Positions 1 to 48,145 of a stretch of DNA of 48,145 bases are shown here, piece after piece. The DNA lies in assembly GCA_009996515.1 (NCBI GenBank), contig JAACZV010000027.1, positions 1-48,145 on the forward strand. The letters are read 5' to 3'. This DNA comes from Comamonadaceae bacterium. GTDB taxonomy: Bacteria; Pseudomonadota; Gammaproteobacteria; Burkholderiales; Burkholderiaceae_C. Both the position numbers and the translations under genes were made by a program. The notes under the pieces are model-generated. The model made no database searches and was not told the DNA's origin. It worked only from the letters and a program-made list of their open reading frames with translations. Positions within the stretch are counted from its first letter, which is position 1, and each line of letters opens with the position of its first letter.

Positions 1-64
1 CAGTTGGTAGAGTCCAGGATTGTGATTCCTGTTGTCGTGGGTTCGAGTCCCATCAGCCACCCCA
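1..64 (+). tRNA. tRNA-His (GTG), 5' end cut by window
   Basis: The 3' part of a histidine tRNA gene. The anticodon loop at 20-26 carries GTG at 22-24, flanked by a 5-bp stem. A T-arm containing GTTCGAGTCC follows, then the 3' acceptor strand and an encoded CCA ending at 64. The extra C before CCA fits the G-1:C73 pair specific to tRNA-His. The 5' acceptor strand and start of the D-arm lie before the window. Confidence 0.95.
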
Positions 65-83
65 AAAAACAATAAGCAAATCA

Positions 84-122
84 ACGGCCCAGCGCTTAAA
101 AACGCTGGGCCGTTTTGCTTTT
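84..122 (+). terminator. Intrinsic terminator after tRNA-His
   Basis: An 11-bp perfect stem (84-94 with 103-113, core CGGCCCAGCG) with an 8-nt A-rich loop is followed by TTTTGCTTTT. This is a classic rho-independent terminator 20 bp after the tRNA CCA end. Confidence 0.9.
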
Positions 123-124
123 GG

Positions 125-567
125 GAATGCCTAGGCCCAGTTTGGGAAATCAACGCGCCTGGTGATGGCGCAAACCTCGGTTCGATCTCGGACCCGGGGC
201 GGGCAGGGGTTGTCGACGGACGTCGGGAAGACGTCGCGGCATTGCCGGCCGGGCCGGATGGCCTTGGCTGCCCAGGCAGGCCTGCCGCGCGGGCGATCTC
301 TCCAATCATCACGCCGCACTCCTCGCGGCGCTGCGCGACCTGCTTCATGCCCACCATGCCCGCGTCCTCATCGGCCCGATGCGGGGCCTGCTCCGGAAGC
401 TCGACCTTGCGCTTGCCGGCGCAAGACCGGCGCGCTCCACGGCCGAGCCGACGACGCGACATCGGCTTCAGCCTTGCTTCAGGGGAGCGGCCCAGACTCG
501 CGAACGTCCCTGCTGTTGTCCATGGACCTGCGCCGTCAGGTCGCCACGCGGCAGGCCGAATTGATCT
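125..567. other. Gene-poor stretch between tRNA-His and efflux operon
   Basis: About 440 bp without a convincing gene. Open frames here lack ribosome binding sites and recognisable protein content. One stretch, roughly 304-430 read on the plus strand, gives a Leu/Ala-rich helical-looking peptide (around LLHAHHARVLIGPM), but the frame soon loses coding character, so it could be a decayed gene remnant. No integrase, repeat or attachment site is visible. The promoter of the efflux operon should lie near the right end. Confidence 0.4.
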
Positions 568-579
568 GGGAGTACGCCT

Positions 580-1683
580 GTGTTGTGTTCTGGTCGGCGC
601 CACCTGTGGCCCGTTCTTTGGTTCAGCTGCTGGGCCGGCCTGGCCGGCGCGGCGGCGCCCGCGGCTGAATTCGTGGTGGCCCCGGCCCAGCTCCAGGCGC
701 TCGGCGTGGGCCTGCAGAAGCTGGTGGCGCCGGCGCCCGCCCTCGCTGCGCCGGCGCCGGCCAGGGTGACTCTGCCGGCGGAGCTCGACGCCCTGGTCAG
801 CGCACCGGTGGATGGCGTCGTGACGCAGGTGCTCGTGAACCCCCAGGATGCCGTCAGGCCAGGTCAGGCCTTGCTGCGGCTGGCCAGCCCGGCGCTTGGC
901 GAGATGCAGTTGCGCCTGATGGAGGCCGGATCGCGGCTGCAGCTGGCCCGGCAGACGCTGGATCGGGAGCGTCGCCTGTTCGACGAAGGCATCCTGCCCG
1001 AGCGTCGCGTGCAGGAGGCGCAGGCCGCGCACCGCTCCGCCGAGGCGACGCTGCGCCAGGCCGAGGCCGCCCTGCGCCTGGCGGGCATGGGCGATGAGGC
1101 CGTCCGCCGCGTGGCCGCGGGCGGTCGCCTGCAGGAGGGCCTGACCGTGTCGGCCCGTTCGGCGGGTTGGGTCACGGCGCTGGAGGTTCGCCCGGGTCAG
1201 CGCGTGCGTGAGGCCGATGTGCTGCTGCGCCTGGCGAACCCGCGTGAGGTGTGGCTGGAGGTGCAGCTGCCGGTCGGGGCCGCGGTCACGCCCGGCCAGG
1301 CCGTCCAGGTGAGCGGCCGTGATGTCGCGGCCGTCGCCCAGGCCCTCGGGCCGCTGGTGAGCGAAGGCCAGACGCAGACGCTGCGGGCCCGCGTCACGCG
1401 CGGCGCCGCGCTGCTGCGCCCGGGTGAGGTGGTCCAGGTCAGCGTGGCCCGGGCCGGTGGTGCGGGCTGGACGCTGCCGCAGGCGGCCGTCGTGCATCAC
1501 GAGGGGCGACCCCATGTGTTCGTTCGCACGGCGCGCGGCTTCACGGCCGTGCCGGTGCAGGTGAGCGGCGGCGCCGCGGGCACCGTCCAGGTCTCGGGCC
1601 CCTTGCAGGCGGGCCAGGAGGTGGCGGTGCGGGCCGTGGTGGCGCTGAAGTCGGCCTGGCTGGGCCACGGCGGGGGTGAATGA
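580..1683 (+). CDS. RND efflux periplasmic adaptor (CusB/CzcB/HlyD family)
   Basis: Membrane-fusion (adaptor) subunit of a heavy-metal RND efflux complex, linking inner-membrane pump to outer-membrane channel. The 367-residue protein begins with a signal-peptide-like hydrophobic stretch (about residues 9-28). Then come the two halves of a lipoyl/barrel-sandwich domain (about 70-105 and 190-220) around an alpha-hairpin rich in Gln, Arg and Glu (about 105-170), and beta-barrel and membrane-proximal domains. A stop codon at 562-564 limits the start. GTG at 580 is chosen because GGGAG at 568-572 sits 7 nt upstream; TTG at 583 is possible. The stop overlaps the next start as ATGA, so the two are probably translationally coupled. 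There is no His/Met-rich N-terminal metal-binding segment, so substrate cannot be read from it. Confidence 0.85.
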   Translation: MLCSGRRHLWPVLWFSCWAGLAGAAAPAAEFVVAPAQLQALGVGLQKLVAPAPALAAPAPARVTLPAELDALVSAPVDGVVTQVLVNPQDAVRPGQALLRLASPALGEMQLRLMEAGSRLQLARQTLDRERRLFDEGILPERRVQEAQAAHRSAEATLRQAEAALRLAGMGDEAVRRVAAGGRLQEGLTVSARSAGWVTALEVRPGQRVREADVLLRLANPREVWLEVQLPVGAAVTPGQAVQVSGRDVAAVAQALGPLVSEGQTQTLRARVTRGAALLRPGEVVQVSVARAGGAGWTLPQAAVVHHEGRPHVFVRTARGFTAVPVQVSGGAAGTVQVSGPLQAGQEVAVRAVVALKSAWLGHGGGE

Positions 1684-4600
1684 TGCTGGCTCGCCTCGTG
1701 CAGTTCGCGCTGTCGCAGCGCCTGTTCGTGCTGCTGGGTGCGGTGCTGCTCGCCGGTTTCGGCTGGTGGTCGTTCCGCGAGCTGCCCATCGACGCCTTCC
1801 CGGACGTCTCCAGCACGCAGGTCAAGGTCATCCTGAAGGCCCCCGGCATGACGCCGGAGGAGGTCGAGACCCGCATCGCCGCGCCCATCGAGGTCGAGAT
1901 GCTGGGCATCCCGCGGCAGAAGATGCTGCGCTCGGTGTCCAAGTACGGCATCGTCGACGTGACGGTGGACTTCGAGGATGGCGTCGACATCTACTGGGCG
2001 CGCCAGCAGGTGGCCGAACGGCTGTCGGGCATCCAGGGCGATCTGCCGCCGGGCCTGAGCGGCGGCATGGCGCCCATCACGACGCCGCTGGGCGAGATGT
2101 TCCAGTTCACCGTCGAGGCGCCGGACCTGTCGCTGGAGGAACGCCGCGCGCTGCTGGACTGGGTCATCCGCCCCGCGCTGCGCACCGTGCCGGGCGTGGC
2201 CGACGTGAACGCGCTTGGCGGCAAGGTGCGTGCCTTCGAGGTGGTGCCCGACCTGGCGCGGCTGGCGGCCTTGGGCCTGTCCACGTCGGCGCTCAAGACC
2301 GCCATCGAGCAGAACAACCGCAACGACGGGGCCGGCCGTCTGGGTGACGGGGACGAAGTGCTGCTGGTGCGCGCCGAAGGCAATCTGCGCACGGCCGATG
2401 ATGTCGCGGCGACCGTCGTGATCAGGCGCGGCGGCGTGCCGGTGCGCATCGGCGATGTGGCGCAGGTGCGGCTGGGCAGCCTCACGCGCTACGGCGTGGT
2501 GACCCAGGATGGGCGGGGCGAAGCCGTGGAAGGGCTGGTGCTGGGCCTGGCCGGCGCCAATGCGCGCAAGGTGGTGGAGGGCGTCGAGCACAAGCTCGTC
2601 GAGCTGCAGGCGACGCTGCCCGGGGGCGTGACGATCAAGCCCTTCTACAACCGCGCACGGCTGGTGGAGCAGGCCGTGGGCACCGTCTCCAAGGCGCTGC
2701 TGGAAGCCACCGTGCTGGTGCTGGTGCTGCTGGGCGCCTTCCTCGGCAACCTGCGTGCCGCCGTGACGGTGGCCCTGGTGCTGCCGCTGGCGGCGCTGTG
2801 GACCTTCATCGCCATGCGGCTGTGGGGCATGTCGGCCAACCTGATGAGTCTGGGCGGCCTGGCCATTGCGCTGGGCATGCTGGTGGACGCGGCGGTGGTG
2901 GTGGTCGAGAACGTGGTGCAGCACCTGGCGCATGACCGCGCTGCGGGCCGGCTGCCGCGCCTGCACGTGCTGCTGCGCGCGGTGCGCGAGGTGGCCTCGC
3001 CGGTGGCGGCCGGCGTGCTCATCATCGTCACCGTGTTCCTGCCGCTGCTGACGCTGCAGAACCTGGAGGGCAAGTTCTTCGTGCCGGTCGCGCTGACCAT
3101 CGTGTTCGCGCTCGCCGGGTCGCTGCTGCTGTCGCTGACGGTGATTCCGGTCGTGGCGAGCTTGCTCATCCACCAGCCCTCGCACGAGGAGCCCTGGCTG
3201 GTGCGCCAGCTGCAGCGGCTGTACGCCCCGGTGCTGCGCGTGGCGCTCAAGCGCGAGAAGGCGGTGTATGTCTTTGCCGTGCTGATGCTGGTGCTGGCCG
3301 CGGGCGTCTACCTGCGCGTGGGCAAGACCTTCATGCCGGCGATGGACGAGGGCGACCTCATCGTCGGCATCGAGAAGCTGCCGTCCATCAGCCTGGAGGA
3401 ATCCGCCGCGCTGGACCTCAAGGTGCAGCAGGCGCTGCTGCGGCACATCCCGGAGATCGAGGGCATGGTCGCGCGCGCCGGTGCCGACGAGATCGGCCTG
3501 GACCCGATGGGACTGAACCAGACCGACACCTTCCTGGTGCTGAAGCCCCGCAAGGACTGGCAACTTGCCGACAAGGACGCGCTGATCGCCCGCATCCGCG
3601 AGGTGCTGGAGGGCATGCCGGGCATCCGCTACGCGTTCACGCAGCCCATAGACATGCGCGTGTCCGAGATGATCCTGGGCGTGCGCGGCGACCTGGCCGT
3701 CAAGGTGTTCGGGCCGGATCTCGCCGTGCTGGGCGAGCTGGCCGGGCGCATCGAGGCGGTGCTCAAGACCGTCCCGGGCAACCAGGACGTCTACACGGTG
3801 CGCAACGATGGCGTGCAATACCTGCGCGTGGCCATAGACCGGCTGGCGGCCGGCCAGCATGGCCTGACGGTGGAGGAGGTGCAGGACGCGCTGCGCGCCC
3901 AGGTCGAGGGCCAGCGGGCCGGCCATCTCATCGAGGGCGTGCGGCGCACGCCCATCCTGTTGCGCGGGCCCGAGTCGGTGCGGCTGTCGCCGGCGGAGTT
4001 CGAGGCGCTGCAGATCGCCACGCCCGACGGCCGCGCCGTGCCGCTGCGCAGCGTGGCGACGCTGTCCCGCACCGGCGGCCCGGTGCAGGTCAACCGCGAG
4101 CTGGGCAGCCGCTACAGCGTCGTCATCGCCAATGTCGAAGGGCGCGACCTGGTGGGCTTCGTGGAAGAGGCGCGCCGCAAGGTGGTCGACGACGTGAAGC
4201 TGCCCACCGGCTACCGCCTCAGCTGGGGCGGCCAGTTCGAGAACCAGCAGCGCGCCGCGGCCCGCCTGGGCCTGGTCGTGCCGCTGGCGCTGGGCATCAT
4301 CTTCGTCATCCTGTTCTCCACCTTCGGTTCCGTGCGCCAGTCGCTGCTGGTGCTGAGCAACATCCCGTTCGCGCTGGTGGGCGGCATCCTGGGGCTGTGG
4401 GTGACGGGCGAGTACCTGTCGGTGCCGGCCTCGGTGGGCTTCATCGCGCTGCTGGGCATCGCCGTGCTCAACGGCGTCGTGCTGGTCAGCTACTTCAACC
4501 AGCAGCATGCCGAGGGCCTGACGCTGATGCAGTGCGTCGTGCAGGGCTGCCAGCGCCGCCTGCGGCCCGTGCTGATGACGGCCTTCATCACCGCCTTCGG

Positions 4601-4784
4601 CCTCATCCCGCTGCTGATGGCCAGCGGCCCCGGCTCGGAGATCCAGCGGCCGCTGGCCATCGTCGTCATCGGCGGCCTCATCACCGCCACGGCGCTGACC
4701 TTGATCCTGCTGCCCGTGCTCTACCTGCGCTATGGCCGGCCCGCACCTGCGGGTCTGGCGACCCCGGAGATCGCTCATGACTGA
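1680..4784 (+). CDS. Heavy-metal RND efflux pump (CusA/CzcA family)
   Basis: Proton-driven inner-membrane trimeric pump of the HME-RND family. At 1034 residues it has full family length, with the usual two repeats of one plus five transmembrane segments and large periplasmic loops. The TM4 proton-relay motif reads LAIALGMLVDAAVVVVEN: Asp403 and Glu410 correspond to CzcA Asp408 and Glu415. The position of CzcA Asp402 is Ala397, as in CusA-like pumps. The periplasmic part has DPMGLNQTDTF (about 608-618) and PIDMRVSEM, closer to divalent-cation pumps than to the CusA methionine triad. The metal is therefore left open. Start ATG 1680 overlaps the adaptor stop (ATG at 1683 is an alternative). DUF3240 and channel genes follow in the same operon. 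Confidence 0.9.
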   Translation: MMLARLVQFALSQRLFVLLGAVLLAGFGWWSFRELPIDAFPDVSSTQVKVILKAPGMTPEEVETRIAAPIEVEMLGIPRQKMLRSVSKYGIVDVTVDFEDGVDIYWARQQVAERLSGIQGDLPPGLSGGMAPITTPLGEMFQFTVEAPDLSLEERRALLDWVIRPALRTVPGVADVNALGGKVRAFEVVPDLARLAALGLSTSALKTAIEQNNRNDGAGRLGDGDEVLLVRAEGNLRTADDVAATVVIRRGGVPVRIGDVAQVRLGSLTRYGVVTQDGRGEAVEGLVLGLAGANARKVVEGVEHKLVELQATLPGGVTIKPFYNRARLVEQAVGTVSKALLEATVLVLVLLGAFLGNLRAAVTVALVLPLAALWTFIAMRLWGMSANLMSLGGLAIALGMLVDAAVVVVENVVQHLAHDRAAGRLPRLHVLLRAVREVASPVAAGVLIIVTVFLPLLTLQNLEGKFFVPVALTIVFALAGSLLLSLTVIPVVASLLIHQPSHEEPWLVRQLQRLYAPVLRVALKREKAVYVFAVLMLVLAAGVYLRVGKTFMPAMDEGDLIVGIEKLPSISLEESAALDLKVQQALLRHIPEIEGMVARAGADEIGLDPMGLNQTDTFLVLKPRKDWQLADKDALIARIREVLEGMPGIRYAFTQPIDMRVSEMILGVRGDLAVKVFGPDLAVLGELAGRIEAVLKTVPGNQDVYTVRNDGVQYLRVAIDRLAAGQHGLTVEEVQDALRAQVEGQRAGHLIEGVRRTPILLRGPESVRLSPAEFEALQIATPDGRAVPLRSVATLSRTGGPVQVNRELGSRYSVVIANVEGRDLVGFVEEARRKVVDDVKLPTGYRLSWGGQFENQQRAAARLGLVVPLALGIIFVILFSTFGSVRQSLLVLSNIPFALVGGILGLWVTGEYLSVPASVGFIALLGIAVLNGVVLVSYFNQQHAEGLTLMQCVVQGCQRRLRPVLMTAFITAFGLIPLLMASGPGSEIQRPLAIVVIGGLITATALTLILLPVLYLRYGRPAPAGLATPEIAHD

Positions 4785-5079
4785 CTGTTGCCTGCATCTG
4801 CTCTGCCCGCTGGCCGTGGAAGAGCGCGCCGTTGACCTGCTGCTGGCGCGGGGCGGGTCGGGTGTCTTCACCAGTGCCCCCACCCGCGCGCATGGGTTCG
4901 CGCATGGCCGACTCAGTGCCGCCGAGCAGGTCAGCGGCCGCAGCGACGCCAGCCTCATCCACCTTGTGCTGCCGCTGGACGAGGTGGACGGATTGCTGGA
5001 GCAGCTGCGGCGCGAGCTGCGCGGCAGCGGTGTGCGCCACTGGGTGACGGCCGTCATGCAACACGGGGAGCTGACATGA
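4777..5079 (+). CDS. DUF3240 family protein
   Basis: A 100-residue soluble protein resembling the DUF3240 family, which is found beside CusA/CzcA-type pumps in betaproteobacteria. Typical features are an N-terminal strand rich in Cys and Leu (MTDCCLHLLCPLAVEE), a Gly-Phe-Thr-like turn, and LSAAEQVSGR near residue 48. The predicted fold is a small ferredoxin-like/PII-like domain, and its biochemical role is unknown. It overlaps the end of the pump gene by 8 bp (start ATG 4777) and the channel gene by 4 bp (ATGA), so it is certainly co-translated with the efflux machine. A role in metal sensing or pump regulation is only inference from position. Confidence 0.7.
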   Translation: MTDCCLHLLCPLAVEERAVDLLLARGGSGVFTSAPTRAHGFAHGRLSAAEQVSGRSDASLIHLVLPLDEVDGLLEQLRRELRGSGVRHWVTAVMQHGELT

Positions 5080-6317
5080 GGCGGGTCTTGCGCGTCATCG
5101 CCGTGCTGGCGATGCCCATGGCGGCCCAGTCGCAGGGCCTGCCGCCACCCGGCTGGCTGCCCCCCGCCGCGCAGGCCGGCGCGTGGATAGAGCGCGATGC
5201 CAGCGTGAGCCTGGCCCGCCACGGCACGGCCGCCGCCGACCATGCCGCACAGGCGCTGGCGGCCGGCGGGCACGAGTGGGCCTTGCGGCTGCAAGCCCAG
5301 CGCCGCCAGCTGCAGGAGGGGCCATCGCCGTCGCGCGAGTGGCAGGTCCATCTGGAAACACCGCTGCGTGTGAACGGCAAGGCGGCGCTGGACCGGCAAC
5401 TCGGCGACGTCGAGCGCGAACTGGCGCGCGCTCAGCTGGGCGAGGCGCGGCACGAGTCCGCGCGGGCCCTGGCCGACCTGTGGCTGGCGGTGCTGGCCGC
5501 CCGCCAGCGTGAAGCCCTGGCGGCGCAGCAGCTGGCGCTGGCCGAGGCCAATCTCGCCGCGGTGCGCCAGCGCCGGCGTGCCGGGGATGCGGCCCTGCTG
5601 GATGAGCAGCAGGCCCAGGCCGACGTCGGCGAGTCGCAGCGCGAGCTGATCGTCGTGCGCACGGCGCTGGGCAAGTCGCGTGTGGCGCTGCAGACGCGGT
5701 TCGGCGCCGAAGCGAGCCTGGACGGCGAGCTGGCCGATGTCGATGAGCCGGCCTGGGCCGAGGCCGCATGGCTGGGCCGGGTGCTGGAGGAGGCCGACGG
5801 GATCAAGACGCGTCAGGCCCAGTGGCAGCGGGCGCGGCTGACCGCCGCGCGGGCGCGTGCCGACCGCGTCGCCGACCCGGTCGTGGGCGTCTTCACCGCC
5901 AGCGAGGCGCGGGGCAGCGAGCGGCTGGTGGGGCTCAGCCTCACGCTGCCGCTGGGCGGCCGCTATCGTGAGCAGCGTTCGCTGCAGCTGTCCCGCGAGG
6001 CGGACATGGCCGAAGCGGCCCTGGAGCAGATGCGCCGTGAGGTGGAGCAGCAGGCCCGCGAGACCTGGGCCGACGCCGCGGGCAGCCGCGAGCGCTGGCG
6101 CCTGAGCCGCCAGACCGCGGCGCTGGCGAGCGAGAACGCCCGGCTCATCCAGCGGGCCTATGCGCTGGGCGAGGCCGATCTGCAGTCGCTGCTGCTGGCG
6201 CGGCGGCAGTCCGGCATGAGCAGCCTGGCGGCACTGGAGGCCCAGGCCGACGCCTCGAGATGGGCGGCCCGGCTGCTCATCGATGCCCACCAGATCTGGG
6301 GCCTCGAGCATGACTGA
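5076..6317 (+). CDS. TolC/CusC-type outer-membrane efflux channel
   Basis: Outer-membrane factor of the tripartite efflux system. The 413-residue protein has a short signal peptide (about residues 1-19) and long heptad-rich helices with many Ala, Gln, Arg and Glu residues in two repeated halves, typical of the trimeric periplasmic tunnel. LTLPLGGRYREQ (about residue 290) matches the conserved second-repeat strand of TolC-like proteins. There is no clear lipobox. It is the last gene of the structural operon and overlaps the DUF3240 gene by ATGA; an 83-bp gap separates it from the response regulator. Confidence 0.85.
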   Translation: MRRVLRVIAVLAMPMAAQSQGLPPPGWLPPAAQAGAWIERDASVSLARHGTAAADHAAQALAAGGHEWALRLQAQRRQLQEGPSPSREWQVHLETPLRVNGKAALDRQLGDVERELARAQLGEARHESARALADLWLAVLAARQREALAAQQLALAEANLAAVRQRRRAGDAALLDEQQAQADVGESQRELIVVRTALGKSRVALQTRFGAEASLDGELADVDEPAWAEAAWLGRVLEEADGIKTRQAQWQRARLTAARARADRVADPVVGVFTASEARGSERLVGLSLTLPLGGRYREQRSLQLSREADMAEAALEQMRREVEQQARETWADAAGSRERWRLSRQTAALASENARLIQRAYALGEADLQSLLLARRQSGMSSLAALEAQADASRWAARLLIDAHQIWGLEHD

Positions 6318-6400
6318 GGCGCGCGTCATCGCGAACATCGACATCCGGCACCATCCGGAGCAGCTCGGTGTTAGCGTGGCAGCCACACCCTGAGGACGAC

Positions 6401-7057
6401 ATGCGGCTGCTGCTTCTGGAAGACGACACCACGCTGGGCGAGGCCCTGACGGAATTCCTGCGCCTGGAGGGCCATGTGGTCGATTGGTTCCAGCGCCTGG
6501 GAGACGCCCGTTCCGTCATGGGGGAGCCTTTCGACGTCCTGCTCATCGACTGGCAGCTGCCGGACGGCTCCGGGGTGGACTGGGTGCGGCAGCTCCGCGC
6601 CCAGGGGCACACGATGCCCATCTTCGTGCTGACCGCGCGCGACCTGCTGCAGGACCGCATTCACGGCCTGGACAGTGGGGCGGACGACTACCTCGTGAAG
6701 CCTTTCCCTCCCGAGGAGCTGGTGGCGCGGCTGCGTGCGGTGCGCCGGCGCCAGCTGGCCCAGGGCGCCCCGAGGCTGGCCTTGCCCGGCGGCATCAGCA
6801 TCGACCTGCCGGGCCGGGCGGTCTGGCGCGACGAGCAGCCGGTGGAGTTGACCGCGCGGGAATGGGGCCTGCTCGAGGCCCTGGCCGCGCGCGCCGGGCG
6901 GGTGGTGACGCGCACCGAACTGGAGTCGCTGTCGCAAGGCTTCGACGGCGATGCCACCAGCAACGTGCTGGAGGTGCATGTCTCCAATCTGCGCCGCAAG
7001 CTGGGGCGTGACCTCATCGAGACGGTTCGCGGCCTGGGCTACCGGGTGCCGAGATGA
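6401..7057 (+). CDS. OmpR-family response regulator
   Basis: DNA-binding response regulator of 218 residues. The receiver domain (1-115) has the acidic pair Glu7/Asp8/Asp9, phospho-acceptor Asp50 in LLIDWQLPDGSG, Thr in LTARD and Lys in LVKPF. A winged-helix domain (about 125-215) contains the OmpR/PhoB signature EVHVSNLRRKLG. The start is MRLLLLED at 6401, with GAGGA at 6392-6396; an upstream in-frame start at 6368 would add a non-conserved tail. It overlaps the kinase gene by ATGA. Its position directly after the RND operon suggests it controls that operon. Confidence 0.92.
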   Translation: MRLLLLEDDTTLGEALTEFLRLEGHVVDWFQRLGDARSVMGEPFDVLLIDWQLPDGSGVDWVRQLRAQGHTMPIFVLTARDLLQDRIHGLDSGADDYLVKPFPPEELVARLRAVRRRQLAQGAPRLALPGGISIDLPGRAVWRDEQPVELTAREWGLLEALAARAGRVVTRTELESLSQGFDGDATSNVLEVHVSNLRRKLGRDLIETVRGLGYRVPR

Positions 7058-8391
7058 CGGCGGGCATCCGGCTGCCCTCCCTGCGCCGCGAGCTGGTGAG
7101 GCTGACCACCTGGGTGGCGGTCGGCTGGCTGGTCGTGCTGGCCTTCACGGTGACCTGGACGGTGCGCCATGAGGTCGATGACCTGCTCGACGAGGCCCTT
7201 CGCGAGGCGGCCGAGGTGATGTACGGGGTGCTGACGACGGCACCCCAGCTGGCCCAGGGGAGTGCGGCCCTGCCGCAGGTGCTGCCGGCGCCGGCGCATG
7301 ACGAGAAGTTCGTCTGGCAGATCGTGGATGGCCGGGGTCAGGTGGTGCGTCGCTCGCACAAGGCGCCCGCGACCAGCCTGAGCCCCGTGACGCGGGCCGG
7401 CTGGTTCGACCAGGGCGGGCAGTGGCGCGTCTACGGCGTGCCCATGCCGGGCAGCGAGCCCAAGATGTTGTACGTGGCGCAGGTCGCCGTCGAGCGCAAC
7501 GAGGCGCGCTACGAGGTCGTCGGCACCGTGCTGCTGGCGGCGCTGACCGTCAGCCTGCTCTGGGCACTGTTGCTGCGCCAGCGCGTTGACCGCGCGCTGC
7601 GCCCCCTGGTCCATCTGACCCGCCAGATCGAAACCTACGACCCCTTGAAGCCGGAGACGGCGCCCGACCACGGGCAGCGTGCCGAGACCGCAGCCATCTC
7701 CGAAGCCGTTCGTTCGCTGGGCCGGAGGCTGGCCCACAAGGTCAGGGTGGAGCAGGCGTTCTCGGCGTGCGCGGCGCATTCCTTGCGCACGCCCCTGGCC
7801 GGCATGGACGCGCAGCTGGCGCTGGCCCAGCGCGAGCCTGCCGGCAGCCAGCCGCTGCGGCTGGAGCGCGTCAGGGCGGCCCTCACGAGGCTGACGCGGG
7901 TGGTGCAGTCGTTGCTGGCGCTGTTCAGGGCCGGCGAGGATTGGGGGCTGGAGCTGCGCCGTTGCCGGCTGTCGGAGCTGCTGGCCGAGATCCCCGTGGA
8001 GGGGCTGGCGGTGACGGTGGATCAGGACGTCGAGTTCATGGCCGACCCCAACCTGACGACCATTGCACTGGTCAACCTGCTGGACAACGCCGTGCGCTTT
8101 GGCGCGCGGCATGTGCACGTGCACGGCGCCAGCGATTCACGAGCGGTCTGCCTGCGCGTCCAGGACGATGGCGCCGGCATCGCCGTGGACCGTTGGCAGC
8201 AGGTCGCCGCTGCGCTGGAGGCCCCGGACTCCGGCTCGGGCCTGGGCCTGGGGCTCAGGCTGGCTGCCATGGTGGCGCAGGCGCATGGGGGGCGGCTGGT
8301 GCTGCCGCAGCCCCTGCCGGATCAGATCGGCTTTCTGGTCGAGCTGTGGCTGGCCGCCCAACCCGCGGCGGCCGCGAGTCCGCGGCCATGA
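7054..8391 (+). CDS. Sensor histidine kinase
   Basis: Membrane histidine kinase of 445 residues. It has a first TM segment near residues 20-40, a periplasmic sensor of about 110 residues, a second TM near 150-170, a HAMP-like linker, and a dimerisation domain with phospho-acceptor His242 in AAHSLRTPLAG. The usual HELRTPL is HSLRTPL here. The ATPase domain has an N box (LVNLLDNAVRFG), G1 (DDGAGI) and G2 (GSGLGLGLRLAAM). Glu after the phospho-His is replaced by Ser; this residue supports kinase/phosphatase chemistry in HisKA kinases, so activity balance may differ. It is translationally coupled to the upstream regulator. The ligand is unknown, presumably the exported metal. Confidence 0.9.
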   Translation: MTAGIRLPSLRRELVRLTTWVAVGWLVVLAFTVTWTVRHEVDDLLDEALREAAEVMYGVLTTAPQLAQGSAALPQVLPAPAHDEKFVWQIVDGRGQVVRRSHKAPATSLSPVTRAGWFDQGGQWRVYGVPMPGSEPKMLYVAQVAVERNEARYEVVGTVLLAALTVSLLWALLLRQRVDRALRPLVHLTRQIETYDPLKPETAPDHGQRAETAAISEAVRSLGRRLAHKVRVEQAFSACAAHSLRTPLAGMDAQLALAQREPAGSQPLRLERVRAALTRLTRVVQSLLALFRAGEDWGLELRRCRLSELLAEIPVEGLAVTVDQDVEFMADPNLTTIALVNLLDNAVRFGARHVHVHGASDSRAVCLRVQDDGAGIAVDRWQQVAAALEAPDSGSGLGLGLRLAAMVAQAHGGRLVLPQPLPDQIGFLVELWLAAQPAAAASPRP

Positions 8392-8444
8392 GGCCATGAG
8401 GGCTGACGCGGCGCCCGCTGCCGCCCGGGCGCCGATCATCCGCC

Positions 8445-8873
8445 TCAGTTGCCGCGGTAGGTGGAGAAGCCGAAGGGGCTGAGCAGCAGCGGCACGTGGT
8501 AGTGCTGCTTGGCGCTGTCGACCCGGAACACGACCGGGATCTCGGGGAAGAAGCTCGGCTGTTGCTGCCGGGCATAGAACTCGCCCGTGCGGAAGACCAC
8601 GCGGTACTCGCCGGCCGACCACTGGCCCAGCGCGTCGGCGGGCACCAGCGCGCGGATGCGGCCCTGCTCGTCGGTGACGCCGCTGCCCAGGGCCTGCCAT
8701 TGGCCGGCCTCGACGCGGCGCTCCAGGTCGACGCGGATGCCGGGGCTGGGCTGGCCGGTCTGCAGATTCAGCACATGAACGCTCAGCGGGTTCGGATCGG
8801 CGGCCTGCGCGGGCAGGACCAGCCCGGCCAGGCCGGCGGCGAGCAACCAGGGGGCAATGGCGCGAAGAGGCAT
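8445..8873 (-). CDS. hiuH: Exported 5-hydroxyisourate hydrolase / transthyretin-like protein
   Basis: Transthyretin-fold enzyme family that hydrolyses 5-hydroxyisourate in urate breakdown; some family members are periplasmic. The 142-residue protein has a signal peptide (about 1-24, ending AQA), then the HVLNLQTGQPSPGI motif carrying the first catalytic His. A conserved Arg (GRIRAL) and the C-terminal HYHVPLLLSPFGFSTYRGN follow. The family signature ends YRGS, and here it is YRGN. Start ATG 8873 has AAGGAG 8 nt upstream. It lies 27 bp after the HbpS-like gene and is probably co-transcribed with it. No other uricolytic genes are nearby, so a role in oxidative damage response beside the two-component system is plausible but unproven. 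Confidence 0.85.
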   Translation of the reverse strand: MPLRAIAPWLLAAGLAGLVLPAQAADPNPLSVHVLNLQTGQPSPGIRVDLERRVEAGQWQALGSGVTDEQGRIRALVPADALGQWSAGEYRVVFRTGEFYARQQQPSFFPEIPVVFRVDSAKQHYHVPLLLSPFGFSTYRGN

Positions 8874-8900
8874 GTCGGTACTCCTTGGGTCGATGAAAAA

Positions 8901-9374
8901 TCAGGACTGGGGCTTGAGGGCCGCGGCGGCGGCAAGGGCGCAGGCGTGGTCGTTCTCGGGCCCGCCGCCGCCGGCCACGCCGACCCCGCCCACCACGGTC
9001 TGGCCCGGCTTCAGCGGCACGCCGCCGCCCAGCAGCAGCAGCTCGGGCAGGTATTGCAGCGCGGCGGTGTCCGGCTGGCTGCGGGCCTGGCGGCCCAGTG
9101 CCAGCGTGGCCTGCCGGGTCGACAGCGCCGTGAAGGCCTTGCGGCGGGCCGCCTCGAGGTTGTGCGGGCCCACGGCCGGGCCGCGGCTGAGCAGCAAGGT
9201 CTGTCCGCTGCCATCCACGACGGCCACGGCGACCTCGCGGCCCAGGGCCTGGCAGGCCGATCGTGCCGCCGCGGCCAGCTGTTCGGCCGTGACCAGCGTC
9301 AGCTCGGTGTCGGCTTGCGCGCCGCCGGCCAGCCCGGCCGCCAGCATCAGGGAGAGGAGGGGGTGTGAACGCAT
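8901..9374 (-). CDS. Exported GlcG/HbpS-like heme-binding-domain protein
   Basis: A 157-residue protein of the GlcG/HbpS family with a signal peptide (residues 1-21, ending AQA), so it acts outside the cytoplasm. Family hallmarks are LAAAARSACQALGREVAVAVVDGSG near residues 33-57, the RKAFTAL stretch, and the glycine-rich GGVPLKPGQTVVGGVGVAGG near 117-136. HbpS of Streptomyces binds heme and tunes the SenS/SenR two-component system. Here the gene is divergent from a CusRS/HprRS-like two-component system, and the hiuH-like gene follows by 27 bp. The role as a redox or heme accessory sensor is inference. Confidence 0.8.
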   Translation of the reverse strand: MRSHPLLSLMLAAGLAGGAQADTELTLVTAEQLAAAARSACQALGREVAVAVVDGSGQTLLLSRGPAVGPHNLEAARRKAFTALSTRQATLALGRQARSQPDTAALQYLPELLLLGGGVPLKPGQTVVGGVGVAGGGGPENDHACALAAAAALKPQS

Positions 9375-9420
9375 GCCGCCACTTTAGAAATCCGTTGCTG
9401 CCGGGGCGCTGACCACTTGA

Positions 9421-9434
9421 TGACATCTTTGCCA
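9421..9434. promoter_or_regulatory. CusR/CopR-like operator between divergent operons
   Basis: TGACATCTTTGCCA is close to the CusR/CopR box TGACA-A-N2-T-TGTCA (10 of 12 fixed positions by eye). It lies midway between the HbpS-like gene (start 9374) and the response regulator (start 9490), where a shared operator for both directions would be expected. Confidence 0.45.
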
Positions 9435-9489
9435 TCGAGGCCGGCCGGCCACTCAGGCATGCTTGCGGCCTTGATGACGAGGAGATGGC

Positions 9490-10170
9490 TTGCGCATCCT
9501 GGTGGTGGAAGACGAGGCCCGGGCCGGTGACTACCTGAAGCAGGGGCTGGGTGAGGCCGGCTTCGTGGTGGACGTGGCCCGCGACGGCCATACCGGCCTG
9601 CATCTGGCCCTGGAGCAGGCCTACGACCTGATCGTGCTGGACGTGATGCTGCCCGGCCTGGACGGCTGGACGGTGCTGCGCCAGTTGCGGCAGACCGCCG
9701 TGGGTCGGCATGTGCCGGTGCTGTTCCTGAGCGCGCGCGACGCGCTGGCGGACCGCGTGCACGGCCTGGAGCTGGGGGCGGACGACTATCTCGTCAAGCC
9801 CTTCGCGTTCGCCGAGCTGCTGGCGCGCATCCGGACGCTGCTGCGCCGCGGCCCGCCGCGCGAGGACGACGTGCTGGTGCTCGACGACCTGCGGCTGAAC
9901 GTGCCCGCCCGCACCGTGACGCGTGCCGGGCAGCGCCTGACGCTGAGCCCGCGCGAGTTCAACCTGCTGCACCTGCTGATGCGCCGCCAGGGCGAGGTGC
10001 TGTCGCGCAGCGAGATCGCCTCGCAGGTCTGGGACATGAATTTCGACAGCGACACCAATGTCGTGGACGTCGCGATCCGCCGCCTGCGCTTGCGCATCAA
10101 CGACCCGGTGCCCGGGCGGCTGATCCATGCGGTGCGCGGCATGGGCTATGTCTGCGAGCTGCGGGCATGA
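9490..10170 (+). CDS. CusR/HprR-like response regulator
   Basis: OmpR-family regulator of 226 residues. The receiver has Glu7/Asp8, phospho-acceptor Asp51 in [14 protein letters not shown], Ser in LSARD and Lys in [14 protein letters not shown]. The C-terminal winged helix contains [15 protein letters not shown], typical of the CusR/CopR/HprR heavy-metal and redox branch. The start is TTG at 9490, with GAGGAG at 9479-9484 five bases upstream; no ATG in frame gives the conserved [10 protein letters not shown]-terminus. It overlaps the kinase by ATGA. The neighbourhood (divergent hiuH-like gene) mirrors the E. coli hprRS/hiuH arrangement. Confidence 0.92.
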
Positions 10171-11654
10171 GGCTGCCGCTGTCGCTGGGCTGGCGGCTGG
10201 GCCTGTCGGGGGCGCTGGTCGCGGCGCTGGCCAGCGCGCTGCTGGGCGCCTACCTGTACGGCTCCTTCGAGCAGCAGCTGCTGCGCCGCGACGACGTGCA
10301 GCTGCTCGGCAAGCTGCGCCAGCTGCGCCAGCTGCTGGGCCGCAGCGGCACGCCCGAGCTGCTGCGCGAGCAGGCCGACTACGTGCGCGACACCATGAGC
10401 GGCGAGAGCAACGCGCTCATCGAGATCCATGCCGCGCCCGCGCAGGGCGGCGGCCTGTTGCTGAACATCAATCCGCAGCGGCTGCCTCTGCCCGGCGAGC
10501 GGCCCGTGGACCTGGTGCAGGAGGCCGGGCTGCAGGACATCCGGCACTGGACGACGCCGGACGGCGTGCCGGCGGCCGCCCTGAACGCCTGGGCCCGGCT
10601 CGGCCCCGACCGCGTCGAGATCCGGCTCGCGCGCCTCTACCCGGAGCGCCGTGCGCTGCTGGCCGACTACCGGCTCAGGATCGTGGCCGCCAGCCTCGCC
10701 GCCGGCGGGCTGGCCGCGGTGCTGGTGCTGACGGTGATCTGGCAAGGCCTGGCACCGCTGCGCCGCGTGCGCGCGCAGACCGCGGCCATCGGGCCGCAGA
10801 GCCTGGGCCTGCGCCTGCATGCCGCCGACATGCCCGACGAGCTGCGCCCGCTGGTGGAGGGCGTGAACACCATGCTGGCCCGGCTGGAGCAGGGCTATGC
10901 GCAGCTCAACCAGTTCGCCGCCGACCTCGCGCATGAGCTGCGCACGCCGCTGGCCACGCTGACGGGCCAGAGCCAGGTCATGCTGAGCCGGCCGCGCACC
11001 GAGGCCGAGTACGCGGGGCTGCTGGAGCTGCAGCTGCAGGAGCTGGAGCGGATGGGCCGGCTGGTGGACAGTCTGCTGTTCCTGGCGCGCAGCGAGCATC
11101 AGGCCCTGGCCGGCGCGCTGCGCCGCCAGCCCCTGTCCGCCGCCGAGGAGCTGGCGCGGCAGGCCGACTACTTCTCCGACCTGGCGGATGAGCGCGGCCT
11201 GCGCCTGCAGTGCCGGGGGGATGCCCCGCTTTGGGCCGAGCCGCTGATGCTGCGTCGTGCGCTGGCGAACCTGATCTCCAACGCCTTGCGCCATGCGCGG
11301 CCCGGCAGCGTGATCGAGCTGGCCGCCCGCACCGAGCAAAGCGGCGGCGCGGCGGTTGCGGTGCTGGAGGTGATCAACGAGGGCGAGCCGCTGCCGCCGG
11401 AGGTGATGTCCCGGCTGTTCGATCGCTTCTACCGCGCCGACCCGTCCCGCCAGGGCGATGCCGGTGGCAGCGGCCTGGGATTGGCCATCGTGCGCGCCAT
11501 CCTGGCGCTGCATGGCGGCAGCGCCGAGGTTCGCCAGCCCTCGGCCGGGCAGATCGCCTTCGTGCTGCGCATCCCGGTGGCCGCGGCGGCCCCGGGCGAC
11601 GGCGGGCCGCCGCCCTCCGCAGGTCCGGCGGATGTCGGCCGGCACCCGGAATGA
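10167..11654 (+). CDS. CusS/HprS-like sensor histidine kinase
   Basis: Sensor kinase of 495 residues. TM1 is near residues 10-30, the periplasmic sensor covers about 31-170, TM2 is near 172-192 and a HAMP domain follows. The HisKA motif [12 protein letters not shown] carries phospho-acceptor His256. The ATPase domain has N box [11 protein letters not shown] box DRFYRADPS and G2 [14 protein letters not shown]. The periplasmic part has no Met/His cluster of the kind expected for a copper site, which fits a redox sensor at least as well as a metal sensor. A disordered Pro/Gly/Ala tail of about 25 residues ends the protein. It is coupled to the regulator by ATGA. Confidence 0.9.
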
Positions 11655-11848
11655 CGGCGGCGCTGCGACGGGCGTGGCGTGAACAGGCCTGGGTAGCCGG
11701 GCCGGCCTGTCGCACCCGCAGCATGGCAACACCGGCCCCGTGCAGCATCCATCGCGTCGGCGGCCCGGCGCGCGTTCTGCTCATGCAGCACCGGCCGGCC
11801 CTGGTGCGGCCATGGACCGGGACGAGGAGCCGGGCGCGCTGCCTGGCC

Positions 11849-11875
11849 GCGGCTTGCGATTTCTCACAAAGCCGC
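11849..11875. repeat. Inverted repeat upstream of phosphoribosyltransferase
   Basis: Perfect 7-bp arms GCGGCTT (11849-11855) and AAGCCGC (11869-11875) flank 13 bp rich in A/T. It lies 43 bp before the next start codon, so it could be an operator or an mRNA hairpin. There is no T-run, so it is not a terminator. Confidence 0.35.
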
Positions 11876-11918
11876 AGCGCGTTTGCGATCACCGTGGCGG
11901 GGCATGCAGGGGATTGTC

Positions 11919-12593
11919 ATGGGAATGCGCTTCGAGAATCGGATGGATGCCGGAGAGCGGCTGGCGGCGCGGCTGGTGGGCCGGGGCCTCGAGCAGCAGC
12001 GTCTGGTCGTGCTGGCCCTGCCGCGCGGGGGCGTGCCGGTGGCCTTCGAGGTGGCCCGGGCGCTGGCCGCGCCGCTGGACCTGGTCCTGGTGCGCAAGAT
12101 CGGCGCGCCCGGGCAACCCGAGCTGGCCGTGGCGGCGCTCGCCGACGGGCCGGAGCCGGTGCTGGAGATCGACGAGAGCACGCTGGCGGCGACCGGCACG
12201 TCCCGGGCCTACGTGGACCGGCAACTGGCCGGCGAGATGCAGGAGATCGAACGCCGCCGCCGCGCCTACCTGGAGGGGCGCAGGCCGGAGGAGCTCGGCG
12301 GCCGCACGGCCATCCTCGTCGATGACGGCATCGCCACCAGCACGACGGTGCGCGCGGCGATCCGCTCGGTGCGGGCGCGCCGGCCGCATCGCATCGTGCT
12401 CGCCGTGCCGGTGGCGCCGGCCTCGGTGCTGCCCGCCTTGCGCACGCTGGTGGACGAGCTGGTCTGCCTGTATGCGCCGCAGGACTTCGGCGCCGTCGGG
12501 CGCCACTATGTGGAGTTCGGGCAGACCGGCGACGAGGAGGTGGTGCGCCTGCTGAGGCAATCCCGCTTGGGGGATGCGCGGCGCTCCGGCTGA
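11919..12593 (+). CDS. Stress-island phosphoribosyltransferase
   Basis: Type I phosphoribosyltransferase-fold protein of 224 residues. The PRPP-binding loop is AILVDDGIATSTTVRAAI, with the acidic pair Asp135/Asp136. N-terminal LALPRGGVPVAFEVARAL (about 31-48) and VRKIGAPGQPELAVAAL (about 58-74) match the subgroup encoded beside universal stress proteins in many proteobacteria. Its base substrate is unknown. Start ATG 11919 follows an AGGGG Shine-Dalgarno; ATG 11925 is an alternative. It stands first in the stress island, 120 bp before a Usp gene that has its own FNR-like promoter. Confidence 0.8.
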   Translation: MGMRFENRMDAGERLAARLVGRGLEQQRLVVLALPRGGVPVAFEVARALAAPLDLVLVRKIGAPGQPELAVAALADGPEPVLEIDESTLAATGTSRAYVDRQLAGEMQEIERRRRAYLEGRRPEELGGRTAILVDDGIATSTTVRAAIRSVRARRPHRIVLAVPVAPASVLPALRTLVDELVCLYAPQDFGAVGRHYVEFGQTGDEEVVRLLRQSRLGDARRSG

Positions 12594-12635
12594 AGCTGCG
12601 GTTCGCTGCCGCAGCGCGTCCGGTCGGTAGCGATC

Positions 12636-12649
12636 TTGCGCAGGATCAA
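12636..12649 (+). promoter_or_regulatory. FNR/NnrR-like box, Usp promoter (site C)
   Basis: TTGCGCAGGATCAA has a TTGCG left half (NnrR type) and an ATCAA right half (FNR/DNR type) around N4. A -10-like TAGCGT lies at 12672-12677, 22 bp further, placing the box near -41.5 of the Usp gene that starts at 12714. Confidence 0.65.
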
Positions 12650-12713
12650 CGCGAGCACGGCGCCGGCGGTTTAGCGTGAGGCCGCAGGCATGGGTGTCCC
12701 ACGGAGGTTTTCT

Positions 12714-13160
12714 ATGTACCAGCGCATCCTCGTTCCCACGGACGGCAGCTCGACGGCCGAGAAAGGCCTGACCGAAGCGATCGCGCTCGCCAGGCTGACC
12801 GGCGGGCAGATCCGGCTCGTCCACATCATCGATGCCATGCCGGTGGCCGTCGGGGCGGACGGCCTGGCCGGCTATGCCGGCGAGATCCTGCCGCTGCTGC
12901 GCGATGCCGGGCAGCAGATTCTGGCCGCGGCGCGCCAGCGCGTCGTGGCGGCCGGCGTGGCCGTGGATGTGACGCTGCGCGAGATGCTGGCGGGGCGGGT
13001 CTTCGAGCAGGTGCTGGAGGAGGCCGACGCCTGGAAGGCCGATCTCATCGTCATCGGCACCCACGGCCGGCGCGGCGTGCGCAGGATGTTCCTCGGCAGC
13101 GATGCGGAGCAGATCCTGCGCTCCGCCTCGGTCCCGGTGCTGCTGGTGCGGGGGGCGTGA
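12714..13160 (+). CDS. Universal stress protein (UspA family, ATP-binding type)
   Basis: Single-domain universal stress protein of 148 residues. The N-terminal strand RILVPTDGSSTAEKGL is typical. The C-terminal GTHGRRGVRRMFLGSDAE contains the G-x2-G-x9-G(S) ATP-binding motif, so it should bind nucleotide. The start is ATG 12714 with GGAGG 6 nt upstream, not the in-frame ATG at 12690. It is transcribed from an FNR-like promoter and converges on the acyl-CoA synthetase gene. Small Usp proteins of this sort aid survival under oxygen or energy limitation. Confidence 0.92.
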   Translation: MYQRILVPTDGSSTAEKGLTEAIALARLTGGQIRLVHIIDAMPVAVGADGLAGYAGEILPLLRDAGQQILAAARQRVVAAGVAVDVTLREMLAGRVFEQVLEEADAWKADLIVIGTHGRRGVRRMFLGSDAEQILRSASVPVLLVRGA

Positions 13161-13197
13161 GCGGCGGCTGCGCCTGGCCTGCCAGGCGCGCGCGACG

Positions 13198-15867
13198 CTA
13201 GGCGGTGGGCACGACGTCGCGGCTGACGATCAGCATCTCCGAGGGCTGACCGTCATCGGGGCGGCTCGAGAACCCCATCGCGCTGGCCAGGCCCAGCATG
13301 GCGCGGTTCTCGCGCAGCACATAGCCCACCAGGCGACGCGTGCCCCGCGCGGCGGCATGCTCGATCAGCGCCTGCATCAGCAGCTTGCCCAGGCCCTGCC
13401 GCTTGCGGTCGCTGCGCACCATGACGGCGAACTCCGCCTCCACGTTGTCGGGGTCGCGCACGAGGCGGCCCACCCCCAGCGTGCGCGGGCCGCCGGGGGC
13501 CTGGGGGTCGACGAGGATGAAGGCCATCTCCCGCTCGTAGTCGATCTGGGTCAGCCGGGCGATCTGGTCGTGCGACAGCGCGTGCGGCGCGGCGAAGAAG
13601 CGGGTGCGCAGATCCTGCGCGTCGGCCGACTCCAGGAACTCACGATGCAAGGCCTCGTCCTCCGGCCGGATGGGCCGCAGGATCAGGCGCGACCCCTGCC
13701 AGCTCAGGCTGCGCTCCAGTTCGGCGGGATAGGGCCGGATCGCGAAACGGCCGGCACCGGCCGCCGGCTCGGCCGACAGGCGCACGCGGGCGTCCAGCGC
13801 CAGCGCGCCCTGTTCGTCGACCCAGAGCGGGTTGACGTCCAGTTCCGCCAGCTGCGGCAGCTCGGCCAGCATGCGGGCGACGGCGATCAGCACGTCGCAC
13901 AGCGCGGTCAGGCAGGCCGGCGGATGGTCGCGGTAGCCGGCGAGCAGCCTGGCCGCGCGCGTGCGCGCTATGAGTTCCAGCGCCAGCGCCCGATTCAAGG
14001 GCGGCAGCGCGACGGCACGATCGCCGAGCACCTCCGCGGCCGTGCCGCCCTGGCCGAACACCAGCACCGGGCCGAAGACCGGGTCCAGCTGGGTGCCGAC
14101 GAAGAGCTCCTGCGCATGCGGGCGGCTCACCATGGCCTGCACGCTGAAGCCCTCGATGCGGGCCGCGACACGGACGGTGCGCAGCTTCTCGAGCATGTCG
14201 TGGGCGGCCGCGCGCACAGCGTCCTCGCCCGCCAGGCCCAGCCGCACGCCCCCGGCCTCCGATTTCTGGTGGATGTCCTGGGAAATGATCTTCAGGACGA
14301 CGGGCCCGCCGATCTCGCGCGCCGCCTCGGCCGCGGCCTGGGCGGTCGGCGCGGTGCGCCGCGTCGCGACGACGGGAATGCCGAAGGCGGCCAGCAGCGC
14401 CTTCGCGTCGATCTCGTCCAGCCAGGGCCGGCCCGCCGCCAGCGCCGCGTCCACGATGCCGCGGGCGCGCTGGAGATCGGGCTCGGCGAGGGCGCTGGCC
14501 GACGGCGTCTCCCGCAGCGTCGCCTGGTTGCGCCGGTAGTCCCGCATCAGCGCGAAGGCGCGCACGGCGTCTTCCGGCGTGCCGAAGTCGGCGCTGCCGG
14601 CGTCCTCGAAGAGCCGGCGTGCCTCGGCCACCGACTCGCCGCCCAGCCAGCAGCTCATCAGCCGTCCGCGGTGGCCCGCGATCAGCGGCGCGCAGGCCTG
14701 GGCGATCTCGCGGCTGGGGACGATGGCGGTCGGCGCATGGACGAACAGCAGCGCCCCGGCCTGCGGCGCCTGGAGCAGCGGCGCGAGCACCTCGGCATAG
14801 CGCCGGGCCGGCGCGTCGCCGCCGATGTCTATGGGGTTGGCATGCGGCCAGGTGGCCGGCAGCACCTGGTTGAGCGAGCGCATCAGCGCCTCACCGGGGC
14901 GGGCCAGTGCCACCCCCAGGCTGGACGCGGCGTCCGCCACCATGACGCCGGCGCCGCCGCAGTTGGTCAGCACCATCAGCTCCGTGCTGTGGTTGTCGCG
15001 GAAGCGGGCCAGCGTCTGGGCCGCGATGAAGAGCTCCTTGAGGGTGTCCACCCTCAGCATGCCGGCGCGGCGTATGGCCGCGTCGAAGACGGCGTCCTCG
15101 CCGGGCAGGGCACCGCTGTGGGCGCTGGCGGCCCGCTTGCCCGCCGGGCCGCGGCCGGCCTTGACGACGATGACCGGCTTGACCCGCGCCGCCAGCCGCG
15201 CCGCGGACATGAACTTGCGCGGCGAGGTGATGGACTCGAGGTAGAGCAGGATTGCGCGCGTGTGCTGGTCGGCGGCGAGGTGGTCCAGCAGGTCGCCGAT
15301 GTCCACATCGATGCGCTCGCCCAGCGAGACCAGGTGGGAGAAGCCGATGTGCTCGGTGTTCGCCCAGTCGACCAGGGCCGACAGCAGGGCGCCGGACTGC
15401 GACACGAGCGCGAGGTCGCCGGGGAGGGCGTTCGCCTGCGTGAAGCTCGCGTTCAGGCCGAGCCGGGGGCACAGCAGGCCGATGCAGTTGGGGCCGATCA
15501 GCCTGAGGGTGTGAGGCCTGGCGGCATCGAGGGCGGCCTGTTTCTGCAGCGGCGACAGGCCGGCGGTGATGATGATGACGGCGCGCGTGCCACGCGCGCC
15601 CAACGCCGCCACCAGCGGCGCGATGGTGGCGGGAGGCGTGCACAGCACGGCCAGGTCCGGCACGAAGGGCAGGTCGGCGGCGCTCGCGTAGCAGGCCACG
15701 CCGTCGAGAGTCTGCAGCCGGGGATTGACCGGCGCCGCGCTGCCCTGGAAGCCCGCCGCGACGAGATTGCGCCAGACCGTGCTGCCCACGCGCCCGGGCT
15801 TGTCCGAGGCGCCGAAGACGGCAACAGACTGGGGGGTCAGCAGGCGATCGAGATGGCGCTGCGTCAT
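13198..15867 (-). CDS. ADP-forming acyl-CoA synthetase fused to GNAT acetyltransferase (Pat-like)
   Basis: A protein of 889 residues. The N-terminal CoA-binding domain starts SVAVFGASDKPGRVGSTV (about 14-31). A succinyl-CoA-ligase-like flavodoxin domain carries the phospho-His loop SAHSGALPG with His250. An ATP-grasp domain spans about 480-690, and a C-terminal GNAT domain (about 720-885) has the acetyl-CoA loop RSDRKRQGLGKLL. This is the architecture of the protein lysine acetyltransferases Pat/YfiQ, in which the synthetase part is often regulatory. Retention of His250 leaves open that it also makes acetyl-CoA or ATP. It lies 48 bp downstream of the alcohol dehydrogenase and shares its FNR-like promoter. 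AGAGGA precedes the ATG. Confidence 0.88.
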   Translation of the reverse strand: MTQRHLDRLLTPQSVAVFGASDKPGRVGSTVWRNLVAAGFQGSAAPVNPRLQTLDGVACYASAADLPFVPDLAVLCTPPATIAPLVAALGARGTRAVIIITAGLSPLQKQAALDAARPHTLRLIGPNCIGLLCPRLGLNASFTQANALPGDLALVSQSGALLSALVDWANTEHIGFSHLVSLGERIDVDIGDLLDHLAADQHTRAILLYLESITSPRKFMSAARLAARVKPVIVVKAGRGPAGKRAASAHSGALPGEDAVFDAAIRRAGMLRVDTLKELFIAAQTLARFRDNHSTELMVLTNCGGAGVMVADAASSLGVALARPGEALMRSLNQVLPATWPHANPIDIGGDAPARRYAEVLAPLLQAPQAGALLFVHAPTAIVPSREIAQACAPLIAGHRGRLMSCWLGGESVAEARRLFEDAGSADFGTPEDAVRAFALMRDYRRNQATLRETPSASALAEPDLQRARGIVDAALAAGRPWLDEIDAKALLAAFGIPVVATRRTAPTAQAAAEAAREIGGPVVLKIISQDIHQKSEAGGVRLGLAGEDAVRAAAHDMLEKLRTVRVAARIEGFSVQAMVSRPHAQELFVGTQLDPVFGPVLVFGQGGTAAEVLGDRAVALPPLNRALALELIARTRAARLLAGYRDHPPACLTALCDVLIAVARMLAELPQLAELDVNPLWVDEQGALALDARVRLSAEPAAGAGRFAIRPYPAELERSLSWQGSRLILRPIRPEDEALHREFLESADAQDLRTRFFAAPHALSHDQIARLTQIDYEREMAFILVDPQAPGGPRTLGVGRLVRDPDNVEAEFAVMVRSDRKRQGLGKLLMQALIEHAAARGTRRLVGYVLRENRAMLGLASAMGFSSRPDDGQPSEMLIVSRDVVPTA

Positions 15868-15915
15868 GGGTCCATCCTCTCCAGGGGGGCAGGCGCGGAC
15901 ATGGCCTGGCGTCGG

Positions 15916-16917
15916 TCAGGGCAGGAGCACGGCGGCGCCGTTGACCTCGCCGGCGCGCAGCGCGGCGACGGCGGCGTTGGCGTCGCGCAGGGCATAGGTC
16001 TGGGTGTGGGCGCGCAGCCCCAGTGCATCGGCGACGCGCAGGAATTCCAGGCCGTCGCGCCGCTGCAGGTTGGCCACCGAGGACAGGCGCCGCTCCTCCC
16101 ACAGCAGCCGGTAGGGGAAGGACGGGATGTCGCTCATGTGGATGCCGCCGCAGACCACCGCGCCGCCCTTGCGCACCGCGCGCAGCGCCTGCGGCACCAG
16201 CTCGCCGGCCGGTGCGAACAGGATGGCGCCGTCCAGCGGCTGCGGCGGCGCCTCGTCGGAACCGCCGGCCCAGGCCGCGCCCAGCGTGCGCGCAAAGGCC
16301 TGGGCCGACAGGTCGCCCGGCCGGGTGAAGGCATGGACCGTGCGCCCCTGGGCGCAGGCCACCTGGGCGATGAGGTGGGCCGCCGCGCCGAAGCCGTACA
16401 GGCCCAGCGTGCGGACGTCCTCGCCCAGGGCCCGCAGCGCGCGCCAGCCGATCAGGCCGGCGCACAGCAGCGGCGCCGTGTGCGCCGGGGCCGCCGCCTG
16501 GGCCGGGCTCAGCGGCAGGCAGAACGCGGCGTCGGCCAGCGTGTGGGAGGCGAACCCGCCGTCCCGGGTGCAACCCGTGAACTCGGGCCGGTCGCACAGG
16601 TTCTCCTGACCGGCTGCGCAGTAGCGGCAGCCGCCGCAGCTCCGGCCCAGCCAGGGCAGGCCGACGACCTGCCCCGGGCGCAGCGCCACGGCGCCCGACC
16701 CGACGGCCTCGACCACGCCGACGATCTCGTGCCCGGGCACGACCGGGTAATGCGCTTGCGGAAGTTCGCCGTCGATGAGGTGCAGGTCGGTGCGGCAGAC
16801 CGCGCAGGCCAGCACGCGCAGCCGCGCCTCGCCCGCGGCCGGAGCCGGCAGGGGGCGCTCCTGCCACTGCAGCGCTGCGCGCGGCCGCTGCAGGACCATG
16901 GCATGCATGTCGGACAT
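15916..16917 (-). CDS. Zinc-dependent alcohol dehydrogenase
   Basis: Medium-chain, zinc-containing alcohol dehydrogenase of 333 residues. Catalytic zinc ligands are in CAVCRTDLH and GHE, and the structural zinc site is the four-cysteine CGGCRYCAAGQENLC. The nucleotide-binding fold follows GLYGFGAAAHLIAQVA. It should interconvert alcohols and aldehydes with NAD(H), as in fermentative redox disposal. An in-frame ATG at 16965 exists, but the predicted promoter -10 (16950-16955) would fall inside that extension. Start 16917 (MSDMHAM) is therefore preferred; 16908 is also possible. It is the first gene of an operon with the Pat-like gene and is divergent from two Usp genes. Confidence 0.85.
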   Translation of the reverse strand: MSDMHAMVLQRPRAALQWQERPLPAPAAGEARLRVLACAVCRTDLHLIDGELPQAHYPVVPGHEIVGVVEAVGSGAVALRPGQVVGLPWLGRSCGGCRYCAAGQENLCDRPEFTGCTRDGGFASHTLADAAFCLPLSPAQAAAPAHTAPLLCAGLIGWRALRALGEDVRTLGLYGFGAAAHLIAQVACAQGRTVHAFTRPGDLSAQAFARTLGAAWAGGSDEAPPQPLDGAILFAPAGELVPQALRAVRKGGAVVCGGIHMSDIPSFPYRLLWEERRLSSVANLQRRDGLEFLRVADALGLRAHTQTYALRDANAAVAALRAGEVNGAAVLLP

Positions 16918-16976
16918 GGCGAGTTGGCGCTGGCTCGGGGGTTGCCGGGATTCTTGCGCGGCCACCGCCGCCGGGA

Positions 16977-16990
16977 TTGATCCATCGCAA
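16977..16990. promoter_or_regulatory. FNR/NnrR-like box shared by divergent operons (site E)
   Basis: TTGATCCATCGCAA combines a perfect FNR left half with a CGCAA right half. On the minus strand, AAGAAT (16950-16955) lies 21 bp away as a -10 for the alcohol dehydrogenase operon. On the plus strand a weaker CAGCAT (17013-17018) is at nearly the same spacing for the Usp pair. Confidence 0.65.
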
Positions 16991-17059
16991 GCCGGGCCGA
17001 CGCGCGCGCCAGCAGCATGCGGGCATCAGGTCTGCCGTTCATCGGCCAGGAGCCCGCCC

Positions 17060-17482
17060 ATGAAGATCGTTCTCGCCGTCGACGGGAGTCCCTTCACCAA
17101 GCGCATGCTGAGCTATCTCGCCGCGCACGAGGAACTGGTCGGCGCGGACCATGATTTCGTCGCCGTGAACGTGAGCCGGCGGGTCTCGCCAGCGGTGGCG
17201 GCCTTTGTCCACCCCGAGGTGCTGCAGCGGTATTACGCCGACGACGCGGAGGCGGTACTCGGCCCGGTGCGGGCCTTCGCCCGCATGCAAGGCTGGCGCC
17301 TGAGCGAGCAGCATGCCGTGGGCCGGCCGGGCGATGCGCTCGCCGAGATCGTGCAAGCGCAGCAGCCCGATCTGCTGGTGATGGGATCGCACGGCCATGG
17401 GGCCATCGCCGGCGTCCTGCTGGGCTCGGTGGCGTCCCGGCTGCTGGCCCTCACGACCGTGCCCGTGCTGCTGATCCGTTGA
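17060..17482 (+). CDS. Universal stress protein (UspA family)
   Basis: Single Usp domain of 140 residues. It starts MKIVLAVDGSPFTKRML and ends with GSHGHGAIAGVLLGSVASRLL, a full G-x2-G-x9-GS nucleotide-binding motif. AGGAG at 17048-17052 supports ATG 17060. It is followed 15 bp later by a second Usp gene in the same direction, and the two share the FNR-like site at 16977-16990 with the divergent alcohol dehydrogenase operon. Confidence 0.9.
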   Translation: MKIVLAVDGSPFTKRMLSYLAAHEELVGADHDFVAVNVSRRVSPAVAAFVHPEVLQRYYADDAEAVLGPVRAFARMQGWRLSEQHAVGRPGDALAEIVQAQQPDLLVMGSHGHGAIAGVLLGSVASRLLALTTVPVLLIR

Positions 17483-17497
17483 GTCCGGAGCGTCGCC

Positions 17498-17947
17498 ATG
17501 CAAGCCGTCTTCAATCATGTGCTGGTCGCCACCGATGGCTCTCACCTGGCCGACAAGGCCATCGCGCTGGGCCTGCGCTTAGGGGGCGACACCCGCGTCA
17601 CGGCGCTGCTGGTCATGCACGACTACGGGCTGCCCGAGTACCTGCGCGCCACGCTGAGCCGTCGGCCGGACGCCACCGAGCTGCGGGAGGAGATCCTGGC
17701 CGAGGGCCGGCGGCTGCTGGACGAGGCGCTGGCCCGGGCCGCGCCCGGCGACACCCACATCGAGCGTCGCGTGCTGATCAGCGACCGCTCGCCCTGCCAC
17801 GAGATCGTGGCCACCGCGCAGCGCGAGCCTTGCGATCTCATCGTCATGGCGTCGCATGGCACGGGTGGGCGCATGGCCCCGCTGATCGGCAGCCAGTCGC
17901 GGGCCGTGCTGGCGCTGGCGCAGGTGCCGGTGCTGATCGTGCGCTGA
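17498..17947 (+). CDS. Universal stress protein (UspA family), second of pair
   Basis: Usp domain of 149 residues. N-terminal HVLVATDGSHLADKAI and C-terminal ASHGTGGRMAPLIGSQSRAVL are typical. The first Gly of the ATP motif is Ala, a tolerated change. GGAG lies 8 nt before ATG 17498. It is co-transcribed with the preceding Usp gene (15-bp gap) and converges with the FtsH gene, whose stop is 33 bp away. Two different Usp proteins in tandem may form heterodimers, but this is inference. Confidence 0.9.
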   Translation: MQAVFNHVLVATDGSHLADKAIALGLRLGGDTRVTALLVMHDYGLPEYLRATLSRRPDATELREEILAEGRRLLDEALARAAPGDTHIERRVLISDRSPCHEIVATAQREPCDLIVMASHGTGGRMAPLIGSQSRAVLALAQVPVLIVR

Positions 17948-17980
17948 TCGGGCGTGCCGCCCCGGGCCCGGCCGCGCGGT

Positions 17981-19858
17981 TCAGCCGGCGGCGGGCTTGT
18001 CGCCGGTGGCCGGGGACGAGGACGGCGCGGCGGCCTGTGGTTCCAGCAGCGCCAGCAGCTGCGCCTCGTCCAGCGCCTCCTGGGCCACCAGCGTCTTCAC
18101 GCCGCGCGCCAGCGCCGCGCGATGCTGCGAGAGCAGGGCGGTGGCCCGGGCCTGCGCATCCTGCAGCAGCCGGTGCACGGCCTCGTCGATCTGCTGGGCC
18201 GTGCGCGCGCCGGCGGCCGCCTGGCCGGGCGGGAAGCTCTCCGGCACCGGCAGCAGCAAGGCATGCGCGCCGGCCAGCGACACCGGCCCGAGCTTGTCGT
18301 CCATGCCGAAGCGCAACACCATGTCGCGCGCCAGGTCGGTCGCCTTCGCGAGGTCGTCGGCGGCGCCGGTGGACGGCTCGCCATAGACCATGATCTCGGC
18401 GGCCCGGCCGCCCAGCAGCACGGCCAGCCTGTCCATCAGCTCGGAGCGGCGCATCAGGTGGCGGTCGTCGCTCGGGCGCTGCAGCGTGTAGCCCAGGGCG
18501 GCCATGCCGCGCGGCACGATGGAGACCTTGTGCACGCGGTCGGTGGACGGCAGCAGCAACGCCACGAGGGCATGGCCCAGCTCATGCGTGGCCACCCATT
18601 CCCGCTCCCGGGCGGTGACCAGGCGGCTCTTCTTCTCGATGCCGGCCACCAGCCGCTCGATGGCCACCGTGAAGTCGGCCAGCCCGACGGCCTCCGCCCC
18701 CCGGCGCGTGGCCGTGAGCGCGGCCTCGTTGACGACGTTGGCCAGGTCCGCCCCGGCCAGGCCCACCGTGATCGCGGCGACCTGGTCGAGGTCGATGTCC
18801 GGCGCCAGCCGGATCTTGCGGGCATGCACCCGCAGAATGGCCAGGCGGCCGGGCCGGTCCGGCCGGTCCACCAGCACCTGGCGGTCGAAACGCCCCGAGC
18901 GCAGCAGCGCCGGGTCCAGGATCTCCGGGCGGTTGGTGGCCGCCAGCAGCACGACGCCCACGCTGGGGTCGAAGCCGTCCAGCTCCACCAGCAGCTGGTT
19001 CAGGGTCTGCTCGCGCTCCTCGCGGCCGCCGGCCACTGGCAGGGCGCTGCGCGCCTTGCCCAGCGCGTCCAGCTCGTCGATGAAGATGATGGCCGGCGCG
19101 TTCGCGCGGGCCTGTTCGAACAGGTCGCGCACGCGCGCCGCGCCGACGCCCACGAACAGCTCAATGAACTCCGAGCCGCTGATGCTGAGGAAGGCGACGC
19201 CGGCCTCGCCGGCCACGGCGCGCGCCAGCAGCGTCTTGCCGGTGCCGGTGGGGCCGACCAGCAGCACGCCCTTAGGCACGCGTGCCCCCAGGCGGCCATG
19301 GCGCACCGGATCCTTGAGGAACTCCACCAGCTCCTGCAGCTCGGCCTTGGCCTCGTCCACGCCGGCGACGTCGGCGAAGCGCACGCCGGTGTTGCGCTCC
19401 ATGTTGTAGAGCCGGGCCTTGCTGTGGCCCACGCCCAGCAGGCCCGCGCCGCCGCCCAGGCCGCCGGCGCGACGCGTCACCAGCGTCCAGAAGCCCATCA
19501 GCAGCAGCACCGGCACGACCCAGGACAGCAGGTCGCGCAGCAGCGTCGATTCATGCACCTGCTGAAAGCTCACGCCGAACCGGGACAGGCGCTCGGCCAG
19601 CGCCGGATCGACGGTCTCGGCCATGATGTGGCGGCGCCCCTGCGCGTCCGCAACCTTCAGCTCGCCGAGCATGCGCCCGTCGCTGACGGTCACCTGGGCC
19701 ACCTGGCCGTCGCGCAGCCTCTCCTCGAAGGCGCTGTAGGGCAGCACCTCGATGTCCTGGCTGGCCTGCCAGCTGGCGTGGGAGAGCCAGGCCAGCCACA
19801 GCGACAGCACGATGCCAGTCACCAGCCAGCCGGGCGGGCGCCGCAGCTTCAGCGCCAT
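17981..19858 (-). CDS. ftsH: FtsH-family AAA+ membrane zinc protease, stress-island paralog
   Basis: Membrane-anchored ATP-dependent protease of 625 residues. It has two N-terminal TM segments (about 11-28 and 108-126) around a small periplasmic domain. The AAA module has Walker A GPTGTGKT, Walker [12 protein letters not shown], the pore motif FVGVG and the arginine region [10 protein letters not shown]. The M41 peptidase has zinc ligands His425 and His429 with Glu426 in HELGH; the family consensus is HEAGH. A third ligand lies in [10 protein letters not shown]. The periplasmic domain and overall sequence look divergent from a housekeeping FtsH, and the operon partner is a tandem Usp (9-bp gap). 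It is therefore probably a second, stress-specific copy for membrane protein quality control. Confidence 0.9.
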
Positions 19859-19867
19859 CGCGGCCGC

Positions 19868-20710
19868 TCAGTGCGACAGCAGCACCGGGACGGGCGCGCT
19901 GCGCAGCAGCGTGCGCGTCACGCCGCCCAGCACGACTTCCCGGAAGCGTGAATGACCGTAGCCGCCGGCCACGATCAGGTCGGCGCTCATGTCGGCCGCA
20001 TGCGAGAGCAGGGCCTCTCCCGCGCCGACGCTGCTGGGCACGTACTTGACGTCCACCTTGACGCCATGGCGGGCCAGCCAGAGGCCGATGTCGGCGCCGG
20101 GGATGTCGCCATGATCCAGGTCCACGTCCTCGGGCGTTTCGAACACCGCCACCTCGACGGTTTCGGCGTCCCGCAGCCAGGGCAGCGCGTCATGCAGGGC
20201 GCGTGCGGCCTCGCGGCTGGCATTCCAGCCGACCAGCACGCGTCGGGCGGGTGCGACCGCGCATTCGCCCGCATAGGGCAGCAGCAGCAGCGGACGGCCG
20301 GAGCGCAGCAGCACATGCGGGGCCAGCTGCGGGTCACGCAGCAGGTAGTCCTCGTCGGGGTCGACCTGCGTGACGACGGCCAGGTCGCAATAGCGGGCGG
20401 CGCGGGGCATGGCATCGACGGGATAGCCGACCTCGATGCGATGCTCGAAGGACGGCACGCTCAGGCGCTCGACCTGGCGGCGGAAGTCGTTGACGCAGCC
20501 CTCCGCGATGTCCCGCAGTTCCCGGATGGCCGTTTCCTGATAGCCCGCCGGGCCCAGCGAGTCATCGAACGCCGGCAGCACGATCCAGCCCGTGGACGCC
20601 AGTCCGACCAGATGGGCTTCGTGCCGCAGGGCCAGCGCGGCCGCCGCGGCGACCCGTGCCGGCGTGTGCTTGCCGTTGTCGAGATTGACGAGGATGCTGC
20701 GGATGGCCAT
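19868..20710 (-). CDS. Tandem-domain universal stress protein
   Basis: A protein of 280 residues with two Usp domains (about 1-145 and 155-280). The second domain ends GGYGHSRFREVVLGGVTRTLL; the position normally Gly-Ser/Thr is Gly-Gly, so nucleotide binding may differ from the single-domain relatives nearby. The first domain is degenerate in the binding loop. AGGAG precedes ATG 20710. The gene leads an operon with the FtsH paralog and has an FNR-like promoter 40 bp upstream. Confidence 0.9.
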   Translation of the reverse strand: MAIRSILVNLDNGKHTPARVAAAAALALRHEAHLVGLASTGWIVLPAFDDSLGPAGYQETAIRELRDIAEGCVNDFRRQVERLSVPSFEHRIEVGYPVDAMPRAARYCDLAVVTQVDPDEDYLLRDPQLAPHVLLRSGRPLLLLPYAGECAVAPARRVLVGWNASREAARALHDALPWLRDAETVEVAVFETPEDVDLDHGDIPGADIGLWLARHGVKVDVKYVPSSVGAGEALLSHAADMSADLIVAGGYGHSRFREVVLGGVTRTLLRSAPVPVLLSH

Positions 20711-20750
20711 GTCGTTTCTCCTTGCAGGGCCGGGCAGGCCGGTGGTGTGC

Positions 20751-20791
20751 ACTCTAGGCAGCTGGCCGCTGCGGTGCTTGCGCTGGATCAA
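20751..20791 (-). promoter_or_regulatory. FNR/NnrR-like promoter of Usp-ftsH operon (site A)
   Basis: Read on the minus strand, TTGATCCAGCGCAA (20778-20791) is followed after 20 bp by CTAGAGT, giving a -10 of TAGAGT at 20751-20756. This is class II activator geometry with the box near -41.5. The spacing to the -10 is identical to that of site B upstream of the CBS gene. Confidence 0.7.
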
Positions 20792-20861
20792 GCCCCGGGC
20801 GTCGGCGCAAGAGGGCGGTGCCGGCCGCGAGCGCGGATCGCGGCCTGGCACGAGCCCAGGC

Positions 20862-22112
20862 CTAGGGGGCGTCGTCGCGGTCCAGGCCGCCCTGCTGGTA
20901 GCGGTTGCCGGCGTTCCACAGCATCCAGCCGTCGGTGCCCAGCGCCTCGGCGGCCTCGATCTGCAGCCGGATCTCCCGCTCGCCGAAGCTGCGCCGGTCG
21001 AACGCATAGTCACGGAAGGCCTGCAGCCAGGGGCGCAGCCGGATGCCCGGCAGCCCCGTGCGCTCCAGGGCCCGCTGCAGGCTGCGGTGCACGATCTCGT
21101 AGGGGGCGTCCACCGGGTCGCGGTAGCCGGGGATGCCGAAGCTGAACCCGGACGGATAGAGCATGGGCGATAGGTAGTCCACATGGCGCACGATGGACTC
21201 CAGCTGCTGGCCGATGTGGGTGTCGTCGCGGTTCCAGGTCACGTAGCCGAACACGTCGGCGGCGATGAAGACGTTGTAGCGGGCGAGCCGCTGCTGTGCG
21301 GCGTCGAGGAAGGCGGCGATGGCGGCGATGCGGCGTTCCTCGGTGTCCGGCTCGGCAAAGCTCAGCCCGGTGGCATCGGGGAAGCGCAGGTAGTCGAACT
21401 GGATCTCGTCGAAGCCCAGGGCCGCGGCCTCCTCGGCCAGCGCCAGGCTGTGCGCCCAGGCCTTGCGACGGAACGGATCGATCCAGGCCAGGCCCTCGCG
21501 GTCCTGCCAGACCTTGCCGCGGGCGTCGTGGACGGCCCAGTCCGGATGCAGCGTGGCGTAGGGGGCGTCCTTGAAGGTGACGATGCGGGCGATCAGGTAG
21601 AGCCCCTGCGACAGCAGCCCCTGCACGAGCGCCGGCATGTCGCGGACGGTGACGACCTGCTGGGCCAGGCCCGCGGCGGCCAGGGCCGGGCTGGGGTAGG
21701 GCACGATGCCCCGGTCGCCCTTGATGTCGATGACGAGGGCATTGAGCTCGGTGTCCGCCACCAGCCTCAGCGCATCGCCCCGCAGCGTGGCGCTGCCGAT
21801 GCCGTAGGCCGACAGGTACAAGGCCTTGGGCCGCAGCGGCCTCAGCGCGATGACCATGGGGCTGGCAGCGGCCACGCCCTTGAAGCGCGCATAGCCCGGC
21901 GCGCGGGCGGCGACCGGGCCGGCCTGGGCCTCTTCCGGCACGGAGATGAGGCCCTGCTCGTCACTGCGGTAGACGCGGTTGCCGACGACGGCGGTGGCGC
22001 CCGCCACCGCCGCGCCCGACTGTGCATCGCGCACCCTGAGGTCGAGCGCCTGCGCGCCGGGGGCCGCCAGCGCGAGCGACAGCAGCCCCGCCAGCCACCC
22101 CGGGGCGCTCAC
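20862..22112 (-). CDS. Exported putative glycoside hydrolase (DUF4015 family)
   Basis: A protein of 416 residues with a signal peptide (about 1-22, ending AQA). A carboxypeptidase-regulatory-like beta domain follows (about 23-95), then a TIM-barrel domain of the DUF4015 putative glycoside hydrolase family. Conserved stretches include ALVIDIKGDRG (about 129-139), LGFDEIQFDYLRFP with acidic catalytic candidates, IAADVFGY and YLSPMLYPS. The likely role is cleavage of an extracellular polysaccharide. GTG start at 22112 overlaps the deacetylase stop, so the two are translated together. The pair resembles a split version of PgaB, which joins a deacetylase and a hydrolase in one chain. Confidence 0.8.
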   Translation of the reverse strand: MSAPGWLAGLLSLALAAPGAQALDLRVRDAQSGAAVAGATAVVGNRVYRSDEQGLISVPEEAQAGPVAARAPGYARFKGVAAASPMVIALRPLRPKALYLSAYGIGSATLRGDALRLVADTELNALVIDIKGDRGIVPYPSPALAAAGLAQQVVTVRDMPALVQGLLSQGLYLIARIVTFKDAPYATLHPDWAVHDARGKVWQDREGLAWIDPFRRKAWAHSLALAEEAAALGFDEIQFDYLRFPDATGLSFAEPDTEERRIAAIAAFLDAAQQRLARYNVFIAADVFGYVTWNRDDTHIGQQLESIVRHVDYLSPMLYPSGFSFGIPGYRDPVDAPYEIVHRSLQRALERTGLPGIRLRPWLQAFRDYAFDRRSFGEREIRLQIEAAEALGTDGWMLWNAGNRYQQGGLDRDDAP

Positions 22113-22963
22113 GACGCCGCCCCGTCGTCGAAGGCCGCGTCCAGCCGGGTGGCGAGCCGCCCGGCGTCGACGCTGTCGACGATGAGCTGGCGCGGCAGCG
22201 CGAACAGGGCGTCGCCGGGAGTGGCCGCGCGATTGCCGAGCGAGCAGGCGGCCAGGTAGCCGGCCTCGCGGGCCTGGCGCTGCAGGCCGGCGTCGCTGAG
22301 GCCGAAGGGCCAGGCCAGCAGCGTGACGGGCCGTCCCAGGCGCAGCGCCAGCGTGTCGCGCGAGCGCGCCAGCTGGTCGGCGGCGAAACGACGAAACGCG
22401 GCGGGCGGCATGTTCGCCTGGTCGCGCAACAGGTTGGGATGCCAGTAGGTGTGCGACTGCACCGAGAACAGCGGCTCGTCGGCCAGCTGCTGCAGCTGCG
22501 TCCAGGTCATCGCGTAATCGGCGTTCGAGATGGCCGAGGGGTAGACAAACAGGGTCATGGGCCAGCCGCGCTCGCGCAGCAAGGGCGCCATCACGTCGAA
22601 CTGGGAGCGGTGCCCGTCATCGGCGGTCAGCACGACGGTGCGCGGCTGCAGCGGGACAGGGTCGCCCGCGTCCCAGGCGAGGCGCCAGGCCACCCAGGCC
22701 GACAACGGGATCACATGGCAAGCCATGCGCTGCAGCAGCGCCAGATGCGCTTCGAAGGTGGAGATGCGCACCGTCATGGTGTCCCGCACCTGGGTCGAGA
22801 ACCGGTGGTAGACGAGGATGGGCACTTTCGGTGCCGCGGTGGCGGCCACGGCGGCACCCCGCAGCACCCCGCCGCAGGCCAGGGCCAGCATCAGGGCGCG
22901 GCGCCTCGCATCGGCGGGCCCGGGCCCGGGGCCGGTACGGACCTTCGCGCAGGCGCGGCTCAT
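22109..22963 (-). CDS. Exported polysaccharide deacetylase (CE4 family)
   Basis: A protein of 284 residues, starting MSRACAKV at 22963 and overlapping the DUF2892 stop (ATGA). The N-terminus has a twin-arginine-like ARRRALMLALACGG signal (about 20-45). The CE4 domain follows: PILVYHRF, TADDGHRS (usually TFDDG) and SHTYWHPN supply the Asp-His-His metal site. It should remove acetyl groups from an N-acetylated cell-surface or biofilm polysaccharide. It is translated together with the DUF4015 hydrolase downstream. Confidence 0.85.
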   Translation of the reverse strand: MSRACAKVRTGPGPGPADARRRALMLALACGGVLRGAAVAATAAPKVPILVYHRFSTQVRDTMTVRISTFEAHLALLQRMACHVIPLSAWVAWRLAWDAGDPVPLQPRTVVLTADDGHRSQFDVMAPLLRERGWPMTLFVYPSAISNADYAMTWTQLQQLADEPLFSVQSHTYWHPNLLRDQANMPPAAFRRFAADQLARSRDTLALRLGRPVTLLAWPFGLSDAGLQRQAREAGYLAACSLGNRAATPGDALFALPRQLIVDSVDAGRLATRLDAAFDDGAAS

Positions 22964-23136
22964 GAGCGGCGCCCAAACAGGCGGTAGACGGGGCAGTAGC
23001 CGGCAATGCCGGTGGCCAGCGGCAGCAGCCCGACATAGCCCAGCGGGCTGATGAAGCCCAGGGCCGCGGCGGCGATCAGCGCGAGGCCCATCAGCACACG
23101 GAGCCAACGATCGAGGGCGTCGACGTTCATGGCCAT
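22960..23136 (-). CDS. DUF2892 small membrane protein
   Basis: A 58-residue inner-membrane protein of the DUF2892 (YgaP transmembrane-like) family. It has NVDALDRWLRVLMGLALI, a Gly/Leu-rich double hydrophobic segment and the closing GIAGYCPVYRLFG motif. ATG 23136 is chosen because GGAGGT lies at 23141-23146; ATG 23130 is also possible. It is the first gene of the deacetylase-hydrolase operon and lies behind an FNR-like box. The molecular function is unknown; family members often occur near sulfur or stress genes. Confidence 0.8.
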   Translation of the reverse strand: MAMNVDALDRWLRVLMGLALIAAAALGFISPLGYVGLLPLATGIAGYCPVYRLFGRRS

Positions 23137-23175
23137 GCTCACCTCCACAAGCCGGGTCTCTGGAGCGGTCTGCTC

Positions 23176-23217
23176 AGCCTAGCCGCCGCGTGGCGGCGCG
23201 GTATTGCGCCGAATCAA
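23176..23217 (-). promoter_or_regulatory. FNR/NnrR-like promoter of DUF2892-deacetylase operon (site D)
   Basis: TTGCGCCGAATCAA (23204-23217, plus-strand reading) has one TTGCG and one ATCAA half. On the minus strand, TAGGCT (23176-23181) follows at 22 bp as a -10. It could also act as an upstream second site for the divergent CBS gene. Confidence 0.55.
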
Positions 23218-23255
23218 GGCCGGCCGTCGCGGGGGGCGTTCAAGCCGCGGCTGGT

Positions 23256-23296
23256 TTGCGCAGGCGCAATATCCTGCCGGCCGGCATGCCTAGAGT
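23256..23296 (+). promoter_or_regulatory. NnrR-like promoter of CBS-domain gene (site B)
   Basis: TTGCGCAGGCGCAA (23256-23269) is a perfect TTGCG-N4-CGCAA palindrome. After 20 bp comes CTAGAGT, giving a -10 of TAGAGT at 23291-23296; the gene starts at 23327. The spacing is identical to site A. Confidence 0.7.
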
Positions 23297-23326
23297 GGAC
23301 ATCACCGCACTGGCTCTGGAGGCGTC

Positions 23327-23794
23327 ATGTTCCATCGCAACACCTGCGCAGCCGACATCTGCTCGCGCATCGTCTCGGTCGCCTATCCGGAACTCGCCAT
23401 CGACGAAGCGGCCCGCGTGATGCGCGAGCACCATGTCGGCTGCCTGGTGGTCGTCGAGGCGGTCAGCGAGGAAGAGCGGCATGTCGTCGGCATGTTGACC
23501 GACCGTGACATCGCCATGGGTGTCGTCGCCGACGCGCATGACGCGCAGACCCTGAGGATAGGCGACCTGATGAGCCGGGACGTCGTCAGCGTGCGCGAGC
23601 AGGACACCGTGCTCGACGCGCTGGCGTTGATGCGGCAGAAGGGCGTGCGCCGGGTTCCGGTGGTCGGCGTCCAGGGGCTGCTGATCGGCATTCTGGCGAT
23701 CGACGACATTCTGGCGATCCTGGCCGAGGAGATGCAGGCCCTGGCGGCCGCGATCGCCGCTGCGCAACGCCATGAGCAGGCCATCCACCGCTGA
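23327..23794 (+). CDS. Tandem CBS-domain protein
   Basis: A 155-residue cytoplasmic protein made of two CBS domains (about 12-70 and 82-135), with IDEAARVMREHHVGCLVVVE and VLDALALMRQKGVRRVPVVG as core motifs and a helical tail. A paired CBS module binds adenine nucleotides such as AMP, ATP or NAD(H) and reports energy state. GGAGG lies close upstream of ATG 23327. It is transcribed from an FNR/NnrR-like promoter and is divergent from the DUF2892 operon. Confidence 0.9.
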   Translation: MFHRNTCAADICSRIVSVAYPELAIDEAARVMREHHVGCLVVVEAVSEEERHVVGMLTDRDIAMGVVADAHDAQTLRIGDLMSRDVVSVREQDTVLDALALMRQKGVRRVPVVGVQGLLIGILAIDDILAILAEEMQALAAAIAAAQRHEQAIHR

Positions 23795-23820
23795 GATGGC
23801 CATGCGGTCGAGCCTGGCGG

Positions 23821-23851
23821 TGCATCCTCGCGCGCTGATTGCGAGAATGCA
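23821..23851. repeat. Long inverted repeat upstream of cytochrome c
   Basis: Arms TGCATCCTCGC (23821-23831) and GCGAGAATGCA (23841-23851) pair at 10 of 11 positions around 9 bp. The position, 66 bp before the cytochrome c start, suggests an operator for a dimeric regulator. The lack of a T-run argues against a terminator. Confidence 0.4.
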
Positions 23852-23917
23852 CGCGAGCCCACCGCGTGGGTGCGGGATGGCGGCGGCGTTGCAAGAGATT
23901 CGAACCGAGGAGGGGAG

Positions 23918-24439
23918 ATGATGTCGAACCCGGGTCTGATGAGGGCGGCGGCTGCGCTGCCCCGGCGCTGGCGAGCGGCCAGCGCCCTGCTGAGCCTGTG
24001 CCTGCTGGCGGGTGGATGTGCGGTGGAGCTGGAGAACGCCAAGCCGGCCCAGGAGATGGCCAGGCGCGCGCTTCCCGCCGGTGACGTCTACGTCGGCTGG
24101 CGGGTCTACCAGCAGAAATGCGCCGCCTGCCACGCAGACTCCGCCCAGGGGTCGACCGATGCCCCCGACCTGCGGCAGACGCTGCGGGAGATGGGATCCC
24201 GCCAGTTCGTCGCCGTCGTGCTCAGGCGCTACGACGCGCTGCTCGGCGCGGCCGAGTCCAGTCCCGACGCCGGCGCGCGGGACGCGCTGATCGAGAAAAT
24301 CCTGCAGGGCAGGGAAGAGGGGCTGACCATGCCCGCCTGGCAGGGCGACCCCATGGTGACGGCGCACATCATCGACCTGTACGCCTATCTGTCGGGCCGA
24401 GCCGATGGCACCGTGGCAGCCGGCCGGCCCTCGCGCTAG
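23918..24439 (+). CDS. Lipoprotein c-type cytochrome
   Basis: Monoheme cytochrome c of 173 residues. The N-terminal signal ends LLAGGC, a lipobox with Cys34, so it is likely membrane-tethered in the periplasm. Heme attachment is at CAACH (Cys68, Cys71, His72), and the MPAWQGD segment supplies the probable distal Met. A purine-rich Shine-Dalgarno (GAGGAGGGGAG) precedes ATG 23918; ATG 23921 is equally placed. It stands between the CBS gene and the czc operon. The electron partner cannot be told from sequence. Confidence 0.85.
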   Translation: MMSNPGLMRAAAALPRRWRAASALLSLCLLAGGCAVELENAKPAQEMARRALPAGDVYVGWRVYQQKCAACHADSAQGSTDAPDLRQTLREMGSRQFVAVVLRRYDALLGAAESSPDAGARDALIEKILQGREEGLTMPAWQGDPMVTAHIIDLYAYLSGRADGTVAAGRPSR

Positions 24440-24510
24440 TTAGCGCGGCCGGCGACGGCACGCAGAGCTTCATCGCGATGGGTGGGTCATGTCATGGCGA
24501 TAATGGGCGC

Positions 24511-24858
24511 ATGTTCAGGCTCGTCGCCCTGCTGTTCGCCTTGCTGCTGCCGCTCCAGTTCGCCTGGGGCGTGGCGGCCGCCTATTGCGGACACGAGACG
24601 AGCGGCCAGGCTGTCCAGCACTTCGGCCACCACGCGCATGAGCATCATGCGGAGTCGAAGAAGTCCGCGGGCGGCAAGCTCACCATCGACAGCGACTGCA
24701 CGGCCTGCCACGCCACCTGCTCGGTGGTGGCCAGCGATGCCCCGGCCCGCCTCGGCGCCTTCGCCGTGACGGGCCGACAGGCGCCGTCCCATCTCGACGC
24801 CCATGCGTCAGCGCCCGCCCGGGCGCCAGACCGCCCACAGTGGCCGCGTCTCGCCTAG
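24511..24858 (+). CDS. czcI: CzcI-family periplasmic protein
   Basis: A 115-residue protein resembling CzcI, the small first gene of czc operons. It has a signal peptide (about 1-22), then YCGHE, a His-rich HFGHHAHEHHAE stretch and CTACHATC, which together could bind zinc, cobalt or cadmium. The tail is Pro/Ala-rich. CzcI is thought to modulate the CzcCBA system. Start ATG 24511 fits the signal peptide; an in-frame ATG at 24478 would put a polar extension in front. The order czcI, czcC, czcB, czcA matches Cupriavidus. Confidence 0.75.
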   Translation: MFRLVALLFALLLPLQFAWGVAAAYCGHETSGQAVQHFGHHAHEHHAESKKSAGGKLTIDSDCTACHATCSVVASDAPARLGAFAVTGRQAPSHLDAHASAPARAPDRPQWPRLA

Positions 24859-24927
24859 CCGGCGAGACAGGAGGATCTCCCCCACACCCGTCTCGCCGAA
24901 TCCCTGGTTTCAACCCAAAGAGATTCG

Positions 24928-26151
24928 ATGCGAAGACATCTATGGCCGCTCGGGCTGGCGGCTGCATTGCTCTGCCCATTCACCGTCCGCGCGCAGGCGG
25001 CGGACACGCTCAACCCACTCACCCTCGAACAGGCGCTGGAGCTGGCGGCATCGCGCAGCCCGCAGCTGTCGGCGGCGCGGCGTGAGATCGAGGCCCAGGC
25101 CGGCGCCCTGCAGCAGGCCGCCAGCCGGCCCAACCCGGAGCTCGCCGCGAGCGTGGAGGACCACCGCAGCGCGACGCGCACCACGACGGCCACGCTGAAC
25201 TTCCCGCTGGAGCTGGGTGGCAAGCGGGCCGCCCGCGTCAACGCGGCGCAACTCGCGCACCGGCTCGCGCAGGCCGAGCTGGCCGACGCCCGGGCCCAGG
25301 TGCGTGCCGCGGCCACGGCGGCCTATTTCGGGCTGCTGGCCGCGCAGGAGCGCGTCGAGCTGGCGACCCGGTCGGCCGAACTCGCGGCCAGCGGCGCCCA
25401 GGCCGTGTCCCGGCGCGTGGCGGCCGGCAAGGCCGCGCCCGCGGATGCGCTGCGGGCCCAGGTGGACCAGGCCAGCGCGCAGCTGGAGCTCACCGAGGCC
25501 CAGGGCGAGCTGACGGCGGCCCGCCATGCGCTGGCCGCGCAGTGGGGCGACACGGAGCCCCGCTTCGCGGCCGTCGCCGGCGGCCTCCAGGCCATCCCCG
25601 AGCGCGCGCCGCTGCCCGAGCTCATGGGCCGGCTGGACGAGGCGCCCGCGCTGCTGGCGGCGCGCACCGAGCGCGAGCGGCGCCAGGCCCTGGTGGACGT
25701 GGAGCGCAGCAAGGCGGTGCCGGACCTGACGTTCAGCGTCGGCGCCAAGCGCGACAACGAGCAGGGGCGCACGCAGGCCGTCGTCGGCCTGTCCATTCCG
25801 CTGCCGCTGTTCGACCGCAACCAGGGCGCGCTGCTGGAGGCGCGCAAGCGGGCCGACAAGGCCGACGACGAACTCCAGGCCGCGCGCCTGCGCCTGCGGG
25901 CCGAGCTGCAGACGGCGGCAACCCAGCTCGCCATCGCGCGCACGTCGCTGCAGACGCTGCAGGCCACCGTGCTGCCGGCGACGCAGCAGGCCTATGACAT
26001 GGCGCGCAAGGGCTACGAGGCCGGCAAGTTCGGCTTCCTCGACGTCATCGACGCGCAGCGCTCGCTGCTGCAAGCCCGGGCGCGCTACCTCGGCACGCTC
26101 GCCAACGCCTACCAGGCCGCCACGGCCATCGACCGCCTGATCGGTCGCTAA
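24928..26151 (+). CDS. czcC: CzcC outer-membrane efflux channel
   Basis: Outer-membrane factor of 407 residues, exporting cations from the Czc pump to the medium. The signal peptide covers about 1-23. The mature protein begins LTLEQALELAASRSPQLSAARREIE, the standard TolC-family first helix. The second repeat has VVGLSIPLPLFDRNQG (about 287-302) and ends AAKIG-like with YEAGKFGFLDVIDAQRSLLQAR. The long coiled helices between them are Ala/Glu/Arg-rich. It follows czcI by 69 bp and precedes czcB by 14 bp. Confidence 0.9.
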   Translation: MRRHLWPLGLAAALLCPFTVRAQAADTLNPLTLEQALELAASRSPQLSAARREIEAQAGALQQAASRPNPELAASVEDHRSATRTTTATLNFPLELGGKRAARVNAAQLAHRLAQAELADARAQVRAAATAAYFGLLAAQERVELATRSAELAASGAQAVSRRVAAGKAAPADALRAQVDQASAQLELTEAQGELTAARHALAAQWGDTEPRFAAVAGGLQAIPERAPLPELMGRLDEAPALLAARTERERRQALVDVERSKAVPDLTFSVGAKRDNEQGRTQAVVGLSIPLPLFDRNQGALLEARKRADKADDELQAARLRLRAELQTAATQLAIARTSLQTLQATVLPATQQAYDMARKGYEAGKFGFLDVIDAQRSLLQARARYLGTLANAYQAATAIDRLIGR

Positions 26152-26165
26152 GCAGACACATCCCC

Positions 26166-27386
26166 ATGGCAATCACAAACAAGCAACGCGCCGCGATGGC
26201 GCTCATCCTGCTGGTCGGCCTGCTGGCCGGTGCCGGGCTGATCATCGGTGCTCGACACCCGGCGGGCGACGACGGCGGGCATGCCGGCGAGGCCGGCCAC
26301 GCCCACCCCGAGGGCGGCGCCGCGTCCGCACCGGCCGCGGCGCATGGCGAGCACGAGGAGCGCCGGGTCGCTCTCACGCCGGAGCAGCTCGGCAAGGCCG
26401 GCATCCGGGTGCAGGCGGCCGGGCCGGCCCGGCTGCAGGCCGCCGTCGAGTTTCCCGGCGAGATCCGCTTCAACGAGGACCGCACGGCCCATGTCGTGCC
26501 TCGCCTGGCCGGCGTGGCCGAGCAGGTCGTCGTCAACCTGGGCGAGGCGGTGCGCAAGGGCCAGGTGCTGGCCGTCATCGCGAGCAACGCGCTGTCGGAG
26601 CAGCGCAGCGAGCTGCTGACCGCGCAGGAGCGCCGCGACGCGGCCCGGGCCACCTACGAACGCGAGAAGCAGCTCTGGCAGGACAAGATCTCCGCCGAGC
26701 AGGACTATCTGCAGGCCCGCTCGGCGCTGCGCGAGGCGGAGATCGCGGTGCGCAACGCGACGCAGAAACTGGCCGCCGTCGGCGCGGCCGCCGCCTCGAC
26801 CCGGCTCAACCGCTTCGAGCTGCGCGCCCCCTTCGACGGCACCGTGGTCGAGAAGCACCTCGCGCTGGGCGAGGCGGTCAAGGAGGATGCCAGCATCTTC
26901 ACGATCTCCGACCTGCGCTCCGTGTGGGCGGAGTTCAACGTCGCGCCCCAGGACCTGGCCACGGTGCGCGTGGGCCAGCGCGTGTCGGTGTCGTCGACGG
27001 CCTTCGACAGCAAGGTGGAGGGGCGCATCGCCTATGTCGGCGCGCTGCTGGGCGAGCAGACCCGCACCGCCCGCGCCCGCGTGACGCTGACCAACCCCGG
27101 CGGCGCCTGGCGGCCGGGCCTGTTCGTGACCGTCTCGGTGTTCGGCGACCACCAGGACGTGGCGCTGACCGTGCCGGCCGACGCCGTGCAGACGCTGGAC
27201 AACCAGGCCATGGTGTTCAAGGCCGTGCCCGGCGGCTTCGAGGCCGTGCCCGTCAAGCTGGGCCGCTCGGATGGCCGGGTGGTCGAGGTGCTGGGGGGGC
27301 TCAAGGCCGGCGACCCGGTCGCGGCCGCGAATGCCTTCGTCCTCAAGTCGGAGCTGGGCAAGGCCAGCGCCGGCCACGAGCACTGA
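26166..27386 (+). CDS. czcB: CzcB periplasmic adaptor
   Basis: Membrane-fusion protein of 406 residues. An N-terminal TM anchor (about 11-28) is followed by a His-rich segment with GHAGEAGHAHPEG and HGEHEE (about 37-66), the metal-binding region seen in CzcB relatives. Then come the lipoyl, hairpin (about 140-200, with EREKQLWQDKISAEQDYLQA) and beta-barrel domains with LRAPFDGTVVEKHLALGE. It bridges CzcA and CzcC and probably hands metal to the pump. It sits between czcC and czcA in one operon. Confidence 0.92.
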   Translation: MAITNKQRAAMALILLVGLLAGAGLIIGARHPAGDDGGHAGEAGHAHPEGGAASAPAAAHGEHEERRVALTPEQLGKAGIRVQAAGPARLQAAVEFPGEIRFNEDRTAHVVPRLAGVAEQVVVNLGEAVRKGQVLAVIASNALSEQRSELLTAQERRDAARATYEREKQLWQDKISAEQDYLQARSALREAEIAVRNATQKLAAVGAAAASTRLNRFELRAPFDGTVVEKHLALGEAVKEDASIFTISDLRSVWAEFNVAPQDLATVRVGQRVSVSSTAFDSKVEGRIAYVGALLGEQTRTARARVTLTNPGGAWRPGLFVTVSVFGDHQDVALTVPADAVQTLDNQAMVFKAVPGGFEAVPVKLGRSDGRVVEVLGGLKAGDPVAAANAFVLKSELGKASAGHEH

Positions 27387-27397
27387 GGAGGCCAGGC

Positions 27398-30300
27398 ATG
27401 TTCGAACGCATCATCCGCTTCTGCATCGCGCAACGCTGGCTGGTCATGCTGGGCGTGCTGGCCATGGCGGCCCTGGGCGGCTACAGCTACACCAAGCTGC
27501 CCATAGACGCCGTCGTCGACATCTCCAACGTGCAGGTGGTCGTCAACAGCGAGGCGCCCGGCTACTCGCCGCTGGAGACCGAGCAGCGCGTCAGCTACGC
27601 CATCGAGACCGTCATGGCCGGCCTGCCCGGCCTGGAGCAGACCCGCTCGCTGTCGCGCTACGGCCTGTCGCAGGTCACCGTCATCTTCAAGGACGGCACC
27701 GACCTCTACTTCGCGCGCCAGCTGGTCAACCAGCGCCTGCAGGAGGCGCGCGAGCGCCTGCCCGCCGGCGTGACGCCCAGCATGGGGCCCATCTCCACGG
27801 GCCTGGGCGAGATCTACCTGTGGACGGTCGAGGCCGCGCAGGACGCGCGCAAGCCCGACGGCACGGCCTACACGCCGACCGACCTGCGCGAGATCCAGGA
27901 CTGGGTCGTCAAGCCGCAGCTGCGCAACGTGCCCGGCGTCACCGAGATCAACTCCATCGGCGGGTTCGAGAAGCAGTACGTCGTTGCGCCCAGCCTGGAG
28001 CGCCTGGGCGCCTACGGCCTGAGCCTGGCCGATGTCGTCGGCGCGCTGGAGAAGAACAACGCCAATGTCGGCGCCGGCTACATCGAGCGGCGCGGCGAGC
28101 AGTATCTGGTGCGCGCGCCGGGGCAGGTCAAGTCCATGCAGGACATCGGCGACATCATCGTCGGCACCGCCCAGGGCCAGCCCGTACGCGTGCGCGACGT
28201 GGCCGCCGTGGAGCTGGGGCGCGAGCTGCGCACCGGCGCGGCCACCGAGAACGGGCAGGAGGTCGTGCTCGGCACGGTCTTCATGCTGATGGGCGAGAAC
28301 AGCCGCGCCGTCTCGCGGGCGGTGGACCGGCAGATGGCGGCCATCAACAAGACGCTGCCGGCCGGCGTCAAGGCCGTCACGGTCTACGACCGCACCACGC
28401 TGGTCGACAAGGCCATTCGCACGGTGCAGAAGAACCTGCTCGAAGGCGCGCTGCTGGTTATCGCGGTGCTGTTCGCCTTTCTCGGCAACTTCAGGGCGGC
28501 CTTCATCACGGCCATGGTCATCCCGCTGGCCATGCTGTTCACGTTCACGGGCATGGTGCGCTGGGGCATCAGCGCCAACCTGATGAGCCTGGGCGCGCTG
28601 GACTTCGGCATCATCATCGACGGCGCCGTGGTCATCATCGAGAACGCGGTGCGCCGGCTGGCCCACGCGCAGGCCTTGCGGGGCAGGGCGCTGACGCGCG
28701 CCGAGCGCTTCGACGAGGTGTTCGCGGCGGCCCGGGAGGTGCGCCGGCCGCTGCTGTTCGGCCAGCTCATCATCATGGTGGTCTATGTGCCCGTGCTGGC
28801 GCTGGGCGGCGTGGAGGGCAAGATGTTCCACCCCATGGCCTACACGGTACTGATCGCGCTGCTGGGCGCGATGCTGCTGTCGGTGACCTTCGTCCCCGCG
28901 GCCATCGCGCTCTTCATCGGCGAGCGCGTGACCGAGAAGGAAAACCGCCTGATGGCCTGGGCCAGGCGCCGCTACGAGCCCGCGCTGAAGGCGTCGCTGG
29001 GCAATGCGCCGGTCGTGCTGACCTTTGCCGGCGTGTCGGTGGCGCTGTCCGTCCTGCTGGCCACTCGGCTGGGCAGCGAGTTCGTGCCCCAGCTCAACGA
29101 GGGCGACTTCGCCGTCCAGGCGCTGCGCATCCCGGGCACCAGCCTGACGCAGTCGGTGGAGATGCAGAAGCAGCTGGAGCTGGCGCTCAAGGCCAGGTTC
29201 CCCGAGATCGAGCGCGTCTTCGCGCGCACCGGCACGGCCGAGATCGCGGCCGACCCCATGCCGCCCAACATCAGCGACGGCTACATCATGCTCAAGCCCA
29301 TCAGCGAATGGCCCGAACCGCGCAGGACGCGCGACGAGCTGCTGGCGGCCATCCGCGAGGAGGCCGCCAAGGTGCCGGGCAGCAACTACGAGTTCTCGCA
29401 GCCCATACAGCTGCGCTTCAACGAGCTCATCAGCGGCGTGCGCTCGGACGTGGCGGTCAAGGTCTTCGGCGACGACAACGCACTGCTCGAAGAGACGGCC
29501 AACCGCATCGCCACGGCGCTGCAGCGGGTGCCGGGCGCGACCGAGGTCAAGGTCGAGCAGACCACCGGCCTGCCCATGCTGTCGGTCCACATCGACCGGG
29601 CCAAGGCGACGCGCTACGGGCTGAACATGACCGACGTGCAGCAGACCGTCGCGACCGCCATCGGCGGCCGCGAGGCGGGCACCTTCTTCCAGGGCGACCG
29701 GCGCTTCGACATCCTGGTGCGCCTGCCCGACGAGGTGCGGCAGGACATCGAGGCGCTCAAGCGCCTGCCCATCCCGCTGCCCAAGGCCGGCGGCGAGGGG
29801 CGCGCCAGCTACCTCCCGCTGGCGGAGCTGGCGACGCTGGAGCTGGCGCCGGGGCCCAACCAGGTCTCGCGCGAGAACGGCAAGCGCCGCGTGGTGGTCA
29901 GCGCCAACGTGACGGGGCGCGACCTCGGCTCCTTCGTCGCCGAGGCGCAGGCCGCGCTGGCGGACGTGCCGGTCCCGGCCGGCTACTGGACGGCCTGGGG
30001 CGGCACGTTCGAGCAGCTGCAGTCCGCCTCAAAGCGGCTGCAGATCGTGGTGCCGCTGGCGCTGGCGATGGTGTTGGTGCTGCTGTTCACGATGTTCGGC
30101 AACGTCAGGGACGGCCTGCTGGTCTTCACGGGCATCCCGTTCGCGCTGACCGGCGGCGTGCTGGCGCTGTGGCTGCGCGACATCCCGCTGTCCATCTCGG
30201 CGGCGGTGGGCTTCATCGCGCTGTCCGGCGTGGCCGTGCTGAACGGCCTGGTCATGCTGTCCTTCATCCGCGGCCTGCGCGAGCAGGGCCGTAGCCTGGA

Positions 30301-30550
30301 CGACGCCGTCTGGCAGGGCGCACTGGCGCGGCTGCGGCCGGTGCTGATGACGGCGCTGGTCGCGTCGCTGGGCTTCGTGCCCATGGCCATCGCGACCGGC
30401 ACGGGCGCCGAGGTGCAGCGGCCACTGGCCACGGTGGTCATAGGCGGCGTGCTGTCCTCGACGGCGCTGACGCTGCTGGTGCTGCCGCTGCTGTACCGCT
30501 GGGCGCACCGGCGCGACGGCATCGCAGCCATCGTGGCCGTCGGCGCTTGA
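27398..30550 (+). CDS. czcA: CzcA cation/proton antiporter (HME-RND pump)
   Basis: Inner-membrane RND pump of 1050 residues, exporting zinc, cobalt and cadmium in exchange for protons. The TM4 signature LDFGIIIDGAVVIIEN places Asp402, Asp408 and Glu415 exactly as numbered in Cupriavidus CzcA. This marks the divalent-cation (HME1-like) class and separates it from the other pump in this window. Twelve TM segments and two large periplasmic loops are present, with SQPIQLRFNELISGVRSDVAVKVFG-type sequence near residue 668. GGAGG precedes ATG 27398. No czcD, czcR or czcS follows. Confidence 0.93.
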   Translation: MFERIIRFCIAQRWLVMLGVLAMAALGGYSYTKLPIDAVVDISNVQVVVNSEAPGYSPLETEQRVSYAIETVMAGLPGLEQTRSLSRYGLSQVTVIFKDGTDLYFARQLVNQRLQEARERLPAGVTPSMGPISTGLGEIYLWTVEAAQDARKPDGTAYTPTDLREIQDWVVKPQLRNVPGVTEINSIGGFEKQYVVAPSLERLGAYGLSLADVVGALEKNNANVGAGYIERRGEQYLVRAPGQVKSMQDIGDIIVGTAQGQPVRVRDVAAVELGRELRTGAATENGQEVVLGTVFMLMGENSRAVSRAVDRQMAAINKTLPAGVKAVTVYDRTTLVDKAIRTVQKNLLEGALLVIAVLFAFLGNFRAAFITAMVIPLAMLFTFTGMVRWGISANLMSLGALDFGIIIDGAVVIIENAVRRLAHAQALRGRALTRAERFDEVFAAAREVRRPLLFGQLIIMVVYVPVLALGGVEGKMFHPMAYTVLIALLGAMLLSVTFVPAAIALFIGERVTEKENRLMAWARRRYEPALKASLGNAPVVLTFAGVSVALSVLLATRLGSEFVPQLNEGDFAVQALRIPGTSLTQSVEMQKQLELALKARFPEIERVFARTGTAEIAADPMPPNISDGYIMLKPISEWPEPRRTRDELLAAIREEAAKVPGSNYEFSQPIQLRFNELISGVRSDVAVKVFGDDNALLEETANRIATALQRVPGATEVKVEQTTGLPMLSVHIDRAKATRYGLNMTDVQQTVATAIGGREAGTFFQGDRRFDILVRLPDEVRQDIEALKRLPIPLPKAGGEGRASYLPLAELATLELAPGPNQVSRENGKRRVVVSANVTGRDLGSFVAEAQAALADVPVPAGYWTAWGGTFEQLQSASKRLQIVVPLALAMVLVLLFTMFGNVRDGLLVFTGIPFALTGGVLALWLRDIPLSISAAVGFIALSGVAVLNGLVMLSFIRGLREQGRSLDDAVWQGALARLRPVLMTALVASLGFVPMAIATGTGAEVQRPLATVVIGGVLSSTALTLLVLPLLYRWAHRRDGIAAIVAVGA

Positions 30551-30574
30551 CGCCGCGCCCCGGCCCCGCGCGGC

Positions 30575-30814
30575 TCAGAGCCTGCGCATGGGCCGGGCCT
30601 GCGCCACCGTGACGGCGGGTGCCGAGGCCCTGGGCTGCCCGGCCACCACCGCGACCGGCGCCAAGGGTGCCGTATGGCCCACGACGACCACCCGCTCCAG
30701 CCGGGTGACCTCGGGCGCGGGTGCCGCCGTGCTGTCGGCCAGGCCGATGCCGATGACGGCGGCCGCAGCCACGGAGGCCAGGGCGATGGCGAAGGTCTGT
30801 GCGGCGGCGTTCAT
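30575..30814 (-). CDS. Small exported hypothetical protein
   Basis: A possible 79-residue protein. The N-terminus is a hydrophobic Ala-rich helix (about 5-26) that could be a signal peptide or membrane anchor. A Pro/Val/Ala-rich tail contains RLERVVVVGHTAPLAPV and ends in basic MRRL. No known domain is recognised. GGAG lies upstream of the ATG at acceptable distance. It is convergent with czcA (24 bp between stops) and is alone, so existence is moderately supported only. Confidence 0.5.
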   Translation of the reverse strand: MNAAAQTFAIALASVAAAAVIGIGLADSTAAPAPEVTRLERVVVVGHTAPLAPVAVVAGQPRASAPAVTVAQARPMRRL

Positions 30815-30968
30815 GGCGGCGGGCTCCGGTCGGGGAACTGTGGCGGTGACGGCAATGTCGCCGCACAGGGCCGCCCGGGCGAGCGCGACGCGACGGACTG
30901 ACGCCGGAGTCGGACGAGTTGCGGTTTTCCGGCGCCGGCCGCGGCGCTGCCTGGGCCCGGTGCGGGGC

Positions 30969-31436
30969 TCAGGCCACGTAGCCCAGTGGCAGCGCGGTCG
31001 TCAGCTTGAGCTCTTCCATCGCGAAGCTGGAGCTGACATCGTGCAGCCGGGTGCCGGCGATGAGGCGCTTGTAGACGCGGTCATAGGCCGCGATGTCGGG
31101 CACCACCACGCGCAGCAGATAGTCCACGTCGCCGCTCATGCGGTAGAACTCGACGACCTCCGGGATGGCCTGCACGGTGGCCTTGAAGGTCTCGAACCAC
31201 TCCTCGCTGTGCGTGCTGGTGCGCACCGACACGAAGACGGTGACGCCCACGTTCACCTTCTGCGCGTCCAGCAGCGCCACCTGGCGCGTGATGACGCCCG
31301 ACTCCCTGAGTCGCTGGATGCGCCGCCAGCAGGGCGTCGTCGACAGGCCCACGCGTTGCGCCACCTCGGCCACCTGGAGGGAGGCGTCCTGCTGCAGGAT
31401 TTCCAGAATCCGGATGTCTATGGAATCCAATTTCAT
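30969..31436 (-). CDS. Lrp/AsnC regulator, DecR/CyuR-like
   Basis: Transcription regulator of 155 residues. The helix-turn-helix (about 1-60) contains VAQRVGLSTTPCWRRIQRLRESG, and the RAM ligand-binding domain follows with RMSGDVDYLLRVVVPD and ends SSFAMEELKLTTALPL. From memory these stretches are closest to DecR (YbaO/CyuR), the cysteine-responsive Lrp relative of E. coli, rather than Lrp itself. It is divergent from the cysteine desulfurase fusion gene, which it probably controls. A 7-bp inverted repeat overlaps its own start codon. Confidence 0.85.
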   Translation of the reverse strand: MKLDSIDIRILEILQQDASLQVAEVAQRVGLSTTPCWRRIQRLRESGVITRQVALLDAQKVNVGVTVFVSVRTSTHSEEWFETFKATVQAIPEVVEFYRMSGDVDYLLRVVVPDIAAYDRVYKRLIAGTRLHDVSSSFAMEELKLTTALPLGYVA

Positions 31437-31462
31437 GGATTCAATTATGTTGGGATTGAGTT
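31423..31462. promoter_or_regulatory. Candidate Lrp-type operator with repeated GGATT motifs
   Basis: GAATCCA (31423-31429) and TGGATTC (31436-31442) form a perfect 7-bp inverted repeat around the start codon of the Lrp gene. GGATTCAATT (31437-31446) is echoed as GGATTGAGTT (31453-31462), 16 bp on. The block is the most AT-rich DNA in the region, as expected for an Lrp-family site. Confidence 0.5.
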
Positions 31463-31564
31463 TCTAAGCATCTGCGGATTTCGGCTGTTCGCCGCAACCC
31501 GCTTGCAGGCGCCGCTGGCCACAATGCAGCGCCGTCCTCCTCTCGCCGCCGCGCGCCCCGCCTC

Positions 31565-33808
31565 ATGGAAATCTATCTCGACGCCAACGCCACCACGCCC
31601 GTGCTGCCGCAGGCCCGCGCGGCGGCGCTGGCCGCGATGGCCGAGGATTTCGGCAACCCCAGCAGCATCCACAGCACCGGGCTGAAGGCGCGGGCGCTGA
31701 TGGACGGCGTGCGCGCCCGCGCGCGGCGGGTGCTGGGCGCCGGCAGCGGCCGGCTGCTGTTCCTCAGCGGTGCCACCGAGGGCATACAGACGGCCGTGCT
31801 GTCGGCCCTGAGCGCGCTGCGCGAGCGCGCGTACCGGCGCGAGCTGCTGTTGTACGGCGCCACCGAGCACAAGGCGGTGCCCGAGGCCATCAGGCACTGG
31901 AATGCGCTGCTGGGCCTGCACCTGCCGGTGCTGCCCATTCCGGTGGGCCGCGACGGGCGGCACGACCTGGCCTGGCTGCGCGAGCATGCCCCGCGTGCCG
32001 GCCTGGTCTGCACGATGGCGGCCAACAACGAGACCGGCGTCATCAGCGACCTGGACGGCATAGAAGCCGCGCTGCGGGACAGCCCCGCGCTGTGGCTGGT
32101 GGACGGCGTGCAGGCGCTGGGCAAGCTGCCGCTGCGCCTGGCCGAGCGCCGCATCGATTACGCGCCGTTCTCCGGCCACAAGCTCTACGCCCCCAAGGGC
32201 ATAGGCCTGCTGTACGTGCGCGACGGCGCGCCGTTCACGCCGCTGCTGGCTGGCGGCGGCCAGGAGGGCGCGCTGCGCTCGGGCACCGAGAACATGTCGG
32301 GCATTGCGGCGCTGGGCGCGGTGCTGGCGGCGCTGGAGGAGGGCGGCACATTCCGCGACGCCGCGACGCTCGCCGCCTACCGGGAGCGGCTGGCGGCGGC
32401 GCTGCAGCGGGCCTTCCCCGGCCTCGTGTTCAATGCGCCGCCCGGGCTGTGCCTGCCGACCACGCTGAACTTCGCGGTGCCGGGCCTGAGCGCCAAGCTG
32501 CTGCTGGACCTGTTCGATGCGGCCGAGCTGCGCGTCAGCGGCGGCTCGGCCTGCAGTGCGGCCAAGGCCCAGCCCAGTTATGTGCTGGAGGCCATGGGCC
32601 TGCCGGGCTGGCAGACGGCGTCGGCCGTGCGGCTGTCGTTCGGCCCGGTGGCGGACGAGGCCTTCATCGACGAGGCCTGCGCGCGCATCCGCGTCTGCGG
32701 CGAGTCGTTGCGCGAAAGCTGCCTGGATCCGAGCGCCCCCGGCCAGGCGCTGCCGGCCGACGGCCTGACCCGCTTCGTCGTCGATGGCGCCTGCTGCTAC
32801 CTGCTGGCCGACGCCGCCAGCCGCCGCGCCGTGGTCATCGACCCGCTGCCCGAGCTGACCGGGCGCCTGGCCCAGTGGCTGAACTGCCAGGGCTATGCGC
32901 TGGCCGCCGTGCTGGACACGCACAGCCATGGCGACCATGCCTCGTCGGCGCCCGAACTGCTGGCCGCCGTGCAGCAGCCGCGTGGCGACGTGGACGGCCT
33001 GGGCTGGCCCGGCGGCGTGGACGTGATCGAGCTGGGCGCGCTGCGCTTGACTCGCCTCGCCGTGCCCGGCCACACCCGGGACTCGACGGCCTATCTGCTG
33101 CACGATGCGGCCGGCCTGCGGCTGGCCTTCGTCGGCGACACCGTGATGCCCGGCGCGCTGGGCCGCAGCGATTTCGAGCAGAGCGCGCCGCTGGACTACG
33201 GCGCTTCGCTGCGTCGGCTGGCGCAGGCCGTCGGCCCGGACGCGCTGCTGCTGCCCGGTCACGACTACGACGACCGCTTCGCGAGCACGCTGGCCGTGGA
33301 ATGCGCGGCCCAGCCGCTGCTGGCCGACGTGCTGGCGGGCCGCCTCGACGCGGCGGGCTTCGCCGCCGCCAAGGCCCGGCTGGAACAGGGGCTGGCGCTG
33401 ACCGAATACCAGACCGTGGCCTGCGGCGCCCGCGTCGACGCCGGCTGCGCCCGGGCCTGCAGCGAACTCACGCTGGACGGGCTGCACGCGCTGCTGAAAG
33501 AGCAGCCGGGCCTGCGGCTGGTCGACGTGCGCGAGCCCTATGAGCAGCGGCTGGGCCAGGCGCCCGAGCTCGGCACCGGCCTGCGTCGCGAGGCCGTGCC
33601 GCTGTCCGGGCTGCCCAATGCGCTGCCGCGCTGGCTGGCCCTGCCGGCGCAGACGCCGGTGGTCTTCTTCTGCCGCAGCGGCAACCGCAGCGCCCAGGCC
33701 GCACAGGCGCTGCGCCGGCTGGGGCATGAGCAGGCCTGGAGCCTGAGCGGCGGCCTGGCCTTGTGGCCCCGGCCCAGCATGGCCGCGGACGCCGCCTTCG
33801 CGATCTGA
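31565..33808 (+). CDS. Cysteine desulfurase - metallo-beta-lactamase - rhodanese fusion
   Basis: A multidomain protein of 747 residues. Residues 1-385 form a NifS/IscS-like class V aminotransferase domain: DANATTP start, ATEHKAV, NNETG, PLP lysine Lys206 in FSGHKLYAPKG, and a mobile-loop Cys330 in GGSACSAAKAQPSYVL. Residues about 395-600 form a glyoxalase II/persulfide-dioxygenase-type metallo-beta-lactamase fold with THSHGDH (His453-His458), PGHT, GDT and PGHDYDD. Residues about 640-747 form a rhodanese with active Cys703 in CRSGNRS. All catalytic residues appear intact. A route from cysteine to persulfide, then sulfite, then thiosulfate on one chain is inferred. It is divergent from a DecR-like regulator. 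Confidence 0.88.
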   Translation: MEIYLDANATTPVLPQARAAALAAMAEDFGNPSSIHSTGLKARALMDGVRARARRVLGAGSGRLLFLSGATEGIQTAVLSALSALRERAYRRELLLYGATEHKAVPEAIRHWNALLGLHLPVLPIPVGRDGRHDLAWLREHAPRAGLVCTMAANNETGVISDLDGIEAALRDSPALWLVDGVQALGKLPLRLAERRIDYAPFSGHKLYAPKGIGLLYVRDGAPFTPLLAGGGQEGALRSGTENMSGIAALGAVLAALEEGGTFRDAATLAAYRERLAAALQRAFPGLVFNAPPGLCLPTTLNFAVPGLSAKLLLDLFDAAELRVSGGSACSAAKAQPSYVLEAMGLPGWQTASAVRLSFGPVADEAFIDEACARIRVCGESLRESCLDPSAPGQALPADGLTRFVVDGACCYLLADAASRRAVVIDPLPELTGRLAQWLNCQGYALAAVLDTHSHGDHASSAPELLAAVQQPRGDVDGLGWPGGVDVIELGALRLTRLAVPGHTRDSTAYLLHDAAGLRLAFVGDTVMPGALGRSDFEQSAPLDYGASLRRLAQAVGPDALLLPGHDYDDRFASTLAVECAAQPLLADVLAGRLDAAGFAAAKARLEQGLALTEYQTVACGARVDAGCARACSELTLDGLHALLKEQPGLRLVDVREPYEQRLGQAPELGTGLRREAVPLSGLPNALPRWLALPAQTPVVFFCRSGNRSAQAAQALRRLGHEQAWSLSGGLALWPRPSMAADAAFAI

Positions 33809-33810
33809 GC

Positions 33811-33827
33811 GGCGGCCCGGGGCCGCC
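33811..33827. other. Hairpin between convergent genes
   Basis: GGCGGCC (33811-33817) and GGCCGCC (33821-33827) form a strong 7-bp stem with a 3-nt loop in the 25-bp gap between the fusion gene and the flavoprotein gene. There is no T-run on either strand, so it may be a processing or rho-type end rather than an intrinsic terminator. Confidence 0.4.
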
Positions 33828-33833
33828 GAGCCA

Positions 33834-34937
33834 TCAACCCGAAGCCGTTGGCCCGCGGGTGATCTGGTCGGCGACGAACTCGGCGATGGCCAGCGAGGCC
33901 GTCAGCCCGGGAGATTCGATGCCGAACAGGTTGACCAGGCCGGCCGTGACCTCGATGCTGAAGTCCGCCGCCGCCATTCCCGGCCCGCCGAGCTTGGGCC
34001 GCACGCCGGCATAGGCCGGCGCGAGCGCGCCCGCGGGCAGCTCGGGCCAGTAACGCCGCACCTCGGCCTCGAAGGCCGGGGCCAGCGCCGGGTCGACGGC
34101 GTAGTCCAGCCCGCAGGGGTCGCTGTCCGGCAGCCATTGCACATCGGGGCCGAAGCGGGCCTGGCCGCCCAGGTCCAGCGTCAGGTGCACGCCCAGGCCG
34201 CCGTCCACCGGCAGCGGGTAGATCAGCCGCGCGAACGGCGCGCGGCCGGCCAGGGCGAAGTAGTGGCCGCGCGCGAAGCGCAGCGGCGGCGCCGCGAGGC
34301 CCAGCGACTCGGCCACGCAGCCGGCGAACAGGCCCGCACTGTTGACGACGCAGCGCGCCTGCAGCTCGAAGCCTTCGCCCGCACGCAGCCGCCAGCCCGT
34401 GGCCGTGCGCGCGCCGCCGGTGACGGGGCTGGCCAGGGCCAGCAGGGCGCCGGCCTGCTCGGCATCGGCCAGCAGGGCCAGCATCAGGCCATGGCTGTCG
34501 ACGATGCCGCTGGACGGCGACCACAGCGCGCCCTCGGCGCGCAGCGCCGGCTCCAGCGCCTGCACGGCCGCGCGGTCCAGCAGCGCCAGGTCGTCGACGC
34601 CGTTCGCGGCGCCCTGGGCGGCCAGCGCCTGCAGCCGCGGCATGTCGGCCGCGCGCGCCGCGACGACCAGCTTGCCGCAACGCCGGTGCGCGATGCCGCG
34701 CGCCGTGCAGTAGTCGTAGAGCAGCGCCTTGCCGCGCACGCACAGCCGCGCCTTCAGGCTGCCCGCCGGGTAATACAGCCCGGCATGGATGACCTCGCTG
34801 TTGCGCGAGGAGATGCCCGTGCCGATGGAGCCGGCCGCCTCGATGATGACGACCTCGCGCCCGCGCCGCGCCAGCTCGCGCGCCAGCGCGAGGCCCACGA
34901 CGCCGGCGCCGATGACGACGATGTCCACCTGGTCCAT
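33834..34937 (-). CDS. FAD-dependent oxidoreductase, L-2-hydroxyglutarate oxidase-like
   Basis: Flavoprotein of 367 residues in the D-amino-acid-oxidase superfamily. The N-terminal FAD-binding fold is [21 protein letters not shown] with Glu32 after it. [24 protein letters not shown] (about 42-65) is the hallmark of the L-2-hydroxyglutarate dehydrogenase/LhgO branch, and the C-terminal [20 protein letters not shown] closes the FAD site. It would oxidise L-2-hydroxyglutarate or a similar 2-hydroxy acid to the keto acid. It converges on the fusion gene and is separated by 126 bp from the aminopeptidase gene upstream. Confidence 0.8.
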
Positions 34938-35013
34938 GGCCGCAGTGTGCCCGGGCTGGACTGCGCGCGGTGCCGCTGTTTGGCGGCCTGCTGCCGATGC
35001 TGCTGGCCCGTGC

Positions 35014-35052
35014 GGCGCTGGTGTGGCGCTGGTGTGGCGCTGGTGTGGCGCT
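35014..35052. repeat. 11-bp tandem repeat, 3.5 copies
   Basis: The unit GGCGCTGGTGT is repeated perfectly three and a half times in the gap between the flavoprotein and aminopeptidase genes. Copy number is likely variable by slippage. It lies in the 5' region of the flavoprotein gene, 77 bp before its start. Confidence 0.85.
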
Positions 35053-35063
35053 ACCCGGCCGCG

Positions 35064-36881
35064 TCAGGCCGGCAGCGGCTGGGTGCGCTCGATCAGCCAG
35101 GCCAGCGCCGCACCGTCGACCCGCGGTGCCAGGCGCTCGCGCACGGTGGCGTGGTAGTCGTTCAGCCAGGCGATCTCGTCGGCGCGCAGCAGACTCAGGT
35201 CCATGCAGCGTGTGTCTATGGGGCACAGCGTCAGCGTCTCGAACGCCAGCATCTCGCCGAAAGCGTTGTTCTCCGGCGTGTCGAGGGCGACGTTGAGCAC
35301 CAGGTTCTCGATGCGCACGCCCCACAGCCCCGGCCGGTACAGGCCCGGTTCGATGGAGGTGACCATGCCGAGCTCCATGGCCATGGCCGGCTCGGCGATG
35401 GCCTTGGAGATGCTCTGCGGGCCCTCGTGCACGTTCATGAAATAGCCCACGCCGTGGCCCGTGCCGTGGCCATAGTCCAGGCCGTGCTCCCACAGCGGCG
35501 CCCGGGCGATGGCGTCCAGCATGGGGCTGAGCGTGCCGCGCGGGAAGCGGGTGCGCGACAGCGCGATGGTGCCCTTGAGCACCAGCGTGTAGTCGCGCTT
35601 TTGCGCGTCGCTGACGCGGCCTATGGGCCAGACGCGGGTGATGTCCGTCGTGCCGCCCAGGTACTGGCCGCCGGAGTCGATCAGCAGCAGGCCGTCGCCC
35701 TCGATCCAGGCGAAGGACTCCGGCGTGGCGCGGTAATGGGGCAGGGCGCCGTTGGCCATCCAGCCGGCGATGGTGCTGAAGGACAGGCCCACGAAGCCCG
35801 GGCGGCGCTGGCGCGCGGCCGTGAGCCGGGTGTCGACGTCCAGCTCGCTCCAGCGCTCGCCGCGGGCCAGCGAGGCCTCGAACTCGGCATAGAACTCGCA
35901 CATGGCGGCGCCGTCCTCGGCCATGGTCTCGCGGATGAAGGCGGCCTCGGCAGCGGTCTTGCGGCTCTTCAGCAGCGTGCTGGGGTTGATCTGCTCGACG
36001 ACGGCCACGGTGGCCGGCACGGCCTCGCGCAGGCCCAGCGTCACGCGGCGCGGGTCGATCAGCAGCCGCGCAGTGGCGGGCAGGGCGGCCAGGGCCTGGG
36101 CGGCCTGCGCATAGGGCGCGAGCTGGATGCCGTCGGCCGCGAGCCGGGCGGCGACGTCGGCCGGCAGCTTGGCGTCGCCGACGAACAGGCGGCCGCCGCT
36201 CGTGTCCAGCAGCAGGTGGGCGATGAAGACGGGGTTGCACTCCACGTCCGAGCCGCGCAGGTTCAGCAGCCAGGCCACGTCGTCCACGGTGGAGATGAGG
36301 TGGTGGCTGGCCTGCACGGTCGCCATCGCGGCGCGCACGCGGGCCAGCTTGTCGGCGCGCGCCACGGTGGCCTGCGGCGGCAGGTGCTCGTAGACGGGCT
36401 CGGCGGGCAGGCCGGGGCGGTCGTCCCAGGCGTCCTGCACCAGGTCGAGGTCGGTGCGCAGCGTGATGCCGGCGCGCTGCATGGCCGTGCGCAGCGCATT
36501 GGCCAGCGACAGGCCCAGCACCTGGCCGTCCACGGCCAGCACCTGGCCGGGCTGCAAGGTCTTGGCGATCCAGTCGATGTAGATCGTCGATGCGCCGGTG
36601 GCCATCTTCTCCAGCTGGATGCCGCTGCCGGCGAGCTGGGCCTCGGCCTGGGCCCAGTAGCGGCTGTCGGCGAACAGCGCGGCGCGCTCGCGCGTGACGA
36701 CCAGGCTGCCCATGGAGCCGGTGAAGCCCGACAGGTATTGCCGGCCCTGCCAGCGCTCCGGCAGGTATTCGGACAGATGCGGGTCGCTGGAGGGCACCAG
36801 CACGGCGTGCGCACCGTGGGCGGCGAGGGCATCGCGGATGCGCTCGATGCGCAGGCGGGTTTCGGAGGTGCGGGTGTCCAT
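35064..36881 (-). CDS. Aminopeptidase P family metallopeptidase (M24B)
   Basis: Long-form Xaa-Pro aminopeptidase of 605 residues, removing N-terminal residues next to proline. It has two creatinase-like N-terminal domains (about 1-300) and a pita-bread catalytic domain. The dimetal ligands are seen as Asp residues in LLIDSGGQYLGGTTDITR, His in HGTGHGVGYFMNVHEG, Glu in SIEPGLYRP and Glu in VRIENLV. The three-domain form of about 600 residues resembles XPNPEP1. There is no signal peptide, so it is cytoplasmic. It is upstream of the flavoprotein but probably separately transcribed. Confidence 0.9.
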   Translation of the reverse strand: MDTRTSETRLRIERIRDALAAHGAHAVLVPSSDPHLSEYLPERWQGRQYLSGFTGSMGSLVVTRERAALFADSRYWAQAEAQLAGSGIQLEKMATGASTIYIDWIAKTLQPGQVLAVDGQVLGLSLANALRTAMQRAGITLRTDLDLVQDAWDDRPGLPAEPVYEHLPPQATVARADKLARVRAAMATVQASHHLISTVDDVAWLLNLRGSDVECNPVFIAHLLLDTSGGRLFVGDAKLPADVAARLAADGIQLAPYAQAAQALAALPATARLLIDPRRVTLGLREAVPATVAVVEQINPSTLLKSRKTAAEAAFIRETMAEDGAAMCEFYAEFEASLARGERWSELDVDTRLTAARQRRPGFVGLSFSTIAGWMANGALPHYRATPESFAWIEGDGLLLIDSGGQYLGGTTDITRVWPIGRVSDAQKRDYTLVLKGTIALSRTRFPRGTLSPMLDAIARAPLWEHGLDYGHGTGHGVGYFMNVHEGPQSISKAIAEPAMAMELGMVTSIEPGLYRPGLWGVRIENLVLNVALDTPENNAFGEMLAFETLTLCPIDTRCMDLSLLRADEIAWLNDYHATVRERLAPRVDGAALAWLIERTQPLPA

Positions 36882-37109
36882 GGTGGCGGACCTTGGTCGG
36901 GAGCAACGGTGGCGGGATTCTAGGTTTCGCGTCGGCGGCGGCTCCGTTCGTCACGTTGGTGGCCTTGGGAGGGGCGCTCTGGCCGCGGGCGCCGCGGAAG
37001 AAGCGCCATGGCTTGGCGTCGCCGCGCAGCGCGGCAGCCGGCCGGCTATCGGTCAGCAGGTCGATGGGGCACTAGAAGTCGACACCCGGTGGCGCGCAAG
37101 GCGCTCCGC

Positions 37110-38303
37110 TCAGTGCGACGCCAGCAAAGCACAAGCGTATTGGCGCTCCAGCATCCTGGCGGCCGCTGCGGCATCGGGCATTGCGGCCATCGCGTGAGCT
37201 AGCGGCATGGCCCCTGCGCCCTCCTCACCGGCCGCCAACAGCTTCGACAGCTCCGTGCCCACCCGCTCCATGGACTGCCCCTCCAGATCGACCGCGCTCC
37301 CAGCGTTTGCCTGCTGGATGGCGCGTGCGTTGCGAAAGTGATCAGCAGCCTGTGGCAGTGCCAGATGTGGCAGCCCGTGGGCTGCCGCCCCGAGCATGGC
37401 ACCCGCGCCGCCGTGCGAGATCACCGCATCGCAGTACGGCAGCAAGGCAGCCTGATCGAGAAAGCGATGGACGTGCACATGCGCGCCGAGCTGCGAAAAG
37501 CTCGCGACGTCGCCATCCAGGCCCACCGTGACGACAACGGTTGCGCCGAGCCGAGCCGCTGCCTGTGCGGCGACGAGAAGTGCCGGCCTGCGGTTGAACA
37601 CCGTGCCGAACGTGACGTAGATGCGGGGGCGCTGCAAGGCCGTTGGCTGCAGCGCGTCCTGCAAGTCGGCCGGCAGCGCGTGCGGCTGCGCGGGAGCCGG
37701 GCCGTAGGCGTTGAAGCGGAAGGTGCGGCGGGCCTCAGGCCCGATCGACGGCTGGAGGCTGAGCGGCGCGATGTCCAGCTCCAGGTGGCGATACAGCCCG
37801 CCATCTGCGGGCGCGTTGAGCCCACGCGCCCGCCAGCATGGCCCGAAGAAGTTCATTGCGTCTTCGACATAGGCGCGCGGCAGGTGCAGGCCGTAGCCGT
37901 GGGTAACGTGGGGTAGTCCCAACTGTTGGCAGATCAGCGGCACGGCCAGCGCCGCGGGCTCGCTCACCACGAGGTCGGGGCGCCACGCATGGGCGGCTCG
38001 CTCGATGCCCTCCAACATCGGCGGTCCGAGCACCGCGCCGAATAGCCTTGGAAAGGCGTACGCCGACAAGGGTTCCCCGGACAGCCGCGCGACGTCGGGA
38101 TGATTCGTCCGCAGCTCGTGCCGGCTCGCCTCGAAGGTGGGGCCCACTGGGAACAGATCGAACGCTTCTCCTTTCAGCGCCGGGCATGCGTCGGGCGCCG
38201 TCACCCAGGCCACGGGATGGCCACGGTGGCGAAGCGCGCGGGCCAGCGGCCGCAGCGGCAGCAGGTGGCCGAGCCCGCCTGTGGTGCAGAACAGCACACG
38301 CAT
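37110..38303 (-). CDS. GT1-type (UGT/macrolide) glycosyltransferase
   Basis: GT-B fold glycosyltransferase of 397 residues. It starts MRVLFCTTGGLGHLLPLRPLARAL, the standard N-terminal loop, and has RIYVTFGTVFNRR in the middle. The sugar-nucleotide end has HRFLDQAALLPYCDAVISHGGAGAMLGAAAHGLPHLALPQAADH. It resembles natural-product and rhamnolipid/macrolide glycosyltransferases; the acceptor is unknown. A TTG at 38324 would extend it by 7 residues and overlap the TctC stop. ATG 38303 is preferred on homology grounds, although neither has a clear Shine-Dalgarno. It is last in the operon with the TctC gene. Confidence 0.8.
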   Translation of the reverse strand: MRVLFCTTGGLGHLLPLRPLARALRHRGHPVAWVTAPDACPALKGEAFDLFPVGPTFEASRHELRTNHPDVARLSGEPLSAYAFPRLFGAVLGPPMLEGIERAAHAWRPDLVVSEPAALAVPLICQQLGLPHVTHGYGLHLPRAYVEDAMNFFGPCWRARGLNAPADGGLYRHLELDIAPLSLQPSIGPEARRTFRFNAYGPAPAQPHALPADLQDALQPTALQRPRIYVTFGTVFNRRPALLVAAQAAARLGATVVVTVGLDGDVASFSQLGAHVHVHRFLDQAALLPYCDAVISHGGAGAMLGAAAHGLPHLALPQAADHFRNARAIQQANAGSAVDLEGQSMERVGTELSKLLAAGEEGAGAMPLAHAMAAMPDAAAAARMLERQYACALLASH

Positions 38304-38320
38304 CTTGCGTACCGCGTCCT

Positions 38321-39295
38321 TCAATCGGCCGTCAGCTTGTACGCGTCCACCAGCGCCGACCAGACCGCCAGCTCACGCGTGATGGTGGCGGTCAGCTCCT
38401 TGGGCGTCGCGCCTTCGGGAGCCAGCATCCGGCGCTCGAACTCGCTGCGCAGCTCCGGCCTTGCCACCGCGGCGGCGATGTCGGCGGCCAACCGGGCGCG
38501 GACGGCCTCGGGCACCTTGGCCACCGTGTAGACCCCCTGCCACGTGGGCACGCTGACCGCGCCCATGCCGACCTCGGCCATGGTGGGCACATCGGGCAGT
38601 GCAGCACTTCGTTCAGGATCCAACACGGCCAATACGCGCAGCGCACCCGACTTCGCCTGTGCCTGCAGCATGGACAGCGGCCCGAACATCACCTGCACCC
38701 GCCCCGTGAGCAGGTCCGGCAACGCCTGGGTGCCACCCCGGTAGGGCACGCGAGTGAGCTGGACACCCGCGGCCTGCATGAACTGCGCAGCGGCCAGCAC
38801 CTCGCTCGGGGTGCTGGTGGCCACGTTGAAGATGTGAGGCTGTTGATGCGCCTGCTTCACAAACTCCGCCAGCGTCGAAGCGGGCACGCCGGGGTAGATG
38901 GCAAGGGCGAATGGCACGCGGCCGACTTTGCCGAGCGGCGCGAAGTCACGGGACCAGTCGAGCCCTGAAGCCTTGACGAGAAGAGGCGTGGCGATCATCG
39001 AACCCGGCGCGTAGAGCAAGGTGTGGCCGTCGGCCGGGGCCGCCATCGCCTCGCGCGCGGCGAGCAACCCGTTGGCCCCGGGCTTGTTCTCCACGGTCAC
39101 CGCCTGCCCCAGCGACGCGCTCAACTGCTGCGCCACCTGGCGTGCGATGAAGTCGCTGGGCCCGCCGGCCGGCACCGGCACCAGCATGCGCAGGGGTTTG
39201 GTCGGAAAGGCCGCAGCAGCGGCAGCCTGTGCGGACGAAGTGACGGGTGCGGCCAGGGCGGCCAGGGCCGCGACGCATGACATCAGGTGACGCAT
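38321..39295 (-). CDS. Bug/TctC-type periplasmic substrate-binding protein
   Basis: Tripartite tricarboxylate transporter receptor of 324 residues with a signal peptide (about 1-25). The family motifs are PTKPLRMLVPVPAGGPSDFIARQVA (about 31-55), VENKPGANGLLAAREAMAAPADGHTLLY, and VPYRGGTQALPDLLTGRVQVMF (about 184-205). It binds a small carboxylate or similar ligand in the periplasm. No TctA/TctB permease genes are present, as is usual for the many orphan Bug proteins of Burkholderiales. AGGAGG precedes the ATG, and a 15-bp gap follows the membrane-protein gene. Confidence 0.9.
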   Translation of the reverse strand: MRHLMSCVAALAALAAPVTSSAQAAAAAAFPTKPLRMLVPVPAGGPSDFIARQVAQQLSASLGQAVTVENKPGANGLLAAREAMAAPADGHTLLYAPGSMIATPLLVKASGLDWSRDFAPLGKVGRVPFALAIYPGVPASTLAEFVKQAHQQPHIFNVATSTPSEVLAAAQFMQAAGVQLTRVPYRGGTQALPDLLTGRVQVMFGPLSMLQAQAKSGALRVLAVLDPERSAALPDVPTMAEVGMGAVSVPTWQGVYTVAKVPEAVRARLAADIAAAVARPELRSEFERRMLAPEGATPKELTATITRELAVWSALVDAYKLTAD

Positions 39296-39310
39296 GGAAT
39301 CCTCCTGGAA

Positions 39311-39652
39311 TCAAAAAAACGTTGGGAAGCTTGGGTTCGGCTGCAACCAGCGCAGCCAGGCGATGGAGGCCACGATGGCGCCGCACATGCAGGCATTGAA
39401 GGCGTTGACGGCGACGGCGCGGTTGATGCGCCGCCCGTTCTGTTCGTACAGCCACAGCGCCATCGTCAGGTTGGCGCCCAGAAAGGTCAGCCAGGTAAAC
39501 AGCGAGTGCTGCTCGGCCTGACCGCTGGTCTGGATGGCAGCGAGCGTGGGGAGATAGGCCACGATGCGCAGCCCGTTGAAGAGGGAAAAAGCCCCCCCGA
39601 GCAGGGGGAGGCGGGGCGCGGTGAGCTGGGCGGTGTGCGTGGCCGTCTTCAT
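39311..39652 (-). CDS. Small integral membrane protein
   Basis: A protein of 113 residues with about three hydrophobic segments (roughly 16-36, 50-68 and 82-102), typical of a small polytopic inner-membrane protein. No family is recognised with confidence. ATG 39652 (MKTATHTAQ) has GGAG 8 nt upstream; the longer in-frame reading from 39766 would run across the LysR promoter and is rejected. It is the first gene of the operon ending with the glycosyltransferase, divergent from the LysR gene. Confidence 0.7.
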   Translation of the reverse strand: MKTATHTAQLTAPRLPLLGGAFSLFNGLRIVAYLPTLAAIQTSGQAEQHSLFTWLTFLGANLTMALWLYEQNGRRINRAVAVNAFNACMCGAIVASIAWLRWLQPNPSFPTFF

Positions 39653-39732
39653 GGTGTGCTCCACGGTGTCGATGGAATTCACTTTAGGAGTCGGTGCCGC
39701 TGCACGAAAGGTTGCGGCATGCACAATGGGCT

Positions 39733-39747
39733 TTAACCGCGGGTTAA
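39733..39747. promoter_or_regulatory. LysR-type operator palindrome
   Basis: TTAACC-GCG-GGTTAA is a perfect 6-bp inverted repeat with a 3-bp centre, 25 bp before the LysR start and 80 bp before the divergent membrane-protein start. This fits a LysR recognition site for autoregulation and activation of the divergent operon. Confidence 0.6.
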
Positions 39748-39771
39748 GGTCTCGCCCAGGAAGCATCGGTC

Positions 39772-40770
39772 ATGGACAAGCTTCGCGCCCTGCACTATTT
39801 CGTGGCTGCGGCTGAGGAAGGCAGCTTCTCGGCGGCGGCACGGCGCTTTGACGTCAGCGTGCCGGCCGTGACCAAGCTGGTTTCCTCGCTGGAGCGCAAC
39901 CTGGGTGTCAAGCTGCTTGATCGGAGCACGCAAGGCCTTGCGCTGACAGCCCGCGGGACGCAGTACCTGGAAAGCTGCTCACCGCTGCTGGCCCAACTGG
40001 CCGATGCCGATCGCGCGCTGACCGTGGCGGGCGCCCGGCGCGCACGCACGCTGGTCGTGGGCGCGCCGCCGCTGCTTTCACGCACGCTGCTGGTGCCCGC
40101 CCTGAGCGAATGGCGGCGGCGCCATCCCTATGTGCATATCGACTTGCGCACGGTGGACTTCCTCACCGTCAAGGACGCGGCGACGCGTGGCGTCGACGTG
40201 CTGATCGCCCTGGGCTGGCCTGGCAGCGTTGACCTCGTCCAGAAGCCGCTGGCCCAGAGCCGTCTGATCATTTGCGCCAGCCCCGACTACTGGCGCCAGC
40301 ACGGCATGCCCGACCGCCCCGCCGAACTGGCGAACCATGTCTGCCCGCTGGTGCGCACTCCCGAGGGCACGGTGCTCGACCTGTGGCGCCACACGCGTGG
40401 CGGTGTGGTCGAAGAAGTTGCCGTCGGCGGCTGGCTCACCTGCACAAGCCGTGATGACGTGCTGCAGGCCGTGCTGCTCGGGCAGGGCGTGGGGCGCTTC
40501 GCCGACCTGTCCGTCTGGCCCTTCACTCGCGACGGCCTGCTGCAACCGGCGCTGGTCGACTGGGAAAGCAGCGACTCACCACCGTTCAGCGCGCTGATCC
40601 GGCCTGAGTCGAAGCGGGACGCGGTGGTCCAGGACTTCGTGAATTTCCTGTCAGGCCTTCTGCGCTCCATCGAGGCGATGTGCAGCGAAGCATTCGGCCC
40701 AAGGCCATCCGTCGTGCGTCCCAGCTGGTACGCCAGCCGTCCTGGGCGGGCATCAAAAGCCCGCGAGTAA
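39772..40770 (+). CDS. LysR-family regulator
   Basis: LysR regulator of 332 residues. The helix-turn-helix is FVAAAEEGSFSAAARRFDVSVPAVTKLVSSLERNLG (about 10-45), and the effector domain covers about 90-300. The C-terminal 35 residues, rich in Pro, Ser and Arg, extend beyond the usual family length. AGGA lies about 10 nt upstream of ATG 39772. It is divergent from the membrane protein-TctC-glycosyltransferase operon and most likely controls it through the palindrome at 39733-39747. Confidence 0.9.
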   Translation: MDKLRALHYFVAAAEEGSFSAAARRFDVSVPAVTKLVSSLERNLGVKLLDRSTQGLALTARGTQYLESCSPLLAQLADADRALTVAGARRARTLVVGAPPLLSRTLLVPALSEWRRRHPYVHIDLRTVDFLTVKDAATRGVDVLIALGWPGSVDLVQKPLAQSRLIICASPDYWRQHGMPDRPAELANHVCPLVRTPEGTVLDLWRHTRGGVVEEVAVGGWLTCTSRDDVLQAVLLGQGVGRFADLSVWPFTRDGLLQPALVDWESSDSPPFSALIRPESKRDAVVQDFVNFLSGLLRSIEAMCSEAFGPRPSVVRPSWYASRPGRASKARE

Positions 40771-40886
40771 GCGCCTGGCACCAGGTCGTGGGCCGTCAGA
40801 GCCTGCTGGTGGCCGAGAGCTTCCGCATCGACCTGCTGCCGCCCAGCTCCAATCCATGCCCCAGTGCAGCGCGCGCCGCTCCCGCC

Positions 40887-41717
40887 TCAAAGCTCCGTGC
40901 GCAGCGCCCACAGCTCCGGGAACAGCACCACGTCCAGCATTTTGCGCAGATAGCTGACGCCGCCGGTGCCGCCGGTGCCGCGCTTGAAGCCGATGACGCG
41001 CTCCACCGTCGTCACATGGCGGAAGCGCCAGAGCCGGAAGGCGTCCTCCAGGTCCACCAGTTCCTCGCCCATCTGGTAGAGGTCCCAGTGGGCCTGCGGG
41101 TCGCGGTAGACCGTCAGCCAGGCGGCTTTGACGCCCTCGTCGGCGGTATGGGGCTGGGTCCAGTCGCGGTCCAGGTTGGCGGCCGGCACGGCGATGCCGC
41201 GGCGCGCCATCAGCTTGAGCACCTCGTCGTACAGCGACGGCGCCTCGAAGGCCTCGCGCACCTGGGCCAGCAGGTCGGGACGGTGCTCGTGGGGCTTGAG
41301 CATGGCGGCGTTCTTGTTGCCCAGCATGAACTCGATGCGCCGGTACTGCGCGCTCTGGAAACCGCTGCTCTTGGCCAGGTAGGGCCGGATGGCGCTGTAC
41401 TCGGGCGGCGTCATCGTCGCCAGCACGTCCCAGGCGTGCACCAGCTGCTCCATGATGCGCGACACCCGCGCCAGCATCTTGAAGGCCTCGGGCAGCCGGT
41501 CGGCCGCCACGTTGGCGACGGCGGCATGCAGCTCGTGCAGCATCAGCTTCATCCACAGCTCCGAGGTCTGGTGCTGCACGATGAAGAGCATCTCGTTGTG
41601 GTCGGGCGAGAGCGGCTGCTGCGCGTTCAGGATGGCGTCGAGCTTCAGGTAGTCGCCATAGCTCATGTCGTGCGAGAAATCGAGCTGGGCGCCGTGGTGT
41701 TGGAGGGGCTCGCTCAT
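40887..41717 (-). CDS. kynA: Tryptophan 2,3-dioxygenase
   Basis: Heme dioxygenase of 276 residues that opens tryptophan to N-formylkynurenine, the first step of the kynurenine pathway. It has [29 protein letters not shown] with the active-site His, [13 protein letters not shown] with the substrate-binding Arg, and [22 protein letters not shown] with the axial heme His and the substrate loop. Length matches bacterial KynA. The start overlaps the kynU stop by ATGA. It is the last gene of the kynBUA operon. Confidence 0.96.
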
Positions 41718-42970
41718 GTCACGGCGCCTCGCTGCATGAATTCGGGCCTGCGCCAGGCTTCGGTGGCCAGCACGTCGACGAGGAGGGTGATGGCGTCCAC
41801 CACGTCCACATGGCGGGTGTACAGCGGCGTGAAGCCGAAGCGCAGCAGCGCCGGCTCGCCGGCGCGGAAGTCGCCGATGACGCCGCGCGCGATCAGCGCC
41901 TGCATCACCGCATAGCCGTCGATCTCGGCCGGCAGCGAGAACGACACCTGCGAGCCGCGCAGCGCCGGCTCGCGCGGCGAGGCCACGCGGGCCTGGGGCA
42001 CGCGGGCATCCAGTTCGGCGATGAAGGCCTCGGTCAGCGCCAGGCTCTTGGCACGCAGCGCGGCCATGCCGCCCAGCGCCTGCGCGGCGTCGAACACGTC
42101 CAGCGAGGCGTCCAGCGCCGTCATCGCCAGCACCGCCGGCGTGCCGCACTGGAACTGCTGGATGCCTGCGGCGGGCTGGTAGTCGGCGATGAACGCGAAC
42201 GGCGCCGCGTGGCCCAGCCAGCCCGTCAGCGGCTGGCTGGCGCGGCCGGCGTGGCGCGGGTGCATCCACACGAAGGCCGGCGCGCCGGGGCCGCCGTTGA
42301 GGTATTTGTAGCCGCAGCCGATGGCGAAGTCGGCCTCGGCGCCATGCAGGTCCACCGGCACGGCGCCGGCGCTGTGGGCCAGGTCCCACACGGCCAGGGC
42401 GCCGGCCTCATGGGCCAGGCGCGTCAGCGCGGCCATGTCGTGCATGCGGCCGCTGCGGTAGTTCACATGGGTCAGCATCAGCACCGCGCAGCGGCCGTCC
42501 AGCAGCGCCGGGATGTCCTCGGGCGTGTCGGCCAGCACCAGCTCGCCGCCCTGCGCGCTCGCGACGCTCTGCGCGATGTAGAGGTCGGTCGGGAAGTTGC
42601 TGCGCTCGCTGACCACCACGCGGCGCCCGGGCGGCTGCAGCTGCAGCGCCGCGTGCAGCACCTTGTAGAGGTTGATGGAGGTCGAATCCGCCACCAGCAC
42701 CTCGCCGGGCTGCGCGCCAATCCACGGTGCCAGGCGGTCGCCCAGCCGGCGCGGCAGGTGGATCCAGCCGGCGTTGTTCCAGCTCGCGATCAGGCCTTGG
42801 CCCCATTCCTGCTGCACGGCACGCGCGATGCGCGCCGGCGTGGCCTTTGGCAGGGCGCCCAGGGAGTTGCCGTCCAGGTAGATGACGCCGGGCGGCAGCG
42901 TGAAATGCTCGCGCAAGGCGGCGAGCGGGTCGCGCGCATCGAGCGCGAGGGCTTGTTCTCGGGAGGTCAT
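41714..42970 (-). CDS. kynU: Kynureninase
   Basis: PLP enzyme of 418 residues that cleaves kynurenine to anthranilate and alanine. [14 protein letters not shown] opens the fold, and [37 protein letters not shown] contains the PLP Asp and Lys222. Length and motifs are those of KynU. ATG 42970 overlaps the kynB stop, and its own stop overlaps kynA, so the three enzymes are translationally coupled. Confidence 0.96.
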
Positions 42971-43623
42971 GGGAGTTCTCTCAGGATGGCGCGCACCGGG
43001 GAGGCGCAGGCGCCTTGCAGCTTCAGGGGCAGGGCGATCAGCTCGTAGTCGCCCTCGGGCACCTCGTCCAGCACCAGGTTCTCCAGCACGCGCAAATCGT
43101 GGCGGCGCAACTGCTGGTGGCTGTCCAGCACCTTGGAGTCGGCCGGGTCCACGCTGGGCGTGTCGATGCCGACCAGCTTGACGCCGCGCGCGGCCAGCCA
43201 TTCGAGGGCATCGGGCGCATAGGCGGTGAAGGCGGGGTTCCAGGCCGTGTCGGCCCGCTCGCAGCAGCGCACCAGCACGCGCGGCGGCAGCTGGCTTTCA
43301 GCGTGGCGCAGGTGCTCGACGGTGATCAGCGGCGCGGCGCCTATCGCGTGAATGACGCGGCAGCGGCCCAGGTAGGCGTCCAGCGGCACGTCGGCGATGG
43401 ATCGCTCGTCGTTGGCGTAGTGAAGCGGCGCGTCCGCATGGGCGCCGACATGCGGGCTCATCGTGATGGCGCTGAGGTTGACCGGGCAGCCGGGCGACAG
43501 CCGCGCCGTCCAGCGCAGGCTGTAGGGCTCGTCGCCCGGGAAGATGGGCGAGTCGGGGGCGACGGGGGGCGAGATGTCCCAGAGGCGGGGGGAGGCGTTG
43601 GAAGGCATGGCGGGCGGCACCAT
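42967..43623 (-). CDS. kynB: Kynurenine formamidase
   Basis: Metal-dependent arylformamidase of 218 residues that removes formate from N-formylkynurenine. [20 protein letters not shown] near the N-terminus and [14 protein letters not shown], with the His-x3-His-x-Asp zinc ligands, identify the cyclase-like KynB family. ATG 43623 has a weak CCAGG upstream; ATG 43608 (MPSNAS) gives a more typical length of 213. It is the first gene of kynBUA. Confidence 0.94.
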
Positions 43624-43788
43624 AGCTTTGCCTGGATGCTCGTGGTGTCGGTTAATTCCAACTGGCTGTCAATGCGCGCCATGGCGGGCGCCATGGCTGC
43701 CCGCGGTTGAAGGGGGTGGCCTGTGGTTCGTGAACGAACGCACGGCGCCCGGCATGGGCCATCCCCTGCACGAGGGGGGCGGCAGGGC

Positions 43789-43816
43789 AAGACATGACCC
43801 TCGCACCCCCTAGAGT
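43789..43816 (+). promoter_or_regulatory. Sigma70-like promoter of PEP-CTERM gene
   Basis: AAGACA (43789-43794) and TAGAGT (43811-43816) are separated by 16 bp, giving a start near 43823. The gene starts at 43902. No FNR-like box lies at the -41 position, unlike the stress-island promoters. Confidence 0.45.
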
Positions 43817-43901
43817 GAAGCCAGTCCGGATCACCCCTGAGCCCTGCGCTCGGCCGACCCGCCTCCCTCCACCGATTTCGCCTCACCTGGCCGACAAGTC
43901 C

Positions 43902-44411
43902 ATGAACCGCAAGACCTTTTCACGCTCCATCGTGTCATCCGTCCGCAAGGGCATCGCCCTGACCCTGCTGCTCGGCACCGCCGCCGTGCAGGCCGGCCCG
44001 GTCACCGTCGACTACACCATCTTCACCGGCAACTCGGTGTGGGGCACCGGCAGCTTCAGCGGCAACGACGCTGATGGCAACGGCCTGCTGAGCCTGGCCG
44101 AGCTGATCAGCTTCAACGGCAGCAACAACGTCGAGGGCCAGACGGTCACGCTGGCCGGCCTGTCGGGCTTCGGCGACTTCGACATCAGCCACAACCTGTG
44201 GCTGGCCAACGGCACGGGCTGGGGCCGCAGCGGCTTCGCCTATTTCAGCTGGAACGGCACCACGAACTCGGTCAACAACATGTGGGCCCGCGCCGTCACG
44301 CAGGTGAGCGGCGGCAACACCGTCCCCGAGCCGGGCAGCCTGGCCCTGGGCGGCATTGCGCTGCTGGGTCTGGCCGGCGTTCGCCGCAGCCAGCGCAACA
44401 ACGCCCGCTGA
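43902..44411 (+). CDS. PEP-CTERM sorting-domain protein with EF-hand loop
   Basis: Exported protein of 169 residues. A signal peptide (about 1-31) precedes a beta-rich domain with many Gly, Asn and Ser residues. The C-terminal VPEPGSLALGGIALLGLAGVRRSQR has the PEP motif, a TM segment and basic tail recognised by exosortase EpsH-type sorting, so the protein is destined for the outer surface or extracellular matrix. Residues 56-67 read DADGNGLLSLAE, a complete EF-hand loop (positions 1, 3, 5 and 12 are Asp, Asp, Asn and Glu), so calcium binding is likely. It stands alone, with its own promoter. Confidence 0.85.
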   Translation: MNRKTFSRSIVSSVRKGIALTLLLGTAAVQAGPVTVDYTIFTGNSVWGTGSFSGNDADGNGLLSLAELISFNGSNNVEGQTVTLAGLSGFGDFDISHNLWLANGTGWGRSGFAYFSWNGTTNSVNNMWARAVTQVSGGNTVPEPGSLALGGIALLGLAGVRRSQRNNAR

Positions 44412-44499
44412 GGCGGCGCTGTCGGCTGGCAATGCCCTGTCCGGGCGCTGCCGGCCGCTTTCATTTGCGCGCTTCAGTGGCCACCCCTTGGCGCGCGGC

Positions 44500-45408
44500 T
44501 CACCGTGCTTCGCGCGCCGCCAGCAACTTCCTGCGCAGCACGCCTTCGCTGTCGGCCCGCCACGCCGCAAACACCGCCGACCCCTCGATGTCTTCCGCGA
44601 GCGGCCGGAACACCGCGCCCTGAATGCCCGCGCGCTGGAAGGCCGCCGGCACGATGCTGACGCCCAGGCCTTGCGACACCAGCGACACCACCGACAGCCA
44701 GTGCCGGCCCTCGTGCTGCAGCCGCGGGTAGAAGCCGTGCTGGCGGCAGATCTCGACGATGCGGGCGTGGTAGTCCGGCGAGCCCTTGCGTGAGAACAGG
44801 ATGAAGGGCTGGTCGCTCAGCGCCGCCAGCGGAATTTCATCCCGCGCCGCCAGCGGGTGGCTCGCCGGCAGGCAGGCGAGGAAGGGTTCGGTGTAGAGCG
44901 GCTGCGAGGCCAGCGCCGGCGGCAGGCGGTCGGTGTGGACCAGGCCCAGGTCCAGTTCCTCGCCCAGCAGCGCGTCGATCTGGTCCTGCGAGTTCAGCTC
45001 CACGACGACGACCTCGACCTTGGGGTGGTCCGTCTGGAAGGCCTGCAGCCAGGCCGACAGGCCGTTGAACAGCGTGGAGCCGACGAAGCCCAGGCGCAGC
45101 CGCCCCACCTCGCCGGCCTGCACCTCGCGGGCCAGCGCGCAGGCGTCCTCGGCGCGGTCCAGCAGGCCTTGCGCGCTGGCGCGGAAGGCCTGGCCCGCGG
45201 GCGTCAGGCGCACGCCCTTGCTGTCGCGGTCGAAGAGGCGCGCGCCCACGCTGGCCTCCAGCTGCTGGATGGCCACCGACAGCGGCGGCTGCGTCAGGCC
45301 CAGGCGCTCGGCGGCACGGCCGAAGTGCAGCTCCTCGGCCAGCGCGATGAAATAGCGCAGGTGGCGGAACTCCATCGAGCGGGTGGCGGCGTGGGTTTCC
45401 ATAGGCAT
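44500..45408 (-). CDS. LysR-family regulator, probable GcdR
   Basis: LysR regulator of 302 residues. The helix-turn-helix is [37 protein letters not shown], and the effector domain includes [22 protein letters not shown] and [12 protein letters not shown], like the BenM/CatM branch. It is divergent from the glutaryl-CoA dehydrogenase gene, the position of GcdR in related bacteria, and probably activates that gene. ATG 45408 (MPMETH) is used; ATG 45375 (MEFRHL) is the common family start and is equally plausible. No clear Shine-Dalgarno separates them. Confidence 0.88.
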
Positions 45409-45523
45409 GGCGAATCGTCGAAGTCGTTTCTTGAATTGGACACGAATCGCCGCCCAAGGAATACTGGGCGCCATACGCGCCCCGGCTCATGGCCTGGGTG
45501 AACCCGATCAACGAGGACACACC

Positions 45524-46702
45524 ATGGCCACCAAGGCAAGCTTCCACTGGGACGACCCGCTGCTGCTCAACGAGCAGCTCACCGACGACGAACGCATGGT
45601 GCGCGACGCCGCCGCGGCCTATTGCAACGACCGGCTGCGCCCGCGGGTGCTGGAGGCCTTCCGCAACGAGAAGACCGACGCGGGCATCTTCCGCGAGATG
45701 GGCGAGCTGGGCCTGCTGGGCCCCACCATCCCGACCGAGTACGGCGGCGCCGGCCTGAACTACGTCTGCTACGGCCTGATCGCCCGCGAAGTCGAACGCG
45801 TGGATTCGGGCTACCGCTCGATGATGAGCGTGCAGTCCTCGCTCGTGATGGTGCCCATCCACGAGTTCGGCAACGAAGCGACCAAGCAGAAGTACCTGCC
45901 CAAGCTGGCGACCGGCGAGTGGATAGGCTGCTTCGGCCTCACCGAGCCCAACCACGGCTCCGACCCCGGCTCCATGATCACGCGCGCCCGCAAGGTCGAC
46001 GGCGGCTATGAGCTGACCGGCAGCAAGATGTGGATCACCAACAGCCCCATCGCCGACGTCTTCGTCGTCTGGGCCAAGGACGACGGCGGCCAGATCCGTG
46101 GCTTCGTGCTGGAAAAGGGCTGGAAGGGCCTCACGGCGCCGGCCATCCACGGCAAGGTGGGCCTGCGGGCTTCCATCACCGGTGAGATCGTCATGGACAA
46201 GGTGTTCTGCCCCGAGGAGAACGCCTTCCCTGAAGTCCGTGGGTTGAAAGGGCCGTTCACCTGCCTGAACAGCGCCCGCTACGGCATCGCCTGGGGCGCC
46301 CTGGGCGCGGCCGAGGACTGCTGGCACACGGCCCGCCAGTACACGCTGGACCGCAAGCAGTTCGGCAAGCCGCTGGCGGCCAACCAGCTGATCCAGAAGA
46401 AGCTGGCCGACATGCAGACCGAGATCACGCTGGGCCTGCAGGGCTGCCTGCGCCTGGGGCGCATGAAGGACGAGGGCACGGCGGCCGTGGAGATCACGTC
46501 CATCATGAAGCGCAACAGCTGCGGCAAGAGCCTGGAGATCGCCCGCATGGCGCGCGACATGCTGGGCGGCAACGGCATCTCCGACGAGTTCGGCATTGCC
46601 CGCCACCTCGTCAACCTCGAAGTGGTGAACACCTACGAGGGCACGCACGACATCCACGCGCTGATCCTGGGCCGCGCGCAGACGGGCATCGCGGCGTTCT
46701 GA
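45524..46702 (+). CDS. gcdH: Glutaryl-CoA dehydrogenase
   Basis: Acyl-CoA dehydrogenase of 392 residues that converts glutaryl-CoA to crotonyl-CoA in lysine, hydroxylysine and tryptophan breakdown. It has [15 protein letters not shown] (FAD/substrate loop), [39 protein letters not shown] and the catalytic base Glu372 in [16 protein letters not shown]. The Arg in NSARYG and overall length fit GcdH rather than short-chain enzymes. GAGGA at 45513-45517 supports ATG 45524. It is divergent from the LysR gene. Confidence 0.94.
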
Positions 46703-46721
46703 GGCCTGTGCGGGACAGGCC
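46703..46721 (+). other. Hairpin directly after gcdH
   Basis: GGCCTGT (46703-46709) and ACAGGCC (46715-46721) form a perfect 7-bp stem with a 5-nt loop immediately after the stop codon. GGCCTGT appears again about 12 bp later. It may be a transcript-end hairpin, but no T-run follows. Confidence 0.4.
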
Positions 46722-46823
46722 TGCTCCGAGGGCCGGCCTGTCTCCCACCGAATCGGAGGGTGGCTTGAGGCAGGGCGGGCCGCGCCAGGCATGCTCCCGG
46801 TCTTCCCGACCCGGAGACCGCCC

Positions 46824-47273
46824 ATGACCTCCCGCCGCCATGCCCTGTTCGCCGCCGCCGCGCTTCCCGCCGCCGGCGGAGCCGCCGCTGCCGCCCCCGT
46901 CTGGCCCGATGCCGACGAGATCGCCCGGCGCGTGGCCGAGGTGTCGGCCACCGAGACCGCCTTCGCCGCCGCATTCGTGGCCCGCGACCTGGCACGCTTT
47001 CGAAGCTTCCTGGCGCCGGACACGATCTGGATGGGCAAGCAGCCCCTTCACGGGCCGGACGCCGTCATGCAGGCCTGGAACGCCTGGCTGACGGCGCCGC
47101 AGCCGCCCTTCAGCTGGGGCCCCGACCTGGCCCTGGTGCTGCCCAGCGGCGAGCTGGCGCGCACCAGCGGGCCGGTGCGCGACCCGGACGGCAGGCAGAT
47201 CGGCCGCTTCCAGTCCACCTGGCGGCGCAAGCCCGCCGGCGGCTGGGAGATCGTGTTCGACTTCGGGACTTGA
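46824..47273 (+). CDS. Exported NTF2-like/SnoaL-type protein
   Basis: A protein of 149 residues. An N-terminal twin-arginine-like signal (SRRHALFAAAALPAAGG, about 3-25) precedes a DUF4440/NTF2-like domain: ATETAFAAAFVARDLARFRSFLAPDTIWMG (about 39-68), then HGPDAVMQAWNAWL and a C-terminal FQSTWRRKPAGGWEIVFDFGT strand pair. The family includes ketosteroid-isomerase-like and calcium/calmodulin-association folds; the substrate is unknown. GGAG at 46813-46816 supports ATG 46824. Confidence 0.75.
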   Translation: MTSRRHALFAAAALPAAGGAAAAAPVWPDADEIARRVAEVSATETAFAAAFVARDLARFRSFLAPDTIWMGKQPLHGPDAVMQAWNAWLTAPQPPFSWGPDLALVLPSGELARTSGPVRDPDGRQIGRFQSTWRRKPAGGWEIVFDFGT

Positions 47274-47288
47274 GGCGCGGTTCCGAAC

Positions 47289-48071
47289 TCAGCGCGGCGG
47301 GGTCAGCCGGATCTCGAACAGCTTGGGCCAGAGCTTGCCGGTGACGAACAGCCGCCTGGTCTTGGCGTCATAGGCGATGCCGTTGAGCACGTCGTCGGCG
47401 CCGCGGCGCTGGGGCAGCAGGCCGCTCAGGTCTATCCAGCCGGTCACCTGGCCGGTCTTGGGGTTGATGCGGGCGATGCGGTCGCTCTGCCAGACGTTGG
47501 CGTAGACCTCGCCCTCCACCCATTCCAGCTCGTTGAGCAGCTCGACGGGCCGGCCGCCCGCCGTCACGCGCACGCGGCGCAGCTCCTTGAAGCTCAGCGG
47601 GTCCAGGAAGCGCAGCTCGGCCGTGCCGTCGCTCATGATGAGCTCGCGGCCGTCGTGGGTGATGCCCCAGCCCTCGCCGGCGTAGCTGAACTTGCGCCAG
47701 AGCTTGAAGGTCTTCAGGTCCAGCACGAAGGCGGTCTGCTCCTGCCAGGTGATGCCGATGAGGCGGTCGCCCCACAGCGTGATGCCCTCGCCGAAGAACT
47801 CCGCGGGCAGCTCCACACCCTGCACGACGCGGCCGGTCGTGATCTCCACCTTGCGGATGCTGGAGCGGCCGCGCAGGCCGGTGCTCTCGTACAGGAAGCC
47901 ATCGTGGAAGAACAGGCCTTGCGTGAAGGCATCGGGGTCGTGCGGGTAGCTGTTGACGACCTGGTAGCCCTGCACGGGCGGCGTGGCGGCCCGCAGGGGC
48001 AGCGGCGCCAGCGTGGCGCCCGCGAGGGCGGCCAGCAGCGCGCGGCGCGAGGAGGGGGGAGTCGGGTGCAT
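47289..48071 (-). CDS. Glutaminyl-peptide cyclotransferase (plant-type QC)
   Basis: Exported protein of 260 residues with a twin-arginine-type signal (SSRRALLAALAGATL, about 7-30). It is a five-bladed beta-propeller of the plant-type glutamine cyclotransferase family: YPHDPDAFTQGLFFHDGFLYESTGLRG, LTWQEQTAFVLD-like blade, GEGWGITHDGRELIMSDGTA, LNELEWVEGEVYANVWQSDRIARI and VLNGIAYDAKTRRLFVTGKLWP. It converts N-terminal Gln of peptides or proteins to pyroglutamate in the periplasm. Start ATG 48071 (MHPTPPS) is preferred over an upstream in-frame start at 48089. It converges on the NTF2-like gene. Confidence 0.9.
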   Translation of the reverse strand: MHPTPPSSRRALLAALAGATLAPLPLRAATPPVQGYQVVNSYPHDPDAFTQGLFFHDGFLYESTGLRGRSSIRKVEITTGRVVQGVELPAEFFGEGITLWGDRLIGITWQEQTAFVLDLKTFKLWRKFSYAGEGWGITHDGRELIMSDGTAELRFLDPLSFKELRRVRVTAGGRPVELLNELEWVEGEVYANVWQSDRIARINPKTGQVTGWIDLSGLLPQRRGADDVLNGIAYDAKTRRLFVTGKLWPKLFEIRLTPPR

Positions 48072-48127
48072 GCCGGCAGCGTAAATCAATCCTGCGCCGC
48101 GGCCTGGCGGGCCGCTTGCGCCGACTA

Positions 48128-48145
48128 GGGCCTGTGAACACTAGG
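48128..48145 (+). mobile_element. Possible left end of an IS5-family element
   Basis: The last bases read GGGCCTGTGAACACTAGG, preceded by ACTA. This resembles terminal inverted repeats of IS5-family elements that target CTAG/TNA sites, with ACTAGG occurring on both sides. No transposase is visible before the window ends. Confidence 0.25.

What the first reader, a model, noticed from the sequence alone, without database searches (positions are those of the whole stretch)
31565..33808. Three-domain sulfur enzyme: cysteine desulfurase, MBL and rhodanese in one chain
Seen: all three domains carry their catalytic residues (PLP Lys206, sulfur-carrying Cys330, metal ligands His453/His455/Asp457/His458, rhodanese Cys703). 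Known: persulfide dioxygenase-rhodanese fusions and CstB-type multidomain proteins detoxify persulfide, and IscS/NifS makes persulfide from cysteine. Inference: here the persulfide source, oxidase and sulfite-to-thiosulfate step are joined, giving a self-contained route from cysteine to thiosulfate, or a controlled channel for excess cysteine sulfur.
Basis: partly seen in the sequence, partly recalled or inferred. Interest (0 to 1): 0.85.

Follow-up and report, generated by a model that had tools for sequence, protein, structure and literature searches.

The report
Three-in-one cysteine sulfur disposal enzyme
A single bacterial protein joins the enzyme that pulls sulfur off cysteine, one that looks able to burn that sulfur with oxygen, and one that passes sulfur on; it sits beside a likely cysteine-sensing switch gene, so it probably lets aerobic bacteria get rid of excess cysteine with less release of toxic hydrogen sulfide.

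Summary
Window 31565-33808 (+) encodes one 747-residue chain: class-I cysteine desulfurase (CD, 3-384), metallo-beta-lactamase (MBL) domain of persulfide-dioxygenase (PDO) type (~400-623), rhodanese (Rhd, 637-736). The 80 relatives kept from titled genome records match along all three regions (one cut by a contig end; 15 have a decayed MBL part), so it is no assembly artefact. CD Lys206/Cys330, Rhd Cys703 and PDO-type ligands His503/Asp525 are 88/88 in MBL-intact sequences.
Three additions. (1) The divergent Lrp-type gene (30969-31436, -) is this genome's best match to E. coli DecR/CyuR, the cysteine-responsive activator of cysteine degradation; a relative lies divergently within 400 bp in 106 of 170 loci. 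(2) The MBL domain decays or vanishes repeatedly while CD and Rhd residues stay (61/61, 21/21). The published two-domain CD-Rhd of Pseudorhodoferax appears to be a reduced member. (3) Two glutathione contacts of type I PDOs are missing.
Best reading: a CyuR-controlled, oxygen-using cysteine-disposal enzyme giving alanine plus sulfite or thiosulfate. Dioxygenase activity is unproven, and the MBL tree does not exclude a hydrolase. Ten searches of open-licence papers showed no description of the three-domain form.

The parts
31565..33808 (+). Whole gene: CD-MBL(PDO-type)-rhodanese fusion, 747 aa, start codon conserved (M1 invariant in a 38-sequence alignment)
31571..32716 (+). Class-I cysteine desulfurase domain, residues 3-384: His102, Lys206 (PLP), Cys330 (persulfide), Arg356
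32762..33433 (+). MBL domain of persulfide-dioxygenase type, about residues 400-623, with a C-terminal arm: Thr452, His453, His455, Asp457, His458, His503, Asp525, Arg534, Asp536, His566, Tyr568, Cys620
33473..33772 (+). Rhodanese domain, about residues 637-736, active loop C703-R-S-G-N-R708
30969..31436 (-). Divergent Lrp/AsnC-family regulator, orthologue candidate of E. coli CyuR/DecR/YbaO (cysteine-responsive activator)
   Evidence: 49% identity; best DecR match in this genome (next 39%), and DecR is its best of the three E. coli regulators compared; a relative is divergent within 400 bp in 106 of 170 family loci
31437..31564 (.). Shared intergenic promoter region; best-scoring site of an Lrp-like palindrome (TAGNAT..ATNCTA type) starts about 114 bases before the fusion's start codon
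   Evidence: motif log-likelihood 209.6 against 68.5-98.6 in 8 dinucleotide shuffles; relatedness of the sequences not controlled; weak evidence

Best explanation
It is a cysteine-induced sulfur-disposal enzyme. Steps: (1) a CyuR/DecR-type regulator senses cysteine and turns the gene on; (2) the CD domain removes sulfur from L-cysteine, giving alanine and a persulfide on Cys330; (3) the persulfide moves to rhodanese Cys703; (4) from there, directly or through glutathione or another thiol, it reaches the mononuclear iron site of the PDO-type domain, where oxygen turns it into sulfite; (5) the rhodanese may combine sulfite with another persulfide to give thiosulfate. Net: 2 cysteine + O2 gives 2 alanine + thiosulfate (or cysteine gives alanine + sulfite), with little H2S. 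Shown here: architecture, conserved catalytic residues, regulator linkage. Shown in print for a two-domain relative: steps 2-3 in vitro. Inferred: steps 1, 4 and 5 for this protein.
Against: No biochemical data for a three-domain member. The MBL tree does not reject grouping with hydrolases, and the best NCBIfam hit of the MBL region is GloB (53 bits, far under its 200.8 cut-off). Two glutathione contacts of type I PDOs (Arg190 and Lys212 of A. caldus PDO) have no counterpart by position: Leu585 stands in place of the first in 87 of 88. Cys620 is not a PDO-only mark: Cys-Gly stands there in 4 of 10 PDO1/PRF-type rows shown, and the two GloB-type rows also have a Cys, without Gly. 61 family members have a decayed MBL domain and 21 none. 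No CyuR relative was found in 10 stretches from other orders. The genome also has a stand-alone PDO2-type gene.
Confidence: 0.6

Rival explanations
1. Persulfide supplier with a safety valve: the protein's job is to deliver cysteine sulfur through the rhodanese to acceptors (tRNA thiolation, cofactors, protein persulfidation, signalling), and the PDO-type domain only burns surplus.
For: CD and Rhd catalytic residues are kept in 61 of 61 decayed and 21 of 21 two-domain members while the MBL site is lost; the published CD-Rhd persulfidates roGFP2 efficiently and its authors suggest persulfidation or H2S/persulfide synthesis (PMC8931425); a TusA-family gene lies upstream in one Pseudoalteromonas locus.
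Against: The CyuR/DecR-type regulator points to disposal of excess cysteine; TusA was not found in the other nine stretches of this kind; the genome has another CD homologue for delivery.
Confidence: 0.2
2. The MBL domain is not a dioxygenase but a thioester hydrolase or another metal enzyme (or a purely structural part).
For: Joining the fusion MBL with GloB-type (p-AU 0.25) or YcbL-type (p-AU 0.58) rows is not rejected; NCBIfam gives GloB as best model; the GRxDF motif also occurs in the YcbL-type protein of this genome; the Cys of the C-terminal arm also occurs in GloB-type rows.
Against: Sequence, profile and fold rankings all favour PDO; the HDY motif, in 83 of 88 intact members, is HEY in the two GloB-type rows and absent in the YcbL-type row.
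Confidence: 0.14
3. Reverse use, as proposed for B. phytofirmans PRF: rhodanese takes sulfane sulfur from thiosulfate, PDO releases sulfite for assimilation, and CD supplies a second persulfide stream.
Against: Making cysteine sulfur into sulfite for cysteine synthesis would be circular; the regulator type signals cysteine excess; published kinetics of the relative favour cysteine over thiosulfate about 8-fold in kcat/KM.
Confidence: 0.06

Closest known systems
Pseudorhodoferax sp. Leaf274 CD-Rhd (WP_056898193.1), used in the CyReB cysteine biosensor
   Same: CD then Rhd; its catalytic cysteines Cys334 and Cys466 are at exactly these positions in family members L164/L165 (501 aa); L164 lies in a 98* node of 13 rows, 10 of them MBL-intact, in the CD tree
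   Different: No MBL/PDO domain; the main text of PMC8931425 has 0 hits for dioxygenase or lactamase. That L164/L165 are close to that protein is inferred from numbering and length; its sequence was not compared
Burkholderia phytofirmans PDO-rhodanese fusion BpPRF (PDB 5ve3-5ve5)
   Same: PDO-type MBL followed by one rhodanese; aligns with residues 394-747 over both domains
   Different: No CD domain; domains placed differently (15.5 A over both domains); it has the glutathione contacts equivalent to A. caldus R190/K212 (passage), which the fusion lacks
Staphylococcus aureus CstB; MBL-rhodanese structures 3r2u and 3tp9 (CstB-likeness from memory)
   Same: PDO-type MBL plus rhodanese in one chain, persulfide to thiosulfate (CstB chemistry from a review passage)
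   Different: No CD domain; lower similarity (3r2u 4.5e-6, 3tp9 4.6e-6)
CyuR/DecR/CcdR-controlled cysteine degradation: CyuA desulfidase, CcdA/CdsH desulfhydrase
   Same: Regulator type and probable purpose
   Different: Enzymes of other families; CyuA gives pyruvate, ammonia and H2S and does not work in oxic conditions (PMC9040844 passages)

Membership tests
Class-I (IscS/NifS-type) cysteine desulfurase | PLP lysine, catalytic loop cysteine, active-site His and Arg; fold type I | tested here: met
Class-I (IscS/NifS-type) cysteine desulfurase | L-cysteine to L-alanine with enzyme persulfide | not testable with these tools
   Shown in print only for a two-domain relative
Persulfide dioxygenase (ETHE1/PDO) | 2-His-1-Asp iron ligands and second-sphere residues (H57, H113, D130; T56, H59, D61, H62, R139, D141, H171, Y173, C224 in A. 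caldus numbering) | tested here: met
   T452, H453, H455, D457, H458 88/88 (class chosen by this motif); H503, D525, H566 88/88; R534 87; D536 83; Y568 83; C620 86 of 88 (mapping mine)
Persulfide dioxygenase (ETHE1/PDO) | Type I glutathione contacts R190 and K212 | tested here: not met
   Leu585 in place of R190 in 87 of 88; the LPKP-like stretch holding K212 has no counterpart. Type II PDOs also lack both, so this bars 'type I', not 'PDO'
Persulfide dioxygenase (ETHE1/PDO) | Clade membership with PDOs to the exclusion of GloB/YcbL | tested here: inconclusive
   Free tree 97/89 for the PDO side, bootstrap not settled; GloB and YcbL alternatives not rejected
Persulfide dioxygenase (ETHE1/PDO) | Iron-dependent, oxygen-dependent sulfite formation | not testable with these tools
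   No assay possible
Single-domain rhodanese (thiosulfate sulfurtransferase) | CXXGXR active loop in a rhodanese fold | tested here: met
CyuR/DecR/CcdR regulon | CyuR-type regulator near the gene | tested here: met
   49% identity, best match in both directions among the proteins compared; 106 of 170 loci divergent within 400 bp
CyuR/DecR/CcdR regulon | Cysteine-dependent activation of the gene | not testable with these tools
   Lrp-like palindrome in the intergenic region is only suggestive

The most novel reading that the evidence does not exclude
A third, oxygen-using kind of CyuR-controlled cysteine-degrading system: one chain that takes sulfur from cysteine and oxidises it while it is still bound to the protein (rhodanese Cys703 or a nearby cysteine) rather than as free glutathione persulfide, so that sulfur leaves as sulfite or thiosulfate without passing through H2S. 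The missing type I glutathione contacts and the fused persulfide source fit this. The published CD-Rhd desulfurase would then be a descendant that lost the oxidising domain.
Probability: 0.3. Interest if true: 0.78.

Novelty: new variant of a known kind. Interest (0 to 1): 0.62.

Why it matters
CyuA, the best-known cysteine-degrading enzyme under this regulator, releases H2S, which is toxic to aerobic respiration (general knowledge). A fused cysteine-to-sulfite/thiosulfate enzyme would be a different solution and would make channelling of a persulfide between three active sites directly testable in one protein. The natural series intact - decayed - lost gives ready-made comparisons for what the oxidising domain adds, and suggests an origin for the unusually active CD-Rhd protein already used in a cysteine biosensor. 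The one annotated record seen calls the gene 'aminotransferase class V-fold PLP-dependent enzyme', so it is easily overlooked.

Tried and rejected
Assembly chimera: rejected; 80 of 80 kept relatives match along the three regions apart from a contig-cut one (L067) and a frame-broken one (L058), and so do ten stretches from other orders. Fe-S assembly CD: less likely, the genome has a separate CD homologue. DndA/SspA defence protein: PADLOC scores the CD domain at 278-281 bits, but the MBL and Rhd domains and the CyuR-type neighbour do not fit; I read it as general CD similarity. Canonical Lrp as neighbour: rejected, another gene of the genome (L213, 60% identity) is the Lrp candidate. Type I PDO membership: a residue pair is missing. 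MBL placement by tree: tried, not decisive. The arm cysteine as a PDO mark: dropped, since GloB-type rows have a Cys there too and 6 of 10 PDO1/PRF-type rows lack the Cys-Gly. Gain or loss of the MBL at the root: left open, because basal two-domain rows sit next to a long outgroup branch; a single origin of two-domain forms is rejected (p-AU 5e-64, quick tree, group named after seeing the tree). Conserved neighbourhood in the other orders: not found in what was read. Whole-model fold searches listed only CD-type hits, so the C-terminal half was folded alone.

Literature: ten searches (on the enzymes; 45 and 106 on the regulator) over open-licence PMC papers. In the listings and passages seen, no three-domain CD-PDO-Rhd protein is described; listings are capped and subscription papers are mostly missing. 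Passages only were read of PMC8931425, PMC12319549, PMC10135228, PMC9774590, PMC5423876, PMC9040844, PMC6060420, PMC8300815; other papers were seen only in listings. PMC5572905 (BpPRF) is not held.

Full report

How widespread. From titled genome records, 412 candidate stretches encode a relative and the best 80 were kept; all 80 match along CD, MBL and Rhd regions apart from L067 (contig end) and L058 (broken frame at the N terminus), and by their titles they are mostly Roseateles/Pelomonas, Variovorax, Comamonas, Acidovorax, Mitsuaria and other Burkholderiales. By motif, 65 of the 80 keep THxHxDH and 15 do not. In samples of whole genomes: 40 of 250 in the window's family at E<=1e-100, 81 of 245 in a second family of the same order at E<=1e-80, 10 of 398 in the phylum at E<=1e-65, eight of them in other orders of the same class (six of these eight keep THxHxDH), and 1 of 369 (the window's own) at E<=1e-90 in an even draw over the class. 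So it is patchy. Three Pseudoalteromonas large plasmids hold a relative over 98% of the query; of the two read, one keeps THxHxDH (L205) and one does not (L206). Other phyla were not searched.

Three states of the middle domain. The 40 genomes hold 41 genes: 19 with an intact-looking MBL (18 read, one judged by coverage only), 7 decayed, 15 two-domain CD-Rhd. In the second family 42 of the 81 genes were read: none intact, 36 decayed, 6 two-domain. On one alignment of 170 sequences, window included (about 154 distinct): intact 88, decayed 61, two-domain 21. CD His102/Lys206/Cys330/Arg356 and Rhd Cys703/Gly706/Arg708 are complete in all three classes (88/88, 61/61, 21/21). In the decayed class the PDO residues are mostly gone: His503 6/61, Asp525 12/61, Arg534 3/61, Cys620 5/61 (alignment there is gappy). 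Some genomes hold an intact and a decayed copy (Roseateles toxinivorans L017/L073; Ramlibacter WS9 L051/L065).

History. In a tree of the CD domain (95 rows, quick method, six outgroup rows) the fusion family is one clade (100*). The two-domain state needs at least 5 changes by starred branches alone, and holding the two-domain rows together is rejected (p-AU 5e-64). L164 and L179, two-domain, sit in a 98* node of 13 rows of which 10 are intact. L164 and L165 (501 aa) have their CD and Rhd cysteines at 334 and 466, the numbers published for Pseudorhodoferax CD-Rhd. I infer that this studied enzyme lost the MBL domain. Which state came first at the root is not settled.

Is the MBL domain a persulfide dioxygenase? 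For: ranking by sequence (ETHE1/PDO/PRF chains 2e-20 to 1.5e-13, YcbL 1.2e-9, human glyoxalase II 1.3e-7), by profile (24 PDO1/ETHE1/PRF-type references above PDO2-, YcbL- and GloB-type ones) and by fold; residues essential in A. caldus PDO (PMC6060420 passages) are nearly all conserved. Against: in the tree the fusion MBL is a long branch of its own (100/100), on the PDO side in the free search (97/89), but groupings with GloB-type (p-AU 0.25), YcbL-type (0.58), PDO2-type (0.33) and PDO1-type (0.52) rows are all allowed. Two type I glutathione contacts are missing. The conserved arm Cys620-Gly621 aligns with the essential C224/C247 of PDOs, but Cys-Gly stands there in only 4 of 10 PDO1/PRF-type rows shown and GloB-type rows also have a Cys, so it decides nothing. 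I therefore call the domain PDO-type, function not shown.

Regulator. The divergent gene at 30969-31436 is an Lrp/AsnC protein. E. coli DecR's best match in this genome is this gene (49%, 158 bits; next 39%, 113 bits; 10 matches in all); against E. coli DecR, Lrp and AsnC its own best is DecR (161 bits against 102 and 47). Only these three E. coli proteins were compared. DecR/CyuR is a cysteine-activated activator of cyuPA, and its orthologue CcdR controls ccdA (PMC9040844, PMC5423876 passages). A relative stands divergently within 400 bp in 52 of 89 intact, 36 of 60 decayed and 18 of 21 two-domain loci; six more have it on the same strand within 300 bp; three of the rest had under 650 bases of upstream sequence. 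None was found in ten stretches from other orders. A palindrome of the Lrp kind is enriched in 91 intergenic regions over 8 shuffles, with kinship not controlled.

Mechanism. The published two-domain relative shows cysteine to CD persulfide to Rhd persulfide transfer in vitro, with a roughly tenfold drop in CD activity with GSH or beta-mercaptoethanol when the Rhd cysteine is replaced. Adding an iron site of PDO type would turn that persulfide into sulfite, and the rhodanese could make thiosulfate. The genome has two SoxY-type and two Mo-co_dimer (sulfite-oxidase-type) matches, one of each close together on contig 18, so a sink for these products is plausible. It also has a stand-alone PDO2-type protein (4ysk-like, 3.9e-102). 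One stretch from another order (L250) has a PALP-family (cysteine-synthase-like) gene and a SLAC1-family transporter near the fusion; this was not seen as a pattern.

Verdict. The chemistry of the middle domain is the open point. Ten literature searches (named under Tried and rejected) showed no report of the three-domain form.

Noticed in passing
window 24928-30550 (+): Outer-membrane efflux protein and HlyD/CusB-type fusion protein, followed by an ORF that reads like a large RND pump (not scanned): a heavy-metal-efflux-type operon upstream of the regulator.
   Followed up: partly
window 33834-34937 (-): FAD-dependent oxidoreductase (DAO) convergent with the fusion; a relative lies downstream on the opposite strand in 17 MBL-intact loci.
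   Followed up: partly
window 30575-30814 (-): 79-aa ORF without a Pfam match between the efflux genes and the regulator.
   Followed up: no
L181 and 16 other loci, downstream of the fusion gene: A cluster whose scanned member is a UPF0176-type protein with a rhodanese domain follows on the same strand in 17 loci: 13 decayed, 3 two-domain, 1 intact.
   Followed up: no
L250 4171-9469: PALP-family (cysteine-synthase-like) gene and a SLAC1-family transporter near a copy from another order; an anion or sulfite exporter would fit.
   Followed up: partly
L206 5448-5666: TusA-family sulfurtransferase gene two genes upstream of the fusion on a Pseudoalteromonas plasmid; not found in the other nine stretches of this kind.
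   Followed up: yes
window 31571-32698: PADLOC models SspA and DndA score this CD domain at 278-281 bits, so automatic defence-system annotation could misname the gene.
   Followed up: no
G000 C20:33352-33966 (L243): Stand-alone PDO2-type persulfide dioxygenase homologue in the same genome.
   Followed up: partly
G000 C18:11786-13782: SoxY-type and Mo-co_dimer (SoxC/sulfite-oxidase-type) matches close together, suggesting a Sox thiosulfate-oxidation cluster.
   Followed up: no
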